From Marivita sp. (GTDB taxonomy: Bacteria; Pseudomonadota; Alphaproteobacteria; Rhodobacterales; Rhodobacteraceae): a DNA stretch of 64,000 bases. The notes beneath the pieces were generated by a model. The model was not told where the DNA came from. It did not search any database and was given only the letters and a program-made list of their open reading frames with translations. The position numbers and the translations under genes were made by a program. The stretch lies in contig NZ_JAIPUT010000013.1 in the NCBI RefSeq assembly GCF_020055635.1, forward strand, positions 1-64,000. The letters run 5' to 3'. Of the stretch, positions 1 to 64,000 are shown piece after piece (position 1 is the stretch's first letter; the number at the start of each line of letters is the position of its first letter).

Positions 1-19
1 ACTGTGAAAAACGTGGCCC

Positions 20-73
20 AAATGTAGCCGAAATTTTGCCGAAATGTGGCAACTGCCTTGAAATTGCCACATT
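20..73. promoter_or_regulatory. phased 11-bp repeat array with perfect inverted repeat
   Basis: Three consecutive 11-mers, AAATGTAGCCG, AAATTTTGCCG and AAATGTGGCAA, lie at 20-52. The last one also forms a perfect 10-bp inverted repeat, AATGTGGCAA-N11-TTGCCACATT (43-52 / 64-73). Period 11 is about one helical turn, as expected for cooperative binding on one face of DNA. It sits directly upstream of the gene at 129. The regulator is unknown; related words occur upstream of cpaE and cpaC. Confidence 0.5.
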
Positions 74-128
74 CCGAACGGAATTTAGTGTCCGGATTGG
101 GCGGGGGTGTCTGATCTGGATGCCGAAA

Positions 129-476
129 ATGGATTACACGCGCCAAGACTTTGAACAACGTTGCATGCGGGTTGGTCGCATGCGCGAGCGTCTCTCGGAC
201 GGGTATATCACTGAAATCGGGTCGGACGGGTTGATCCGATGTCGGCCACGTCCAAGGCGCCCGAGCTACCGAGCTCCGTGGCGTGGCCTTTTTCTGTCAG
301 TGATCACGATAATCTGCATCAAGGGTGCTCTTATCGCCCATCTGGGGATGAGCGATTACACCACTCGTGTGGAGCGCCTTGAAAAGGGAACGACGATAGA
401 TCGTGTCGGAGCGGTCCTGATGCATCCTGAACCGCTGTCGCTTGGCATTGCGAAAAAGCTGGGTCCATTCCTTTGA
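129..476 (+). CDS. conserved hypothetical single-pass membrane protein
   Basis: About 115 residues. A basic N-terminal part (MDYTRQDFEQRCMRVGRM) and a proline/arginine-rich stretch (CRPRPRRPSYR) precede one hydrophobic segment (GLFLSVITIICIKGALIAHL). The soluble C-terminal tail ends in GPFL. The plan resembles small hypothetical proteins I associate with Rhodobacteraceae, with no known function. The ORF track opens further upstream, at 36, but that would run through the repeat array. ATG at 120 or 129 with a G-rich stretch upstream is more likely. The likely topology is a cytoplasmic N-terminus and a periplasmic tail. Confidence 0.6.
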   Translation: MDYTRQDFEQRCMRVGRMRERLSDGYITEIGSDGLIRCRPRPRRPSYRAPWRGLFLSVITIICIKGALIAHLGMSDYTTRVERLEKGTTIDRVGAVLMHPEPLSLGIAKKLGPFL

Positions 477-496
477 CCGGATGAATGCCACTGCCG

Positions 497-533
497 AAGA
501 AAAGGCCCCGCGCCGGGGGACGGATGCGGGGCC
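497..533 (-). terminator. rho-independent terminator of the DUF1127 gene
   Basis: The stem GGCCCCGC / GCGGGGCC (504-511 with 526-533) is followed on the minus strand by CCTTTTCTTC. It lies 30 bp past the stop of the minus-strand gene at 565 and probably also stops plus-strand reads from the gene ending at 476. Confidence 0.75.
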
Positions 534-564
534 TCTTCGAAGCAACCGTGCAGGTTGCTTGTTC

Positions 565-765
565 TCATGCCCGTGCTGAAATCCGGGCGATGTCACCACG
601 GCAGATTCCGATATCGTCAAGCTCGCGATCCGAAAGGCGGGACAGGGCGTTGCGCGTCACACGCTCGTCGTTCCAGTTTTTCAATGCCACAAGGGCACGA
701 CCAAGGGCATCGCCAAGAACGAAGGTCGGGGCGTTGTGCGGGCGGGTGGTGTCGATAGCAGCCAT
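565..765 (-). CDS. DUF1127 small protein
   Basis: A 66-residue protein with the typical DUF1127 C-terminal pattern: a basic amphipathic helix (LVALKNWNDERVTRNALSRL), then LSDRELDDIGICRGDI. Members of this family are small alphaproteobacterial proteins, several of them linked to RNA binding or to phosphate and stress metabolism. The exact role here is unknown. The start is the ATG at 765, because AAAGGAG lies 7 nt before it; the ORF track begins 25 codons too early. It is divergent from ruvC, with a perfect 8-bp inverted repeat between them, and has its own terminator. Confidence 0.8.
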   Translation of the reverse strand: MAAIDTTRPHNAPTFVLGDALGRALVALKNWNDERVTRNALSRLSDRELDDIGICRGDIARISARA

Positions 766-852
766 TGGATAAGCTCCTTTTGATGAATGACGGAATGTCG
801 AGAGGCTCTGACCGGCATCTAGTCGCCCGCGCTTTGCCAAGCAAGTGAGCGC

Positions 853-873
853 ACTGCATAGTCCTTATGCAGT
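853..873. promoter_or_regulatory. perfect inverted repeat between DUF1127 gene and ruvC
   Basis: ACTGCATA-GTCCT-TATGCAGT is an 8-bp perfect palindrome with a 5-nt spacer in the divergent intergenic region. It could be an operator or a leader hairpin; no regulator can be named. Confidence 0.35.
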
Positions 874-943
874 TCCTGCATGGGTCGTCACGGCTGCTTG
901 CCCGACGCGGTCGGGATGCTCTGTCGACTTCCGCTTGGTGTCT

Positions 944-958
944 GTTCCCCTTTCGTGC
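944..958 (+). promoter_or_regulatory. possible LexA (SOS) box of ruvCAB
   Basis: GTTC-CCCTTTC-GTGC matches the alphaproteobacterial LexA consensus GTTC-N7-GTTC with one mismatch, 36 bp before the ruvC start. ruv genes are SOS-inducible in many bacteria, so the placement is sensible, but a single imperfect site is weak evidence. Confidence 0.4.
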
Positions 959-993
959 TAACCAATGAAAAAGACCAGAAAAGAGGGCAGGAC

Positions 994-1479
994 ATGCGGG
1001 TAATTGGTATAGATCCCGGTTTGCGCCAGATGGGCTGGGGCGTGATAGACGTGGATGGAAGCCGGCTTGCCCATGTGGCGAGCGGCATCTGTTCTTCGGG
1101 AGACGGGGAACTTGCGGCACGATTGCTTGAATTGCACCGGCAGCTGACAGAGGTCGTTGCGATTTACCGCCCGCATGCAGCCGCGGTCGAGCAGACTTTC
1201 GTAAACCGTGACGCGGCCGGCACGCTCAAACTCGGTCAGGCGCGCGGGGTTGCCCTCCTGGTACCGGCACAAGCCGGGCTGCCGATCGGGGAATATGCGC
1301 CCAACACCGTCAAGAAGACCGTGGTCGGTGTCGGTCACGCCGCAAAGGCGCAGATCCTGCACATGGTCCGCCTGCAATTGCCCGGTGCGGCACCTGACAC
1401 TCCTGATGCGGCGGATGCGTTGGCCGTGGCGATCTGTCATGCGCACCATGTGCAGCCGGACCGGCGGGTGCGCGCATGA
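994..1479 (+). CDS. ruvC: Holliday junction resolvase RuvC
   Basis: 161 residues, usual RuvC length. This endonuclease cuts Holliday junctions symmetrically as part of the RuvABC resolvasome. The fold and catalytic acids are visible: [13 protein letters not shown] at the start (first Asp), [10 protein letters not shown] (catalytic Glu) and [15 protein letters not shown] at the C-terminus (two further Asp). The start is the ATG preceded by GAGGGCAGG; the longer ORF-track start has no homology. Its stop overlaps the ruvA start by 4 nt (ATGA), so the two are translationally coupled. Confidence 0.97.
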
Positions 1480-2147
1480 TCGGCCGTATCGCAGGACGCA
1501 TCGACTATCGTGCCCCCGATCACGTCCTCATTGATGTGGGCGGGCTTGGCTATCTTGTCCATTGTTCCGAGCGCACCCTTCAGGCCTTGCCGGCGGCGGG
1601 CGAGCATACGGCACTCTATACCGATCTCGTGGTGCGGGAGGATCTGATGCAACTCGTCGGCTTCACGACACTGGTCGAAAAGGAATGGCACCGCCTCCTG
1701 ACCGGTGTGCAGGGCGTCGGAACGAAGGCTTCCCTGGCCATACTCGGATCTCTTGGTCCCGACGGTGTCGCGCGGGCGGTTGCGCTTGGTGACTGGAACG
1801 CCGTGAAGGTTGCGAAAGGGATCGGACCAAAGACCGCGCAGCGCGTCGTCAATGAACTCAAGGACCGCGCCGCCGAAGTTATGGCAATGGGCGGACCGGG
1901 CGGTGGCGCGCAGGCAGCGCCGGGGGTGACGGGGGACACGGATTCGATGCCTTCGGCCACGTCGGCGAGTCCGCCACCGGAGGCCGGCACGAACGCACAG
2001 GCTGAGGCGCTTTCGGCTCTCACCAACCTCGGGTACGGGCCCGGGGACGGCGCGGCGGCTGTGGCCCGAGTGGCTGGCGATAATCCCGGCGCCGATACCG
2101 CGGTTCTGATACGATCGGCTCTCAAGATTTTGGCGCCAAAGGAATAA
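1476..2147 (+). CDS. ruvA: Holliday junction branch migration protein RuvA
   Basis: 223 residues. RuvA binds the four-way junction and loads the RuvB motor. An OB-fold N-terminal domain ([20 protein letters not shown]) is followed by helix-hairpin-helix repeats ([34 protein letters not shown]). A low-complexity alanine/proline/glycine linker of about 40 residues comes next, then the C-terminal RuvB-binding domain ([19 protein letters not shown]). It overlaps ruvC and lies 3 nt before ruvB, giving a classical ruvCAB operon. Confidence 0.97.
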
Positions 2148-2150
2148 GAC

Positions 2151-3179
2151 ATGTCCGACCCGGATCCGACCCTGCGTCCCGATCCCTTGCCCGAGGACAC
2201 AGACCGCTCGCTCCGGCCGAAATCCATGGATGCGTTCATCGGTCAGGCCGAGGCGCGCGCCAACCTCAAGATATTCATCCAGTCGGCCCGGCAGCGCGGT
2301 GAAGCGATGGATCACACGCTGTTTCACGGACCACCCGGATTGGGCAAGACGACACTGGCGCAGATCATGGCGGCGGAACTCGGGGTCGGGTTTCGCATGA
2401 CATCGGGGCCGGTCCTGGCGAAGGCTGGCGACCTGGCGGCGATATTGACCAACCTGGAGGCCCGAGACGTCCTGTTCATCGACGAGATTCATCGTCTCAA
2501 CCCCGCGGTCGAAGAGGTTCTTTACCCCGCGCTGGAGGATTTCGAGTTGGATCTCGTGATCGGTGAAGGCCCCGCAGCGCGTACGGTTCGCATCGAATTG
2601 CAACCCTTTACGCTGGTCGGCGCCACCACCCGGCTGGGCCTGCTGACAACGCCTTTGCGCGATCGGTTCGGGATTCCCACGCGGCTCGAGTTCTACAGCA
2701 CCGAAGAGCTGCACGAGATCGTCACGCGCAATGCCGATCTGATGAGAACACCGGCAGAGCCGGAAGGCGCCCGGGAAATCGCGCGCCGATCGCGCGGGAC
2801 TCCTCGTATCGCCGGACGGCTGCTCCGGCGCGTTGCCGATTTCGCGGTGGTCGAGGGGGATGGCCGGATAACGCGCGCCCTTGCCGACGGTGCGCTGACA
2901 CGTCTGGGGGTTGACGGTTTGGGCCTCGACGGCGCCGACCGCCGGTATCTTCGTCTGATCGCAGAGGCTTACCAGGGTGGCCCTGTCGGGATAGAGACGA
3001 TCGGCGCGGCCCTGAGCGAAAGCCGGGACGCGCTCGAGGAGGTGATCGAGCCCTTCCTGCTGCAACAGGGGCTGATCCAGCGCACGCCGCGCGGGCGGAT
3101 GCTGGCGCAGGGGGGATGGCACCATCTGGGCATGGCCGCGCCCAATGGGCCGGGGCAACCGGGCCTGTTCGGCAAGTAG
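2151..3179 (+). CDS. ruvB: Holliday junction DNA helicase RuvB
   Basis: 342 residues, normal length. This AAA+ hexameric motor drives branch migration with RuvA. Visible motifs are the family-typical [12 protein letters not shown] entry, Walker [10 protein letters not shown], Walker B FIDEIHRL, the sensor 1 region GATTRLGLL and arginine finger region LRDRFG. The C-terminal winged helix contains [17 protein letters not shown] and ends in the [10 protein letters not shown] motif. It is the last gene of ruvCAB; a hairpin-rich extragenic element follows. Confidence 0.98.
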
Positions 3180-3205
3180 GCGGCCTGCGGTTTTTCGCGG
3201 CAAGG

Positions 3206-3255
3206 CCGGGGGGCCAGCCCCCCGGGACCCCCAAGGTATTTGAGGCCAGATGAAG
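3206..3255. repeat. extragenic repeat: G/C palindrome plus GTATTTG..AGATGAAG element
   Basis: An 8-bp perfect palindrome (CCGGGGGG-CCAG-CCCCCCGG, 3206-3225) is followed by GGTATTTGAGGCCAGATGAAG (3235-3255). The second part closely resembles the arms of the inverted repeat near 63.5 kb. It lies between the convergent ends of ruvB and the PRC-barrel gene and could act as a bidirectional transcript end. Confidence 0.6.
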
Positions 3256-3321
3256 GGTGGGACGAAAACGCCCCCGCACATCACTGCTGGGGCGCAAGCG
3301 TGCCTGTGGCTAAAGTGAAGG

Positions 3322-3870
3322 TCAGCTTTCTTCCCAGGCATCCATGTTTTCGAGATCGTCCTCGCTGTGGTTGACCGAGGCGCGCAGCGCGTCGCCGGTT
3401 TCATCACGCTTGAGATTGACCTTGTTGAAATCCAGAGCGACGGGTTTTTCGGCGATACCGAGGAAGCCGCCGACATCGATCACGATCTTGGTGATCTCAC
3501 CATCGTCACCGATGACAAGATCCGAGATGTCGCCGAGGCTTTCGCCCGAGGGACCATTGACGGTCAGGCCCTGGATATCCTCGGCGGTCAGCGCCGCGCG
3601 GTCTTCGGTCGTGAGCTCGGTGCTGTCCATCGCGCCTTCGGTCATATCGGTTTCCGGGGCGTCCATCGCGCTCTCGGATGTGCCGGTATCCGCGCTTTCG
3701 GTGTACGAACCGCCGGTTGCGGAGTCGTCGGTCGCGGTCATATTGCTGTCGGTGGTGGTTTCTTCCATCTGCGTCTGATCCGTGGTCTCTTCGTCGGTGC
3801 TCTGCGATTGAGCGAGAACGGGAGACGCGGCGAGTGCGGCGATAGCCGTCGTGGCGAGAATGCGTTTCAT
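3322..3870 (-). CDS. secreted PRC-barrel domain protein
   Basis: 182 residues. A clear Sec signal peptide (MKRILATTAIAALAASPVLA) is followed by a Ser/Thr/Asp/Glu-rich low-complexity stretch of about 60 residues. The C-terminal PRC-barrel domain contains LTAEDIQGLTVNGPSGESL, DISDLVIGDDGEITKIVID and FLGIAEKPVAL. PRC barrels bind partners or stabilise complexes; secreted forms like this are common in Rhodobacteraceae, with no fixed role. The ATG at 3870 has AGGAG 9 nt upstream. It lies beside the stress-response island, but I could not find a good EcfG-type promoter before it. Confidence 0.8.
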   Translation of the reverse strand: MKRILATTAIAALAASPVLAQSQSTDEETTDQTQMEETTTDSNMTATDDSATGGSYTESADTGTSESAMDAPETDMTEGAMDSTELTTEDRAALTAEDIQGLTVNGPSGESLGDISDLVIGDDGEITKIVIDVGGFLGIAEKPVALDFNKVNLKRDETGDALRASVNHSEDDLENMDAWEES

Positions 3871-3988
3871 GTTCAGTCTCCTGTGCAAATATCTGTTCGG
3901 CGCCGCGTGATGCGGCGTCCTGACCTGTCAACATTCCCGAGCGGCGAAGGTTTCCCCCGGCCCTCAAAAAATTCATGCGGATGGTTTT

Positions 3989-4013
3989 GGAACCGTTGCG
4001 CCCTGATGGCGTT
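3989..4013 (+). promoter_or_regulatory. EcfG-type (general stress) promoter
   Basis: An exact GGAAC-N16-CGTT match, the consensus of alphaproteobacterial EcfG sigma factors. It points at the PLDc_N gene at 4115 with a leader of about 95 nt. Confidence 0.75.
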
Positions 4014-4114
4014 CTCAGACCGCGGGTCCACGCATTCTTGTGGCGCCGTATGCCGGATCACGGCCCGAGGCCGCGCCGGAGCGATGGGAATGGTCAGGAA
4101 CAAGGAGACGCACC

Positions 4115-4300
4115 ATGCTCGAGATCAGTGGAATCGGCGGGATCATCATTCTGATCCTGAATGTCTGGGCCATCGTATCGATTGTCGGCTCTGCTGCATC
4201 GACCGGAGGGAAAGTGCTTTGGGTGCTTTTGGTGCTGTTGCTGCCGTTGATCGGCTTCTTGATCTGGCTGGTGGCCGGGCCGCGTTCGGTGCGGGCCTGA
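4115..4300 (+). CDS. PLDc_N domain small membrane protein
   Basis: 61 residues. A short N-terminus (MLEISGIGG) and two transmembrane helices (IIILILNVWAIVSIV and VLWVLLVLLLPLIGFLIWLVAG) surround the WVLLVLLLPLIGFLIW core typical of the PLDc_N (phospholipase D nuclease N-terminal) family. These proteins stand alone in bacterial membranes and have no catalytic residues. The start is chosen by AAGGAG 8 nt upstream. An exact EcfG-type promoter lies upstream, so I predict it is a general stress response target. Confidence 0.8.
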   Translation: MLEISGIGGIIILILNVWAIVSIVGSAASTGGKVLWVLLVLLLPLIGFLIWLVAGPRSVRA

Positions 4301-4332
4301 GGCGGAGCGCGGAAAAATAATCCTGCGCGACG

Positions 4333-4357
4333 GGAACCATGTCCGGGCGGCGGCGTT
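4333..4357 (+). promoter_or_regulatory. EcfG-type promoter of a candidate small RNA
   Basis: An exact GGAAC-N16-CGTT. The predicted transcription start is near 4363, and a strong terminator lies at 4462-4493, so the transcript would end before the phospholipase D gene unless it reads through. Confidence 0.75.
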
Positions 4358-4362
4358 GATAT

Positions 4363-4493
4363 CATGAAGCCAGCGTTTGATGCTTTCGCTGCCTCTTCCG
4401 GGTCGGCCAATCCCCAAGTGTAGGCGGGCCCAGAAGCACCCCTACTGTCCCTCGGGTGCCTGCCCCCGTCTGAAATATGGCGGGGGCTTTTTT
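4363..4493 (+). ncRNA. candidate general-stress small RNA (~130 nt)
   Basis: The segment is bounded by an exact EcfG-type promoter (4333-4357) and a rho-independent terminator. Just before the terminator is a second hairpin, GCACCC (4436-4441) / GGGTGC (4454-4459), with a 12-nt pyrimidine-rich loop containing GTCCCTC. C-rich loops are frequent target-pairing sites of alphaproteobacterial sRNAs. A 19-codon ORF (4364-4423, MKPAFDAFAASSGSANPQV) begins almost at the predicted 5' end, so a leaderless small protein or a dual-function RNA is an alternative. No homology claim is made. Confidence 0.55.
4462..4493 (+). terminator. strong rho-independent terminator
   Basis: GCCCCCG / CGGGGGC (4462-4468 with 4481-4487) is followed by TTTTTT. 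It ends the candidate sRNA upstream of the phospholipase D gene. Confidence 0.85.
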
Positions 4494-4564
4494 CAGGGTG
4501 TCCGGCGGATTTGACTGGCATGGCAGGCGGAACGCCGCGCCGCTAGCGGGAGATCAGAACAGAC

Positions 4565-6160
4565 ATGAAAGCAGCCCAGGACCCAGATCATGCGCCGCGC
4601 GAAGGCGCGCAAGGCGGTGAGGCGATCACCGGTCTTGAGGTGCTGGTGACCGCGCAAGAGGCCTATCCGGCGCTGGAGCGGGCCTTTCTTGCCGCGCGCG
4701 AGGAGGTTTCGGCGAGTTTCCGGATTTTCGATCTGTCGACGCGGCTGCGATCCAAGGAGGCGCGGGCGCTGGGCGAGACCTGGTTCGATCTGTTCATCCA
4801 TACGCTCGAACGGGGTGTTGCGATCCGGCTGGTGGTGTCGGATTTCGATCCGGTGGCGGCGCCTGACCTGCATCGGAAGGCGTGGCGCACGCAGCGCCAG
4901 ATCGCCACGGTGCGCGAATTGTGCCGCGCGGATGTGCGCCTGTCATTTGTCGCAGCGCTGCATAGCGGGCGCACCGGGGCGGTGCCGAGGGTGCTGTTCT
5001 ATCCGCTGGTTCGCAAGAAGCTCAACGCGCTGGCGCAGTCATGGCGCGCCATGACGCTGGCGCAGCGCACGCAGTTCAGGGCGGAAACGCCGCGTCTGCG
5101 CGATCTTTGCCGGGAGGATGAAAAGGGCGAGCTGAGGTTTCGGGCGCGGCTGGTCGATCTGCATCCGGCGACGCATCATCAGAAGCTGGCGGTGTTCGAT
5201 CGCAGCACGGTCTATATCGGCGGGCTGGACCTCAATGAGCGGCGGTTCGACACGAAAGGGCATGACCGCGCCGCGCGCCATACATGGCATGACATCCAGC
5301 TTATTGCGACGGGGCCGGTGGCGGCGGCGGCACAGGCGCATCTGGACGGCTTTCTCAGCAGTGTCGCCAATGCCGCATCCCCCGCGAGGCCGGCTGCGAG
5401 CGGTTTCCTGCGGACGCTGTCGCGGGTCTGTCCGGGGACGGTGCTGCGGGTCGCGCCGCGCCCGATCCTGCGAGAGATCGAGGCGCAGCATCTGAGGGGC
5501 GTGCAAGGGGCCGAGCGGCTGATCTATCTGGAGACCCAGTTCCTGCGGCACATGCCTCTGGCGCGCGCGCTGGCGCGGCGGGCGCGGCGCTGTCCGGGAC
5601 TGCGGCTGATCGTGGTGTTGCCCGCCGCCCCTGAGGATGTGGCCTTTGCCAGCAGCCGGGGGCTTGATGCGCGCTTTGGCGAGCATCTGCAACTGCGCTG
5701 TCTTGAGCGGCTGAAGGCCGCTTTCGGGCCGGATCGTGTGTTGATCGCCTCGCCGGTGCAGCCGCATATCCGCGAAAGCGGGGCGCGTGACACGCTCAAG
5801 CGCGCCCCCCTGATCTATGTGCATTCGAAAGTATCGATCTTCGACAATAGCGGCGCGATCGTGTCCTCGGCCAATCTCAACGGGCGCAGCCTGCGCTGGG
5901 ACAGCGAGGCGGGGTTACACCTGACGCGGGCCGATCAGGTCAGCGAGCTGCGCCGCCGCGTGATGGGCCATTGGCTGCCCGAGGATGCCGGGGCAGAGTA
6001 TCTTGACCAAGAGACCGCATTCGACAACTGGCGGCAACTGGTCGAGTTCAACAGCGCGTCGCCGCCGCATGTCAGGCGCGGGTTTCTTGTGGGCTATGAA
6101 TCGGCGGCCGCGCGCGAGGTCGCCGCACCGGTGCCGGGTATGCCCGAGGAGATGGTTTAG
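4565..6160 (+). CDS. phospholipase D family protein
   Basis: 531 residues with two HKD motifs: HHQKLAVFD (His205, Lys207, Asp212) and VHSKVSIFD (His420, Lys422, Asp427). Each is followed by the expected Gly/Ser-Asn block (GGLDLNERRFD; SSANLNGRSL). The two-domain layout fits a phosphatidyl-transferase or phosphodiesterase acting on phospholipid headgroups. No signal peptide is evident, so it is probably cytoplasmic or membrane-peripheral. Neighbours (PLDc_N protein, AI-2E transporter) suggest an envelope-stress role. Its own promoter is not obvious; read-through from 4333 is possible. It ends in a 4-nt convergent overlap with the next gene. Confidence 0.88.
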   Translation: MKAAQDPDHAPREGAQGGEAITGLEVLVTAQEAYPALERAFLAAREEVSASFRIFDLSTRLRSKEARALGETWFDLFIHTLERGVAIRLVVSDFDPVAAPDLHRKAWRTQRQIATVRELCRADVRLSFVAALHSGRTGAVPRVLFYPLVRKKLNALAQSWRAMTLAQRTQFRAETPRLRDLCREDEKGELRFRARLVDLHPATHHQKLAVFDRSTVYIGGLDLNERRFDTKGHDRAARHTWHDIQLIATGPVAAAAQAHLDGFLSSVANAASPARPAASGFLRTLSRVCPGTVLRVAPRPILREIEAQHLRGVQGAERLIYLETQFLRHMPLARALARRARRCPGLRLIVVLPAAPEDVAFASSRGLDARFGEHLQLRCLERLKAAFGPDRVLIASPVQPHIRESGARDTLKRAPLIYVHSKVSIFDNSGAIVSSANLNGRSLRWDSEAGLHLTRADQVSELRRRVMGHWLPEDAGAEYLDQETAFDNWRQLVEFNSASPPHVRRGFLVGYESAAAREVAAPVPGMPEEMV

Positions 6161-7242
6161 CGCGCGGTCTTGTCGGGGGCCGGGGGTGCGGTGCCATCGT
6201 CGGTGTCGTCATCGGGGCTGGTGTCGAAGACGTTGAGCATGACCAGCGCGATCACCAGAACCGGGATCGCGATGATCCCGCCGATCGGCCCCCACATCCA
6301 GAGCCAGACCACCAGCGACACGAAGATCAGAAGCGGGTTGACCGAAATGTGCCGGCCCAGAAAGGCGGGTGTCGCGAATTGCGCCTCGATCATGTTGAGG
6401 CTGAGGAAGATCGCCGCGGGCAGAAATGTCATGAGCCCGTCGAACGCCACAAGCCCGGCAACCAGAAGGCCGCCCGTCACCATCATCGGCCCCATGTAGA
6501 GGATGAAATTCGCCAGCGCCGCCGTCAGACCCCAGATCAGCGGCCCCGGCAGCCCGATCAGCGCCAGAGCCCCCGCGAGAGCCGTGCCAAGTGTGGCGTT
6601 GATTACCGTGATCGTGAGGAAATAGCGCGAGACGAGCCGCTCGGCCCGAGTGAAACGTTGCAGGATGACGTCGGTATCCGATTCATCACCGATCCATTGC
6701 GAGAGCCAGCTATAGATGCTTTTGCGCGTCAGAAGAAAGAAGAACAGCACGCCGCCGAAGATCAGGGCCTGGGTCAGGAGCAGAGGGGCCAGGAACAGCG
6801 CCTGGGTCAGGCTCGGCATGTCCGGGGCGCTGCCCGATTCATCCTTGTCCGAGCGCGCGCCGAGCGCTTCTTCGACCTCGCGGTTCATTTCGGCGAGGCC
6901 CTGGATCAGGCTGCGGAACTCGTTGACCAGCGAGCGCAGCTCCCATTTGATCCGTGGCAGTTCCCCGGCGATCCGCCAGATCAGCGGTTCGGTGAGAAAC
7001 GCAAGCGTGGCGATCGCGAGGACACCCAGCAGCAGAACCGCCGCCGCCGATAGGCCACGCGGCAGGCCGATGCGTTCAAGGAAATCGGTGAAGGGGGCGA
7101 GGATCACGCCGATCACCAGCCCCAGAAGCATAGGCGCAAGGATGTCGCCTCCGGTTCTGAGGATGGCAAAGCCGAGTGCGGCGATAACCAGATATGCCGC
7201 AAGGTGCAGAACCGGGTCGCGGGGCGAGGTGAGGTTGTACAT
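6157..7242 (-). CDS. AI-2E family transporter (PerM/UPF0118)
   Basis: 361 residues of multi-pass membrane protein with the family layout. N-terminal helices (LHLAAYLVIAALGFAIL, ILAPMLLGLVIGVILAPF) are followed by a soluble central region rich in charged residues (about 80-150). A block of C-terminal helices includes LPGPLIWGLTAALANFILYMGPMM. The family exports small molecules or ions; autoinducer-2 export is documented for only a few members, so the substrate is open. A GGAAC-N17-CGTT motif ends only about 9 bp before the ATG, which implies a very short or absent leader. Confidence 0.88.
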   Translation of the reverse strand: MYNLTSPRDPVLHLAAYLVIAALGFAILRTGGDILAPMLLGLVIGVILAPFTDFLERIGLPRGLSAAAVLLLGVLAIATLAFLTEPLIWRIAGELPRIKWELRSLVNEFRSLIQGLAEMNREVEEALGARSDKDESGSAPDMPSLTQALFLAPLLLTQALIFGGVLFFFLLTRKSIYSWLSQWIGDESDTDVILQRFTRAERLVSRYFLTITVINATLGTALAGALALIGLPGPLIWGLTAALANFILYMGPMMVTGGLLVAGLVAFDGLMTFLPAAIFLSLNMIEAQFATPAFLGRHISVNPLLIFVSLVVWLWMWGPIGGIIAIPVLVIALVMLNVFDTSPDDDTDDGTAPPAPDKTAR

Positions 7243-7250
7243 GGGGGATC

Positions 7251-7276
7251 AACGCGCGCCGCATGCGCAAGGTTCC
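7251..7276 (-). promoter_or_regulatory. EcfG-type promoter (N17) of the AI-2E transporter
   Basis: Exact GGAAC and CGTT elements with a 17-nt spacer on the minus strand. The -10 element sits 9-12 bp from the start codon, predicting a leaderless or nearly leaderless mRNA. Confidence 0.65.
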
Positions 7277-7306
7277 CGCCATGAGCGCCCGGATTACGGG
7301 CCTTCG

Positions 7307-8038
7307 TCAGATCAGTGGCCTTGGCATCGGGCTGCGCGAGGGGTCGACCCCGGCAATCCCGCAGAGCAGGTCGTAATCCAGCACTTCGAGCTGCCCGTTT
7401 GTCCACCGTGCCGCGCCGCCTTTGCGCAGGTGTTGCAGGGTCTTGTTGGTATGGACAAGCGAGAGGCCCAACGCGTCGGCCAGATCCTGCTGCCTGTAGG
7501 GCAGGGGCATCCGGCCATTGTCGGCGAGCCCCAGCGCGGCACAGCGGTCATGCAGGCGGATAAACGCGCAGGCGATGCGTCTGAGCCCGCTCATATGCCC
7601 GACGATGGCGAGGTTTTCGCCCAGAAGGTGCTCTTCGATCGCCGCCAGCCAGGTCAGGTCATAGGCGCGTTCAGGACAGTCGCGAAACAGCCGCCAGAGG
7701 TTTTTGCGGTCGAACACGCAGAGCTTCATCGGGGTGGCCGCTTCGACCGAATGCTGCATTTCCTTCATGACCCCGGCCTGAAGGCCGATGAAATCGCCGG
7801 GCAGGACGAAATTGATCACCTGCCGTTCACCGGATTTCAGCGTCTTGTAGCGTAGTCCCATCCCTTTGAGTGCGGTATAGAGCTGGGGGCTGTTGGCGCC
7901 TTCCAGCATCAGGGTGGTTCCCGCATCGACCATCAATTCGCCGGTCTTGAACCGCCGCATGAAATCCAGTTCCTGCTCCTTCATCGGTGAGAAAAAGGAG
8001 CGTGGGCGCAGCGGGCAGTTCAGACAGTCGGTGGTCAT
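7307..8038 (-). CDS. Crp/Fnr family transcriptional regulator
   Basis: 243 residues. An N-terminal cyclic-nucleotide-binding-like beta-barrel (about 20-140) includes LMLEGANSPQLYTALKGMG and INFVLPGDFIGLQAG. The dimer helix is followed by a winged HTH (YRQQDLADALGLSLVHTNKTLQHLRKGG). The N-terminal DCLNCPLRPR has only two cysteines, so a classical FNR [4Fe-4S] sensor cluster looks incomplete. It is divergent from the pseudo-receiver gene; the shared 95-bp region holds an inverted repeat and a near-match EcfG promoter. Stress-island neighbours suggest a role there. Confidence 0.88.
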   Translation of the reverse strand: MTTDCLNCPLRPRSFFSPMKEQELDFMRRFKTGELMVDAGTTLMLEGANSPQLYTALKGMGLRYKTLKSGERQVINFVLPGDFIGLQAGVMKEMQHSVEAATPMKLCVFDRKNLWRLFRDCPERAYDLTWLAAIEEHLLGENLAIVGHMSGLRRIACAFIRLHDRCAALGLADNGRMPLPYRQQDLADALGLSLVHTNKTLQHLRKGGAARWTNGQLEVLDYDLLCGIAGVDPSRSPMPRPLI

Positions 8039-8067
8039 AAAAATTCTCTGTGTTATGTCCTATTTTA

Positions 8068-8109
8068 ATGCATCGAGCCGCCGCAGGTTCCACATTGTGT
8101 TGAACCTGT
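8068..8109. promoter_or_regulatory. divergent control region: CAGGTTC inverted repeat and near-EcfG promoter
   Basis: CAGGTTC-N11-GAACCTG is a perfect 7-bp inverted repeat (8085-8109). Overlapping it on the minus strand is GGAAC-N16-CATT (8092 to 8068), one mismatch from the EcfG consensus, pointing at the Crp-type gene. The inverted repeat may be an operator, possibly autoregulatory. Confidence 0.4.
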
Positions 8110-8133
8110 TGATAGAAGAACCTGAAATTGAAC

Positions 8134-8520
8134 ATGTCTCATAGTGATACCCTTCAACCGGCAGCACCGGTCTATATTGTTCTGGAAAGCAACGCGCTGA
8201 TCGCCGAGGACATCATCGGATCGCTCAGGGCGACCGGCCCGTGCCGGGTGATTCGCGCTGATCGCGCCGAGGAACTGGCCCCCAGTCTCGACAAGGAAGC
8301 GATGGTGACTGCTGCCTTTCTGGAAATGCCCTATCGCGAGCTTATGAAGTCCGATCTGCACCAGAGCCTGGCCGAAAGCGGTGCGAAGATCATCCTGACC
8401 ATCGGCGAGGATGACGAGAGCGTCGTGCGCCAGCAGGGCTGGGGGATGCTGGTGCGCCCCTTCACCGAAGAGATGATCCGCGAAGCGCTATTGCCGCAGC
8501 GGGAGTCGGGCGCGCCCTGA
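8134..8520 (+). CDS. degenerate receiver (pseudo-REC) protein
   Basis: 128 residues matching a stand-alone response-regulator receiver fold: VYIVLESNALIAEDII (beta1/alpha1), AAFLEMPYREL (beta3), KIILTIGE (beta4) and GMLVRPFTEEMIREAL (beta5/alpha5). Compared with the PhyR receiver nearby (LIEDEAIIAMDI), the acidic pocket is E-S-N. The phospho-acceptor Asp is replaced by Glu (FLEMP) and the conserved Lys by Arg (VRPF). Phosphorylation therefore looks impossible; it may be constitutively active or act as a protein-binding module. The ATG at 8134 is preferred over the TTG at 8128 used in the ORF track. Confidence 0.7.
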   Translation: MSHSDTLQPAAPVYIVLESNALIAEDIIGSLRATGPCRVIRADRAEELAPSLDKEAMVTAAFLEMPYRELMKSDLHQSLAESGAKIILTIGEDDESVVRQQGWGMLVRPFTEEMIREALLPQRESGAP

Positions 8521-8552
8521 GCGCGGCGGCGGTCGCCGCCACACCCAACTGT

Positions 8553-8909
8553 TCATCTGCGCGGATCGCGCGCGGCGCGCCCGGCCTGCATGCCGGTCGC
8601 GAAGCCTTCGGCGATCTGCACGAAGGGGTCTTGTCGCGCGGGCGCGTCGGCAGCAGGCCGAGGCGCTTCGGAAGAGCCGCCGACGGGCTGGCGCCCCAGC
8701 GCCATAAAGCCGAGCCCGAGGATCAGGTAGAGCGCGCCGATCGCCACGAATGCAATCAGAGCGCCCTCATAGGCGGCGATCACAATCCACAGACCCGCCG
8801 TCAGGAAGCCGAGCCCGATGATTGCAAAGATCACGCCGATCATCGCAAAAGCAGCCGAGCGCGCCGCTTGGCGCGCCCGCGTTTCGATACCAGTCAGAAA
8901 ACCCGGCAT
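8553..8909 (-). CDS. holin-superfamily-III-like membrane protein
   Basis: 118 residues. A short basic N-terminus (MPGFLTGIETRARQAARSAA) is followed by two long hydrophobic helices (FAMIGVIFAIIGLGFLTAGLWIVIA and ALIAFVAIGALYLILGLGFMALG). The cytoplasmic tail is rich in Pro/Ala/Arg. The plan matches the putative Actinobacterial holin-X / YqjE-like proteins that commonly pair with YqjD-type DUF883 proteins. It lies 3 nt behind the DUF883 gene in the same operon. A role in membrane stress is inferred; there is no phage context. Confidence 0.65.
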   Translation of the reverse strand: MPGFLTGIETRARQAARSAAFAMIGVIFAIIGLGFLTAGLWIVIAAYEGALIAFVAIGALYLILGLGFMALGRQPVGGSSEAPRPAADAPARQDPFVQIAEGFATGMQAGRAARDPRR

Positions 8910-8912
8910 GCG

Positions 8913-9233
8913 TTACTTCCGCCCGGTGATGAAGCCCAAAAGAAAGCCCATGCCGACCGCAAGACCCATGGCGGCGGCAGGTTGACTGCGTACGGCATCG
9001 GCGGCCTGGTGGCCCATTTCCTCGGCCTGATATTGCGCCGAATGCAATTGCTGCTGGCCCGCATCGCGCAGGTCGGCAGCCTTGCGGCGCGCGCCATTGA
9101 CAGCCGAGTCACCCGATTGGCGGCCAAGGTCGTATAGCGTCTGCGAAATGGTCGAGATATCGGATCTCAGCGTGGCGATCTGTTCGGAAAGCTGCTCGAT
9201 ATCCGCGTCCGAAGTGTTCTTCGCTTGTGCCAT
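8913..9233 (-). CDS. DUF883 (YqjD/ElaB-like) membrane-anchored protein
   Basis: 106 residues. A long charged helical N-terminal part (DADIEQLSEQIATLRSDIST, then AADLRDAGQQQLHSAQYQAE) leads to a C-terminal hydrophobic anchor (AAMGLAVGMGFLLGFITGRK). This layout, with the G-rich anchor and terminal basic residues, is that of the ElaB/YqjD/DUF883 family. Its E. coli members are stationary-phase, membrane-anchored and ribosome-associated. AAAGGAG sits 6 nt before the ATG at 9233. An exact EcfG-type promoter lies about 35 bp upstream. Confidence 0.85.
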   Translation of the reverse strand: MAQAKNTSDADIEQLSEQIATLRSDISTISQTLYDLGRQSGDSAVNGARRKAADLRDAGQQQLHSAQYQAEEMGHQAADAVRSQPAAAMGLAVGMGFLLGFITGRK

Positions 9234-9267
9234 TGCGATCTCCTTTCTTTGCTTGTGTTCCATCTTC

Positions 9268-9292
9268 AACGTCCGCGGCGGCGCTGGGTTCC
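9268..9292 (-). promoter_or_regulatory. EcfG-type promoter of the DUF883-holin operon
   Basis: An exact GGAAC-N16-CGTT on the minus strand, predicted to start transcription near 9262 with a leader of about 30 nt that contains the AAAGGAG ribosome-binding site. Confidence 0.8.
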
Positions 9293-9340
9293 ATGCGGCC
9301 CCATGCGAATACCGGGTGTCCGGGAAAAGCCGGATTTTCG

Positions 9341-9366
9341 GGAACCAAGGGTCGGGTTCAGCGGTT
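9341..9366 (+). promoter_or_regulatory. near-consensus EcfG-type promoter of the DUF1328 gene
   Basis: GGAAC-N17-GGTT on the plus strand, one mismatch from the consensus, about 40 bp before the DUF1328 start. It is back-to-back with the DUF883 promoter. Confidence 0.5.
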
Positions 9367-9408
9367 TCAGGGGTATCGCAAACCGATTGATTGCAAAGGA
9401 GAATACCG

Positions 9409-9579
9409 ATGCTTTATTGGGCACTGCTGTTTTTCATCGTCGCGCTGGTCGCGGGGGTTTTCGGATTTGGCGGGATCGCTTCGGCTTCGGCCGGGATCGC
9501 TCAGATCCTGTTCGTGATCTTCCTGGTCCTGTTCGTCGTCGCACTGGTTGCGCGCGCGCTGCGGGGACGGACCCCGTGA
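9409..9579 (+). CDS. DUF1328 (YtjA-like) small membrane protein
   Basis: 56 residues, essentially two transmembrane helices: [23 protein letters not shown] and [21 protein letters not shown], then a short basic tail. The [15 protein letters not shown] linker is diagnostic for DUF1328/YtjA. Function is unknown; the family often accompanies stress genes. AAAGGAG 8 nt upstream fixes the start, six codons inside the ORF-track frame. A near-consensus EcfG promoter lies upstream and a terminator follows. Confidence 0.88.
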
Positions 9580-9636
9580 CGGGCGAGCGGGAACTGGCGA
9601 GCGGGCGCAGAGAGTTTGAACCGCCCTGAAATCTGA

Positions 9637-9672
9637 AAAGCCCTGCGCGCGCTGACGTGCAGGGCTTTCCTT
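9637..9672. terminator. bidirectional terminator between DUF1328 gene and phyR
   Basis: AAAGCCCTGC / GCAGGGCTTT is a 10-bp stem, with T-rich flanks on both strands, between two convergent genes. Confidence 0.8.
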
Positions 9673-9698
9673 TGACAGTGCGGCGAATTCTTCCGGCG

Positions 9699-10517
9699 TC
9701 AGGCCTGAAGCGTCTCGGTGCTGGTGAAGAACATCGCCTGGCTCACCGCCGATTGCACCTGTTCTTCGGAATATGGCTTGGTGATGAGGAAGGCGGGTTC
9801 GGGGCGCTCACCGGTCAGGAGGCGCTCGGGGAAGGCGGTGATGAACACCACCGGCATATCGCCCAATTCCTCAAGTATATGGTTCACCGCGTCGATGCCC
9901 GAGGATTTGTCGGCCAGTTGGATATCGGCCAGAATCATGTCGGGCGGGTCGTGACGCGCCAGTTGGACGGCCTCGTCGCGTGTGCGGGCGACGCCGGTGA
10001 CTTTGTGGCCGCTGCCTTCGACGATGGCACGTATATCCATTGCGATGATCGCCTCGTCCTCGATCAGCATGATGTTGCCGCGGATGGACTGTGCCATTTC
10101 CTTGCGGGCGATGGCGATCAGGTCTTCGGCCTCGGCGGGCTCGACGCCGACGATCTCGGCGATGTCGGGCGTGGTGAAGCCTTCGATACTGTGCAGCAAC
10201 AGCGCCTCGCGGGTGTTGCGGGTCAGGCCCGAAAGGCGTTTCTGGGCACGCGCTTCGGGCGAGCCATCTTCGTCGGCGTCATCCACGGGTGAGCCCGACG
10301 ACACCCAAATCCGGTTGAATGCCCTGAACAGCGCCACCTTCGGCGACAGGCCGGACTGAAAGATTTCCTGATCCTCAAGCAGAGCCTCGAGCGTGGCGGC
10401 GGCGTAATGGTCGCCGCTTTGCTGGCTGCCGGTCAGTGCGCGCGCATAGCGCCGCAGGAAGGGCAGCTCTTGGGCGATTTCCGCTGACATGTCGCGCCGG
10501 ATGGTCGTTTCGGTCAT
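9699..10517 (-). CDS. phyR: PhyR, anti-anti-sigma response regulator of the general stress response
   Basis: 272 residues with the PhyR layout: a sigma-factor-like N-terminal half (about 10-140, FLRRYARALTG, SGLTRNTREALLLHSIEGFT) and a C-terminal receiver (about 147-265). The receiver has LIEDEAIIAMDI, phospho-acceptor Asp198 in MILADIQLAD, and LITKPYSEEQV. When phosphorylated, PhyR captures NepR by sigma mimicry and so frees EcfG. The start is ATG 10517 with GAGGAAG upstream; the ORF track begins 56 codons early. It is divergent from nepR-ecfG and has an exact EcfG-type promoter, which implies positive autoregulation. Confidence 0.95.
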   Translation of the reverse strand: MTETTIRRDMSAEIAQELPFLRRYARALTGSQQSGDHYAAATLEALLEDQEIFQSGLSPKVALFRAFNRIWVSSGSPVDDADEDGSPEARAQKRLSGLTRNTREALLLHSIEGFTTPDIAEIVGVEPAEAEDLIAIARKEMAQSIRGNIMLIEDEAIIAMDIRAIVEGSGHKVTGVARTRDEAVQLARHDPPDMILADIQLADKSSGIDAVNHILEELGDMPVVFITAFPERLLTGERPEPAFLITKPYSEEQVQSAVSQAMFFTSTETLQA

Positions 10518-10547
10518 GGGCTTCCTCGAAAAAAATTTCGTTTGCAG

Positions 10548-10572
10548 GGAACCAAACGCCGTCAGGCGTGTT
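10548..10572 (+). promoter_or_regulatory. EcfG-type promoter of nepR-ecfG (one mismatch)
   Basis: GGAAC-N16-TGTT on the plus strand, one mismatch in the -10 element. It overlaps the exact phyR promoter on the other strand. Confidence 0.55.
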
Positions 10573-10579
10573 AGGTTCC
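10555..10579 (-). promoter_or_regulatory. EcfG-type promoter of phyR
   Basis: An exact GGAAC-N16-CGTT on the minus strand. Its -35 element lies just past the -10 of the opposing nepR promoter, so polymerase occupancy at the two should be mutually exclusive. Confidence 0.8.
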
Positions 10580-10635
10580 ACGGTCGGGACGTAAAAAACG
10601 CGTCAGGCCCTGAATGGATCGCAGAACACAGTAAA

Positions 10636-10836
10636 ATGGCAGAAAACAGCAGGACCTCAAAGTTGAACCAGCAGATAGACGACAATCTCAGACGCGTCTA
10701 TTCGGACGCGTCAAGCGAGCCGGTTCCCGAACGGTTTACCAAGCTGCTGGAGCAACTGCGCCAGCAAGAACAGGGCGCGCGCGCCGAAGATCAGGACGAA
10801 GATCACCGGGCGGCGTCCGGGGATGACGACCATTGA
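10636..10836 (+). CDS. nepR: NepR anti-sigma factor
   Basis: 66 residues. The conserved NepR core is present: LNQQIDDNLRRVYSDASSEP then VPERFTKLLEQLRQQE, the two helices that clamp EcfG or phosphorylated PhyR. An acidic tail follows. NepR holds EcfG inactive until PhyR-P competes for it. The start is the ATG at 10636; the ORF track begins upstream inside the promoter. The stop overlaps the ecfG TTG start (TTGA), coupling anti-sigma and sigma translation. Confidence 0.93.
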   Translation: MAENSRTSKLNQQIDDNLRRVYSDASSEPVPERFTKLLEQLRQQEQGARAEDQDEDHRAASGDDDH

Positions 10837-11387
10837 CCGACACGCAAGATCCAAGAGAGGAATTGATCGAGCATCTGCCCGCGATGCGGGCCTTTGCAAT
10901 GAGCCTGACGCGCAATCCGGCGACGGCGGATGACCTTGTGCAGGACACGATCGTCAAGGCGTGGAGCAATTTCGACCGCTTTCAGCCGGGCACCAACCTG
11001 CGCGCCTGGCTGTTCACGATCCTGCGCAACACCTATTATTCCCTTTACCGCAAGCGTCGCCGCGAGGTCGAGGACCCCGAGGGGCAGATGGCGGGCGCGA
11101 TATCGGAGAAACCGGCCCATGACGGGCATCTGGTGATGACCGATTTCCGCGAGGCCTTTGCCCAGTTGAGCGACGAGCAGCGCGAAGTGCTGATCCTGGT
11201 GGGCGCTGAGGGCTTTTCCTATGAGGACGCCGCAGAGATGTGCGGATGTGCGGTGGGCACGGTCAAGAGCCGCACCAACCGCGCACGCAAGCGGTTGGCC
11301 GAGCTCATGCATCTTGACGAGGATGAGGGCCTTGAGATGACCGATGCCGCCACGCTTGCCGTGGTGCAGGGAAATCCGGCTGCATGA
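10833..11387 (+). CDS. ecfG: EcfG-type ECF sigma factor
   Basis: 184 residues. The sigma-2 region includes DLVQDTIVKAWSNFDRFQPG and LRAWLFTILRNTYYS. The sigma-4 region includes LSDEQREVLILVGAEGFSYE, DAAEMCGCAVGTVKSRTNRA and RKRLAEL. Context and sequence make it the general-stress ECF factor that recognises GGAAC-N16/17-CGTT. It starts with TTG overlapping the nepR stop, and its own stop overlaps the kinase start by 4 nt (ATGA). The N-terminus MTDTQDPREELIEHLPAMRA is typical. Confidence 0.95.
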   Translation: MTDTQDPREELIEHLPAMRAFAMSLTRNPATADDLVQDTIVKAWSNFDRFQPGTNLRAWLFTILRNTYYSLYRKRRREVEDPEGQMAGAISEKPAHDGHLVMTDFREAFAQLSDEQREVLILVGAEGFSYEDAAEMCGCAVGTVKSRTNRARKRLAELMHLDEDEGLEMTDAATLAVVQGNPAA

Positions 11388-13126
11388 GCGAGCCGCCACC
11401 GCGCAGAATGCTCAAGCCCGGTCTGGCCGTGCTTTTGGTGCTGGTTCTGAGCATCGCGATCCTGCCGCTTGGCCTGATATCGGTCTACCAGACATTGAAG
11501 GTGCTGGAGGAGCGTCGGTCATTGTCTGAAACCGCGTTGCTTGAACAGACCCAGCAGGCGGCGTCGGCGAGCCGCGAGGTGATCGGTTCCGCCGTCAGCG
11601 CGGCGGAGGCGCTGGCGCTGACGGTCTCGGCCTTCAGGGCGATTGACGGGCCTTGTGACGGGGTCATGCGGCGCATTGTCGAACAGTCACCCCATTACAT
11701 GTTCGCAGGGTTCGTGGATGAGGATTTGCAACTGGTCTGCGCGTCGCGCGGCGAAGATCGCGATCTGACGGGGCTTGATGTCATCAAGACGCAACTGACC
11801 AGCCTCGACACCGAAATCCAGATGCAGCCGCTGTCGTTTCTGGGCGGAGCGGCCTCGGTCAATGTGATGGTGCCGGTCTTCGATGACGCGCAGTTCGTGG
11901 GCAAGGTGCTGATCGCGGTGCCGATCACGGCGCTCAATGCGTCACTGACGGGGCGCGCGCCGGATGTCGATCTGGTGCTGTTCCAGTCACAGGGCGAGAT
12001 CATCGCGACACAGGATTTCAGCGATGACCGGCGCACGGTGCTGCCGATGAACACCACCCTTGGCGAATTGGCCGAACTGCCGCGCCATACGTTCCGCGAA
12101 GAAAACCGCGATGGCATGACACGTGACTTTGCCGTGGTGGCGATTGTGGACGGCAGCGTGTTCGCGCTGGGCAGTTGGGCGCCCCGCAGTCGCAGCCTGA
12201 TCCTGCCGGGGTATGAAGAGGCGCTCGCGCTGTATTTTCCCATCATCATGTGGGTGATCGCCATCGGGGTGGCCTATGTCGGCGTGCATCGTCTGGTGAT
12301 CCGCCACATAAGGCGGCTGCGGTCATGGATGCGCCTTTATGCGGCAGGGCGCGACGATCTTGAACAGGCGCGGCTGAACAATGCGCCCGAGGAACTCGAG
12401 GTCGTGGCCGAGGCGTTTCGCGCGATGACGCGGCGGCTTGACGAACAGGACCGCCGCCGCGATGAGGACTTGCAGGAAAAGACGGTTCTTCTGCGCGAAG
12501 TGCATCATCGGGTGAAGAACAATCTTCAGCTTATTTCCAGCATCATGAACATGCAGATCCGCGCCACGCGCAGTGAAGAGGCCAAGCATCTTTTGCGCCG
12601 CGTGCAGGACCGGGTGATGGCGCTGTCGGCGATACATCGCTACCTCTACATGGCGCGCAAGCTGTCGATGGTGCGCGCCGACAAGCTTTTGCAGGAGATC
12701 ATCGAGCAGTTGGTGATCGTCGGAACGCTGGACGAGACCGGGCAACAGATCAAAGTCGCAACCGAGTTCGATCCGGTCGAGGTCGATCCGGATCAGTCGG
12801 TGCCGCTGTCGCTGCTGGCGGCCGAGGCGGCGATGAATGCGGTGAAATACAGCGGCGTCGTCAAGGGTGACGATGCCTGGATCAACATTGCCCTAAAGAA
12901 TGTCGGGGAGGATGCGCTGTGCCTGAGCGTGGTGAATTCGCGCGCCCCGGCCAGCGAGGCGGAGACGGGTGATGATTCCGACGGGTCGGGCCTTGGGTCG
13001 CGCCTGATCGAGTCATTCGTGTCGCAACTGAACGGAGTGCTGGATATCAATGAACCAGAGGGGCGTTTCGAGTTGCATGTCACATTTCCGCGGGCATGGC
13101 CCGACATCCGCGCGAACGAGGACTGA
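11384..13126 (+). CDS. membrane sensor histidine kinase (HisKA_2/HWE type), PhyK-like
   Basis: 580 residues. TM1 (LAVLLVLVLSIAILPLGLISV) precedes a periplasmic sensor domain of about 230 residues, probably Cache-like. TM2 (YFPIIMWVIAIGVAYVGVH) and a HAMP-like linker follow. The dimerisation helix carries the phospho-acceptor His in REVHHRVKNNLQLISSIMN (HisKA_2 signature). The ATP-binding domain has AAEAAMNAVKYS and a GSGLGSRLIESF glycine box. Location as third gene of nepR-ecfG-kinase strongly suggests it phosphorylates PhyR. The sensed signal is unknown. Confidence 0.88.
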   Translation: MSEPPPRRMLKPGLAVLLVLVLSIAILPLGLISVYQTLKVLEERRSLSETALLEQTQQAASASREVIGSAVSAAEALALTVSAFRAIDGPCDGVMRRIVEQSPHYMFAGFVDEDLQLVCASRGEDRDLTGLDVIKTQLTSLDTEIQMQPLSFLGGAASVNVMVPVFDDAQFVGKVLIAVPITALNASLTGRAPDVDLVLFQSQGEIIATQDFSDDRRTVLPMNTTLGELAELPRHTFREENRDGMTRDFAVVAIVDGSVFALGSWAPRSRSLILPGYEEALALYFPIIMWVIAIGVAYVGVHRLVIRHIRRLRSWMRLYAAGRDDLEQARLNNAPEELEVVAEAFRAMTRRLDEQDRRRDEDLQEKTVLLREVHHRVKNNLQLISSIMNMQIRATRSEEAKHLLRRVQDRVMALSAIHRYLYMARKLSMVRADKLLQEIIEQLVIVGTLDETGQQIKVATEFDPVEVDPDQSVPLSLLAAEAAMNAVKYSGVVKGDDAWINIALKNVGEDALCLSVVNSRAPASEAETGDDSDGSGLGSRLIESFVSQLNGVLDINEPEGRFELHVTFPRAWPDIRANED

Positions 13127-13148
13127 CGCGACCGATTCTGTGCGCCCC

Positions 13149-13173
13149 GGAACCTTTCCGCCCCGGTCGCGTT
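13149..13173 (+). promoter_or_regulatory. EcfG-type promoter of the entericidin-like lipoprotein
   Basis: An exact GGAAC-N16-CGTT with a leader of about 25 nt before ATG 13204. Confidence 0.8.
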
Positions 13174-13203
13174 GATTCCGTGCAACATTGATCGGAGAGA
13201 TTC

Positions 13204-13353
13204 ATGACACTGAAGCCAGCTTTTCTTTTACCCTTGGTCGCGCTGACGACGCTCGGCGCTCTTGCCGCCTGCGAGACCGTCGAAGGTGCGGGCGAGGATA
13301 TCGAAGCTGCGGGGCAGGCTGTCGGTCAGGCGGCCGAAGAGGCCGATGATTGA
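13204..13353 (+). CDS. entericidin-like small lipoprotein
   Basis: 49 residues, too short for the ORF track. A lipoprotein signal (MTLKPAFLLPLVALTTLGALAAC) with LAAC lipobox gives a mature acidic peptide of 27 residues, CETVEGAGEDIEAAGQAVGQ plus tail. The TVEGAGEDIEAAGQA pattern is that of the EcnAB/entericidin family. E. coli EcnB is itself a stationary-phase, stress-sigma-controlled membrane lipoprotein. GGAGAG precedes the ATG. The gene is monocistronic behind an exact EcfG-type promoter. Confidence 0.88.
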   Translation: MTLKPAFLLPLVALTTLGALAACETVEGAGEDIEAAGQAVGQAAEEADD

Positions 13354-13424
13354 CGATTGGTGCAAGGTCGCCCCCAGGCGCGGGCGGCCTTGGCCGTTTC
13401 CGGTTCGCATTGGCGTGCGTTGAA

Positions 13425-14024
13425 TCAAAGTATGGTGGCCACACCGCCCACCGCCAGCGCCGCCAGCAGCATCCCCACCAGCACCAGCAGCCCGTCGCGC
13501 GCGAACATCCCCGCTGCAAGGACGCCGATGACCCCGCCGAGGATCGAGGAGGTGAAGGGCACCAGTTCCAGAAGCGGGATGATCGCGCCGAGAAAGAAGC
13601 AGACCGCCTGCGGCAGGATCGAGAACGGTGTCGTGACCAGCATGGAAAACCGTTGGCGCGTCATGTCATCAAGCCAGCGTGCCGGAATCCGAAACCAGTT
13701 GACGACCTTACAGGCGCGCTGCGAGCTCATGCTTCTTCGGCGCAGCCAGGCAGGCAGCCATAATGTCGGGCGGCGCAGCATCATCTGCGCCGAGACTGAC
13801 GCGATGAGGATGCCGCAGACAGTCGTGAAGCCCGGAACGCCGCTGAGCGGCGAGACCAGTGCAAGCGCGGGCACCATCAGCAGCGGCGTATAGCTGGCAT
13901 ATCCGATGGCGTCGATCACCTCGCCCAGGCTGGAACTTTCGCCGTCAAGCGCGCGCTCGGCGGAATCGATCACTTCGATGGCCCCGAAGGACGCTTTCCG
14001 GCGTGAGTCTCGTGCGTTTCTCAT
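13425..14024 (-). CDS. ExoD-family membrane protein
   Basis: 199 residues from ATG 14024. A soluble N-terminal helix (SLGEVIDAIGYASYTPLLMV) is followed by several hydrophobic segments (PALALVSPLSGVPGFTTVCG; ILPQAVCFFLGAIIPLLELV; a C-terminal GLLVLVGMLLAALAVGGVATIL), typical of ExoD. Rhizobial ExoD affects exopolysaccharide production and alkaline tolerance; the biochemical role is unresolved. The exact EcfG promoter ends 9 bp before this ATG, so the mRNA would be leaderless. A slightly downstream GTG start is the alternative. Confidence 0.8.
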   Translation of the reverse strand: MRNARDSRRKASFGAIEVIDSAERALDGESSSLGEVIDAIGYASYTPLLMVPALALVSPLSGVPGFTTVCGILIASVSAQMMLRRPTLWLPAWLRRRSMSSQRACKVVNWFRIPARWLDDMTRQRFSMLVTTPFSILPQAVCFFLGAIIPLLELVPFTSSILGGVIGVLAAGMFARDGLLVLVGMLLAALAVGGVATIL

Positions 14025-14032
14025 GAAGCGCC

Positions 14033-14057
14033 AACGCGCGCATCGCGTTCCGGTTCC
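14033..14057 (-). promoter_or_regulatory. EcfG-type promoter of the ExoD gene
   Basis: An exact GGAAC-N16-CGTT on the minus strand, immediately before the assigned start codon. Confidence 0.75.
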
Positions 14058-14173
14058 CACCGTGATTATGCGGGTCATCACGCGCCAAAGGCGGGTGTTT
14101 GCCAAAGCGCGGGCACGCAAGCTTATGAAATCAAATGAAAGATGTCATCTTTGCGGGTGGCAGCGTGGCGTCA

Positions 14174-14198
14174 GGAACCAAAGCCGACAGGTCGCGTT
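14174..14198 (+). promoter_or_regulatory. EcfG-type promoter of the secreted protein gene at 14273
   Basis: An exact GGAAC-N16-CGTT with a predicted leader of about 68 nt. Confidence 0.8.
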
Positions 14199-14272
14199 GA
14201 CGCTCTGAACAACCGAGCATTGGGTCAACGCCATCCGGCGCAGCACCCTCTCGTGAATGAAAGGAGACGACC

Positions 14273-14788
14273 ATGAAACTTCTTTGGAGCACCGCACTCT
14301 GCGCAGGCCTGGCATTGGGTGTCGCGCCCCTGAACGCCCAGGAAAAGACCCTCTCCGACGTTGACGTGACATCGGATCTGAGCGCATTCGAGGAAAGCAA
14401 CGCGCTGGAATTCTGGCCCGACCTGACCGAGGACCTGGGCAAGGCGATCGCCTCGCATGTGAATATCGACGATCAGGCCGAAGCGCCGCGCATGGTGGTT
14501 GAGATCAACAACGTCGCCATCGACGGCGAGGCCGTCCTGCCGGAGTCGGGCGAGTTCAACCAGATCGAAGGCACGGTCGCCATGCATCCCTCGAGGAAGG
14601 CGGGCAGCAACACCGAAACGGATGCGGAACTGCCGCCCAAGGGCAGCTACGCGTTGAAGGTGAGCGCCAAGGCGGCCGAGGGCGAAGCGCCGGAAGGCTG
14701 GGTTATCATTCCGCCTTCGGAAGGTGATTTCTACAACGTTCTGATCAATGCCTATGCGATGGAAGTTGTCGAGCGGATAGACCAGTAG
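14273..14788 (+). CDS. secreted hypothetical protein, predicted stress-regulated
   Basis: 171 residues. A Sec signal peptide (MKLLWSTALCAGLALGVAPLNA) is followed by an acidic soluble domain. Recognisable stretches are EFWPDLTEDLGKAIASHVNI, PRMVVEINNVAIDGEAVLPE and GSYALKVSAKAAEGEA. No cysteines, catalytic motif or transmembrane segment occur in the mature part. I do not recognise the family. GGAG 8 nt before the ATG supports the start. The gene is monocistronic: an exact EcfG-type promoter lies upstream and an 11-bp-stem terminator downstream. Confidence 0.75.
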   Translation: MKLLWSTALCAGLALGVAPLNAQEKTLSDVDVTSDLSAFEESNALEFWPDLTEDLGKAIASHVNIDDQAEAPRMVVEINNVAIDGEAVLPESGEFNQIEGTVAMHPSRKAGSNTETDAELPPKGSYALKVSAKAAEGEAPEGWVIIPPSEGDFYNVLINAYAMEVVERIDQ

Positions 14789-14827
14789 ACATCCCTGGCT
14801 TTCATAAGGCCCAACGGAGTGATGATG

Positions 14828-14866
14828 ATCCGCCGCGCCCTGAATCCGCGCGGCGGATTGTCGTTT
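14828..14866 (+). terminator. rho-independent terminator
   Basis: ATCCGCCGCGC / GCGCGGCGGAT is an 11-bp perfect stem with a 9-nt loop, followed by a short T-containing tail (TGTCGTTT), about 40 bp past the secreted-protein stop. Confidence 0.65.
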
Positions 14867-14913
14867 GAGCGTCGCCTGTTTGCCTTGCCGCGCGGCTCTG
14901 GTATTCGGGCGCC

Positions 14914-15552
14914 ATGAGCACGCATCTGACCCAAGACGCGATCACGCGGATGTTCACCGGCGCCGATGGCACCTATGCCTTTGCGCGTTGGGGTCGCCCC
15001 ATTGCGCCCATCGTCTTCGGGGTCGAGGACAGCACGCTGGACGTGGTCAAGGGTGCGATCGAGGCGGTGGTCGCGCTGGCCGGTCACCAGATGGCCGAGA
15101 CCGACCCCGAACTGGGCGTGAACCTGATGATCTTTTTCTTTCGTGACTGGCACGAACTGACCGAGCTGCCCGATCTTGACCGGCTGGTGCCCGATCTCGG
15201 GCCGCTTGTCGGGCGGCTGGAGGCGGCGGGGGCGAACCAGTATCGCATTTTCCGCTTTGACGAGGATGGCGCGATCAAGGCCTGTTTCGTGTTCCTGCGC
15301 ATGGATGAGGACATGGCCGCGCTGCCCGCCGAGACGCTGGCCTTGAGCCAAGTGGTGCAAAGCGCGCTTTTGTGGTCCGAGACGGCCTTCCGTGATGCCT
15401 CGCCGCTGGCAAAGATGCCGGATAGCGGCACGGTGATCCTGCGCCCGGATATCGCCGCGCTGATCCGTGCGGCCTATGACCCCGCCATGCCCTCTGCCAG
15501 CCACGATGCCAGCCATGCCCTGCGCCTTGCCGCACGGGTGACGCCGCGATAG
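14914..15552 (+). CDS. conserved Rhodobacteraceae hypothetical protein
   Basis: 212 residues, soluble, no signal peptide. Distinct blocks include AFARWGRPIAPIVFGVEDST, AGHQMAETDPELGVNLMIFF and NQYRIFRFDEDGAIKACFVF. I recognise this as a protein widespread in the Rhodobacteraceae without an assigned function. Its alternating alpha/beta character and lack of catalytic motif leave the role open. It is 6-9 nt upstream of thpR and probably co-transcribed with it. Confidence 0.7.
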   Translation: MSTHLTQDAITRMFTGADGTYAFARWGRPIAPIVFGVEDSTLDVVKGAIEAVVALAGHQMAETDPELGVNLMIFFFRDWHELTELPDLDRLVPDLGPLVGRLEAAGANQYRIFRFDEDGAIKACFVFLRMDEDMAALPAETLALSQVVQSALLWSETAFRDASPLAKMPDSGTVILRPDIAALIRAAYDPAMPSASHDASHALRLAARVTPR

Positions 15553-15560
15553 GGCGCGTG

Positions 15561-16133
15561 ATGAGGCTGTTCGTTGCCATTGATCTGCCGCCGGTGACGC
15601 GCGCCGCGCTGACGCGGCTGCAAGGCGATCTGCGCGTCGGGCGCCATGCGGACCCCGATACATTCCATGTCACGCTGGCCTTTCTGGATGACCAGGACCT
15701 GCCATTAGCCGAGGCTGTCCACGAGACCCTTTCCGAAATCGATATGCCGGAGTTCACATTGCATATCAAAGGGCTAGACGTTTTCAACCGGGCGCGCCCG
15801 CGGCTTGTCTTTGCGGGCGTCGAGCGCAGCGATCCGCTGGTCGCGTTGCATCGCAAGGTGCGCAGCGCTTCGATGGAGGCGGGGATCGCGCTGCAGCGCC
15901 AGAGGTTTCGCCCGCATGTGACGCTGGCGCGCTTTCCCCGGGAAATGCCGCGCCATGAGCTGGACCGGCTGGGCGCATTTCTTGAGGCGCATGGCGATCT
16001 TGATCTTGAACCTTTCGAGGTGGCCGAGTTCGGGCTTTACCGTTCGATCCTTGGGCCGGACGGGGCGGTTCATGAGCGCCTTGCGGCATATGAGCTGCGC
16101 GACCGCGACGATCTGGAGCTGAAAACGCCTTGA
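15561..16133 (+). CDS. thpR: RNA 2',3'-cyclic phosphodiesterase ThpR (2H family)
   Basis: 190 residues. Two HxTL motifs of the 2H phosphoesterase superfamily are visible: FHVTLAFL (about residue 39) and RPHVTLARF (about residue 124). The N-terminus RLFVAIDLPP and C-terminal FGLYRSILGPDGAVHERLA match ThpR, formerly annotated 2'-5' RNA ligase. It opens 2',3'-cyclic phosphate ends on RNA. GTG 15558 is an alternative start one codon upstream of the chosen ATG. Confidence 0.92.
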   Translation: MRLFVAIDLPPVTRAALTRLQGDLRVGRHADPDTFHVTLAFLDDQDLPLAEAVHETLSEIDMPEFTLHIKGLDVFNRARPRLVFAGVERSDPLVALHRKVRSASMEAGIALQRQRFRPHVTLARFPREMPRHELDRLGAFLEAHGDLDLEPFEVAEFGLYRSILGPDGAVHERLAAYELRDRDDLELKTP

Positions 16134-16219
16134 CCCCCGCGCCGGTTTGCGGCCCTCTGTCGCCGTAACGGTCGAGGCGCGGCGCAAGAACCGCCCGCCT
16201 GAATATCGCGGGGCAGGGA

Positions 16220-16666
16220 ATGGCGAAGAAAAGCGGCGAGACCATCGACTTTTCAAAGGCGTCGGGGCCAAGGGGCGGTGAGCATGTCTTTGCGGTGCGG
16301 GTCTATTACGAAGACACCGACATGGCCGGTATCGTTTATTATGCCAATTACCTCAAGTACATAGAACGCGCCCGCAGCGATTGGGTGCGCGAGATGGGTG
16401 TTGATCAGAACGCGCTGCGCGACGAGGATGGCATCGTCTTTGCGGTGCGCCGCGTCGAGGCCGATTACCTGATCCCGGCGAGATTTGACGACATGCTGGA
16501 AGTGCGCACGCGCACCCTGGCGGTAACCGGCGCGCGGCTCATCATGGAGCAGGTTGTGATGCGCGGTGAAGAAACGCTGTTCAGTGCGGTGGTCACGGCT
16601 GTCTGCATCAACGAGGCGGGCCAGCCTGCGCGCCTGCCGGCCAATATCCGGCTTCTGCTGCACTAG
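16220..16666 (+). CDS. ybgC: Tol-Pal-associated acyl-CoA thioesterase YbgC
   Basis: 148 residues of hotdog fold. The 4-hydroxybenzoyl-CoA-thioesterase-type signature YYEDTDMAGIVYYANYLKYI carries the catalytic Asp, followed by ERARSDWVREMG. YbgC enzymes hydrolyse short- to medium-chain acyl-CoAs and are tied to phospholipid metabolism at the inner membrane. The gene heads the tol-pal cluster in its usual position, 150 bp before tolQ. Confidence 0.93.
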   Translation: MAKKSGETIDFSKASGPRGGEHVFAVRVYYEDTDMAGIVYYANYLKYIERARSDWVREMGVDQNALRDEDGIVFAVRRVEADYLIPARFDDMLEVRTRTLAVTGARLIMEQVVMRGEETLFSAVVTAVCINEAGQPARLPANIRLLLH

Positions 16667-16817
16667 GGACGTCCGGCGGTTATCCGCCGGAACCGCGCGG
16701 TTTGGCGAAAATCGTCACCGGTAACGCGGATGTTGTTGGCTTTCCCCTTGGAATTCGGATAGTTTCTTCCTCAATAAGGCCTGAAAACAAGGCCACCGAG
16801 AGAAAAGAGCAGGCAAT

Positions 16818-17513
<696 letters not shown>

Positions 17514-17516
17514 GCG

Positions 17517-17990
17517 ATGGTTGCAGGTGTCATTCAGAAATCGGGCGAGAACGGGCGCAGACGGCGCGGGCGCGGGCGTTCGCGCCCGATGGCCGAGATC
17601 AACGTCACGCCCTTTGTCGACGTGATGCTGGTGCTGTTGATCATCTTCATGGTGGCCGCGCCGCTGATGACGGTGGGCGTTCCCGTGGAGCTGCCCAAGA
17701 CCGCCGCCAACGCCTTGCCGGGCGAGGAGGAAGAGCCGCTGTCGGTGACGATCACCAGCGAGGGCGTGGTGATGATCCAGACCACGGAAGTGGCGCGGGA
17801 CGAGTTGATCGGACGGCTGCGCGCGATCGCCGCCGAGCGTGACAGCACGCGGGTCTATCTGCGCGCGGACGGTGTGGTTCCCTATGCGGATGTGATGCAG
17901 GTGATGGGTGCTCTCAATCGCGGCGGGTTTTCCAATATCGGGCTGGTGACGGATACCGGCGGGCCCGATCTGGACAACCGGGGCGGCTGA
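17517..17990 (+). CDS. tolR: TolR motor subunit of the Tol-Pal system
   Basis: 157 residues of the ExbD/TolR family. A short basic cytoplasmic N-terminus leads to one transmembrane helix, EINVTPFVDVMLVLLIIFMV, carrying the essential channel Asp (FVD). The periplasmic domain ends with VYLRADGVVPYADVMQVMGA. It forms the ion-conducting stator with TolQ. Confidence 0.96.
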   Translation: MVAGVIQKSGENGRRRRGRGRSRPMAEINVTPFVDVMLVLLIIFMVAAPLMTVGVPVELPKTAANALPGEEEEPLSVTITSEGVVMIQTTEVARDELIGRLRAIAAERDSTRVYLRADGVVPYADVMQVMGALNRGGFSNIGLVTDTGGPDLDNRGG

Positions 17991-18000
17991 AGGCGCTGGC

Positions 18001-19137
18001 GTGAACACCGGGCAGATCATATCCGGGGCAGGGCATCTGGCTCTGATGGGCTGGGCGCTGTTCGGTGGCGCCTTTCAGTCCGAGCCGCTGCCGTTCCAGG
18101 TGACCGAGGTCACGGCCATATCGGCCGAGGAGTTCGCGGCGCTGAGCAATGCGCCGAACAATCCCGAGGCGGTGGCAAATGTGGATACGCCCGAACCGCC
18201 CGCCGAAGGCGAGGGGGTGCCCGAGCTGAGCGCGACCGAGGATGCAACGCCCGAGATGAGCCAGCCCGAAGCAAGCGAGACGCCGCCTGCAGATACCGTG
18301 CCCGAACCTCAGGAGCCGCCCGCGCCCCTGCCCGAGGCCGAGGTGAGCGATGCACCCCCCGTCCTGACGCCTCCCGAAGAGGATGTCGCGGCGCTGGTGC
18401 CCGAGGTGTCGCCGCGCCCGCAGCCGCGACCCGCGCCGCGTGTCGCGCCCGAGCCCGTGGCGCAGCCAGACCCGGATGTCGAGATCGACGAGGTCGATCA
18501 GCAGGAGACCACGCCCGATGCCGAGGCCGCCGAAACCGTCAAAGAGGACACCCGCGAGACCGCCCGCGAGGAAGCCACCACCGAGATCGTGACCGAGGCC
18601 GAGGAAAACGACCTGGCCAGCGCCGCGCCGACGCGATCGCCCCGGCCCCGCACGCGGCCCGAAACGCCCGCAACCGAAGCCGAACCCACACAAGACGCCC
18701 CGGCGCCGAGCGAGCCGGAAACAGACGAGAATGCGGTGAACAATGCGCTGGCCGAGGCGTTGGGGCAGGGCCAGGCGCAGACCGGCGGCACCGATCAGGG
18801 CGCGCCTTCGGGGCCGCCGCTGACGGCTGGCGAAAAGGATGCGCTGCGCGTGGCGGTGCAGAATTGCTGGAATGTGGGTTCGCTCAGTTCCGAGGCGCTG
18901 CGTACCACGGTGGTCGTCAGTGTCACCATGAGCGAGGATTCGCGCCCGGTGACCAGCTCGATCGAGATGCTGAGCGCCTCGGGTGGTAGCGGCAGCGCGG
19001 CCAAACAGGCTTACGAGGCGGCGCGGCGCGCGATCATCCGTTGCGGTGCGAGTGGCTTTAATTTGCCGAAAGACAAGTATGATCATTGGCGTGACATTGA
19101 AATGACGTTCAATCCGGAGAGAATGAGGATCAAATGA
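18001..19137 (+). CDS. tolA: TolA-like periplasm-spanning protein
   Basis: 378 residues. An N-terminal transmembrane helix ([17 protein letters not shown]) is followed by a very long Pro/Glu/Ala-rich periplasmic segment (about 40-250). The C-terminal TolA/TonB-like domain contains [20 protein letters not shown] and [20 protein letters not shown]. It uses a GTG start 10 nt after tolR. It connects the TolQR motor to TolB/Pal. The low-complexity segment replaces the long Ala/Lys helix of E. coli TolA. Confidence 0.9.
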
Positions 19138-20456
19138 AGCATTACGTGATGACCCTCCTGGCGGCCCTCATGCTGTGGACGCTGCCCGCGGTGGCCCAGA
19201 ACGGGCCGCTCCGGCTTGAACTGACCGAGGGCGTGATCGAACCGATGCCATTTGCGGTGCCGGAATTCGTCGCGGATGATGCCGCAGGGGCCGAGATGGG
19301 CCGCCGGATCGCCCAGGTCGTGGCGGCCGACCTGACCGGGACCGGGCTGTTCCGGGAGATTCCGCAGGATGCCTTCATCAGCCGTGTGACCAGTTTTTCG
19401 AGTCCCGTGCAATTCGCCGACTGGAAGGCGATAAATGCGCAGGCGCTGGTCACAGGGGCGGTGACACTGGACAGCACCGGCAAGCTGGTGGTGCGGTTCC
19501 GCCTTTATGATGTGTTCGCCGGTCAGGAACTGGGCGACGGGTTGCAACTGGTGGGCACGCAGGACGGCTGGCGGCGCATCGCGCACAAGGTGGCCGATCA
19601 GGTTTACAGCCGGATCACCGGCGAGGCGCCCTATTTCGACAGCCGTGTGGTGTTCGTTTCCGAAACCGGCCCCAAGGATCAGCGCGCCAAGCGGCTGGCA
19701 ATCATGGATTACGACGGCGCGAATGTGAGCTACCTGACCGGTTCCTCGTCGATCGTGCTGGCGCCGCGCTTTTCGCCCAGTGGCGACCGCATCCTTTATA
19801 CCAGCTACGAAAGCGGCTTTCCGCGGATATACGTTATGAATGTGGGGTCGGCGCAGCGCCGCGCGCTTGAGCAGCAGGAAGGCTCGATGAGTTTCGCGCC
19901 GCGCTTTGCGCCGGACGGGCGCACCGTTGTCTATTCGATGACACGCGGCGGTAATACCGACCTTTACAGCATGGATATCAACAGCGGCGCCGGCACGCGC
20001 CTGACCACGGCGCCCTCGATCGAGACCGCGCCCAGCTTCAGCCCCGATGGCCGCCGGATCGTGTTCGAATCCGACCGCTCGGGAAACCAGCAGCTTTACG
20101 TGATGCCGGCGAACGGCGGCGAGGCGCAGCGCATCAGCTTCGGGCAGGGGCGTTATGGCACGCCGGTCTGGTCGCCGCGCGGCGATCTGATCGCCTTTAC
20201 CAAGCAATCCAAGGGCCGTTTTCATATCGGGGTGATGCGGGTCGATGGCAGCGAGGAGCGCTTGTTGACGGCATCCTTCCTGGAAGAGGGGCCGACATGG
20301 TCCCCGAACGGGCGCGTCATTATGTTCACACGCGAAACGCAGGGTGCGCAGGGCAGCGCCAGCCTCTATTCGGTGGACATCACGGGGCGAAACCTGCGCG
20401 AAGTGCCGACCGACACCGGAGCGAGCGATCCGTCGTGGTCGCCGTTGCAGGATTAG
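19134..20456 (+). CDS. tolB: Tol-Pal system protein TolB
   Basis: 440 residues. A signal peptide ([21 protein letters not shown]) precedes an N-terminal domain ([20 protein letters not shown]). A C-terminal six-bladed beta-propeller of TolB repeats follows ([92 protein letters not shown]). This periplasmic protein shuttles Pal during constriction. It overlaps the tolA stop by 4 nt. Confidence 0.97.
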
Positions 20457-20547
20457 ACGAGCCGCGGCGCTGCGCGCATTTCCAAGGCGTTGGCGCTGTG
20501 GTAGGATCAAACACGGGCATGACACTATAAACGAGTGGGGCAATAGA

Positions 20548-21066
20548 ATGAATTATCTGAGCAAGACGATCCTGCTATGTGCAGGCATGGCGCTGGCCGC
20601 CTGTTCGAATCCTGACCGGTTCGCCGATGGCAGCGGCGGTGCCGGGGGCATGAATAACGGCGTCGGGGCCGGTATGGCCGGTTCGGCGCAGGACCCTGCA
20701 TCGCCGGTCTATTTTCAGCAGACGGTCGGTGACCGGGTGCTGTTCGCGGTCGATCAGTCGACCCTGTCAGCCGAGGCGCAGGCGACGCTGGACGGACAGG
20801 CGCAATGGCTGATGACCAACAGCGATTATTCGGCCGTGATCGAAGGCCATGCCGACGAGCAGGGCACGCGCGAATACAACCTTGCGCTGGGCGCGCGGCG
20901 CGCGAACTCGGTGCATGAGTATCTTGTGAGCCGCGGCGTTGCGGATAACCGCCTGAAGGTGGTGAGCTATGGCAAGGAACGCCCGATCGAGCTCTGTGCC
21001 GACGAGGCGTGCTATTCCAAGAACCGCCGCGCGGTGACGGTGATCTCGGCCGTGCCGAGCAGCTGA
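20548..21066 (+). CDS. pal: peptidoglycan-associated lipoprotein Pal
   Basis: 172 residues from ATG 20548; the ORF track starts 68 codons early. The lipoprotein signal ILLCAGMALAACSNPD and a Gly-rich linker precede an OmpA-like peptidoglycan-binding domain: RVLFAVDQSTLSAEAQATLD, AVIEGHADEQGTREYNLALG, ARRANSVHEYLVSRGV, YSKNRRAVTV. It anchors the outer membrane to peptidoglycan as the terminal Tol-Pal component. Confidence 0.96.
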   Translation: MNYLSKTILLCAGMALAACSNPDRFADGSGGAGGMNNGVGAGMAGSAQDPASPVYFQQTVGDRVLFAVDQSTLSAEAQATLDGQAQWLMTNSDYSAVIEGHADEQGTREYNLALGARRANSVHEYLVSRGVADNRLKVVSYGKERPIELCADEACYSKNRRAVTVISAVPSS

Positions 21067-21088
21067 TCCCTTTGAAGGAGAGCATCGG

Positions 21089-21955
21089 ATGCGCCGGTTC
21101 ATCGCCGTTCTGACCCTTGTAACGCTGAGTTTTCCCCCGGTTTCGGGGGCGCAGGCCAATGACGAGACGCTTGCGGATATCCGCCAAGAGCTGTCGGTAC
21201 TCTATGTCGAGCTGCGCAAGCTCAAGCGGGAGCTGAACACCACCGGGTCCGCAGGGCAACTGAGTTCCGGCGGCACCTTGCTGGACCGGGTGAACGCGAT
21301 CGAAAGCGAGTTGCAGCGCCTGACGGCGAAGACCGAGCAACTGGAACATCGTGTACAGAGCGTTGCCGAGGATGGCGCGAACCGGATCGGTGATCTGGAA
21401 TTCCGCCTGTGCGAGTTGGAAGAGGATTGCGATATCGGTGCACTTGGCGAAGGCAGTACCTTGGGAGGTATCACAACCGGCCCTTCCGCTGGCATGGACG
21501 GCGGCGAAGGATCGGGCGGCGGTGCGGGCCAGGACGCCGCTGGCGGTGCCGATGCCGAGATGCCGCAGCTTGCGGTCAGCGAAGAGGCTGATTTCGAGCG
21601 CGCCAAGGCCGAGCTTGATGCCGGCAATTACGCCGAGGCCGCCGAGCAGTTCGCCACCTTCCAGCGAAGTTATCCCGGCGGGCCGCTGACGGCGCGCGCC
21701 GGTTTGCTGCGCGGTGAGGCGCTTGAGAAATCCGGCCAGCTGAAAGAGGCCGCGCGCGCCTATCTCGACACGTTCAGCGCCGATCAGGCCGGACCCGATG
21801 CGCCCCAGGCGCTGTCGCGGCTGGGCTGGGCGCTGGGTCAGTTGGGGCAGGTCGAACAGGCCTGCGTGACGCTGAGCGAGGTCAGCAATCGCTTTCCCGA
21901 TTCCGCGGCGGTATCGGATGCGCGCGCGACCATGTCCGACCTGGGGTGTCAGTGA
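21089..21955 (+). CDS. cpoB: CpoB/YbgF periplasmic TPR protein
   Basis: 288 residues. A signal peptide (MRRFIAVLTLVTLSFPPVSGA) is followed by an N-terminal coiled coil (RQELSVLYVELRKLKRELNT, VNAIESELQRLTAKTEQLEH) for trimerisation. A Gly-rich linker leads to C-terminal tetratricopeptide repeats (FERAKAELDAGNYAEAAEQF; LRGEALEKSGQLKEAARAYL). CpoB coordinates peptidoglycan synthesis with Tol-driven constriction. It is the last gene of the tol-pal operon proper; its stop overlaps the tilS start. Confidence 0.93.
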   Translation: MRRFIAVLTLVTLSFPPVSGAQANDETLADIRQELSVLYVELRKLKRELNTTGSAGQLSSGGTLLDRVNAIESELQRLTAKTEQLEHRVQSVAEDGANRIGDLEFRLCELEEDCDIGALGEGSTLGGITTGPSAGMDGGEGSGGGAGQDAAGGADAEMPQLAVSEEADFERAKAELDAGNYAEAAEQFATFQRSYPGGPLTARAGLLRGEALEKSGQLKEAARAYLDTFSADQAGPDAPQALSRLGWALGQLGQVEQACVTLSEVSNRFPDSAAVSDARATMSDLGCQ

Positions 21956-23208
21956 CGGGCAGCGCCTCGGCATTGCTGGCGCAGATTCAGGCCCATTTCG
22001 GGCCCAGGCCACCCGCGCGGCTGGGCGTAGCGGTTTCGGGTGGCAGTGATTCGGTCGCACTTCTGGTTTTGCTGGACGATTGGCGCCGTTTGGGTGGGCC
22101 GGATCTTTGTGTCGTTACCGTGGATCACGGGCTGCGGCCGGAAGCCGCCGACGAGGCGGCAAAGGTGGCGCGGCTTTGCGCGAAGCTGGGGCTGGCGCAT
22201 GACATCCTGACGTGGACAGGCTGGGACGGACAGGGCAACCTTCAAGACAGGGCGCGGCGCGCGCGCTACGATCTGATGGCTGAGTGGGCGCGCAGCAAGG
22301 GGGTCGCGCATGTTGCGCTGGGCCATACGGCGGATGATCAGGCGGAAACTTTCCTCATGCGTCTTGCGCGCGACGCCGGGGTTGACGGTCTGTCGGCGAT
22401 GGCGCCCTGCCGCATGATCGCGGGCGTCGGTTTTTGCCGCCCGCTGCTGGCGGTCACGCGCGCGACGCTTCGCGCTGAACTGCGCGCGCGTGACATTGGC
22501 TGGAGCGACGATCCGAGCAACGAGGACACTGCCTATGAGCGGGTGCGCGCCCGCGCCGTGCTGGCAGAGTTGGCGCCGCTCGGGATCACGCCCGAGGGGC
22601 TGTCGCGCGTGGCGCGGCGGCTGGGCGATGTGCGCGCGACCCTTTATTCATATGCGTCCCAAGCCGCGCGCGACCTTGTCGAGGTGCAATCGGGCGATCT
22701 GGTGATCGACCCTGCCGGCCTTGCCGGACTGCCCCCCGAAGTGGCGCGGCGGCTGCTTTTGGGGGCGCTCGACTGGATCAGCGGTGCCGGCTACGGGCCG
22801 CGTGGACGGGCGATGGATGACCTCATGCAGGCGATTGGCGAGGGGCGGGACATGACCTTGCATGGCTGCCTGGTCTGTCCGCGCAAAAGCGGCGTGCGGA
22901 TCACCCGTGAATGGAAGGCGGTCGAGTTGCTGCGCGTTCCGGCCGGAGAGGTCTGGGACGGTCGCTGGCGCCTTGAAGGCCCCGAATGCCCACGCGGCGC
23001 CGAGATCGCCGCACTTGGCCCCGAGGGCCTGGCCGCCTGCGACGAACGGGCGCAAGATGGCTTGCCGGCGGCGTCCCTGATGGCGTCTCCGGCGTTGTGG
23101 CACGGGGCGGAACTGCTGGCGGCACCGCTGGCGGGACGTGGCGGGGAATGGCGCGCGCGGCTGATCCGCGACGAAGAAGCCTACCTTGCGTCTTATTTAT
23201 CTCATTGA
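21952..23208 (+). CDS. tilS: tRNA(Ile)-lysidine synthetase TilS
   Basis: 418 residues. The N-type PP-loop VAVSGGSDSVALLVLLDD binds ATP. VDHGLRPEAADEA, LGHTADDQAETFLMRLARD and the CRMIAGVGFCRPLL region are typical. TilS modifies C34 of tRNA-Ile(CAU) to lysidine, needed for AUA decoding. The GTG at 21952 overlaps the cpoB stop (GTGA); a GTG at 21946 is an equally possible start. The pal-cpoB-tilS-ftsH order is common in alphaproteobacteria. Confidence 0.94.
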   Translation: MTGSASALLAQIQAHFGPRPPARLGVAVSGGSDSVALLVLLDDWRRLGGPDLCVVTVDHGLRPEAADEAAKVARLCAKLGLAHDILTWTGWDGQGNLQDRARRARYDLMAEWARSKGVAHVALGHTADDQAETFLMRLARDAGVDGLSAMAPCRMIAGVGFCRPLLAVTRATLRAELRARDIGWSDDPSNEDTAYERVRARAVLAELAPLGITPEGLSRVARRLGDVRATLYSYASQAARDLVEVQSGDLVIDPAGLAGLPPEVARRLLLGALDWISGAGYGPRGRAMDDLMQAIGEGRDMTLHGCLVCPRKSGVRITREWKAVELLRVPAGEVWDGRWRLEGPECPRGAEIAALGPEGLAACDERAQDGLPAASLMASPALWHGAELLAAPLAGRGGEWRARLIRDEEAYLASYLSH

Positions 23209-23287
23209 AGATACGGGCGTGATCTCTATTTTAGACTGATGGGTTTCATGATAGGCCCTCGCCATCCGAATTTTGAGGAGAATTTCC

Positions 23288-25212
<1,925 letters not shown>

Positions 25213-25216
<4 letters not shown>

Positions 25217-25998
25217 GCGGCGTGGCCGCCTCTTCAGACTGGAATCCCGGAGCCTATGCAAGGTTCCGGGATTTGCGGTTGCGTCCCGGTCTGGACCTGC
25301 TGAATGCGGTCAGCCGGATGGGTGCGGGCGATCTCATCGACCTTGGCTGCGGCAATGGTGCGCTTGGCGAGGCGCTAAAGGCGCGTGCGGGCGGGCGCGA
25401 GGTGATCGGTGTCGATGCGTCGCCGGCGATGCTGGAAAAAGCGCAGCAGATGCCCGGCTATGACAGCCTGCAACGCGCCGATATCATGGAATGGCATCCG
25501 CGCCGCGCGCCGGGCCTGATCTTTTCCAATGCCGTGCTGCACTGGGTGGGCAACCACGAAGACCTGATGCCGCGCCTTGCTGGGCTGTTGGGTAAGGGCG
25601 GCACGCTGGCGGTGCAGATGCCGCATCAGAATAAGGCGCCCTCGCATCGCGTCTGGCTGAGCCTCGTTGAGGAACTGTTCCCCGGACGGATCGGCAAGAT
25701 GGGCACGCCCGGCGTCATGGCACCGGTCAAATACGAAGAGCTTCTGTCGCGGCGTGGGCAGTTCCGCCTTTGGGAGACCGAGTATTACCAGCGCCTTGTC
25801 GCTGAGGCGGGCAGCCATCCGGTGCGCCGCTTCACCGAAAGCACCTATGCGCGCCCGGTTCTCGAGGCGCTGGACAAGGACGAGAAGGCCGATCTGATCC
25901 GCCGCTACGAAGAGGTCATGCATGCGGCCTATCCCGTCAGGCCCGATGGATCGGTGCTGTTCCCGTTCCGGCGGATGTTCTTTACGCTGACCGTCTGA
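25213..25998 (+). CDS. trans-aconitate 2-methyltransferase-like SAM methyltransferase
   Basis: 261 residues. Class I Rossmann methyltransferase with SAM motif [17 protein letters not shown], motif [17 protein letters not shown] and post-motif [20 protein letters not shown]. The opening [20 protein letters not shown] and the VLHWV segment resemble trans-aconitate 2-methyltransferase (Tam), which methylates trans-aconitate. The substrate is inferred from similarity only. GTG start overlapping the ftsH stop (GTGA). Confidence 0.78.
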
Positions 25999-26092
25999 AC
26001 AGCCACTGATGCAGCGGCGCACATTTTGTCATTTGACCGGGCGCGTGCAACACGGGAAAGTTGTGTTCGAAGCTCTTTGACAAGGATGCATC

Positions 26093-26692
26093 ATGCCAGC
26101 ACTTTTGCCCACCGATTTCACCGCCCGCATCACCAGGCTTGGAAGGGTCGCGCACCGCGAGGCGAGCCTGTGTGCCGAACCACTGTCCGAGATCATGGCC
26201 ACATATGCCGGGGTCGAGGGCGAGGAACATGCAGGGCTCACGCGGCCTTCGTGCAGCCGCGTGACGCAGCAATATCCGCGCGGTACAGACATCCGCAATG
26301 TGCGGCAATTTTCGGTCCTTTCCGCCGAGGAACTGGCGCTGATCGCCGCCGATATGGGGCTCGATCATCTTGAGCCCGCTTGGGTCGGGGCGTCGATCGT
26401 GCTTGAGGGAATCGATGATTTCACCCATCTGCCGCCCTCGTCGCGCCTGCAGTCCGAAAGCGGCACGACCCTTGTCGTGGATATGGAGAACCGTCCCTGC
26501 CATCTGCCGGCGAAACCCATCGACGAACATGCGCCGGGCAAGGGGCGGGGCTTCAAGGCGGCGGCCGAGGGGCGGCGCGGCGTGACTGCCTGGGTCGAGC
26601 GCGAGGGCACCCTGAGGCTGGGCGACATCCTGCGCCTGCATGTTCCCGATCAGCGCCCTTGGGCGCATATGGCCCAAGCCACGGGCCACTAG
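26093..26692 (+). CDS. MOSC domain-containing protein
   Basis: 199 residues, stand-alone MOSC domain (molybdenum cofactor sulfurase C-terminal type). The conserved core reads [47 protein letters not shown], then [17 protein letters not shown] and [24 protein letters not shown] proteins bind molybdenum cofactor and may carry sulfur on a conserved cysteine; the Cys in ENRPC or RPSC is the candidate. No Mo enzyme gene is adjacent. Confidence 0.85.
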
Positions 26693-26897
26693 GTCCGGGC
26701 GTCTTGCGGCGCGCCAAGGTTCCCATGCGACACCGGGTTGCCGGGCAGCGCGCGCTGTTTCCGATCAGAAACCACGCTGCGACGAGCCGCCGCAACACGC
26801 ACCGATTATGTCGGAATTGCGTGCTGCGCGGCCGGGCAAAGCCGATATGTGCGACATAGGGAAACTTCACCGCCTTCGGCCCGTGCGAGGAAACATC

Positions 26898-28574
26898 ATG
26901 AGCTACAAGTCCGACATCGAGATCGCCCGCGAAGCCAACAAGAAGCCGATCCAGGAGATCGGCGAGAAACTTGGCATCCATAGCGACCACCTTTTGCCCT
27001 ATGGCCACGACAAGGCCAAGATCAGCCAGGATTTCATCAATTCCGTTCAGAGCAACGAGAACGGCAAGCTGATCCTCGTAACCGCGATCAACCCGACACC
27101 GGCGGGCGAGGGCAAGACCACGACCACCGTGGGTCTGGGCGACGGGTTGAACCGGATCGGCAAGAAGGCCGCGATCTGCATCCGCGAAGCCAGCCTCGGG
27201 CCGTGCTTTGGCATGAAGGGCGGCGCGGCTGGCGGCGGCTATGCGCAGGTTGTTCCGATGGAAGAGATGAACCTGCATTTCACCGGGGATTTCCACGCCA
27301 TCACCACCGCGCATAACCTGCTGAGCGCAATGATCGACAACCACATCTACTGGGGGAACGAACTGGGCATCGACGAGCGCCGCGTCGTCTGGCGCCGGGT
27401 GCTGGACATGAATGACCGGGCGCTGCGCGATACCGTCACGTCGCTTGGCGGGGTCTCGAACGGCTTCCCGCGCCAGACCGGGTTCGACATCACCGTCGCC
27501 TCCGAGGTGATGGCGATCCTGTGCCTTGCCACCGATCTGGGCGACCTTGAGCGCCGCCTGGGCAATATCATCGTGGCCTATACGCGCAAGCGCGAGCCGA
27601 TCACTTGTCGCGACATCAAGGCCGATGGCGCGATGACGGTGCTGCTGAAGGATGCGATGCAGCCCAACCTGGTGCAGACGCTGGAAAACAACCCCGCCTT
27701 CGTTCATGGCGGCCCCTTCGCCAATATCGCGCATGGCTGCAATTCGGTCATGGCGACGACCACGGCTTTGAAACTGGCAGATTACGTTGTGACCGAGGCG
27801 GGCTTCGGCGCGGATCTGGGCGCCGAGAAGTTCATGAACATCAAGTGCCGCAAGGCGGGGCTTGCACCCTCGGCCGTGGTAGTGGTGGCCACCGTGCGCG
27901 CCATGAAGATGAATGGCGGCGTCGCCAAGGCCGATCTGGGCGAGGAAAACGTGGAGGCGGTCCAGAATGGCTGTCCGAACCTGGGCCGTCATATCGAGAA
28001 CGTCAAATCCTTCGGTGTGCCAGTTGTCGTGGCGATCAACCATTTCGTGACCGACACCGATGCCGAGGTGCAGGCGGTGAAGGATTATGTCGCCGAGCAG
28101 GGCAGCGAGGCAATCCTGTGCCAGCACTGGGCCAAGGGCTCGGAAGGGACCGAGGAACTGGCGACCCGCATCGCCGAGATCGCCGATGCCGATCAGGCCA
28201 ATTTCGCGCCGCTTTACGCCGACAGCATGCCCTTGCTGCAAAAGATCGACACGATCGCCAAGCGTATCTACCGCGCCGACGAGGTGCTGGCCGATCAGAA
28301 GATCCGCAACCAGCTCAAGGAATGGGAAGACGCGGGTTATGGTGATCTGCCGGTCTGCATGGCCAAGACGCAATACAGCTTCACCACCGACCCGAACCGC
28401 CGGGGCGCGCCGGTCGGCCATTCGGTGCCGATCCGCGAAGTGCGCCTGAGCGCGGGTGCGGGTTTCGTCGTGGTGATCTGCGGCGAGATCATGACCATGC
28501 CCGGTCTACCCAGCAGGCCCGCTGCCGAGGCGATCAAGCTGAACGCGGATGGCGATATCGAGGGCCTGTTCTGA
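26898..28574 (+). CDS. fhs: formate-tetrahydrofolate ligase
   Basis: 558 residues, normal family length. The ATP site is [20 protein letters not shown], with the family motifs [20 protein letters not shown] and [14 protein letters not shown]. It makes 10-formyl-THF from formate, THF and ATP. folD lies directly downstream, giving a formate-to-methylene-THF module that in Roseobacters supports C1 oxidation and purine synthesis. The ATG at 26898 is fixed by the conserved [10 protein letters not shown] start. The ~205-bp leader contains TATGTCG...CGACATA arms that may bind a regulator. Confidence 0.97.
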
Positions 28575-28650
28575 ACGACGACGCTTGAATTTCCGCGCCC
28601 CGCCTATGTATGCGGGGCGTGATGGCTATCCATTTCGGAAGGGGACTGCG

Positions 28651-29553
28651 ATGACGGCTCAGATCATCGACGGCAAGGCATTCGCGGCCAGGGTGCGCGA
28701 AAAGGTGGCGGGTCATGTGGCGCGCCTGAAGGAAGAGCACGGGATCGTTCCCGGTCTTGCGGTGGTGCTGGTGGGCGAGGACCCGGCCAGCCAAGTCTAT
28801 GTGCGCTCGAAGGGCAAGCAAACCGTCGAGGTCGGGATGAATTCCTTTGAGCACAAACTGGACGCTGACGCCTCGCAGAAGGAACTGCTGGGCTTGATCG
28901 AGCGCCTCAACAACGATCCGGCGGTGCACGGGATACTGGTGCAATTGCCGCTGCCGGGTCACATCGACGAAGAGTTGGTGATCAACGCGGTCGATCCTGC
29001 CAAAGATGTGGACGGGTTTCATATCTCGAATGTGGGTCTTTTGGGGACCGGGCAGAAATCCATGGTGCCCTGTACGCCACTCGGGTGTTTGATGATGCTG
29101 CGCGACCACCTTGGCAGCCTGTCGGGGCTCAATGCCGTGGTGATCGGGCGCTCGAATATCGTGGGCAAGCCGATGGCGCAGCTTTTGCTGGGTGACAGCT
29201 GCACCGTGACGATCGCCCACAGCCGCACGAAGGATATTCAGGAAGTGACCGGGCGGGCCGATATCGTGGTCGCTGCCGTCGGTCGCCCCGAGATGGTGAC
29301 CGGCGCATGGATCAAGCCTGGCGCGACGGTGATTGACGTGGGCATCAACCGCATCGACGCACCGGAAAAGGGCGAGGGCAAGACCCGGCTCGTGGGCGAT
29401 TGCGACTACGAGAGCTGTGCCGAGGTGGCGGGCGCGATCACCCCGGTCCCCGGCGGGGTCGGGCCAATGACCATCGCCTGCCTTCTGGCAAATACGGTGA
29501 CCGCCTGTTGCCGCGCCAACGGGCTGAGCGAACCCGAGGGGCTGACTGCCTGA
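28651..29553 (+). CDS. folD: bifunctional methylene-THF dehydrogenase / methenyl-THF cyclohydrolase FolD
   Basis: 300 residues. Signatures: [20 protein letters not shown] carrying the catalytic YVxxK Lys, and the NADP-binding stretch [18 protein letters not shown]. The [19 protein letters not shown] motif is near the C-terminus. It interconverts 5,10-methylene-, methenyl- and 10-formyl-THF, completing the pathway begun by Fhs. The ORF track starts 34 codons early; ATG 28651 with GGAAGGGGAC upstream is correct. Confidence 0.97.
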
Positions 29554-29574
29554 ACAGGCGGCTTGCGGCGCAAT

Positions 29575-30015
29575 TCAGACCGGCGCGAGGGGAATCATCG
29601 TGCCGGTCAGCATCGCGATATGAATGTCCTTGCCATCGTTGCGGGCAAAGACATCGGCCTGAACGATGACCAGACGGCGGCCCGGCTTGATCACTTTGCC
29701 GTGAGCGATCAGCAACTCGCCCTTCCCCGGTGCCAGCAGATTGATCTTCATTTCGGTGGTCAGCACCTCGTGATCCGCGGGCATGACCGACAGCGCAGCA
29801 TAGCCCGCGGCGCTGTCGGCGATGGCAAATGTCAGGCCGGCATGGGCAAAACCGTGCTGCTGGCGACTGCCAGGCAGGATCGGAGCATGAATTTCGGTCG
29901 CGCCAGCCGCAACATGCATCATGTTGGCGCCAAGCGTGGTCATCATGGATTGCGCGGCGAAACTTTCGCGTATCCTTTGATCCACGGTCGGGCAAAGCGG
30001 CTTGAAATCGTTCAT
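29575..30015 (-). CDS. PaaI-family hotdog thioesterase
   Basis: 146 residues. Single hotdog domain with AAGATEIHAPILPGSRQQHG, FAHAGLTFAIADSAAGYAAL (catalytic-region Gly/Ala pattern of PaaI-type enzymes) and TTEMKINLLAPGKGELLIAH. It probably hydrolyses a small acyl-CoA or phenylacetyl-type CoA ester; the substrate cannot be told from sequence. ATG 30015 is preferred over the upstream TTG in the ORF track. Convergent with folD, with 21 bp between stops. Confidence 0.85.
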   Translation of the reverse strand: MNDFKPLCPTVDQRIRESFAAQSMMTTLGANMMHVAAGATEIHAPILPGSRQQHGFAHAGLTFAIADSAAGYAALSVMPADHEVLTTEMKINLLAPGKGELLIAHGKVIKPGRRLVIVQADVFARNDGKDIHIAMLTGTMIPLAPV

Positions 30016-30122
30016 CTTGCGCAAACATGCCTCATCTAATGGCGGACAGGCGCGTCAGAGTGCACCGTTGGCATGCGATGAAAACCTCTATAGGGTAGTG
30101 GCGCAACATAAATCGGGCCCAG

Positions 30123-30965
30123 ATGGTTGAGTTCAGTAAACTTCGTTTCGTCTTTACGGAGACGTTCAGCACGTTGGTATCACCTACAACGGTTTTCATC
30201 TGGGTAACCTGCGTAGCCATAGCGACCGTTGCAGGGCCATTCGGAACACTCCTTTACATGGACGTGGTGGAGCGCGCGCTCTACTGGGGCTTGGTGACGA
30301 CCGGGGGGATCGTGGTCGGGTATACCATGTATGCCGTCGCCCTGTTGATCCTCGGCGAGAATCGCCCGTTCCTGTTCGATCCCTTCACGGCGCTGATGAT
30401 CGCCTGCCTGTTGGGGCCGTTGGTCTGGTTTCTGCGCTCCAACATTCAGGCTGATGCACCCGAAGGATTGATCAGCCTCGGGGGGGTCATATTCAATACA
30501 TTCGTGATCTCGCTCGGCGTGCTGGCGTCGCGGCGCCAGATCTGCCGGTTGACTCCGGTGCCGCTGCGGTCCGGGTTGAGCGATGCGGTCGGCACGACCT
30601 CACTTCCGGGGCCGCGCCTGCTGCGGCGCCTCTCTGACGACGTCCGCGCCCCGGTGCTGCGGCTCAGCGCGAATGACCATTATGTCGAGGTGGTGACGAC
30701 ACGGGGCAAGCAGGTTCTGCGGTTGCGCCTCTCGGATGCGATAAACGAGATGGAACCTGTCGAAGGATTTTGTGTCCACCGCTCGCATTGGGTGACGCGC
30801 AGCGCGATCATGCAGGTCGAACGTGAGAACGCTCATAAACTGTTCGTGCTGCTGAAGAATGGCGACCGGGTGCCGGTCAGCCGCACCTATCGCGGCGAAC
30901 TCGAACGCATGGGCATCATGGCGCCACAGGCGCAAAACAAGCTGGCGATCGCCGGACGCAATTGA
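30123..30965 (+). CDS. membrane-bound LytTR-type transcriptional regulator
   Basis: 280 residues. The N-terminal half carries four hydrophobic segments (FIWVTCVAIATVAGPFGTLL; ALYWGLVTTGGIVVGYTMYA; ALMIACLLGPLVWFLR; FNTFVISLGVLAS). The C-terminal LytTR DNA-binding domain includes VLRLSANDHYVEVVTTRGKQ, LRLSDAINEMEPVEGFCVHR and SHWVTRSAI, ending VPVSRTYRGEL. There is no receiver domain, so the signal must enter through the membrane part. It faces the 3' end of the Tad pilus locus; a regulatory link is plausible but unproven. Confidence 0.85.
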   Translation: MVEFSKLRFVFTETFSTLVSPTTVFIWVTCVAIATVAGPFGTLLYMDVVERALYWGLVTTGGIVVGYTMYAVALLILGENRPFLFDPFTALMIACLLGPLVWFLRSNIQADAPEGLISLGGVIFNTFVISLGVLASRRQICRLTPVPLRSGLSDAVGTTSLPGPRLLRRLSDDVRAPVLRLSANDHYVEVVTTRGKQVLRLRLSDAINEMEPVEGFCVHRSHWVTRSAIMQVERENAHKLFVLLKNGDRVPVSRTYRGELERMGIMAPQAQNKLAIAGRN

Positions 30966-31008
30966 ATGTCGCGCGGCGCTGGCCCGGTTTCAGCCAAACT
31001 TATGGTGC

Positions 31009-32322
31009 CTATTTCACGATCTTCTCGTCCTTGACGAACATGTTCGCCCAGGCCCGGTCGATCAGTTCGGGGGTCATCTGATAGGGGATACCCTCGAACT
31101 CGCAGATCGAGATCATCTGATCGATCAGGAAGACCGGCTGATAATTCGCATAGATGTTGTCAATGGTCGGATATTTCACTTTGAGCAGATGCACCAGCGC
31201 GGCCTCATCGAGTGGCATCTGCTTTTTCTTGGCGACCATGGCAAAGATCTTGAGGAAGTTTTCCTGGTTGGGCCCGTCGATCTTGATCTTGAAGAAGATC
31301 CTGCGCAGGGCGGCCTGGTCGAAGATCTCGTTAGGGTGGAAGTTGGTCGAGAAGATCACCAGCGTGTCGAAAGGCACCTCGAATTTCTCGCCCGATTGCA
31401 GGGCAAGGATATCCTTGGATTCTTCCAGCGGTACGATCCAGCGGTTGACCAGCGCCTGGGGCGGCTCGGCCTGGCGGCCAAGGTCGTCGACGATGAAGAT
31501 GCCGCCGGTGGATTTCAGCTGCAGCGGCGCCTGGTAGGTGCGTGCCGTCGGGTTGTAGACGAGATCCAGCATGTTGAGGCTGAGTTCGCCGCCGGTCACG
31601 ACGGTGGGGCGCTCGCATTGAACATAGCGGGTATCGAAGGTGCGCTTGCGGCGCAGGCTGTTGGGGTCGTCTTGTTCCACCTCGGCCTTGGAGTGCACGA
31701 TCGGGTCATAGACGGTGATCACCTGGCCGGAATATTCGATGGCGCGCGGCACATAGACCCGGTCGCCCATCGCGTCGCGAATCCCGTTCGAGATGCTAGA
31801 TTTACCGTTGCCCGGCGGGCCATACATCAGGATTGAGCGACCGGCCGACACCGCCGGCCCAAGGTGGTCAAGCAGGCTGTCGGGCAAAACCAGGTGGCCC
31901 ATGGCGCCGGTCAACTCGTTGCGGGTGATCTGGATGTTGCGGATCGACTGGCGTTTGACCTGTTCGCGGTAGGCCGCCAGCGGCACGGGCATGGCGCCGT
32001 AATATTCCGACTGGGACAGCGCATCGAGCGCGCGGGATTTGCCCGCATCCGTCAGCTGAAACCCCATTTCACTGCCCGAATTGGCGTTCAGCGTGCCTGT
32101 TGCCTCGACCAGTTTCTGTTCGCGGGCGATGTCGATCAGTTCCTGCGTCACGGCGCGCGGCAGGCAGATCGCATCGGCCAACTCGCTGGCGGTGTCCACG
32201 TTCTTGCGGAACATGGTCTTGATAAGGATATCGCGCATCATGACGATCGGCAGCTGCATGTCCTGAAGGCCGCTCGGAGGCGGCGGCGGCTGGACGCCCT
32301 GCTGGGTCGGTTGCATGTTCAT
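31009..32322 (-). CDS. uncharacterised AAA-type ATPase of the Tad locus
   Basis: 437 residues. An N-terminal helical/winged region (LPIVMMRDILIKTMFRKNVD; LADAICLPRAVTQELIDIA) precedes an AAA core with Walker A MYGPPGNGKSS, Walker B GGIFIVDDLGRQ and a sensor-like FDTLVIFSTNFHPNEIFDQA plus RRIFFKIKI (arginine finger region). The family recurs at the end of Rhodobacteraceae tad loci but is not one of the classic Tad motor ATPases (CpaF). It may be a chaperone-like or regulatory ATPase; I cannot assign a function. Confidence 0.72.
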   Translation of the reverse strand: MNMQPTQQGVQPPPPPSGLQDMQLPIVMMRDILIKTMFRKNVDTASELADAICLPRAVTQELIDIAREQKLVEATGTLNANSGSEMGFQLTDAGKSRALDALSQSEYYGAMPVPLAAYREQVKRQSIRNIQITRNELTGAMGHLVLPDSLLDHLGPAVSAGRSILMYGPPGNGKSSISNGIRDAMGDRVYVPRAIEYSGQVITVYDPIVHSKAEVEQDDPNSLRRKRTFDTRYVQCERPTVVTGGELSLNMLDLVYNPTARTYQAPLQLKSTGGIFIVDDLGRQAEPPQALVNRWIVPLEESKDILALQSGEKFEVPFDTLVIFSTNFHPNEIFDQAALRRIFFKIKIDGPNQENFLKIFAMVAKKKQMPLDEAALVHLLKVKYPTIDNIYANYQPVFLIDQMISICEFEGIPYQMTPELIDRAWANMFVKDEKIVK

Positions 32323-32450
32323 CTGTTTCTGCCCGCGGTTTTGTGTTGCACGTCAAAAAGCGTCCCGCGCGGCGGCGGGGCCATGATGTGACCATGGCGC
32401 GCAAACATGCAGAAATTATGGAGAGGGTCGGGCAGGTGCGGGGCAGGGGC

Positions 32451-32951
32451 TCAGCTGCCGAAGGCGACGCCAAGACCGAGATAGATTATCAGCGTGCTGC
32501 CAAGGGCAAAGCCCATGGGAAACTTGGGCCCGCTTGACCAGCTTGCCCAGTCCGGCGCCAATTGGCGAAGGCGGCTGCCCCGGACCAGACGGTGGGTGGC
32601 GTAACAGGCCAGCATGTTGGTGGCCAGGATGAGCAACAGGAAGGTCAGATCGCCAATGGCGATAAAGGGCGCAGCGGCGGCCAGGAACTTGGAATCCCCG
32701 GCGCCCATCATGCCTGCGGCATTGGCCAGCATGCCGATCACCAGCATGACCACCAGGGCTGCCAACCGCCAAAGGTATTCGGGCTGTGGCACCACGAACA
32801 GACCGACCACAAGGAATACGCCAGCCAGCGCCAGGACCGCATGGTTGGGAATACGCATATCGCGCAGGTCGCTCCAGATCACCCAGAGACAGATCGGCAC
32901 GGCAAAAGGCAGAAACCAAAGGGACTGCTGGACAGTGACATGAAGCGACAT
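32451..32951 (-). CDS. cpaA: prepilin peptidase CpaA (TadV)
   Basis: 166 residues of the A24 aspartic prepilin peptidase family, with several transmembrane helices. The two catalytic aspartates are in WSDLRDMRIPNHA and MGAGDSKFLAAAAPF (GxGD). It cleaves and processes the Flp prepilins in the inner membrane. The ATG at 32951 follows an AAACGCC-type upstream with weak Shine-Dalgarno; the ORF-track extension is not conserved. It lies towards the 3' end of the tad operon. Confidence 0.92.
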   Translation of the reverse strand: MSLHVTVQQSLWFLPFAVPICLWVIWSDLRDMRIPNHAVLALAGVFLVVGLFVVPQPEYLWRLAALVVMLVIGMLANAAGMMGAGDSKFLAAAAPFIAIGDLTFLLLILATNMLACYATHRLVRGSRLRQLAPDWASWSSGPKFPMGFALGSTLIIYLGLGVAFGS

Positions 32952-32979
32952 GGGCGTTTCCTGAACTTCAGGGTCCGGA

Positions 32980-33837
32980 TCAATTGCTGACGTTGCCCTC
33001 AAGCGCGTTCAGGCTGCGTGCGGCGGCTTCGAAATGCTGCGGATGGGTTTCGATCGCATCGCGCAGCAAGCCCTTGCCGATCTCGGTGTCGCCCTGCTTG
33101 ATGGCCGAAAGACCAAGCGTATACATCAGTTGGGCGCGTTCTTCCTGATTGGTGGGAATAACCGGCAACACGTATTTCTTCTGTGCGCCGCGGGCCAGAA
33201 CAAGGTTGTTCTTGGCGGTGAACAGCGCGTTGTCCTGCCGGATCGCGTCCGAGAAGAGACGCTCGGCGCCGCTGAAATCGCCGCGTGTCAGCTTGGAATA
33301 GCCCCAGTTGTTCATCACGCCCGCGGGGCGCGTGGTCAGGCCAACGGCGGTTTCGTAAAAGCTGTCGGCCTTCTTCCAGTTCTGGTTGCTGTCGGCGATC
33401 ATCGCCTCAAGGCGGTATCGCTTGAAGGTCTCATGCGTGGGCGGGATGGAATCCAGAACCTCGTCGGCGCGTTTCCATTCGTTGTTGCGGATCAGCGCAT
33501 CTGCATATTCGACCTGGTCGTCATTGGTGGCCTCTTCATGCGAGGCCACGGATTTCCAGGCCGACACCGCCTCGGTGCTGCGCTTGGCGCGCACAAGCGA
33601 TTTGGCCAGGCCGCGCCTGAGATCGATCCGGTCAGGTTTTTCGCTGGTGGCGCGCTGGAAATACGAGACCGCCTCGTCGGCGTCGGCCACATTCAGCATC
33701 ACGTCGTTGAGATTGCTTTCATCCACGACATTGACGCTCTGGAAAGCGCGATCAACATCGGCATCCTTGGACTCTCCGCAGCCCGCAAGGGCGATGGCGC
33801 CTGTCATGCACAGGGAAATAAAGATAGGTCGGCGCAT
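32980..33837 (-). CDS. TadD-like TPR lipoprotein
   Basis: 285 residues. Lipoprotein signal MRRPIFISLCMTGAIALAGC with LAGC lipobox. Tetratricopeptide repeats follow: ADEAVSYFQRATSEKPDRID, DFSGAERLFSDAIRQDNALF, AIKQGDTEIGKGLLRDAIET. TPR lipoproteins of this kind (TadD) act as pilotins or scaffolds for the outer-membrane secretin during Flp pilus assembly. It sits between another TPR gene and cpaA. Confidence 0.82.
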   Translation of the reverse strand: MRRPIFISLCMTGAIALAGCGESKDADVDRAFQSVNVVDESNLNDVMLNVADADEAVSYFQRATSEKPDRIDLRRGLAKSLVRAKRSTEAVSAWKSVASHEEATNDDQVEYADALIRNNEWKRADEVLDSIPPTHETFKRYRLEAMIADSNQNWKKADSFYETAVGLTTRPAGVMNNWGYSKLTRGDFSGAERLFSDAIRQDNALFTAKNNLVLARGAQKKYVLPVIPTNQEERAQLMYTLGLSAIKQGDTEIGKGLLRDAIETHPQHFEAAARSLNALEGNVSN

Positions 33838-33864
33838 TTGTTGCGTCCTTTTACTGCCTCTGCC

Positions 33865-34416
33865 TCATCCCGGTATTCGGCGGATCAGAAAGTCGCTGCT
33901 GCCACGCCGTACCAGTTTATAATCTTGTTCTTGAGCAGCAGCATAATAGTTTTCTTCCGATTTTGCGAGAGCTAAGCGCAGATTGTCGCGGATTGCGTCA
34001 CTTGCGCCATTGTCGAATCCGTATGCACGGCGAAAGACTTGGGCGGCCTCGTTGATTTCGCCCTTTTCCATGAGCACAACACCAAGGTTGTTCCATATCT
34101 CGGGAGAGTCCTCGTCCTTTTCGATTGCGTCGCGTAACAGGCGTTCGGCGCTGCCAAGACGGCCAAGGCCCAGATTGGCGCTGCCCAGCCCCGCCAGAAC
34201 ATCTGCGGTCATGCCATGTTCCAGCGCGGCGCGCGAATAGGCGTCGATCGCCAGATCATATTCGCCCGCATCCATCAGGCGATGGCCCACCACAAGCCCA
34301 TCCACCGTCTCGCCGCTGCGCGCCACGCCCGGTGCGTAAGGCCCTTCATGCGAAACGCCCGGACTGCAGGCAGCCAGGGCGATCACCAATGCCAGAGTTG
34401 CCCCTGCCCGTATCAT
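33865..34416 (-). CDS. TPR lipoprotein of the Tad locus
   Basis: 183 residues. Lipoprotein signal MIRAGATLALVIALAACS. TPR motifs are DAGEYDLAIDAYSRAALEHG, GLGRLGSAERLLRDAIEKDE and EKGEINEAAQVFRRAYGFDN. It is paralogous in plan to the following gene and may form a pair of TadD-type assembly factors. Only 12 nt separate it from tadC. Confidence 0.82.
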   Translation of the reverse strand: MIRAGATLALVIALAACSPGVSHEGPYAPGVARSGETVDGLVVGHRLMDAGEYDLAIDAYSRAALEHGMTADVLAGLGSANLGLGRLGSAERLLRDAIEKDEDSPEIWNNLGVVLMEKGEINEAAQVFRRAYGFDNGASDAIRDNLRLALAKSEENYYAAAQEQDYKLVRRGSSDFLIRRIPG

Positions 34417-34428
34417 GTTGCCTCGCCG

Positions 34429-35418
34429 TTATTGGCCGGCCATCGTGAACAGTTCCATGATACCAAGAACCGACGGGCCGACCAGGATGATAAGCAATGG
34501 CGGAACTGTAAGCATCATCGTGGCCAATGTCATCTTCGTCGGCAGCTTGTTGGCCTTTTCTTCGGCCCGCATGACGCGTTTGTCACGCATCTCGCCGGCA
34601 TAGACCCGCAGCGCATCGGCGATCGAGGTGCCGAAGGTCTGCGACTGGACCAACACGGTCACGAAGCTGGAAATATCCTGCACGCCGCAGCGCTCGGCCA
34701 TTTCATTGAGCACCGATGCCTTGTCGCGCCCGGCCTTCACCTGCTGGGACACGATCTCGTATTCCTCGGCCAGAGCGGGATAGGAGGCGGCGATCTCGTT
34801 GGCGACGCGAATGATCGACTGATCCAGCGATTGCCCGGCCTCGACGCAGGTCAGCATCATGTCGAGACTGTCGGGAAAGCCGTCCGAAATCTCTTCCTGG
34901 CGCTTTTGCTGGCGCTTTGTGACCCAGTATTTGGGCATGAGATACCCGACCGCACCGGGGCCAAGGATATACAGGATCGCTTCTTGCGCGCTGGTTTCCT
35001 CGCCTGATTTGAACATCAGGAAATAGATCACGCCAAGGGTCAACAGGCCAAGCGCCAAGGCCAGTTGGGCAAAGTGGAAATAGCGAACGGCATCGCGGTT
35101 GCGATAGCCCGCCTGGATCAGGGTCAGCCGGATCTGCGACAGTGCCTTGGCATCCTGGGGTTCGAGGAAGTTCGCGTATTTGTCCAGCTTCTCATTGCGC
35201 CGGTTGGTGCGCAGATGTGCAGATTCCTTGCCGGTTGGGCGCGACTGCTGGCGCTGGTCCTTCTTGAGCTTTTCCAGCGGATCCTTGGAATCGCGGATCA
35301 GCATCGGGATCATCAGCGCCACAAGAAGAATCCCGAGCGTGCCGACGGCGATCAGGGGGCCGAACGGGCCAAGGGCGCTGATCAGGCCGCCCTGAATTTG
35401 GTCGAAGAGTTCCATCAC
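34429..35418 (-). CDS. tadC: Tad inner-membrane platform protein TadC
   Basis: 329 residues of the T2SSF/GspF superfamily. An N-terminal transmembrane helix precedes two central ones (FHFAQLALALGLLTLGVIYF; EAILYILGPGAVGYLMPKYW). The F domain contains GFPDSLDMMLTCVEAGQSLD and VQSQTFGTSIADALRVYAGE, ending in a hydrophobic helix. TadB and TadC together form the inner-membrane platform on which CpaF works. It is 13 nt downstream of tadB. Confidence 0.93.
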   Translation of the reverse strand: MMELFDQIQGGLISALGPFGPLIAVGTLGILLVALMIPMLIRDSKDPLEKLKKDQRQQSRPTGKESAHLRTNRRNEKLDKYANFLEPQDAKALSQIRLTLIQAGYRNRDAVRYFHFAQLALALGLLTLGVIYFLMFKSGEETSAQEAILYILGPGAVGYLMPKYWVTKRQQKRQEEISDGFPDSLDMMLTCVEAGQSLDQSIIRVANEIAASYPALAEEYEIVSQQVKAGRDKASVLNEMAERCGVQDISSFVTVLVQSQTFGTSIADALRVYAGEMRDKRVMRAEEKANKLPTKMTLATMMLTVPPLLIILVGPSVLGIMELFTMAGQ

Positions 35419-35431
35419 CTCGGGTTCCTTT

Positions 35432-36400
35432 TCAGACCTTGATGTTCACAAGCGCGCGCATGACGAAGAGGTTGGCGACCAGGAAGGTGCCCACGATCAA
35501 AGCTGCGGGGATGAAATAGGCGTGCTCCATCGCTTCGTCATAGTAGTTGGGATCGATCAGCTGGATGCCGATCAGGGCCAAGACAGGAAAGCCAGAGAGG
35601 AACTTGCCCGACCACTTCGCCTCGGCGGTGATCGCCTTGACGCGGCGGAACAGGCGGAAGCGGGCACGGATCACTTTTGCCAGACCATCTAGGATTTCGG
35701 CCAGGTTGCCGCCTGATTGCTGCTGGATCGTCACCGCGACCGCAAGAAAGCGAAGATCCTGCATGTCCAGCCGCTCGGCCAGATCCTTGAGCGCCTCGCC
35801 GACATCGCGGCCATAGGCGGATTCATCCGCGATGATGCCGAATTCGGTGGCAAGCGGATCCGCAACTTCGTTGGCGACAATCGAGATCGCCGAAGAGAAC
35901 GGATGGCCGACCCGCAGGCTGCGCACCATCAGTTCGATGGCGTCGGGCAATTGCTCCTCGAACATCGCCATGCGTTTGTTGGCCTTCATGTTGATCCAGG
36001 TGAAGACCCCGCCGACGCCGATCACCACCGACACGAGGGCACGGACCGGCACGCTGGTCGCGGTGCCGATGGTCAGGCCCACAAAGGCCAGCGCGGTCAC
36101 CGCCACCATCAGCATGATCAACTGTCTGGGCGTAAAGGCGATGGCCGCCTTTTGCGCTTTTTCCGACAGGATCGCATAGATTGGAATGTTACGCGCCTTG
36201 AGGTGCTGTTGCATCTCCTTGCGCAGCTTTTCCATCACCTCTTCGCGGTTGCCGGACTTGTCCAGCATCTCGAGGCGGCGATTCACCCGGCTGTTGAGGC
36301 TGATCGAGCGCCCGAAGACGGTCAGGTATATCCCCTCGACGAGGACGAGAACCCCGACGAAGATCAACGCGTAGATGATCGGTTCTGCACTGATGGACAT
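35432..36400 (-). CDS. tadB: Tad inner-membrane platform protein TadB
   Basis: 322 residues of the T2SSF superfamily. TM1 (IYALIFVGVLVLVEGIYLTV), a cytoplasmic basic part and two central helices come first. The F domain contains LPDAIELMVRSLRVGHPFSS and VTIQQQSGGNLAEILDGLAK, and C-terminal helices follow. It is directly downstream of cpaF by 5 nt. Confidence 0.93.
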   Translation of the reverse strand: MSISAEPIIYALIFVGVLVLVEGIYLTVFGRSISLNSRVNRRLEMLDKSGNREEVMEKLRKEMQQHLKARNIPIYAILSEKAQKAAIAFTPRQLIMLMVAVTALAFVGLTIGTATSVPVRALVSVVIGVGGVFTWINMKANKRMAMFEEQLPDAIELMVRSLRVGHPFSSAISIVANEVADPLATEFGIIADESAYGRDVGEALKDLAERLDMQDLRFLAVAVTIQQQSGGNLAEILDGLAKVIRARFRLFRRVKAITAEAKWSGKFLSGFPVLALIGIQLIDPNYYDEAMEHAYFIPAALIVGTFLVANLFVMRALVNIKV

Positions 36401-36405
36401 CGGGG

Positions 36406-37857
36406 TTACTCCGCTGCGATGGGTTCATAGATGCTGGGAGGCAGGTCGTAGCCCCAGAGGCGGAATCGCTCGGTAAAGTTCGAACGCACCCCGGTTCCGG
36501 TGAAATGGCCGATAATCTTGTTCTCGGGCGTCAGGCCGACACGCTGATAGCGGAAGATTTCCTGCATCGAGATCACCTCGCCCTCCATTCCCGTCACTTC
36601 GGTGATCGAGGTCATCCGGCGCGAACCGTCCTGCAGGCGTGAGGCCTGCACGATCAGATGCACCGCCGATGCAATCTGCGAACGCACCGCCTTGAGCGGC
36701 ATCTCGATCCCGGCCATGGCGACCATGTTCTCAAGACGGCTGATGGCGTCGCGGGCGTTGTTGGCGTGGATCGTAGTCATCGACCCGTCATGGCCGGTGT
36801 TCATGGCCTGGAGCATGTCGATCACCTCCTCGCCGCGCGTCTCGCCGACGATGATGCGGTCGGGGCGCATCCGCAGCGCGTTCTTGAGACAGTCGCGCGG
36901 GCTGACTTCGCCCTTGCCTTCCACGTTGGGGGGACGGCTTTCCATCCGGCCCACATGGATCTGCTGGAGCTGAAGTTCGGCGGTATCCTCGATGGTGAGG
37001 ATGCGTTCGGCATTGTCGATGAAGGACGAGAGGGCATTGAGCGTCGTCGTCTTACCCGAGCCGGTACCGCCCGACACGATGATATTGAGCCGCGTCGCCA
37101 CCGCCGCCTGAAGATAGGCGGCCATTTCTTCGGAAAAGGCGCCGAACCTGACCAGATCGTCAATGCCCAGCTTGTCCTTCTTGAATTTACGGATCGACAC
37201 GAGGCTGCCATCCACCGCGACGGGGGGCACCATGGCGTTGAAACGCGAACCGTCTGCAAGGCGGGCGTCAACATAGGGGTTGGATTCATCAACGCGCCGG
37301 CCCACGGCCGACACGATCTTGTCGATGATCCGCAACAGATGCTTTTCATCCTTGAAGGTGACATCGCTCAGTTGCAGCTTGCCGTCGCGTTCGACGAAGA
37401 TCTGTTGCGGGCCGTTCACGAGGATGTCGTTGACGGTGTCGTCCTGAAGCAGCGTTTCCAGCGGGCCGAGGCCGCGGACCTCGTCATAAAGCTCCTGGGT
37501 CAGCGTGTTGCGGTCTTCCCGGTTCAGAACGATGCTGCGCTCTTCAAGGAATTCGCCCGCGATCGAACTGATCTCGGCGCGCAGATCGGCCTCGGTCGCG
37601 CTTTCCAGCGCGCCAAGGTTCAGGTTGTCCAGAAGTGCACGGTGCAGATCGAGTTTGATCTCGGACAGGCGCTCCTTGCGCTTGCGCTCCTTGTCGGCTG
37701 GCTGGGGCACGGCGGCAGGCTTCTGCGGGGCCCGGCGCAGGCTGGCCTTGGGTGTGGGCTCGACAGGTGCCGTTTTCGTGTGCTCGGTCTCGGCGCTGAC
37801 AGGTGCAAGCGCCGGCTTGGCGTTGCCGGGGGCTGATTTCTTGTATCTCGAGAACAT
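36406..37857 (-). CDS. cpaF: Tad pilus motor ATPase CpaF (TadA)
   Basis: 483 residues. A Pro/Ala/Lys-rich N-terminal extension (about 1-60) and the N-terminal domain ([20 protein letters not shown]) precede the secretion ATPase core. That core has Walker [17 protein letters not shown], Asp box [12 protein letters not shown], Walker [21 protein letters not shown] and His box [14 protein letters not shown]. It powers pilus assembly, and in some species retraction, as a hexamer below TadB/TadC. Confidence 0.96.
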
Positions 37858-37876
37858 TGGTGTCTACCTTCCTGCC

Positions 37877-39109
37877 TTAAGCGGCCTCGGCTTCGCTTTT
37901 GCCGAGTTCATGCAGCGACATGGCGAGTTTGGCGATTTCCTTGCGCAGCGGGTTCTTGCCCGCTGCCGTTGCCAGCGGTGTGCCGTGATCTCCGGCCTGA
38001 GTGACCGCGCGACCGCCATCGGGCAGCTGGACCTCGATCGAGATCTCGAGGCTTTCGGCCAGCCTCTTGACCCGGCTCTTGCCGTTCAGATCGGTGAATT
38101 TCGGGGCGCGGTTCAGACAGAAGCGCAGCTTCTCGGTCGGCAACTCCTCGGATCGAAGCGCCCGCTTGAAGCGCAGCGCGTTCTGCGCCGAGCGCATATC
38201 CAGTTCTAGTGTGGTAAAATAAATCTGCGCATTGGTGAGGACCGTCTCGGTCCATTGCACCAGCGTCGTGGGCATGTCCACCACGACATAATCAAATCGC
38301 GCGCGCGCATAGTCCAGAATGCGCTGCACGTCCTGCGGCCCGATCATGTCCAATGGCAGGATGTCGGGCGGCGCGGTCAGAACCCAGAGCTTTTCCTCGT
38401 ATTCGGTCAGGGCCTGATGAAACACGTCCTCGTCCATCGAGTCCGTATCGGACCACATCTCGAAAACGGCCTCGCGGCGGGGCAGGTCGAGATAGGTGCT
38501 GACTGCGCCGCTCTGAAGCCCGAAATCCAGGATACAGACGCGCGTCGGCGCCTTCTTGTCGACCACCGCCAGTTCCCAGGCCAGGTTCACCGCGACGGTT
38601 GTCGCTCCGGTGCCCCCAGCCAGGCCCTGCACGGCCAGCAAGACGCCATCGCCTTGCGAATCACCGCCCGGAAATGCGGCCGCTGCCGGGCGTTCGGGCT
38701 TGGTGCGCAGCCGCTCGATGGCGGCCTCGAGTTCGCCTTCGGGCAGAGGGTAGGGCACGAATTCATCCGCGCCCCGGCGCAGCAGTTGATGCAATGCCGC
38801 GGGGCTGACATCCTCGGCGATCAGGATGACCTTGATACCCTTGGAATCGGCCAGCGAGATGATCTCGCCGAGCATGACAAGATCATCCTCGTCGGACTCG
38901 TCGATAGCGATGGCGACGAATTCCAGGTGCTCCGCCTCGGGCTGACTGAAGAAGGCCAGCGCCTCGGAAAAGCCAAGATCACCCCAGTTTTCACCAAGGG
39001 CGCTTTCCATGTCTTCGATCAGAAGATCGAAGTTCTGCACGTCGCGGCTGATCGTACAGGCCGTGATCGGGCTGGGTTCTGGCTTTGTCGTCGCACTACT
39101 CGTCATCAT
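37877..39109 (-). CDS. cpaE: Tad localisation ATPase CpaE (TadZ)
   Basis: 410 residues. An atypical receiver-like N-terminal domain (about 20-150) precedes a MinD/ParA-type ATPase domain with the deviant Walker A LAGGTGATTVAVNLAWELA, CILDFGLQSGAVSTYLDL and YVVVDMPTT. CpaE/TadZ proteins localise the pilus machine to the pole. The start is one of two adjacent ATGs (39109/39106). The ORF-track extension is rejected because it crosses the putative regulatory motif. Confidence 0.93.
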   Translation of the reverse strand: MMTSSATTKPEPSPITACTISRDVQNFDLLIEDMESALGENWGDLGFSEALAFFSQPEAEHLEFVAIAIDESDEDDLVMLGEIISLADSKGIKVILIAEDVSPAALHQLLRRGADEFVPYPLPEGELEAAIERLRTKPERPAAAAFPGGDSQGDGVLLAVQGLAGGTGATTVAVNLAWELAVVDKKAPTRVCILDFGLQSGAVSTYLDLPRREAVFEMWSDTDSMDEDVFHQALTEYEEKLWVLTAPPDILPLDMIGPQDVQRILDYARARFDYVVVDMPTTLVQWTETVLTNAQIYFTTLELDMRSAQNALRFKRALRSEELPTEKLRFCLNRAPKFTDLNGKSRVKRLAESLEISIEVQLPDGGRAVTQAGDHGTPLATAAGKNPLRKEIAKLAMSLHELGKSEAEAA

Positions 39110-39238
39110 GTTATGATCCCATATTGCAATCGCCACGAAGGTTGCTCCGGGTTCGCCCGGAATCTTTTGACGGCTACGCAGTTCGCGCACCCAACCGGAA
39201 GGGCACGGCACACGACTGCCACCCGGCGACATTCCTTG

Positions 39239-39260
39239 AAAATCTGGGCAACATTTGGGC
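39239..39260 (-). promoter_or_regulatory. copy of the CCCAAATGNNGCC motif upstream of cpaE
   Basis: GCCCAAATGTTGCCCAGATTTT on the minus strand is 19/22 identical to positions 16-37 of the window, which open the phased repeat array. It is about 130 bp before the cpaE start, in the same orientation as the gene. Confidence 0.4.
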
Positions 39261-39298
39261 TAAAAAAACGTAATTGTGCGGTAAGAAACGACAAAAAG

Positions 39299-39322
39299 AA
39301 AACCCGCCAGTGTGGCGGGTTT
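39299..39322 (-). terminator. terminator after the OmpA-like gene
   Basis: AACCCGCC / GGCGGGTT stem with a 5-nt loop, followed on the minus strand by TTTTCTTTTT. It separates the cpaC-ompA transcript from cpaE-cpaF. Confidence 0.85.
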
Positions 39323-39370
39323 GAGTTGGTCCGGCACGCCGGACAGGGAGATTTCGTTACGCCTTGTGGG

Positions 39371-40021
39371 TCATTCCACCAGGTTTTCGCCGCCCACCAT
39401 CGACAAGGTCGACGTGGGCGCCGCACTTCTGACGTAGTCGCGATAGATCACCTGGGCATAGCGGCCATCCATGACCGCCGGGTGTGATTTCACGAAGCCC
39501 GAAACTTCGGTGACGGTGCGGCGATTGCGACGTTCACGCCCCTGGGTGACGATCAGGGGCTGGGTTTCTCCGTAGGAGGCGACCGCTTCCAGCCGCGAAC
39601 GGCTGATCCCCTGGCTGACCAGGTAATTGACGGCCGCGTGGGCGCGGCGCAGCCCGAGCTGCTTGTTGTATCCTGGTGATCCGACCTTGTCGGTGTGCCC
39701 GTAGACGCGGAACCGCACCTCCGGGAACTGGCGGATCCAGGCGGCTTGTTCATTCAGCGTATCGCGTGCGCCCGCATCGAGAGTGGCGGAATTGAACGCG
39801 AAATTGACCGTGCTTGCCACTTCTTGCGAGAACCGGTTGGCGAGATCGTAAACATATCCCTTTTCGCCGGTCATCACGAGGTGGTTGTTCATGTTGGCAT
39901 TTCCGAAGCCGCCGCTGTCGACCATGGCGCCCGCCTCGGAGAAATACGAGCGATAGGTGCCGCCATCCGTGGTGCAAGCCGCGATCGCGACAAGGCTTGC
40001 AGTTGCGAGAAGATGTTTCAT
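39371..40021 (-). CDS. OmpA-like lipoprotein in the CpaD position of the Tad locus
   Basis: 216 residues. Lipoprotein signal MKHLLATASLVAIAAC. The OmpA-like C-terminal domain contains VNFAFNSATLDAGARDTLNE, FRVYGHTDKVGSPGYNKQLG, LRRAHAAVNYLVSQG and RNRRTVTEV. In Caulobacter this position between cpaC and cpaE holds cpaD. Here a peptidoglycan-binding lipoprotein takes the slot and may anchor or stabilise the secretin. It is 16 nt after cpaC. Confidence 0.88.
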   Translation of the reverse strand: MKHLLATASLVAIAACTTDGGTYRSYFSEAGAMVDSGGFGNANMNNHLVMTGEKGYVYDLANRFSQEVASTVNFAFNSATLDAGARDTLNEQAAWIRQFPEVRFRVYGHTDKVGSPGYNKQLGLRRAHAAVNYLVSQGISRSRLEAVASYGETQPLIVTQGRERRNRRTVTEVSGFVKSHPAVMDGRYAQVIYRDYVRSAAPTSTLSMVGGENLVE

Positions 40022-40037
40022 GAGCCCTGCCTTTCGA

Positions 40038-41441
40038 TCAATCCATCACGTAGCCGTAAGAGCCGGTGAAGTCCTGTCGCGCGACTTCGCCAACGGTTCC
40101 ACCCGCCTGGTTGTCCTTCAACACGCGTCCGTTGAGGAACAGGTCGGCCTCGGATGGGAGTCTGATCCGGTCGGTCGGCAGGGCCAGCGCCTCGCCACGC
40201 GTCGGGGTCACGAGATGTGCGCTGACGATGATGACCAGTTCGGTCTGCGCGCGCTGGTAATCCGCGCTGCGGAACAGGGCGCCAAGAACCGGGATGTCTC
40301 CCAGCCAGGGCACCTGTCCATTGGTGTCGCGGAAATCGTCCTGCAACAGCCCGGCGATCGCAAAGCTCTCGCCATCGCGCAGCGACACCGTGGTCGAGGT
40401 GTCGCGACGACGGAAGGCATCGACGGTGAATGAACCCGTAGTGATCCCGTTGGTCGGATCGATCGAAGAGACGGCCGCACCCAGTTCAAGGTTGATGACA
40501 CCGTCATCCACGACGCGCGGGACGAAATTCAGCTCGACGCCGAAGGGCTTGAACTCGATCGAGGTGGTATCGTTGTCCTGAGCGACGGGAATGGGATATT
40601 CACCGCCCGCAAGGAATTTCGCTTCCTGGCCCGAAAGGGCGGTCAGATTGGGTTCGGCCAGTGTGCGCACGACGCCCTTCTGTTCAAGCGCCTGCATCAG
40701 GATGCCGATTTCCACCGAGCCCACATCGAAGCCGAAGAACGCCGCACCGGCGTCGTTGCCGGCCGAAACGCCCGGGGCGGTGGTTCCGAAGGACGAAAGA
40801 TTGCTTCCGGCAAGCGCCGCGCCCCGGCCGGTCGCGCCAAGCGCGTCGACCGCCAGAGAAGTGGAGAGCTGTTTGGACACGCTGCGCTGCATTTCGGCAA
40901 AGCGCACCTTGAGCATGACCTGCTGATTGCCCGACACCACCATCAGGTTCGAGACCCGCTCGGGCGCATAGCGTTCGGCCAGCGCCAATGCGCGCTCCAT
41001 GCGTGCTGTGCTTGAAACGCTGCCCGACAGCACGATGCCGTCATTGGCCGTGCGCACCTCGATCCGCTCGTTGGGCAGGATCTGCTGGATACGTTCCTTG
41101 AATTCGGACACATCGGTCGAGACATGGACCTCGACATTCGTGATCAGCTTGCCGGTCTCGTCCAGAAGGGTCAGGGTCGTGCGACCCGGCGCCTTGCCGA
41201 GAATGTAGATCGTGCGATCCGACAGAGTCGAGAAATCCGCGATCGAAGGATTGGCAATGCTGAGTTCGGCGAAGGGCACGTCGCTTTCGACGACGACGGC
41301 ACGGTTCATCGTGACGACGAGATCACGGTTCGCGCCCTTGCGCACCACTTGTAGGTTTTCTGCGTGCAACTCACTGACAAAATTACTGAAAACAATCGCC
41401 AGCCCGAGAAGGGCGGCTTTGAAGAAGCCTGCGTTTATCAT
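40038..41441 (-). CDS. cpaC: Tad secretin CpaC (RcpA)
   Basis: 467 residues. A signal peptide (FFKAALLGLAIVFSNFVSEL region) precedes a pilus-assembly N-terminal domain (NRDLVVTMNRAVVVESDVPF; LGKAPGRTTLTLLDETG), a BON-type segment and the secretin domain. Secretin motifs include ALEQKGVVRTLAEPNLTALS, FKPFGVELNFVPRVVDDGVI, TTVSLRDGESFAIAGLLQDD and VPWLGDIPVLGALFRS. It forms the outer-membrane channel for the Flp pilus. Start is ATG 41441; the ORF-track start is 7 codons earlier. Confidence 0.95.
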   Translation of the reverse strand: MINAGFFKAALLGLAIVFSNFVSELHAENLQVVRKGANRDLVVTMNRAVVVESDVPFAELSIANPSIADFSTLSDRTIYILGKAPGRTTLTLLDETGKLITNVEVHVSTDVSEFKERIQQILPNERIEVRTANDGIVLSGSVSSTARMERALALAERYAPERVSNLMVVSGNQQVMLKVRFAEMQRSVSKQLSTSLAVDALGATGRGAALAGSNLSSFGTTAPGVSAGNDAGAAFFGFDVGSVEIGILMQALEQKGVVRTLAEPNLTALSGQEAKFLAGGEYPIPVAQDNDTTSIEFKPFGVELNFVPRVVDDGVINLELGAAVSSIDPTNGITTGSFTVDAFRRRDTSTTVSLRDGESFAIAGLLQDDFRDTNGQVPWLGDIPVLGALFRSADYQRAQTELVIIVSAHLVTPTRGEALALPTDRIRLPSEADLFLNGRVLKDNQAGGTVGEVARQDFTGSYGYVMD

Positions 41442-41568
41442 GTGACCTGCCTTTCCGATCACGCCTCAATCCAACGGGTCTTGCTGCCCGCATTTGACGC
41501 CACTCTGCGTCAGTTCGCGAAATTTTTCAAGAATCAACGCATTTCTGCCGAGATTTGTCTGGATTGTG

Positions 41569-41584
41569 ACCCAAATGCTGCCGA
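41569..41584 (+). promoter_or_regulatory. copy of the CCCAAATGNNGCC motif upstream of cpaC
   Basis: ACCCAAATGCTGCCGA on the plus strand, about 130 bp before the cpaC start (opposite orientation). It shares CCCAAATGNNGCCGA with the start of the window. Confidence 0.35.
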
Positions 41585-41592
41585 CCCATGCG

Positions 41593-41620
41593 AAAAGGGC
41601 GCCCGCAAAGCAGGCGCCCT
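41593..41620 (-). terminator. terminator after cpaB
   Basis: GGGCGCC / GGCGCCC (41597-41603 with 41613-41619), followed on the minus strand by a TTTT tract. cpaB therefore probably ends its own transcript. Confidence 0.8.
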
Positions 41621-41644
41621 CCAGGGTAGCAGGCGCGTTGCCCC

Positions 41645-42514
41645 TCAGTTCGTGCATGGAATCTGGCTCACGATCACTTCCGAGCCGCGGCGCGTCCGGA
41701 TGGTGCAGACCTCTGCGCGCTCGGGTTCCGGCGCCTCTTCGACCTCGGACAGGCCAAGCAGGCGGCGCTGGTCGACTTCGATCACCTCTGCCACGGTCTC
41801 GTCCCTGACTCCGACCAGCGACAATGCCAGTCGCCCGGTTGCCTGAGCTTGCGCAAGGGCTGCGACATCCTGCGGCTTGGCGGACACCGTCACGGTGCGC
41901 GCGATGATCGCTTTCGTGGTGTTTTCATCCGACATCTGGTCAACCGCGATCAGGCGCACGCCGGTCTGGATAAGCTTTGTGACCTCACCGAACGAGTCAC
42001 CCTCGGTGCGCACGCCATTGCCGCGCACACGCCCGGTCCAGTAGACATCGACATGGTCGCCCGGACGCAGGAAACCCGACACGCCGCTGGCAACATCGAC
42101 CTTGATGGCGAAAGCCCGCATCCCCGGCCCGAGCTGGTCCGAAATGCCCGCATCCGCGCCCGGCTTCGTGACCTTGGCCTCCAGGATCGCCTCGTTCTTT
42201 TCCATGGCACGCCGCACCGCGCGCAACTCGTCCTTGCCGTTGGGGAAAAGCGCCTCGGCGGTGGTAAACGCGCCTTCTGGCAGTGCGTTCTTCGGGAATT
42301 TCACCATCCGCACCGCGTCAAGCGGGATTCTGTCGCCATATTTCAAGGGCTTGTTGGCAACAGCCACCTCTATGGTTTCGATCTGCGGCGCGCGCTGTGA
42401 GCGTTCAAGCGCCAGCTGTGTCTGATAGCTCTGAATGTAACTCTTGGCCATGTAGACAGCAAAGCCCGCAAGGCCGAGACCCAGGATGAGTACCAGTCCA
42501 AATACCAGTCGCAT
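41645..42514 (-). CDS. cpaB: Flp pilus assembly protein CpaB (RcpC)
   Basis: 289 residues. An N-terminal membrane anchor (LVFGLVLILGLGLAGFAVYM) precedes SAF/RcpC domains: EVAVANKPLKYGDRIPLDAV, MRAFAIKVDVASGVSGFLRP and GDHVDVYW. The C-terminal part (ICTIRTRRGSEVIVSQIPC-type ending) holds two cysteines. RcpC/CpaB is a periplasmic partner of the secretin. ATG 42514 has AGGAC upstream. Confidence 0.93.
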   Translation of the reverse strand: MRLVFGLVLILGLGLAGFAVYMAKSYIQSYQTQLALERSQRAPQIETIEVAVANKPLKYGDRIPLDAVRMVKFPKNALPEGAFTTAEALFPNGKDELRAVRRAMEKNEAILEAKVTKPGADAGISDQLGPGMRAFAIKVDVASGVSGFLRPGDHVDVYWTGRVRGNGVRTEGDSFGEVTKLIQTGVRLIAVDQMSDENTTKAIIARTVTVSAKPQDVAALAQAQATGRLALSLVGVRDETVAEVIEVDQRRLLGLSEVEEAPEPERAEVCTIRTRRGSEVIVSQIPCTN

Positions 42515-42738
42515 TGCCCGTCCTTTCTGTTTCTCTCGCCGCTCAGGGCGCAAGGCACCCGTCGGCAAGGCTGAATTGAGCAGTTTATTGTGGCGAAATC
42601 AGGGAAAGGCGGTGATTGTTTCGGGATCACTCGCGATTGCCCGGACCTGTTCGGTTCATGACGCCGCGCATCAAAAAAGGCCGACGCGCGCTGGCATCAG
42701 CCGATCTTGTCATTCGCGCAATCCGCCCGGATATCCGG

Positions 42739-42933
42739 TCACTCCAGATCCAGTTGGTTGACTTCCGCATTCGCCATGGAATCAGCAAGCTTCGAACCCA
42801 AGGCGTTGCTGCCGTTCAGAAGCACGGCGACCACCCCGATCCCAAGGCCAACGACGGTGGCCGTCAGCACCACCCAATCGACGGTCACGGCACCCTCGGT
42901 GTCCAAGGCGAATTTCTTGAAGAACTTGGTCAT
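42739..42933 (-). CDS. flp: Flp family type IVb pilin 1
   Basis: 64 residues. A short leader MTKFFKKFALDTEG and the predicted CpaA cleavage after Gly (EG/AVTVDW) give a mature pilin with hydrophobic helix VVLTATVVGLGIGVVAVLLN and an acidic tail. The canonical Flp motif G-XXXX-E-Y is here G-AVTV-D-W. It is paralogous to the pilin at 43071, with a different C-terminus. Confidence 0.9.
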   Translation of the reverse strand: MTKFFKKFALDTEGAVTVDWVVLTATVVGLGIGVVAVLLNGSNALGSKLADSMANAEVNQLDLE

Positions 42934-43011
42934 GGCACGTTCCTTTGGTCTTGGGTGCGCCGTTTGCGTGCCTAGTTCAGCCGCTCGACGGTTGATGGCC
43001 TCTCAAAGAAA

Positions 43012-43040
43012 TCTGGCCGCAAAACGGTTTTGCGGCCAGA
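43012..43040 (-). terminator. terminator after the major Flp pilin gene
   Basis: A 14-bp perfect inverted repeat, TCTGGCCGCAAAAC / GTTTTGCGGCCAGA, followed on the minus strand by TTTCTTT. It would make the first pilin transcript mostly monocistronic, as expected for a highly expressed pilin. Confidence 0.85.
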
Positions 43041-43070
43041 TTTGTTTAACAAATGCCGGATGGCAAAAGA

Positions 43071-43274
43071 TTATTCTTGGCCCAGCGTGCCAAGGCTGAT
43101 GACGCTGCCGCCGCTCAGTGCGGTCTCGACATTGCCTGCCAGGCTGTCAACGCCACCTTTCACGGTGGCAACGCCGGCAACGCCCAGGCCCACGACTGCT
43201 GCGGTCAGAACGACCCAGTCAACTGTCACGGCGCCGTCTTCTTCTTTGCAGAAGTTGTTGATGAATTTGATCAT
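43071..43274 (-). CDS. flp: Flp family type IVb pilin 2 (likely major pilin)
   Basis: 67 residues. Leader MIKFINNFCKEEDG; cleavage after Gly is predicted before AVTVDW, then helix VVLTAAVVGLGVAGVATVKG and a Ser/Gly-rich tail. GGAGGG precedes ATG 43274, a strong ribosome-binding site. First gene of the locus with its own strong terminator, so likely the major pilin. It shares the D-W variant of the Flp E-Y motif. Confidence 0.9.
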   Translation of the reverse strand: MIKFINNFCKEEDGAVTVDWVVLTAAVVGLGVAGVATVKGGVDSLAGNVETALSGGSVISLGTLGQE

Positions 43275-43633
43275 GGTTGGTCCCTCCAAAGGATCAGTGT
43301 CTTACATGTTACAACCGCTTGAGCCTTCTCAAGGCCGCCTCTCTCTTGGCCCTGTTCCCTTGCGGTATGACCACATAAAGCCCTCCAATTCGGGCAGGAA
43401 TTTGGCGCGATTAGAACGTTTTTGGTGAATGACGGGGTTTTTCCATGGTTAAGTGTTAAGATGCTGGAATTTATGTATTTAATGTAATCGCAGTTTGATG
43501 AAAAATGCCGATTCCAGGTGAATTCGGGGTATGCTGGCCCCTCGGGCGTTTCTCTTTTCCAGACAATTCTGGAAAAATTCGCGTTCTTTTGCGATACTCC
43601 TCTTCAAAAGAAGTGGCAGAGCAGAACAAGCCC
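43275..43633. other. 358-bp divergent intergenic region between flp pilin and transglycosylase
   Basis: AT-richer than its surroundings. It holds the leader and promoter of the pilin on the minus strand and of the transglycosylase on the plus strand. Visible details are a tandem TTAAGTGTTAAG (near 43450) and a palindrome TCCAGA-CAAT-TCTGGA (43558-43573). On the minus strand CCAAATTCCTGCC is loosely related to the CCCAAATGNNGCC motif. No further gene seen. Confidence 0.5.
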
Positions 43634-44452
43634 ATGAAATTCATCGCACTCCTCGCATTTGGCGCGGCGGCTTGTCTGCCCGTGCCGGCGCTTGCGGGCG
43701 ACCCGCCGCCATTTCCCGAGTTCACCTTCAAGATGAGCAAGCCGCCCAAAGCCGGCACGAGCAAGCGCATCACCGTTCAGATCGAACCCGAAGCCGAATC
43801 CCCGCCGGAAAGCGCATCGGCGTCTGCTGCGGCATCGCCCGCGCCCGCCGCGCCGGTCTCGAGCTACGCATGGTTCTGGGACAGGGTCTCGCCCGGGATC
43901 GACACCGACGGCACCGCACGGCTGCGCGAAGCGCTGGTCAGTCTTTCGGGCGGTCCGGGGGGCGCTTCGGTCAAGGGGCCGCGCTTGCAGACCATTCAGG
44001 GCATCGCGCGTTCCGAGGGTGAACATGTGCTGCGCGCGACCATCGGCACCAAGGTATCCCCGGCGCTGGTTCTTGCGGTCATAGCGGTGGAATCCGCGGG
44101 TCAGCGCAGCGCCGAAAGCCATAAGGGCGCGCAGGGGCTGATGCAGCTCATGCCCGACACCGCGCGCCGCTTCGGGGTGGAGGACAGCCTGTCGCCCGCG
44201 CAGAACATTCGCGGGGGGGTGGCTTATCTTGATTGGTTGCTGGCCGAATTCGGCGGTGATGCGGTGCTCGCGCTGGCCGGCTACAACGCGGGCGAGAACG
44301 CGGTGAAGGCCCATAAGGGCGTGCCGCCCTTCGCGGAAACGCGCGACTACGTGCCCAAGGTGCTGGCCGCCTTTCAGGTGGCCAGCGGGCTGTGCAAGAC
44401 GCGGCCCGAGCTGATCTCGGATGGCTGTGCGCTCAATCTTGCGATGAACTGA
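43634..44452 (+). CDS. lytic transglycosylase (SLT domain)
   Basis: 272 residues. A signal peptide (MKFIALLAFGAAACLPVPALA) and a Pro/Ala/Ser-rich linker precede a C-terminal SLT domain. The catalytic Glu is in VLAVIAVESAGQRSAESHKG, followed by AQGLMQLMPDTARRFGV and AGYNAGENAV. It cleaves peptidoglycan glycan strands in the periplasm. Next to the Tad locus it could open the wall for pilus passage, but the family also has housekeeping roles. Confidence 0.9.
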   Translation: MKFIALLAFGAAACLPVPALAGDPPPFPEFTFKMSKPPKAGTSKRITVQIEPEAESPPESASASAAASPAPAAPVSSYAWFWDRVSPGIDTDGTARLREALVSLSGGPGGASVKGPRLQTIQGIARSEGEHVLRATIGTKVSPALVLAVIAVESAGQRSAESHKGAQGLMQLMPDTARRFGVEDSLSPAQNIRGGVAYLDWLLAEFGGDAVLALAGYNAGENAVKAHKGVPPFAETRDYVPKVLAAFQVASGLCKTRPELISDGCALNLAMN

Positions 44453-44468
44453 GCCCGCGCCGGGCCGG

Positions 44469-45095
44469 TCATACGATCGTCGCTTCGGTGGCCGCGCGCA
44501 GCTCTTCTTCGGTGACGCCGCTGGCACATTCGACGATCTTCAGTCCGCCATCGACCACATCGAGCACGCCGAGATTGGTGATGATCCGGTTCACCACGCC
44601 GGTCCCGGTCAGCGGAAGCGTGCATGCCTTGAGCAGCTTGCTGTCGCCGTGCTTGTTGGTGTGATCCATCACCACCACCACGCGGCGCACGCCTGCGACC
44701 AGATCCATCGCGCCGCCCATGCCCTTGACCAGCTTGCCGGGGATCATCCAGTTGGCCAGGTCACCGTTCTCGGCCACTTCCATCGCGCCCAGGATCGCCA
44801 TGGCAATCTTGCCGCCGCGGATCATGCCAAAGCTGGTGGCGCTGTCAAAATAGGATGTATGTGGCAGTTCGGTGATGGTCTGCTTGCCCGCGTTGATCAG
44901 GTCGGGATCGACCCCGTCATCGGTGGGGAAGGGGCCCATGCCCAGCATGCCGTTCTCGGACTGCAGCGTCACATGCACGCCCTCGGGGATATAGTTGGGC
45001 ACCAGCGTCGGGATTCCGATGCCGAGATTCACATAGGTGCCGTCTTCGAGTTCCTGTGCCGCGCGGGCGGCCATTTCATTACGGTCCCAAGCCAT
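44469..45095 (-). CDS. scoB: 3-oxoacid CoA-transferase subunit B
   Basis: 208 residues of CoA-transferase family I beta subunit. [20 protein letters not shown] and the catalytic-Glu motif [14 protein letters not shown] are present, then [20 protein letters not shown] and [20 protein letters not shown]. With ScoA it transfers CoA between succinyl-CoA and acetoacetate, in ketone-body or PHB use. AGGAG fixes ATG 45095. It overlaps the preceding SGNH-like gene by 17 nt. Confidence 0.95.
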
Positions 45096-45870
45096 GGTCA
45101 TACTCCTTTCGGGGTGAGTGAGTGCGGCATTCGGGCTCAAGGCCCAGCCATTGCCGTGCGAAGGCTTCGAAATGCGCGAAGCCGTAGTCGGAATTCATAT
45201 GGGTGTAGTCGGGTGCCGACGGGGTCTTGTCCGGACCGAGGGCCGCGGCGCGCGCATGGGCGGCGGCGCTGCGGCCGGGGCTTTCGATCAGGTGGTCGGG
45301 CTGGGGCATATAACCATAAGGAAGACCCGACATGTGAAAGGCCACCGTTTTGGACCAAAGCCCGATCAACGCTGCGGCGGCCGGGTGGTGCAGCCAACCG
45401 GCGGCCTGTTCGGGCAGATCCGCCGCACCGTCGGCGGGAAACGGCGTGGGCGCCACGACGCAGCGGGGATCGCCGCGCAGGAAGCGCGCAAGTTTCTGGC
45501 AGTGGCGCTCGATCCGGAAGTCCAGGAATTCTTCCAGCAGCGCCCATGATACGCTCCGCGCGCGCCCGCGCGCGGGCAGCCCCAGAATATCGAAATCTTC
45601 GATCATGCGGCTCAGACCGCTGATGGCAAAGCTTTGACCGGCCAGAAGGATGTGATCCTGCTCGCTCAGGTCGATCCGGTCGGGCAGGCCCTCGGCGGCA
45701 GGTTCGCGGGCGATCAGGACGCCGCTTTCGTCATAATGGCATGAGGCGAAGCTGTGGCGCGGCAGGGCAAAGAAGGACAGCTCCAGCGTGGGAAACGCCA
45801 CCTCTATCGCCTCGCGCGCCATCATGTAGGCGCCGATATGCGAATTGCCGATGATCGCCACGCGCGTCAT
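45079..45870 (-). CDS. SGNH-like hypothetical protein between sco genes
   Basis: 263 residues. It begins [20 protein letters not shown], where IGNSH resembles block I of SGNH/GDSL-type enzymes (nucleophile Ser). Near the C-terminus [20 protein letters not shown] could supply the Asp/His pair. No signal peptide is seen, so it is probably cytoplasmic. The gene overlaps the GSCFA gene by 4 nt and scoB by 17 nt, so it is translated as part of the sco operon. Substrate unknown; esterase/acyltransferase chemistry is only inferred. Confidence 0.6.
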
Positions 45871-46934
45871 TTGCGGAACGCCTCCAGCAGGATTTCCTCG
45901 CAGATCGTGTCATCGTCGGCGGGTGCCGGGACAGGGACCGGAGGGATGGCGGGGCTGTCTTCAGGGCCCTTTCCGGCCGTATCGCCCGCGCCAAGCGCAA
46001 GCGAGAACGCCCGCAGCACCAGTTGCACGCCGTCATCGGTGGGCTGGCGTGCGAACTGATCCAGGTAAGGGCCGCGCGCAATGGTGGTGGTGATGATCTC
46101 ATAGGCGGGGAAATAGTCGAAATCGGGATCGCTCATCTGCAACTCGCCGCAGACCGCGCGCAGCACCGCCTTGGAATAGGCGGTGGCCGAGGCGACATGA
46201 TCGCCGCCCGCCGTCGCCACCAGCGGCACCGGCGACACTGTCAGAATGAAACGCGCGGGCAGTCCGGCGGCGCGCAGCAGGTCGCGGCTGGCCTTGAGGT
46301 CCTCCAGAACTTCGCCGTGGGTGAAGTTGTGGAATGTCTCGCAGGCGGGGTCGTGATCGCCCGCCACTGTGCCCGGGGCCGTGGGCAGGGCATAGCCGCT
46401 GGCGGTGTCGATCCAGCTTTCGGTCAGCCCCAGGGTCACAATGATGCATTCGGTGTTTTCCAGCACCGCGCGCACCGCCCCAAGATGCTCCTTGCGGCTT
46501 TGTGCGACCTCGTCGGGATGGCCCAGACCTTCGGGTTCGACCGTCGGGCGCAGCGCATCAAAGAACCGCCCCTGGCGCTCCCATATCGGTGCAGGCACCG
46601 GATCGGGCGACAGCGCCTGTTCGATCAGCTGGCGGAACTGGCGCGCGGTATAGACATTGCCATAGCGCCCCGAAAACAGGTTATAGCCGAAGCGGTGGCA
46701 CAGGTTTGTGGGCATATGCGCGGACATGTCCTCGCCTTGCAGCACATGCCAGCCGCCGCGCACCAGCGCGCGATGCAGATGCTGGGCAAAGCAGCTTCCG
46801 ATCGTCATCAGCGCGGTCTGGCGCGTGATCCCCGCCTTGGGCGCCCAAAGTTGCGCCAGCGCCGCGTCATCGTCGCGCCCGACGCAGCTGCGCCAGAAGG
46901 CGCGCTCCGGCAGATCCTGATAGGGCGAACGCAT
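45867..46934 (-). CDS. GSCFA domain protein
   Basis: 355 residues. The namesake motif appears in ALMTIGSCFAQHLHRALVRG, followed by further family blocks: NLFSGRYGNVYTARQFRQLI, IIVTLGLTESWIDTASGYAL, RFILTVSPVPLVAT and FDYFPAYEIITT. GSCFA proteins are SGNH-related presumptive esterases of unknown substrate. The C-terminal 60 residues are Pro/Ala-rich and low-complexity. It lies 17 nt after scoA and overlaps the SGNH-like gene. Confidence 0.85.
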   Translation of the reverse strand: MRSPYQDLPERAFWRSCVGRDDDAALAQLWAPKAGITRQTALMTIGSCFAQHLHRALVRGGWHVLQGEDMSAHMPTNLCHRFGYNLFSGRYGNVYTARQFRQLIEQALSPDPVPAPIWERQGRFFDALRPTVEPEGLGHPDEVAQSRKEHLGAVRAVLENTECIIVTLGLTESWIDTASGYALPTAPGTVAGDHDPACETFHNFTHGEVLEDLKASRDLLRAAGLPARFILTVSPVPLVATAGGDHVASATAYSKAVLRAVCGELQMSDPDFDYFPAYEIITTTIARGPYLDQFARQPTDDGVQLVLRAFSLALGAGDTAGKGPEDSPAIPPVPVPAPADDDTICEEILLEAFRK

Positions 46935-46950
46935 CCCCGCCGCCCCCGGC

Positions 46951-47646
46951 TCAGGCCGCGCGGGTGGTGCGTTGCTCGATGCGCTTCTCGTGCTCGCCCT
47001 GGATCAGACGGTGCACATAGATGCCGGGCAGGTGGATGTGATCGGGGTCCAGCTCGCCCGGTTCGACGATTTCCTCGACTTCCATCACGCAGACCTTGCC
47101 GCACATCGCCGCGGGCGGATTGAAGTTGCGCGCGGTCTTGCGAAAGATCGCGTTCCCGGTCGTGTCGGCCTTCCAGGCCTTGACGATGCTCAGATCGGCG
47201 AAGATGCCGCGTTCCAGAACATAGGTCTCGCCGTCGAAATCCTTGTGTTCCTTGCCCTCGGCCACCTGCGTGCCGACGCCGGTCTTTGTGTAGAAGCCCG
47301 GAATACCCGCGCCCCCGGCGCGCATCCGCTCGGCCAGCGTGCCTTGCGGGTTGAATTCCAGCTCCAGTTCACCCGACAGATACTGGCGCATGAATTCGGC
47401 GTTTTCGCCCACATAAGAGCTGAGCATCTTGCGCACCTGGCGGGTCTGCAACAGGATGCCGATGCCGAAATCGTCAATGCCCGCATTGTTCGAGGCGAAG
47501 GTCAGGTCCTTGACGCCGCTTTCCTTGATCGCTTCCAGCAACAGCTCCGGAATGCCGCACAAGCCAAAGCCGCCCGCGGCGATCAGCATGTCGTCGCGCA
47601 AAAGTCCGTCCAGGGCCTCGGTCGCATTGCCATAGACCTTTTTCAT
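46951..47646 (-). CDS. scoA: 3-oxoacid CoA-transferase subunit A
   Basis: 231 residues of the alpha subunit. MKKVYGNATEALDGLLRDDM, the glycine-rich GGFGLCGIPELLLEAIKESG and ASNNAGIDDFGIGILL are characteristic, followed by GTLAERMRAGGAGIPGFYTK. The start is ATG 47646 with GAGGATCC; the ORF track starts 30 codons early. It heads the four-gene operon scoA-GSCFA-SGNH-scoB. Confidence 0.95.
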   Translation of the reverse strand: MKKVYGNATEALDGLLRDDMLIAAGGFGLCGIPELLLEAIKESGVKDLTFASNNAGIDDFGIGILLQTRQVRKMLSSYVGENAEFMRQYLSGELELEFNPQGTLAERMRAGGAGIPGFYTKTGVGTQVAEGKEHKDFDGETYVLERGIFADLSIVKAWKADTTGNAIFRKTARNFNPPAAMCGKVCVMEVEEIVEPGELDPDHIHLPGIYVHRLIQGEHEKRIEQRTTRAA

Positions 47647-47744
47647 CACGGGATCCTCCTCGAAAACCTGTCTGTCCACGGTATGGGGCGCGAGGCGGGC
47701 CAAAGTCAACGACCCCGGCCCGCAAATCCACTCCACTAGGGTTA

Positions 47745-47764
47745 CTACGTATGGCTTTACGTAG
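47745..47764. promoter_or_regulatory. CTACGTA inverted repeat upstream of scoA
   Basis: CTACGTA-TGGCTT-TACGTAG is a 7-bp perfect palindrome, about 100 bp before scoA and just past the topA stop. It may be an operator for the sco operon or part of a transcript end for topA. Confidence 0.35.
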
Positions 47765-47773
47765 CGCGCCCCC

Positions 47774-50296
47774 TCATTTCTTGGCGGCGGCCTTCTTGCG
47801 GGGGGCCGCCTTGGCGCGGCCCTTGCCCTTCTTGCCGGCCTTCTCGGCGATCAGCTGCACGGCCATGTCCATGGTCACGTCCCCGGGGTCGGTCCCCTTG
47901 GGCAGGGTGGCGTTGATCTTGTCCCATTTCACATAGGGGCCATAGCGGCCATCCATCACGTTCACCGCGCCGCCGCTTTCGGGATGCTCGCCCAGTTCCT
48001 TGAGCGCCTTGGCGGTGGCGCGCCCCTTCCCGCGCGAGGCGGCTTTCTTGGCCAGTTCCTCGACCGCGCGGTTCATGCCGATGGTAAAGACGTCATCGGG
48101 GTCTTTCAGGTTGGCGTAAAGGCGGCCATGCTTCACATAGGGGCCATAGCGCCCGATGCCGGCCTCGACCGGCTCGCCATCCTCGGGATGCGGGCCGATC
48201 TCGCGCGGGAGGCTCAGCAGCATCAGGGCCTTTTCCAGGTCCATGTCGTCTGGGCTCCAGCCCTTGGGCAGGCTGGCGCGGGGCGGCTTCTTGTTGTCTT
48301 CGGTGACTTCGCCACGCTGCACATAGGGGCCGAACCGGCCCGAACGCAGGCTGATCTCGTCGCCTGCGTCCTCGCCCAGCACCCTGTCGCCGCCCTCGGC
48401 CCCCTCGCCGCCGATCGGGCGGGTGTAGCGGCATTCGGGATAGCGTGAACAGCCCACGAAACCGCCGGTGCGCGAGGTCTTGAGATGCAGGCTGCCTTCG
48501 CCGCAGAGCGGGCAGGCGCGCGGATCGCTGCCATCCTCGCGCGGCGGATAAAGCTGCGGTGCAAGCGCATCGTCGAGTATGTCCAGAACTTCGGTGATCC
48601 TCAGTTCGGACGTTTCGGCGATCGCCGCCGAGAAATCACGCCAGAACCGGTTGAGCACCTGCTTGTAGTCGAGATCGCCCGCGCTGACCTTGTCCAGTTC
48701 GTCCTCGAGATTGGCGGTGAATTCGTAGCCGACATATTTGCGAAAGAAGTTGAGCAGGAAGATCGTGACGATCCGGCCCTTGTCTTCGGGGATCAGGCGG
48801 TTCTTGTCCTTGCGGACATATTCGCGATCCTGGATCGTGGTGACGATACTGGCATAGGTCGAGGGCCGCCCGATGCCCAGCTCTTCCATCTTCTTGACCA
48901 GCGTCGCCTCGGTATAGCGCGGCGGGGGCTGGGTGAAATGTTGCTCGGGGGTGACGCCGCGCTTTTCGGCGGGCTCCCCCTGGGTGATCTGGGGCAGGCG
49001 CTTGTCGTCGTCATCGACGGCCTGATCGTCGCGCCCCTCTTCATAGATGCGCAGAAAACCGTCGAACAGGACAACCTGCCCGGTGGCGCGCAGCTCGACC
49101 TGATCGTCGCGGCTGCCGATATCGACGGTGGTGCGCTCCAGCCTTGCGCCTTCCATCTGGCAGGCGAGGGTGCGTTTCCAGATCAGGTCATAGAGCTTGC
49201 GCTGATCGGCATCGGTGGTGCGGATCGCCTTGGCGTCGCGCGTCATGTCGGTGGGGCGGATACATTCATGCGCTTCCTGCGCGTTCTTGGCCTTGTTCTT
49301 GTACATACGCGGCGATTTGGGGACATAGGCCTCGCCGAAGCGGTCCTTGATCGCGTCACGCGCCGCCATGACGGCCTCGGGGGCCATGTCGATGCCGTCG
49401 GTCCGCATATAGGTGATGTAGCCCGCTTCATAGAGCCGCTGCGCCGCGCTCATGGTCTGGCGGGCGCCCATGCCGAACTTGCGGCTGGCCTCCTGCTGGA
49501 GGGTGGATGTCATGAAGGGCGGGGCGGGGTTGCGCGAGGCGGGCTTGGCCTCGACCGACTTGACGCTCATGTCGCGCGACTCGATCGCCTGCACTGCGAG
49601 CTCCGCCTGGGTGCCGTTCTCGAGGTCGTAGCGTTCCAGTTTCTTGCCGGCCAGAACCGTCAGGCGGGCCTCGAATTCCTGACCGCGCGGCGTGGCCATC
49701 AGGGCCTTGACGGACCAGTATTCACGGGCGCGGAAGGCCTCGATCTCCATCTCGCGCTCGACGATCAGGCGCAGGCAGACCGATTGCACGCGCCCGGCCG
49801 ATTTCGCGCCCGGCAGCTTGCGCCAGAGCACCGGGCTGAGGTTGAACCCGACAAGATAATCCAGCGCGCGGCGCGCCAGGTAGGCTTCGACCAGGTCGCG
49901 ATCCACGTCGCGGGGATTCTGCATCGCCTCGGTCACGGCTGTCTTGGTGATGGCGTTGAACACCACGCGGCTGACCTTGGTGTCGGCCTTGATCACCTTG
50001 CGCTTGCGCAGCGCCTCTTCGAGGTGCCAACTGATCGCCTCGCCCTCGCGGTCGGGGTCGGTGGCGAGGATCAGGTTCTGGTCATCCTTGAGCGCGTCGG
50101 CGATCGCCTTGACGTGTTTGCGCGAGTCGTTTCCGATCTCCCATTTCATGTCAAAATCATGTTCGGGATCGACCGAACCATCCTTGGCGGGCAGGTCGCG
50201 CACATGCCCGTAAGACGCCAGAACCGTGTAGTCGGATCCCAGATACTTGTTTATTGTCTTGGCCTTGGCCGGGGATTCGACAACGACGACGGGCAT
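47774..50296 (-). CDS. topA: DNA topoisomerase I
   Basis: 840 residues. An N-terminal TOPRIM domain (VVVESPAKAKTINKYLGSDY; ILATDPDREGEAISWHLEEA) precedes the active-site tyrosine motif AGYITYMRTDGIDMAPEAV. A zinc-ribbon motif, CPLCGEGSLHLKTSRTGGFV plus two Cys, is followed by three GRFGPYVQ/GRYGPYVK topoisomerase C-terminal repeats. A basic Lys/Ala tail closes the protein. It relaxes negative supercoils. ATG 50296 is preceded by AAAGGAG; the ORF-track extension of 15 codons is not conserved. Confidence 0.97.
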   Translation of the reverse strand: MPVVVVESPAKAKTINKYLGSDYTVLASYGHVRDLPAKDGSVDPEHDFDMKWEIGNDSRKHVKAIADALKDDQNLILATDPDREGEAISWHLEEALRKRKVIKADTKVSRVVFNAITKTAVTEAMQNPRDVDRDLVEAYLARRALDYLVGFNLSPVLWRKLPGAKSAGRVQSVCLRLIVEREMEIEAFRAREYWSVKALMATPRGQEFEARLTVLAGKKLERYDLENGTQAELAVQAIESRDMSVKSVEAKPASRNPAPPFMTSTLQQEASRKFGMGARQTMSAAQRLYEAGYITYMRTDGIDMAPEAVMAARDAIKDRFGEAYVPKSPRMYKNKAKNAQEAHECIRPTDMTRDAKAIRTTDADQRKLYDLIWKRTLACQMEGARLERTTVDIGSRDDQVELRATGQVVLFDGFLRIYEEGRDDQAVDDDDKRLPQITQGEPAEKRGVTPEQHFTQPPPRYTEATLVKKMEELGIGRPSTYASIVTTIQDREYVRKDKNRLIPEDKGRIVTIFLLNFFRKYVGYEFTANLEDELDKVSAGDLDYKQVLNRFWRDFSAAIAETSELRITEVLDILDDALAPQLYPPREDGSDPRACPLCGEGSLHLKTSRTGGFVGCSRYPECRYTRPIGGEGAEGGDRVLGEDAGDEISLRSGRFGPYVQRGEVTEDNKKPPRASLPKGWSPDDMDLEKALMLLSLPREIGPHPEDGEPVEAGIGRYGPYVKHGRLYANLKDPDDVFTIGMNRAVEELAKKAASRGKGRATAKALKELGEHPESGGAVNVMDGRYGPYVKWDKINATLPKGTDPGDVTMDMAVQLIAEKAGKKGKGRAKAAPRKKAAAKK

Positions 50297-50442
50297 GGAG
50301 ACTCCTTTCGACTCGGGTCGAGACTTATGGCGGCGGAACATGTGGGCTTACAAGAGGCTTTGTCAATGCGCCCCAAGGCAGCGATGGCCTCAGGGGCGTT
50401 GGCAAAGGACTGCTCGGCGCGCGCAGGCGCGTCGGGGCCGGG

Positions 50443-51615
50443 TCAGACCCGCGACAACAGGCCGCCGGGTTGGCGGCGGATGCGACCGTCCAGTTCGAGG
50501 TCGGTGAGCACCGGCGTGACGGCATTGGCGGGCACGGCAAGGTCGCGGATCAGTTGATCCTCGGCCAGGGGAGAGGGGCCGAGCCGGTCAAGGATCCGGC
50601 TGTGCAGCAAGGCCGTGTCGTGCAGGCTGCGGCTGTCGCGCGGTGGCGCGGCAGGGGGCGCAGGCAAGGCAGGGGCCGTTGGTGCCAGTGGCATTTCGGC
50701 CTGTGCCGCGGCGGGGCGCGGGGCGGCTGGCAGCGCCTCTGTCACGTCGGCGGCGCGGCGCACCAGAAGGGCGCCGTCGCGGATCAGCATGTTGCACCCG
50801 GCGGCGCGCGCATCGAAGGGATGGCCGGGCACCGCCAGCACCTCGCGCCCCTGATCAAGCGCCATGCGTGCGGTAATCAGCGAGCCGGATTTCGCGGCTG
50901 CCTCGACCACCACGACAGCCTTGGAGATACCGCTTATGATCCTGTTTCTGCGAGGAAAATGGCGTGCTTGCGGGGCCATGCCCATGGGCTGTTCCGAAAG
51001 GCGCAGGCCGGTCTTGGCGATGTCTTCGGCAAGGCGCGCGTTTTCGGCCGGATACATCACGTCGACACCCCCGGCCATGATGGCGACGGTGCCGGTTTCG
51101 CGGGTGGCAGTATGGGCGGCGGTGTCGATGCCGCGCGCCAGCCCCGAGACCACGACAAGCCCCTCGGCCGCCAGATCGGCGGCCAGCGCGCGTGCCATGC
51201 GCAGCCCCAGCGACGACGCGTTGCGCGCGCCCACCAGCGCGATCATCGGGCGCTTGAGAATATCGGGATCGCCAATCGCCCAGAGAAGCGGCGGCGCATC
51301 GGGAATCTGTTGCAGATCAGCAGGATAGCCGGGTTCGCCCATGCATATCATCTGCGCACCAGCGGCCTTGGCGGCGCGCAGTTCGCCCATCGCGACCGCC
51401 TCGGGGCAGGGGGTATAGTCCTTGACCCCGGCGGCGCGGGCGACCTCGGGCAAAGCCGCGAGCGCGGAATCTGCCGAGCCATGTTCGCCCAGCAGCCGCA
51501 GGAAAGTCGCGGGACCGACCCGGTGTGAGCGCAAGAGGCGAAGCCACGACACCCGATCATCTTCCGTGGTGGGTGGGAGTGGGGGGTGAGTGGAAGGATG
51601 TGGGTCTTCAGACAT
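50443..51615 (-). CDS. dprA: DNA processing protein DprA
   Basis: 390 residues. A short Pro-rich N-terminus and an N-terminal SAM-like part precede the Rossmann DprA core: IALVGARNASSLGLRMARAL, VVSGLARGIDTAAHTATRET, RHFPRRNRIISGISKAVVVV and REVLAVPGHPFDARAAGCN. A Pro/Ala linker leads to a C-terminal winged helix (LHSRILDRLGPSPLAEDQLI). It loads RecA on incoming single-stranded DNA in natural transformation. Confidence 0.95.
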   Translation of the reverse strand: MSEDPHPSTHPPLPPTTEDDRVSWLRLLRSHRVGPATFLRLLGEHGSADSALAALPEVARAAGVKDYTPCPEAVAMGELRAAKAAGAQMICMGEPGYPADLQQIPDAPPLLWAIGDPDILKRPMIALVGARNASSLGLRMARALAADLAAEGLVVVSGLARGIDTAAHTATRETGTVAIMAGGVDVMYPAENARLAEDIAKTGLRLSEQPMGMAPQARHFPRRNRIISGISKAVVVVEAAAKSGSLITARMALDQGREVLAVPGHPFDARAAGCNMLIRDGALLVRRAADVTEALPAAPRPAAAQAEMPLAPTAPALPAPPAAPPRDSRSLHDTALLHSRILDRLGPSPLAEDQLIRDLAVPANAVTPVLTDLELDGRIRRQPGGLLSRV

Positions 51616-51935
51616 CGCCGCTCCGCCTGCTTGCAAACCCACTATGCGCAGCGGTGGTTAATGGCTGGTAAACCGAAACCGGGCGAGTCGCGTTTATTGA
51701 CGAGAATTATGTCAACATGTTGAAATCAAGCATTAATTATTTTCTCTGACGACATGAAAATACTGTCGGTATCACCTCGGCATTGCATCGGTATCGCGTC
51801 GGTGCGGATATCGGTGGCCGCGCAGGCCGGGTGAATCATGAACGCGCCGCGCGCCGTGGCAAAGCATCAGCAAGGATGCCTGCCGCAGGCTGGCGGGTTT
51901 GGTATTATTGAAGGGGCGCGCGCAGGAGCAGGCGA
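51616..51935. other. 320-bp intergenic region between tldD and dprA
   Basis: The dprA-proximal half (about 51690-51760) is markedly AT-rich for this genome and probably carries the dprA promoter. A short direct repeat, CGGTATC, occurs twice near 51768-51795. I see no ORF with a ribosome-binding site, no terminator and no RNA gene here. Confidence 0.4.
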
Positions 51936-53360
51936 TCAGCCCGCCGCCGAGCCGCCCACGGTCAGGCCGCCGATCATCACCGTCGGCTGGCCCACGCCCA
52001 CCGGCACCCATTGGCCGGCCTTGCCGCAATTGCCCATGCCCGGATCGAGCGCCATGTCATTGCCAAGCGCGCGAATCTGCTGAAGCGCGGTGGCGCCATC
52101 GCCGATCAGCGTGGCGCCCTTGACCGGCGCGCCGACCTTGCCGTTCTTCACGCGGTAGGCCTCGGTGCAGGAAAAGACGAACTTGCCGTTGGTGATATCC
52201 ACCTGCCCGCCGCCAAAGCCCACCGCGTAGATCCCGTCATGAAGATCGGCGAGGATGTCGGCGGGGTCGGCATCGCCGCCCAGCATGTAGGTATTGGTCA
52301 TGCGCGGCATGGGTGCATGGGCATAGCTTTCGCGTCGCCCGTTGCCGGTGGGTTCGACCCCCATCAGGCGGGCGTTCTGGCGATCCTGCATGAAGCCCAC
52401 CAGAATGCCATCCTCGATCAGGGTGTTGCGGGCGCTGGGCGTGCCCTCGTCATCGACGGTGATCGAGCCGCGCCGGTCGGGAATCGTGCCATCGTCCAGC
52501 ACCGTGACGCCGGGCGCGGCGATGCGCTGGCCCATCAGCCCGGCAAAGGCGGAGCTGCCCTTGCGGTTGAAATCCCCCTCAAGCCCGTGGCCGATGGCCT
52601 CGTGCAGCAGGATGCCGGGCCAGCCGGGGCCAAGCACCACGTCCATCACCCCCGCCGGGGCGGGTTCGGCGCGCAGGTTCACCAGCGCGATGCGCAGCGC
52701 CTCATGGGTCTTGGCCTGCCAGTCGGCGGGGTCGATCAGCCCGTCAAGGCCGACCCGCCCGCCGCCACCCGCTGTGCCGGATTCGCGCAGCCCGTCCTGT
52801 TCGACGATGACCGAGACATTGACCCGCACCATCGGGCGGGAATCGGTGACTTCGCTGCCATCGGCGCGCAGGATCACCACCTCCTGATGCGAGGCCGCCA
52901 GCGAGGCCGTCACCTGCACCACACGCGCATCGAGGCCACGCGCGAAGGCGTCGATCTCGCGCAGGGTCTCGAGCTTGACAGGGAAATCCGCGCCCGCGAT
53001 CGGGTCGGCATCAGTGTAAAGATGGCGATTGGTGCGCGCCGGTGGCGGCGCCATGGTGCCGCCACCATCGCCCACGGCAAGGCGCGCGGTTTCGACCGCG
53101 CGGGCCAGCGCGGGTTCTGAAATATCCGAGGAATGTGCATAGCCCGCCACCTCGCCGCGCACCGCGCGCAGCCCGAAACCCTGCCCGGCGTCAAAGGATG
53201 CGGTTCTGACGCGCCCGTCATCGAAGACCAGCGATTCCGACTGGCGACGCTCCAGAAACAGTTCGCCATCATCGGCGCCGGCGGTCGCTTCGCGCAGCCG
53301 CGAAAGGGCGGCGTCGCGGTCGAGCATCGTCTCGAAGGGGCGAAAGGCGGCGTCAGTCAT
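51936..53360 (-). CDS. tldD: metalloprotease TldD
   Basis: 474 residues of the TldD/PmbA family. The zinc motif HEAIGHGLEGD (HExxxH) is present, followed by the diagnostic stretches IPDRRGSITVDDEGTPSARN and ENGILVGFMQDRQNARLMG-like LIEDGILVGFMQDRQNARLM. The C-terminus has GNCGKAGQWVPVGVGQPTVM. TldD with TldE/PmbA degrades unfolded peptides and matures some modified peptides. The gene is divergent from the cox cluster. Confidence 0.96.
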   Translation of the reverse strand: MTDAAFRPFETMLDRDAALSRLREATAGADDGELFLERRQSESLVFDDGRVRTASFDAGQGFGLRAVRGEVAGYAHSSDISEPALARAVETARLAVGDGGGTMAPPPARTNRHLYTDADPIAGADFPVKLETLREIDAFARGLDARVVQVTASLAASHQEVVILRADGSEVTDSRPMVRVNVSVIVEQDGLRESGTAGGGGRVGLDGLIDPADWQAKTHEALRIALVNLRAEPAPAGVMDVVLGPGWPGILLHEAIGHGLEGDFNRKGSSAFAGLMGQRIAAPGVTVLDDGTIPDRRGSITVDDEGTPSARNTLIEDGILVGFMQDRQNARLMGVEPTGNGRRESYAHAPMPRMTNTYMLGGDADPADILADLHDGIYAVGFGGGQVDITNGKFVFSCTEAYRVKNGKVGAPVKGATLIGDGATALQQIRALGNDMALDPGMGNCGKAGQWVPVGVGQPTVMIGGLTVGGSAAG

Positions 53361-53395
53361 GGGTTGTCTTCCTTGATAGGGTGCGACATTGGAAT

Positions 53396-53409
53396 TTGAT
53401 CTAAATCAA
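53396..53409. promoter_or_regulatory. perfect FNR/Crp-type box between tldD and coxB
   Basis: TTGAT-CTAA-ATCAA is an exact match to the FNR/FnrL consensus TTGAT-N4-ATCAA. It is centred about 43 bp before the tldD start codon and about 153 bp before coxB. Redox control of the oxidase cluster is the likeliest meaning. Confidence 0.65.
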
Positions 53410-53555
53410 AAAAAGCGTCCGTTTGCCGCAACGGTCTTTCTTGTCTGCCGTGTCAGAATATGGTTTCTAGCGTCGGTGAAACAACGGGATTCCGCGTTTA
53501 CCGGATCCGATGCTGCAAAATACAATACGACCGCTTCAACCGAGCAAGGTGCAAA

Positions 53556-54398
53556 ATGCGACGATTCCTTAGCCTATTGGCCGCGATGGCCGCCGTTTCC
53601 TTCAATCCCGCGCATGCGCAGGATGGTCTTGAAATCATCGGCGCGCCCAAGGATGGCGGCATGGGCTTTCAGCCCGCCGCGACCGAACTGGCCCGCGACC
53701 TGCAGTGGCTGGACGGGATGATTCTGGTAATCATCACCGCGATCACCATTTTCGTCTGTGTGCTGCTCGCCATCGTGATCGTGCGCTACAATCGCCGCCG
53801 GAACCCGAATTCGGCCAGCTTTACCCACAATTCGCCGCTCGAGATCGCCTGGACGGTGGTGCCGATCGTGATCCTGGTCTTTATCGGCGCGTTCTCGCTG
53901 CCGGTGCTGTTCAAGCAGCAGGAAATTCCCGAGGCCGACATCAACATCAAGGTGACAGGCTACCAGTGGTACTGGGGCTATGAATACACCGATCACGATT
54001 TCGCCTTCGACAGCTTCATGCTGGCGCGCGACGAGCTTGAGGAATACGGCTACAGTCAGGATGAATACCTGCTGGCGACCAATACCGCCGTCGTGGTGCC
54101 GGTGAACAAGACCGTCGTCATGCAGGTGACCGGCGCCGACGTGATCCACAGCTGGACGATCCCCGCTTTCGGCGTCAAGCAGGACGCGGTGCCGGGCCGT
54201 CTGGCGGAACTGTGGTTCAACGCCGAGAAGGAAGGCATCTATTTCGGCCAGTGCAGCGAGCTTTGCGGCAAGGACCATGCCTATATGCCGATCACCGTGA
54301 AGGTGGTGAGCCAGGAGGATTACGACCGCTGGCTGGACGGGGCGATCAACGAATATGCCGGCACGCCGCGCGCGGTGCAGGTGGCTTCGGCCGACTGA
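53556..54398 (+). CDS. coxB: cytochrome c oxidase subunit II
   Basis: 280 residues. A signal peptide ([21 protein letters not shown]) and two transmembrane helices ([40 protein letters not shown]) precede the periplasmic cupredoxin domain. Binuclear CuA ligands are visible in [11 protein letters not shown] and [14 protein letters not shown]. It accepts electrons from cytochrome c in the aa3 oxidase. ATG 53556 is chosen; the ORF track starts 32 codons early. Confidence 0.96.
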
Positions 54399-54478
54399 CA
54401 TGACAGCCAGGGGCGCGGTGATGCGCGCCCCGCAGCATCCGCAGCGATGCCTGACACGATCCGAACCCGGAGACCAGG

Positions 54479-55420
54479 ATGAGCGACGCAAGTCTCAACA
54501 CAGTGACCAGCCAGACCGGCGAGGCGGACTTCGGCGATTATTTCGCGCTGCTCAAGCCGCGGGTGATGACGCTGGTGGTGTTTACCGCGCTGGTCGGCCT
54601 TCTGGCCGCGCCGGTTGGTGTGCATCCGGTGGTCGGCTTTGCCGCGATCCTGTTCATCGCCGTGGGCGGGGGCGCGTCGGGCGCACTTAACATGTGGTGG
54701 GATGCCGATATCGACCGTGTGATGAAGCGCACGCGGTCCCGGCCGATCCCGGCGGGCAGGATTTCGGCTGACGAGGCGTTTGCCTTCGGTATCGCGCTGG
54801 CGGGGTTCGCGGTGGTGATGCTGGCGCTGGCGACCAATCTTGTCGCGGCGGCGCTGTTGGCCTTCACCATCTTCTTCTATGTCGTCATCTATTCCATGTG
54901 GCTCAAGCGCTGGACGCCGCAGAACATCGTTATCGGCGGCGCCGCAGGGGCGTTTCCGCCGATGATCGGCTGGGCCGCCGCGACCGGCTCTGTCAGCGTG
55001 GAATCGGTGCTGATGTTCGCGCTGATCTTCATGTGGACGCCGCCGCATTTCTGGGCGCTGGCGCTGTTCATGCGCTCGGATTACGAAAATGCGGGTGTGC
55101 CGATGCTGACGGTCACCCATGGCCGCCGCGTCACCCGCGTGCATATCCTGGTCTACACGATCCTGCTGGCCGCACTGGCGGTGGGCACGGGCTTTACCGC
55201 CGTGGGCGGGCCGCTTTACCTGGCGGTGGCTCTGGTGTTGAACGCCCTGTTCCTGATTGGTGCGCTGCGCATCTGGCGGCGTGACGAGGACGCGGCCGAG
55301 GCTGATGGCTATGCTGTCGAAAAGCGGTTTTTCCGCCTGTCGCTTTACTATCTGTTCCTGCATTTCGGGGCGATCGCGCTGGAAGCGGCGCTGGTGCCCT
55401 ATGGGCTGGGGGGCTGGTAA
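54479..55420 (+). CDS. ctaB: protoheme IX farnesyltransferase (heme O synthase)
   Basis: 313 residues of UbiA-type prenyltransferase with about nine transmembrane helices. The first Asp-rich motif is NMWWDADIDRVMKRTRSRPI; WTPPHFWALALFMRSDYENA carries the second loop. It converts heme B to heme O, the precursor of heme A for the oxidase. ATG 54479 lies about 80 bp after coxB. Confidence 0.96.
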   Translation: MSDASLNTVTSQTGEADFGDYFALLKPRVMTLVVFTALVGLLAAPVGVHPVVGFAAILFIAVGGGASGALNMWWDADIDRVMKRTRSRPIPAGRISADEAFAFGIALAGFAVVMLALATNLVAAALLAFTIFFYVVIYSMWLKRWTPQNIVIGGAAGAFPPMIGWAAATGSVSVESVLMFALIFMWTPPHFWALALFMRSDYENAGVPMLTVTHGRRVTRVHILVYTILLAALAVGTGFTAVGGPLYLAVALVLNALFLIGALRIWRRDEDAAEADGYAVEKRFFRLSLYYLFLHFGAIALEAALVPYGLGGW

Positions 55421-55423
55421 GAC

Positions 55424-55588
55424 ATGAACTTTCGCGTGGAACATGACCTTCACAAGCGCCGGTTTCGCCGGAACCTTGGCCTGGGACTGGTGCTGGCGTC
55501 GTTTGTCGTGCTCCTGTTCGGTCTGACCATGGTCAAGGTCACGACCGACGATTTCACCATGCAACCCACAAGCGAGGCGCGGGACTGA
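55424..55588 (+). CDS. small membrane protein of the oxidase cluster (CoxF-like)
   Basis: 54 residues, absent from the ORF track. A basic N-terminus ([19 protein letters not shown]) is followed by one transmembrane helix ([18 protein letters not shown]) and a short polar tail. Small one-helix proteins of this kind (CoxF family) sit between ctaB and ctaG in many alphaproteobacteria. It starts 4 nt after ctaB, and its stop overlaps the ctaG ATG (TGATG). Confidence 0.82.
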
Positions 55589-56169
55589 TGCGGCTGAGCA
55601 GCATAAACAAGACGGTGATTTCCCTGGTCGCGGTGGTGCTGACCATGGGGGCGCTGGGCTGGGCGGCGGTGCCGCTTTATGACTGGTTCTGTCGCGTCAC
55701 CGGGTATGGCGGCTCGACGAACACCGCGACCTCGGGCTCGGACGAAATTCTGGATCGCACCGTGAAAGTGCGGTTCGACGCGAGCAAGGAGCGGGACTTC
55801 CCATGGGAATTCAAGCCCATGCAGCGCGAGATGGAAGTGCGCATCGGCGAGACCGGGCTGGCCTTCTACGAGGCTTACAACCCCACCGACCGCCCCATCG
55901 CCGGGCAGTCGAGCTATAACGTGACGCCCTTCGAGGCGGGTCTCTTCTTTACCAAGATCGACTGTTTCTGCTTTCAGGAACAGGTGTTGCAGCCCGGCGA
56001 GCGCGTCGAGATGCCGGTGACTTTCTATGTCGATCCCGAAATGGTCGATGACCGGGACGCGAAGCTCGTTCATACGATCACGCTGTCCTATACTTTTTAC
56101 GAGATCGACATGCCCCAAGACCACGCCGCCCTTGATCAGGCCGGCGAAACCGATACAAAACAGAACTGA
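55588..56169 (+). CDS. ctaG: cytochrome c oxidase assembly protein CtaG (Cox11)
   Basis: 193 residues. One N-terminal transmembrane helix ([20 protein letters not shown]) precedes an immunoglobulin-like periplasmic domain. The Cox11 copper motif is [18 protein letters not shown] (CFCF). It delivers copper to the CuB centre of subunit I. Coupled to the preceding small gene. Confidence 0.95.
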
Positions 56170-56195
56170 GCCTTCCACGAGGGATAAAGACCAAG

Positions 56196-57008
56196 ATGGC
56201 ACATGAAAAAAACCACGATTACCACATCCTGAACCCCTCGATCTGGCCGTTCCTGGGCTCCTTGTCGGGATTTGTCATGCTGTTCGGCGCGGTCCTCTGG
56301 ATGTCGCCGCAAGTGGCGAACAACCAGCCATGGGTGTTCCTGATCGGATTTGTCGGCGTGCTTTACGTCATGTTCGGCTGGTGGTCGGACACAGTGGCCG
56401 AGAACCAGGCCGGCGATCACACCCCGGTCGTGCGCATCGGCCTGCGCTATGGCTTCATCATGTTCATCATGTCCGAGGTCATGTTCTTCGCGGCATGGTT
56501 CTGGAGCTTCTTCAAGCACGCCATGTACCCGATGGGCCCCGAAAGCCCTGCGGTGGACGGCCAATGGCCCCCGGCGGGGATCGAGACCTTCGACCCCTGG
56601 CACCTGCCGTTGATCAACACGCTGATCCTGTTGTGTTCGGGTGCGGCGGCGACATGGGCGCACCATGCGCTGGTGCATGAGAACAACCGCAAGGACATCA
56701 AGTCCGGGCTTGCCATAGCGATTGGGCTGGGTGCGCTGTTCACGGCCTTCCAGATCTATGAATACACCCATGCCGGTTTCGGCTTCTCGGGCAATATCTA
56801 TGGCGCCAACTTCTTCATGGCGACGGGCTTTCACGGCGCGCATGTGGTGATCGGCACGATCTTCCTGTTCGTCTGCCTGATGCGGGTGCTGCGCGGCCAT
56901 TTCACGCCGGAGAACCATGTCGGCTTCGAGGCCGCGGCATGGTACTGGCACTTCGTCGATGTGGTCTGGCTGTTCCTCTTCGCCTCGATCTATATCTGGG
57001 GCGCCTGA
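56196..57008 (+). CDS. coxC: cytochrome c oxidase subunit III
   Basis: 270 residues with the seven-helix pattern of subunit [63 protein letters not shown] and [20 protein letters not shown] are diagnostic. It stabilises the aa3 core. The gene lies 26 nt after ctaG, with a hairpin terminator behind it. Confidence 0.97.
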
Positions 57009-57061
57009 GCCCGACAGGCCACGGGGGCGGTTGCATTTCCGCCCCCAAGACGCAAGAACAC

Positions 57062-57087
57062 AAAGCGCGCGGGTCTCGCGCGCTTTT
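57062..57087 (+). terminator. hairpin terminator/attenuator between coxC and surf1
   Basis: AAAGCGCGCG / CGCGCGCTTT is a 10-bp stem with a 5-nt loop and a TTTT tail, 54 bp past coxC and only 25 bp before the SURF1 start. Partial read-through would give lower expression of SURF1 and the genes behind it. Confidence 0.7.
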
Positions 57088-57111
57088 CCTATTCCAACGG
57101 AGCGCCCCGGA

Positions 57112-57795
57112 TTGGCACGTTACCTCGTTCCCCTGATCTTCGGTCTGGTCGGTGTGGCCATCCTGATCGGCCTTGGCACCTGGCAGATGCAGCGCCTCGC
57201 CTGGAAAGAGGGCGTTCTGGCCGATATCGAGGCCCGCATCGGCGCCGATCCCGTCGCCCTGCCGCAAACGCCCGACCCCGAAAACGACCGCTACCTGCCG
57301 GTGCAGATTACCGGGCAGATGGGGGCACAGGCGCTGCGCGTCCTGGTCAGCCAGAAACAGGTGGGCGCGGGCTACCGCGTGATTTCGCCGCTCGACATGG
57401 GCGGGCGGCGTATCCTTGTGGATCGGGGCTTCGTCAAGACCGGCGAGGATATTCCCGCGCCACCCGAGGGCGAGGTGACGATCACCGGCAACCTGCACTG
57501 GCCGGATGACCGCAACAGCGCGACACCCGTCAATGACGTGGCGCAAAACATGTGGTTCGCCCGCGATCTTGACCAGATGGCCAGCGCGCTCGCGACCGAT
57601 CCGGTTCTGGTCGTGGCGCGCGAGACGTCGTTTTCCGGCGCCCCGGTGACGCCCTTGCCGGTGGACACGCGCGGCATCCCGAACGATCACCTGGAATACG
57701 CGATCACCTGGTTTTCGCTGGCGGCGATCTGGGCCGCTATGACCGGCTATTTCCTTTGGCGCACGCGCAAGACAGCGAAAGGCGACACCGCATGA
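57112..57795 (+). CDS. SURF1 family oxidase assembly protein
   Basis: 227 residues. A first transmembrane helix (LVPLIFGLVGVAILIGLGTW, then QMQRLAWKEG) and the periplasmic domain (RYLPVQITGQMGAQALRVLV; GGRRILVDRGFV) precede a C-terminal helix (YAITWFSLAAIWAAMTGYFL). It assists heme A insertion into subunit I. TTG 57112 with GGAG upstream is the likely start; the ORF-track frame extends back into coxC. Its stop overlaps thrC. Confidence 0.93.
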   Translation: MARYLVPLIFGLVGVAILIGLGTWQMQRLAWKEGVLADIEARIGADPVALPQTPDPENDRYLPVQITGQMGAQALRVLVSQKQVGAGYRVISPLDMGGRRILVDRGFVKTGEDIPAPPEGEVTITGNLHWPDDRNSATPVNDVAQNMWFARDLDQMASALATDPVLVVARETSFSGAPVTPLPVDTRGIPNDHLEYAITWFSLAAIWAAMTGYFLWRTRKTAKGDTA

Positions 57796-59180
57796 GATAT
57801 ATCTCGACCCGTGGGCAAGCGCCCGTTCTGAACTTTGAAGAGGCGATGCTGACCGGGCTGGCGCGCGATGGCGGGCTTTACCTGCCCGAAACCATCCCGC
57901 AGATGAGCACCGCCGATATCGCAGCACTTGAGGGCGTGAGCTACGAAGAGGCGGCGTTCCGGGTGATGCGTCCCTTTATCGGCGATACGTTCACCGACGC
58001 GGAATTCCACGGCATCATCGCGCGCGCCTATGCGGGCTTTGGCCATCTGGCGCGCGCGCCGCTCAAGGAACTGGACAGCGGGCATTTCCTGCTCGAGCTG
58101 TTTCACGGCCCGACGCTGGCGTTCAAGGATTTCGCCATGCAGCTCATTGGCCAGCTGTTCGAGGCCGCGCTCAAGCGAAACGGCCAGCGGGTCTGTATCG
58201 TGGGCGCCACCAGCGGCGACACCGGCAGCGCCGCGATCGAGGCGTTTCGCGGGCTGGATGCGGTGGATGTGTTCATCCTGTTCCCGCAAGGCCGGGTCAG
58301 CGAGGTGCAGCGCCGCCAGATGACCACGCCCAGCGAATCCAATGTTCACGCGCTTGCCATCGACGGGCATTTCGATGATGCCCAGGCCCGCGTGAAGGAC
58401 ATGTTCAACGATTTTCAGTTTCGCGACGCGGTCGGGCTGGCGGGGGTCAACTCGATCAACTGGGCGCGGGTGCTGGCGCAGGTGGTCTATTACTTCACCT
58501 CCGCAGTCAGCCTTGGCGCGCCCCATCGCAAGGTCAGCTTTACCGTGCCGACCGGCAATTTCGGCGACATCTTCGCCGGTTACATCGCGCGGCGCATGGG
58601 GCTGCCGATTGACCGGCTGGTGGTGGCCACCAACCAGAACGACATCCTGCACCGCTGCCTGAGCGCGGGCGAATACCACCCCGACGGGGTGATCCCCTCG
58701 ATCAGCCCGTCCATGGATATTCAGGTCAGCTCGAATTTCGAGCGCGCATTGTTTTATGCCTATGATCAGGATGGCGCGGCCGTCGCGCAATTGATGGACG
58801 AGCTTCAGGCTGGCGGCTTCACGGTCAGCCAGGGCGCGCTTGAGGCGCTGCGCGAGGCGTTCGATTCGGGGCGCTGCGACGAGGACGAGACAAGCGCCAC
58901 GATCCGCCGCGTCCATGCCGGCAGTGGCGAGCTTTTGTGCCCGCACAGCGCCGTCGGCGTGAAGGTCGCCGACGAGAAGCGCGTCGAAGGGACGCCCATG
59001 ATTACGCTGGCCACCGCGCACCCGGCCAAGTTTCCGGCTGCTGTCGAAGAGGCCAGCGGCGTTCATCCCCCCTTGCCCGAGCGCATGTCGGACCTGTATG
59101 AGCGGTCCGAACGCGTGACCGGGGTCGCCAACGATCTTGGCGCGATTGAAACACTGATCAAGGAACGGACCGGGCATTGA
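57792..59180 (+). CDS. thrC: threonine synthase
   Basis: 462 residues, a PLP-dependent fold-type II enzyme. MRYISTRGQAPVLNFEEAML at the N-terminus; the PLP lysine is in PTLAFKDFAMQLIGQL; the phosphate-binding GATSGDTGSAAIEAFRGL follows. It converts O-phosphohomoserine to threonine. ATG 57792 overlaps the SURF1 stop by 4 nt, and its stop overlaps the M16 peptidase start. The thrC-M16-GNAT order behind cox genes recurs in Rhodobacterales. Confidence 0.97.
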   Translation: MRYISTRGQAPVLNFEEAMLTGLARDGGLYLPETIPQMSTADIAALEGVSYEEAAFRVMRPFIGDTFTDAEFHGIIARAYAGFGHLARAPLKELDSGHFLLELFHGPTLAFKDFAMQLIGQLFEAALKRNGQRVCIVGATSGDTGSAAIEAFRGLDAVDVFILFPQGRVSEVQRRQMTTPSESNVHALAIDGHFDDAQARVKDMFNDFQFRDAVGLAGVNSINWARVLAQVVYYFTSAVSLGAPHRKVSFTVPTGNFGDIFAGYIARRMGLPIDRLVVATNQNDILHRCLSAGEYHPDGVIPSISPSMDIQVSSNFERALFYAYDQDGAAVAQLMDELQAGGFTVSQGALEALREAFDSGRCDEDETSATIRRVHAGSGELLCPHSAVGVKVADEKRVEGTPMITLATAHPAKFPAAVEEASGVHPPLPERMSDLYERSERVTGVANDLGAIETLIKERTGH

Positions 59181-60439
59181 CCGTCAATCTGACCACGCTC
59201 GATAACGGGTTTCGCATCGTCACCGAACATATGCCGAGCCTGGAATCCGCCGCCATCGGCATCTGGGTGAATGCCGGGGCGCGCCACGAACGCGCCGAAC
59301 AGAATGGCATCGCGCATTTCCTGGAACACATGGCCTTCAAGGGCACCAAGACGCGCAGCGCGCTGGCCATTGCCGAGGCGATCGAGGATGTGGGCGGCTA
59401 TATCAACGCCTATACCAGCCGCGAAGTCACCGCCTATTACGCGCGGGTTCTCAAGGACGACGTGCCGCTGGCGCTGGATGTTGTGGCCGATATCCTGCGC
59501 AACCCGGTCTTCGAGGGTCGCGAGATCGAGGTCGAGCGCGGCGTGATCCTGCAGGAGATCGGCCAGGCGCTGGATACGCCTGACGATATCATCTTCGACT
59601 GGCTTCAGGAAAAGGCCTATCCCGATCATCCGCTCGGGCGCACGATCCTTGGCCCCGAGGAGCGCGTCGGCGCCTTCTCGCGCGATGATCTGGAAGGGTT
59701 CGTCAAGGAACATTACGGCCCCGGCCAGATGGTGCTGGCCGCTGCCGGCGCTGTGGATCACGATGCGCTGGTGCGCGCCGCCGAGCGGCTTTTCGGCGAC
59801 ATGACGCCCAAGGCGCCCTATGTGCCCGATACCGCGCGCTTCGCCGGGGGCGAAAGCCGCCGGGTCAAGGAGCTGGAGCAGGCGCATTTCGCGCTGGCCT
59901 TCGAGGGGCCGGATTACGCGCATCCAGATATCTATGCCGCGCAGATCTATGCTTCGGCGCTGGGCGGGTCGATGTCCTCGCGGCTGTTTCAGGAAATCCG
60001 CGAAAGGCGCGGGCTTTGCTATACGATCTTCGCGCAGGCCGGGGCCTATGCCGATACCGGCATGATGACGATCTATGCGGGCACGTCGCGCGACGAGATG
60101 GCCAATCTGGCGCAGATCACCATCGACGAGATGAAACGCGCCGCCGGGGATTTCAGGCCCGACGAGATCGAACGCGCCCGCGCGCAGATGAAGGCGGGGC
60201 TGCTGATGGGGCTTGAAAGCCCCTCGAACCGGGCCGAACGGCTGGCGCGGATGCTCCAGATCTGGGGCCGGATTCCGCCGCTCGACGAGGTGATCGGGCG
60301 CATCGACGCCGTGACCTTGTCGGATGTGCGCGCGCTCGCCGAGCGCACCATCAGCACCGCCCCCGTCGCGATGGCGCTTTACGGTCCGGTCGAAGCCGCG
60401 CCCAGCCTGGAGGCGCTACAGGACAGGCGCGCCGCGTGA
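59177..60439 (+). CDS. M16 family zinc peptidase (mitochondrial-processing-peptidase-like)
   Basis: 420 residues. Inverted zinc motif AHFLEHMAFKGT (HxxEH) and downstream Glu in EVERGVILQEIGQALDTPDD. The typical second-domain stretch SRLFQEIRERRGLCYTIFAQ is present. It is a single-chain M16B peptidase similar to the beta subunit of the mitochondrial processing peptidase. Likely cytoplasmic or periplasm-facing peptide turnover; substrates unknown. TTG start overlapping thrC. Confidence 0.94.
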   Translation: MTVNLTTLDNGFRIVTEHMPSLESAAIGIWVNAGARHERAEQNGIAHFLEHMAFKGTKTRSALAIAEAIEDVGGYINAYTSREVTAYYARVLKDDVPLALDVVADILRNPVFEGREIEVERGVILQEIGQALDTPDDIIFDWLQEKAYPDHPLGRTILGPEERVGAFSRDDLEGFVKEHYGPGQMVLAAAGAVDHDALVRAAERLFGDMTPKAPYVPDTARFAGGESRRVKELEQAHFALAFEGPDYAHPDIYAAQIYASALGGSMSSRLFQEIRERRGLCYTIFAQAGAYADTGMMTIYAGTSRDEMANLAQITIDEMKRAAGDFRPDEIERARAQMKAGLLMGLESPSNRAERLARMLQIWGRIPPLDEVIGRIDAVTLSDVRALAERTISTAPVAMALYGPVEAAPSLEALQDRRAA

Positions 60440-61023
60440 TGTTCATCCCGCGCCGGAAAGTCAGGATCGAGACCGAGCGTCTTACCCTGCGCCAGCCGGT
60501 GCTGACCGATTACCGCGAATGGTCCGCCCTGCGCGAGGAAAGCGCCGCTTTCCTGATCCCGTGGGAGCCCACCTGGGCCGAGGATCACCTGGCGCGCAAG
60601 GCGTTTTCCAACCGTGTCTACTGGGCGCAGCGTTCGATCACGCAATGCACCGCGCTGCCGCTGTTCCTGATCCGGCGCGACGATAACATGCTGGTCGGGG
60701 CGATCACGCTCGACAATATCCGCCGCGGCCCCGCGCAGGCCGGGACGCTGGGCTATTGGACGGGTGCGGCCTTTGCGCGTCAGGGCTATATGCGCGAGGC
60801 GATCCTCGCCGTGGTGCACCACGCCTTCGAACGGCTCGACCTCAGCCGGATCGAAGCCGCCTGCCTGCCCGAGAATCAGGCGTCACGCGGGCTGCTGGAA
60901 AAATGCGGCTTCAAATACGAAGGCGTCGCGCAAAGCTATCTTCAGATCAACGGACGCTGGCGAACGCATGTTCTTTATGCATCCCTGAGGCGGGACCGGC
61001 GCGGGCGTACGGCAACGGGCTGA
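60439..61023 (+). CDS. GNAT acetyltransferase (RimJ/RimL-like)
   Basis: 194 residues. Opening pattern RKVRIETERLTLRQPVLTDY and the acetyl-CoA loop GYWTGAAFARQGYMREAILA, then LDLSRIEAACLPENQASRGL and LLEKCGFKYEGVAQSYLQIN are typical of RimJ-type N-acetyltransferases. The target may be a ribosomal protein N-terminus but is not proven. The ATG overlaps the M16 stop (TGATG); GTG 60436 is possible. Confidence 0.92.
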   Translation: MFIPRRKVRIETERLTLRQPVLTDYREWSALREESAAFLIPWEPTWAEDHLARKAFSNRVYWAQRSITQCTALPLFLIRRDDNMLVGAITLDNIRRGPAQAGTLGYWTGAAFARQGYMREAILAVVHHAFERLDLSRIEAACLPENQASRGLLEKCGFKYEGVAQSYLQINGRWRTHVLYASLRRDRRGRTATG

Positions 61024-61075
61024 CGAAACGCCAATCCGTGCTATCTTCCTTGCAGGCTCAGGGGAGGTTGCAATC

Positions 61076-61909
61076 ATGATCCGTTTCGTCTTCGCTCTTG
61101 TCTTCGCGCAGATCTGTCTCGGCGCGCCCGTCCTCGCGCAGCAGGATCGCCGCCCGAGCCATTGCATTGCCATTGCACAGACCACGCCGGGGATGGCCTA
61201 TCTCCAAAAGGCCAGCTTTCGTGACCCGGTGCCGGATCATTCGGTGCGCCTGCGCTATATCGCGCATGCCTCCTTTCTGATCCAGACCGAGGACGGGCTG
61301 TCGGCGGTCACCGATTTCACCGGCTTTGTCGGCAATGTCGATTTCATCCCCGATGTCGTGACCATGAACCATGCCCATTCGACCCATTGGACCGCCAATC
61401 CGGACCCGTTGATCCCCAATGTCCTGCCCGGTTGGGGCGAATTCGGCGAGGGGGTGGACCATCACGTCGATCTCGGGTCCATGCTGGTGCGCAATGTGCC
61501 CACCGATATCCGAAGCTGGGGAGGCACGGTGGAAACCAACGGCAACTCGATCTTCGTCTTCGAGGCGGCGGGCCTGTGCATCGCCCATCTGGGCCATCTC
61601 CATCACGAGCCGAGCGATGAGCAATATGCCGCGCTGGGACGGATGGATGTGGTGATGGCGCCGGTCGATGGCGGGCTGACGCTGCCGCTCGAGAACATGA
61701 TGAACGTGCTGCGCCGCACCAAGGCGCGGATCGTGATTCCGATGCACTGGTTCGCCGATGGCTCGCTGGGGCGCTTTCTTGCGGGGATGGAGGATGCGTT
61801 CGACGTCGTTGACACCGGCGCGCATGAAATCACCGTCTCGCTGCGCAGCCTGCCTGACCGGCCTACGATCATGGTGCTCCGCCCGGCCTATCTGCGCGAG
61901 GACGAATAG
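61076..61909 (+). CDS. secreted metallo-beta-lactamase-fold hydrolase
   Basis: 277 residues. Sec signal peptide MIRFVFALVFAQICLGAPVLA. The MBL fold is visible in VRLRYIAHASFLIQTEDGLS, VTMNHAHSTHWTA (modified HxHxDH; Asp absent), CIAHLGHLHHE and VIPMHWFADGSLG. It resembles UlaG-type MBL proteins with an altered first metal motif. Substrate unknown; not a beta-lactamase by evidence. Confidence 0.82.
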   Translation: MIRFVFALVFAQICLGAPVLAQQDRRPSHCIAIAQTTPGMAYLQKASFRDPVPDHSVRLRYIAHASFLIQTEDGLSAVTDFTGFVGNVDFIPDVVTMNHAHSTHWTANPDPLIPNVLPGWGEFGEGVDHHVDLGSMLVRNVPTDIRSWGGTVETNGNSIFVFEAAGLCIAHLGHLHHEPSDEQYAALGRMDVVMAPVDGGLTLPLENMMNVLRRTKARIVIPMHWFADGSLGRFLAGMEDAFDVVDTGAHEITVSLRSLPDRPTIMVLRPAYLREDE

Positions 61910-61977
61910 CGCGGCGTGCAGCGCTTTGTTCGGCAGGAAGAACTGGACTGCGCCGCGCCACATGGTAGCAAAGCCCC

Positions 61978-63396
61978 ATGAGCCTCAATCCCGTTACCCC
62001 CGCCTTCATCGCCGACCTTCAGGCGGTGCTTCCCGAAAGCGCAATTCGCGAGACCGCACCGCATTACCTTGAAGAGCCGCGTGGCCGCTGGCAGGGGCAG
62101 GCGGGCGTGGTGGTGGCGCCGCAGGATACCGCGCAGGTCTCGGCGGTGATCCGCGCCGCAGCGGCGGCGCGCGTGCCGGTGGTGCCCTATGGCGGGGGCA
62201 CGGGGCTGGTGGGGGGGCAGATCGCGCCCGACGGCCCCGCGCCGGTGCTGCTGAGCCTTGAGCGGATGCGCGCCGTGCGCGCGATCCATGCGCGCGAGAA
62301 CCTGATGCTGGTCGAAGCGGGCGCGATCCTCTCGGATGTCCATGACGCCGCCGCCCGTGCCGGGCGCCTCTTTCCGCTCAGCATCGCCGCCAAGGGCAGC
62401 GCGCGGATCGGTGGCTTGCTTGCGACCAATGCAGGGGGCGTGAACGTGCTGCGCTACGGCAATGCGCGCGAGCTGTGCCTGGGGCTCGAGGCGGTGCTGC
62501 CCGACGGGCAGATCTGGCACGGGCTCAAGCGGTTGCGCAAGGACAACACCGGCTATGACCTCAAGGACCTTCTGATCGGCGCCGAAGGCACGCTGGGGGT
62601 GATCACCGCTGCCACCTTGCGCCTTGCGCCCCGGCCCGCGGGTGAAGGCACGGCACTGATGGTGGTCGAAAACCCGGCCGCGGCGCTTGATCTGCTGTCG
62701 CTGGCGCGCGACCATCTGGGCGAGGGGGTGAGCGCCTTTGAACTCATCCACCGCGCCGGGCTCGATTTCCTGGCCGAGACCCTGCCGGATATCCGCCAGC
62801 CCTTTGTAAGAACACCCGAATGGTTCGTGCTGGTCGATATCGGGCTGGCGCGCGGGCTGGACCCCGCCGCGGCGCTCGAGACGCTCTTTGCCGAAGGGCT
62901 CGAGGCGGGGCTGGTCAGCGACGGCTTGATCGCCCAGAGCGAGGCGCAGCGCCATGAATTCTGGGAGGTGCGCGAACAGATCCCCGAGGCCAACCGGCTG
63001 ATCGGGGCGTTGAGCTCGCATGACATCTCGCTGCCGCTCGAGGCGATCCCCGATTTCATTGCCCGCGCGCCTGACCATATCGCGCGCCTCGGCGCATTCC
63101 GCATCAACTGTTTCGGGCATCTGGGGGACGGCAACCTGCACTACAACGTCTTTCCCGCCCAAGGCCAGCGGCGCGACGACCATCTCGACGCGCGCGACGC
63201 GATCAAGCGCTGCGTGCATGACCTGGTTCACGAGATGGGCGGCTCGGTCAGCGCCGAACACGGGATCGGGCGGCTCAAGGTCGGGGATCTCGAACGCTAT
63301 GGCGATCCGGCCAAGCTCTGGGCGATGCGCGCGATCAAATCGGCGCTTGACCCTTTGGGCATCATGAATCCCGGCGCGGTACTCAGGTCGCTGTGA
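61978..63396 (+). CDS. GlcD-type FAD-linked 2-hydroxyacid oxidoreductase
   Basis: 472 residues. An FAD-binding type 4 (PCMH) domain with VVAPQDTAQVSAVIRAAAAA, VPYGGGTGLVGGQIAP, GARIGGLLATNAGGVNVLRY-type loop and GAEGTLGVITAATLRL is followed by the FAD-oxidase C domain. That domain has the metal/substrate-region motif NCFGHLGDGNLHYNVF and the terminal SAEHGIGRLKVGDLERYG and DPLGIMNPGAVL. It oxidises D-2-hydroxyacids (lactate, glycolate or 2-hydroxyglutarate); the substrate is not resolved. It stands alone, without GlcE/GlcF partners in view. Confidence 0.9.
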   Translation: MSLNPVTPAFIADLQAVLPESAIRETAPHYLEEPRGRWQGQAGVVVAPQDTAQVSAVIRAAAAARVPVVPYGGGTGLVGGQIAPDGPAPVLLSLERMRAVRAIHARENLMLVEAGAILSDVHDAAARAGRLFPLSIAAKGSARIGGLLATNAGGVNVLRYGNARELCLGLEAVLPDGQIWHGLKRLRKDNTGYDLKDLLIGAEGTLGVITAATLRLAPRPAGEGTALMVVENPAAALDLLSLARDHLGEGVSAFELIHRAGLDFLAETLPDIRQPFVRTPEWFVLVDIGLARGLDPAAALETLFAEGLEAGLVSDGLIAQSEAQRHEFWEVREQIPEANRLIGALSSHDISLPLEAIPDFIARAPDHIARLGAFRINCFGHLGDGNLHYNVFPAQGQRRDDHLDARDAIKRCVHDLVHEMGGSVSAEHGIGRLKVGDLERYGDPAKLWAMRAIKSALDPLGIMNPGAVLRSL

Positions 63397-63433
63397 TCCA
63401 AATGAGCGCCTGCGGCGCGCTTTATTCTTTGCA

Positions 63434-63452
63434 AAAGGGGGCGCGGCCCCCT
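63434..63452 (-). terminator. terminator of the DUF6505-like gene
   Basis: AGGGGGC / GCCCCCT stem with a 3-nt loop, followed by TTTT on the minus strand. Confidence 0.6.
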
Positions 63453-63478
63453 CTTGGCCTTTGGCCAATTCACCCCCG

Positions 63479-63540
63479 GAGTATTTGTCGCAAGATGAAG
63501 GGCGGGGCGTATCCGGGGCTTCATCTTGCAAAAAATACTC
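63479..63540. repeat. extragenic inverted repeat with GAGTATTT..AGATGAAG arms
   Basis: Two 22-nt arms (63479-63500 and 63519-63540), 20/22 identical as an inverted repeat, flank an 18-nt G/C-rich centre. Each arm resembles the element after ruvB. It lies between the convergent ends of the GlcD-type gene and the DUF6505-like gene. Confidence 0.7.
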
Positions 63541-63569
63541 AAATCCGACGGTCAGGCCGGACGCGGCGC

Positions 63570-64000
63570 TTATTCGTCGGGCGTGGCGTGGATCGCGAAT
63601 TGTTCCAGCCCGGCCTCCTGCGCCTCGATCACGCGAAAGCTCTCGCGCACGCCCGCGTCGGTCAGTTCGCGCGCCACGGTCAGCAGGGTGTTGGGGGCGT
63701 GATCTTCGCAGAGTTCGATCATATGTGCGATTTCGGCCTCGGCGACGGGTAGGGCGGCGGCGATGTCGGGGGCGCCGTAAAGATCGACGAAATGCTGAGC
63801 CAGCGTCTGGGTGAGCGCGTCGCGCTCGGCGGGTTCGACGGTGGTGACGGCGACGAAGGTCACGCGGCCCGATGTCTCGAGCCCAAGCCAGCCATTGGCG
63901 AAGGCCTGGCGCTGTTTGCCGCTGAGGTCGGCCTCGGTCCAGTCCGAGAATTCGAATCCGCCCGAGATGCACCATTCACCCGTGCGCGCCGGGTTGGCAT
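63570..64000 (-). CDS. DUF6505-like hypothetical protein (5' end outside the window)
   Basis: The frame is open to the window edge, giving at least 143 residues; the ORF track shows only the part after an internal GTG. Visible blocks are ARTGEWCISGGFEFSDWTEA, RQAFANGWLGLETSGRVTF, VAEAEIAHMIELCEDHAPNT and LLTVARELTDAGVRESFRVI. I recognise the pattern as DUF6505-like, a Rhodobacterales family without known function. Its gene partners lie beyond the window. Confidence 0.75.
   Translation of the reverse strand, partial: ANPARTGEWCISGGFEFSDWTEADLSGKQRQAFANGWLGLETSGRVTFVAVTTVEPAERDALTQTLAQHFVDLYGAPDIAAALPVAEAEIAHMIELCEDHAPNTLLTVARELTDAGVRESFRVIEAQEAGLEQFAIHATPDE

What the first reader, a model, noticed from the sequence alone, without database searches (positions are those of the whole stretch)
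4333..4493. Candidate EcfG-controlled small RNA between PLDc_N and phospholipase D genes
An exact GGAAC-N16-CGTT promoter (4333-4357) is followed by no annotated gene but by a hairpin with a C-rich loop and then a strong rho-independent terminator ending at 4493. This predicts a ~130-nt stress-induced RNA. A 19-codon ORF begins at the predicted +1, so it may also encode a leaderless micropeptide. Known GSR sRNAs exist in other alphaproteobacteria (for example GsrN of Caulobacter), but I see no basis for calling this a homologue.
Basis: partly seen in the sequence, partly recalled or inferred. Interest (0 to 1): 0.72.

Follow-up and report, generated by a model that had tools for sequence, protein, structure and literature searches.

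The report
Roseovarius stress-sigma small RNA gene
Near the general-stress-response control genes of some Roseovarius marine bacteria sits an undescribed small RNA gene with its own stress promoter, an evolutionarily conserved structure and two exposed C-rich loops, so it probably tunes messenger RNAs during stress, though no transcript has yet been measured.

Summary
In detail: GGAAC-N16-CGTT at 4333-4357, then hairpins, then an intrinsic terminator at 4462-4493. Homologues were found at 24 other loci (Roseovarius species plus two further genera). Of the 25 loci, 23 have GGAAC-N16/17-NGTT about 30 nt upstream and 2 have near-matches, although the promoter was never part of the search model. 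The RNA folds into three hairpins plus terminator with strong covariation (23 of 31 pairs with double changes; 0 of 500 shuffles as high). The loops resist change: UCCC in 24/25 (hairpin 2), GUCCC in 22/25 (hairpin 3). Most copies lie near phyR-nepR-ecfG. The gene persists where no phospholipase D (PLD) gene is adjacent, and as second copies elsewhere, so it is an independent gene rather than only a PLD leader. The 19-codon micropeptide is rejected: start and frame are not conserved. Best reading: an EcfG-controlled trans-acting sRNA, GsrN-like in logic (stress sigma, GSR-locus position, C-rich loops) but not shown to be homologous to GsrN. No Rfam match, no robust target, no expression data. 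It occurs in about 22 of 85 Roseovarius genomes. The window contig is probably a foreign Roseovarius contig in a mixed assembly.

The parts
4333..4357 (+). EcfG-type promoter GGAAC-N16-CGTT
   Evidence: GGAAC-N16/17-NGTT about 30 nt upstream of 23 of 25 homologues, one-mismatch variants in the other 2; background 0.3% of positions in the same loci
4363..4493 (+). Predicted small RNA gene, about 131 nt (+1 near 4363 inferred from promoter spacing)
   Evidence: Covariance models R1/R2; 25 homologous loci; covariation
4366..4396 (+). Hairpin 1 (CAGCG..CGCUG core), variable in sequence, covarying
   Evidence: Helices 1-2: all 8 pairs show double changes
4399..4433 (+). Hairpin 2 with exposed C-rich loop AAUCCCCAAGUGUA
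   Evidence: all pairs with double changes; UCCC kept in 24/25; mean unpaired probability 0.79 against 0.39 for the whole RNA
4437..4461 (+). Hairpin 3 GCACCC/GGGUGC with loop CUACUGUCCCUC
   Evidence: GUCCC in 22/25; mean unpaired probability 0.91
4462..4493 (+). Intrinsic terminator GCCCCCGUC..GGCGGGGGC + U6
   Evidence: 9 pairs, 99.6% of cells paired in 25 sequences
4115..4300 (+). PLDc_N small membrane protein, upstream neighbour
   Evidence: Pfam PF13396
4565..6160 (+). PLD-like (phospholipase D family) gene, downstream neighbour; no EcfG site of its own between the sRNA terminator and its start
   Evidence: Pfam PF13091/PF00614
9699..10685 (-). PhyR anti-anti-sigma response regulator (core GSR); mechanical ORF, true start probably further in
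   Evidence: Pfam PhyR_sigma2, Response_reg
10833..11387 (+). EcfG sigma factor (core GSR)
   Evidence: Pfam Sigma70_r2/r4_2

Best explanation
An independent, EcfG-dependent small RNA gene of the general stress response. Under stress, PhyR frees EcfG from NepR, and EcfG-RNA polymerase transcribes a ~131-nt RNA from about 4363 to the intrinsic terminator at 4493. Two exposed loops (UCCCC and UGUCCCU, sharing a UCCC core) then pair with G-rich sites (GGGGA / AGGGACA), most likely ribosome-binding sites or leaders of several mRNAs, and change their translation or stability. Shown here: promoter, structure, terminator, loop conservation, linkage to the GSR locus at most loci, and independence from the PLD gene. 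Inferred: transcription, EcfG dependence, base-pairing in trans, direction of regulation.
For: 25 homologues with three hairpins plus terminator; 94.6% of cells paired, 23/31 pairs with double changes, covariation 0.497 against 0.204 shuffled, 0/500; also strong on an alignment not fitted to the structure (14 pairs with double changes, 0/500). Promoter, not part of the models, exact in 23/25 and near in 2, including 9 of 11 loci not used to build the models. Loops conserved while stems vary. sRNA kept without an adjacent PLD gene in L189, L191, L192, L193, L194 and G397, and as second copies next to Crp in the GSR locus (L140, L196). Mean pairwise identity only 58%.
Against: No RNA-seq or mutant data. 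Found in only about 22 of 85 Roseovarius genomes at E<=1e-4 (stricter filters; two of those hits, L185 and L186, look like chance terminators). Some terminators end in only three T (L047, L049, L057, L060). A target search with AGGGACAG before ATG gave no target shared beyond close relatives, and three homologues have a changed hairpin-3 loop.
Confidence: 0.85

Rival explanations
1. A cis-acting 5' leader/attenuator of the PLD gene only: EcfG transcripts end at 4493 or read through into PLD, and the conserved hairpins control that choice.
For: In 12 other Roseovarius loci the element sits directly upstream of PLD, PLD has no EcfG site of its own after the terminator, and Yoonia/Loktanella loci without the sRNA have an EcfG-type site upstream of PLD.
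Against: The element is kept in at least six genomes without an adjacent PLD gene and as second copies at another place, in the GSR locus.
Confidence: 0.08
2. A dual-function locus: trans-acting sRNA plus read-through leader of PLD from the same EcfG promoter (a refinement of the best explanation, not exclusive of it).
For: Shared promoter geometry and lack of another EcfG site before PLD in 12 loci.
Against: Not required by the PLD-less copies; read-through untested.
Confidence: 0.3
3. A leaderless micropeptide gene (19 codons from +1).
For: ATG at the predicted +1 in window, L046, L048, L051.
Against: No start codon near +1 in L052 and L056; no ATG in L050 and L053; elsewhere frames of widely different length and unrelated sequence. 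What is conserved there is a covarying hairpin.
Confidence: 0.02
4. Only a promoter followed by a chance terminator, with no functional RNA.
For: No expression data.
Against: Covariation, loop conservation and promoter co-conservation across 25 loci at 58% mean identity.
Confidence: 0.02

Closest known systems
GsrN (Caulobacter; PMC5869019)
   Same: EcfG/SigT-type promoter, gene near ecfG-nepR-phyR in most genomes, roughly 100-130 nt with intrinsic terminator, exposed C-rich loop; proposed pairing with G-rich mRNA sites.
   Different: No credible homologue of this RNA in a class-wide sample; two C-rich loops in the second and third hairpins with UCCC cores instead of one 5' loop with six tandem C. 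In the passages read, the paper names homologues in Caulobacteraceae and proposes others in Rhizobiales, and the word Rhodobacter does not occur. Processing, Hfq and katG untested here.
SmelA075/SmelA099 and Rhodobacter RSs0680a-type anti-Shine-Dalgarno sRNAs (PMC3927594)
   Same: Several hairpins with similar C-rich loops on variable stems; stress-induced in described cases.
   Different: No CCUCCUCCC in any of the 25 homologues; promoter is EcfG-type.

Membership tests
GsrN family | EcfG/SigT-type promoter directly upstream | tested here: met
GsrN family | Proximity to ecfG/nepR/phyR | tested here: met
   Window: about 5.2 kb to phyR, 6.3 kb to ecfG; GSR genes or their syntenic neighbours within the flanks of most homologues. 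Exceptions: the PLD-linked copies of the two genomes with two copies (L055, L195) and L191 show none in their flanks; L052 is at a contig end
GsrN family | Exposed C-rich loop in the 5' part (six tandem C in GsrN) | tested here: inconclusive
   C-rich exposed loops present, but in hairpins 2 and 3 and with 3-6 C
GsrN family | Sequence/structure homology to Caulobacteraceae gsrN | tested here: inconclusive
GsrN family | Intergenic transcription, processing to a stable 5' isoform, Hfq effect, katG target | not testable with these tools
   Needs RNA work
SmelA075/RSs0680a (CCUCCUCCC) sRNAs | CCUCCUCCC loop motif | tested here: not met
   Absent in all 25
Any Rfam 15 family | Score at or above the family gathering threshold | tested here: not met
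   sub-threshold hits far below gathering scores

The most novel reading that the evidence does not exclude
A new, lineage-specific sRNA family, the first GSR-controlled sRNA of Rhodobacterales, evolved independently of GsrN: general-stress loci of different alphaproteobacterial orders would each have acquired a C-rich-loop sRNA next to ecfG-phyR.
Probability: 0.5. Interest if true: 0.65.

Novelty: new member of a known kind. Interest (0 to 1): 0.5.

Why it matters
It gives the alphaproteobacterial general stress response a candidate post-transcriptional arm in roseobacters, where my literature searches found none described. It also makes testable whether C-rich-loop sRNAs at GSR loci are homologous across orders or arose repeatedly.

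Tried and rejected
BLASTN-type DNA search of 61 relatives gave only chance matches, because the RNA diverges too fast and the assembly's genus-mates are not Roseovarius-like here; the best of them, L002, showed no such arrangement. Rfam: nothing. Micropeptide: rejected. Weak covariance-model hits at 26-35 bits in other Rhodobacteraceae are mostly ends of coding genes with GC-rich terminators and no EcfG site. Target search AGGGACAGN{2,12}ATG in six Roseovarius genomes gave 106 matches against 31 for the reversed control, which a purine-rich Shine-Dalgarno alone could explain; orthologous hits are shared only among close relatives (a GntR-like regulator, a CvpA-like protein, a DnaQ-like exonuclease, an aldo/keto-reductase-like protein; names by eye), so no target is claimed.

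Full report
Observation. The promoter, hairpins and terminator are at the stated coordinates. GGAAC-N15-18-CGTT is enriched in this window (9 against 1.58 expected), because the window carries the GSR locus: PhyR 9699-10685(-), EcfG 10833-11387(+), and a HisKA_2/HWE histidine kinase 11384-13126(+).

Conservation. A scan of a genome collection with the PLD protein brought in Roseovarius loci. Their PLD upstream regions carry the same arrangement despite divergent sequence. A 12-sequence MAFFT alignment (A1) already showed 14 of 31 pairs with double changes, and no shuffle reached the covariation score. Model R1 then found homologues at other positions: G397, where the gene lies between a DUF1328-like gene and a PRC-barrel gene close to phyR, and a second copy in G446 next to the Crp gene of the GSR locus. 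Model R2 (14 sequences) found it in about 22 of 85 Roseovarius genomes and in one further genus, g99. The final set of 25 has 94.6% paired cells, 23 of 31 pairs with double changes, covariation 0.497 against 0.204 in shuffles and at most 0.12 in slid controls, at 58% mean identity. A5 is fitted to the model, so the unfitted A1 figures are the conservative ones.

Independent test by the promoter. The promoter was not part of either model. 23 of 25 homologues have GGAAC-N16/17-NGTT beginning 27-37 nt upstream of the model start, L158 has AGAAC-N16-CGTT and L178 a GGAAA variant. The background rate in the same loci is 0.3%. Weak hits judged false (L185, L186 and most 26-35-bit hits) lack it. A 39-bit hit with the promoter (L159) and a 38-bit one (L184) were kept.

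What is conserved inside the RNA. Stems of hairpins 1 and 2 change freely with compensation, while the loops do not: UCCC in hairpin 2 in 24/25 and GUCCC in hairpin 3 in 22/25. These motifs are predicted largely unpaired (0.79 and 0.91 against 0.39 for the whole RNA). This is the pattern expected of an RNA that pairs with other RNAs through fixed seeds (inference from known sRNA families).

Position. Most copies lie in the GSR neighbourhood. In the two genomes with two copies (G446, G806) the PLD-linked copy shows no GSR genes in its flanks, while the second copy sits beside Crp, a few kb from phyR.

Not only a PLD leader, not a peptide. In L189, L191, L192, L193 and L194 the sRNA lies by PLDc_N with no PLD ortholog found adjacent, and G397 and the second copies also lack it. 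PLD has no EcfG site between the terminator and its start in the 12 loci examined, so read-through from the sRNA promoter remains possible. The 19-codon frame is not conserved.

Comparison. GsrN-like RNAs outside Caulobacteraceae were proposed in PMC5869019 by intergenic transcription, an EcfG site and closeness to the GSR locus, with a C-rich loop in common. This element meets the promoter and position criteria and has C-rich loops; transcription could not be tested, and homology was not found (inconclusive). Its build of repeated C-rich loops on variable stems resembles SmelA075/RSs0680a, but their CCUCCUCCC motif is absent. No Rfam family fits.

Caveat on origin. The assembly holding the window contains two RuvB genes (100% and 87%), two EcfG genes (99% and 65%) and two PLD genes, at 4.9% estimated contamination. 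Its genus-mates have only 42-46% identical PLD, whereas R. halotolerans has 87%. The window contig is therefore probably a Roseovarius contig in a mixed assembly; this does not affect the finding.

Noticed in passing
window 1-64000 (G000:C78) versus G000:C25 and C147: Two RuvB, two EcfG and two PLD genes in the assembly, and the window's genes match Roseovarius far better than the assembly's own genus-mates: the contig is probably foreign (mixed assembly).
   Followed up: partly
window 3989-4013, 7251-7276, 9268-9292, 10555-10579, 13149-13173, 14033-14057, 14174-14198: A cluster of EcfG-type promoter sites around the GSR locus, near PLDc_N, the AI-2E transporter family gene, small membrane protein genes and phyR/nepR: a compact GSR regulon island.
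   Followed up: no
L100, L101, L119, L166: Weak model hits in other Rhodobacteraceae share strong hairpins with a GCCCCCACCC loop followed by a terminator and lack an EcfG site: possibly a different, unrelated sRNA family.
   Followed up: no
L050 4743-4867: A Roseovarius MAG copy with EcfG promoter but a damaged terminator stem: decay of the gene or assembly error.
   Followed up: no
window 565-840 (-): Small ORF whose C-terminal part resembles DUF1127 proteins, a class linked to stress sRNAs in Rhodobacter (from memory, not tested).
   Followed up: no
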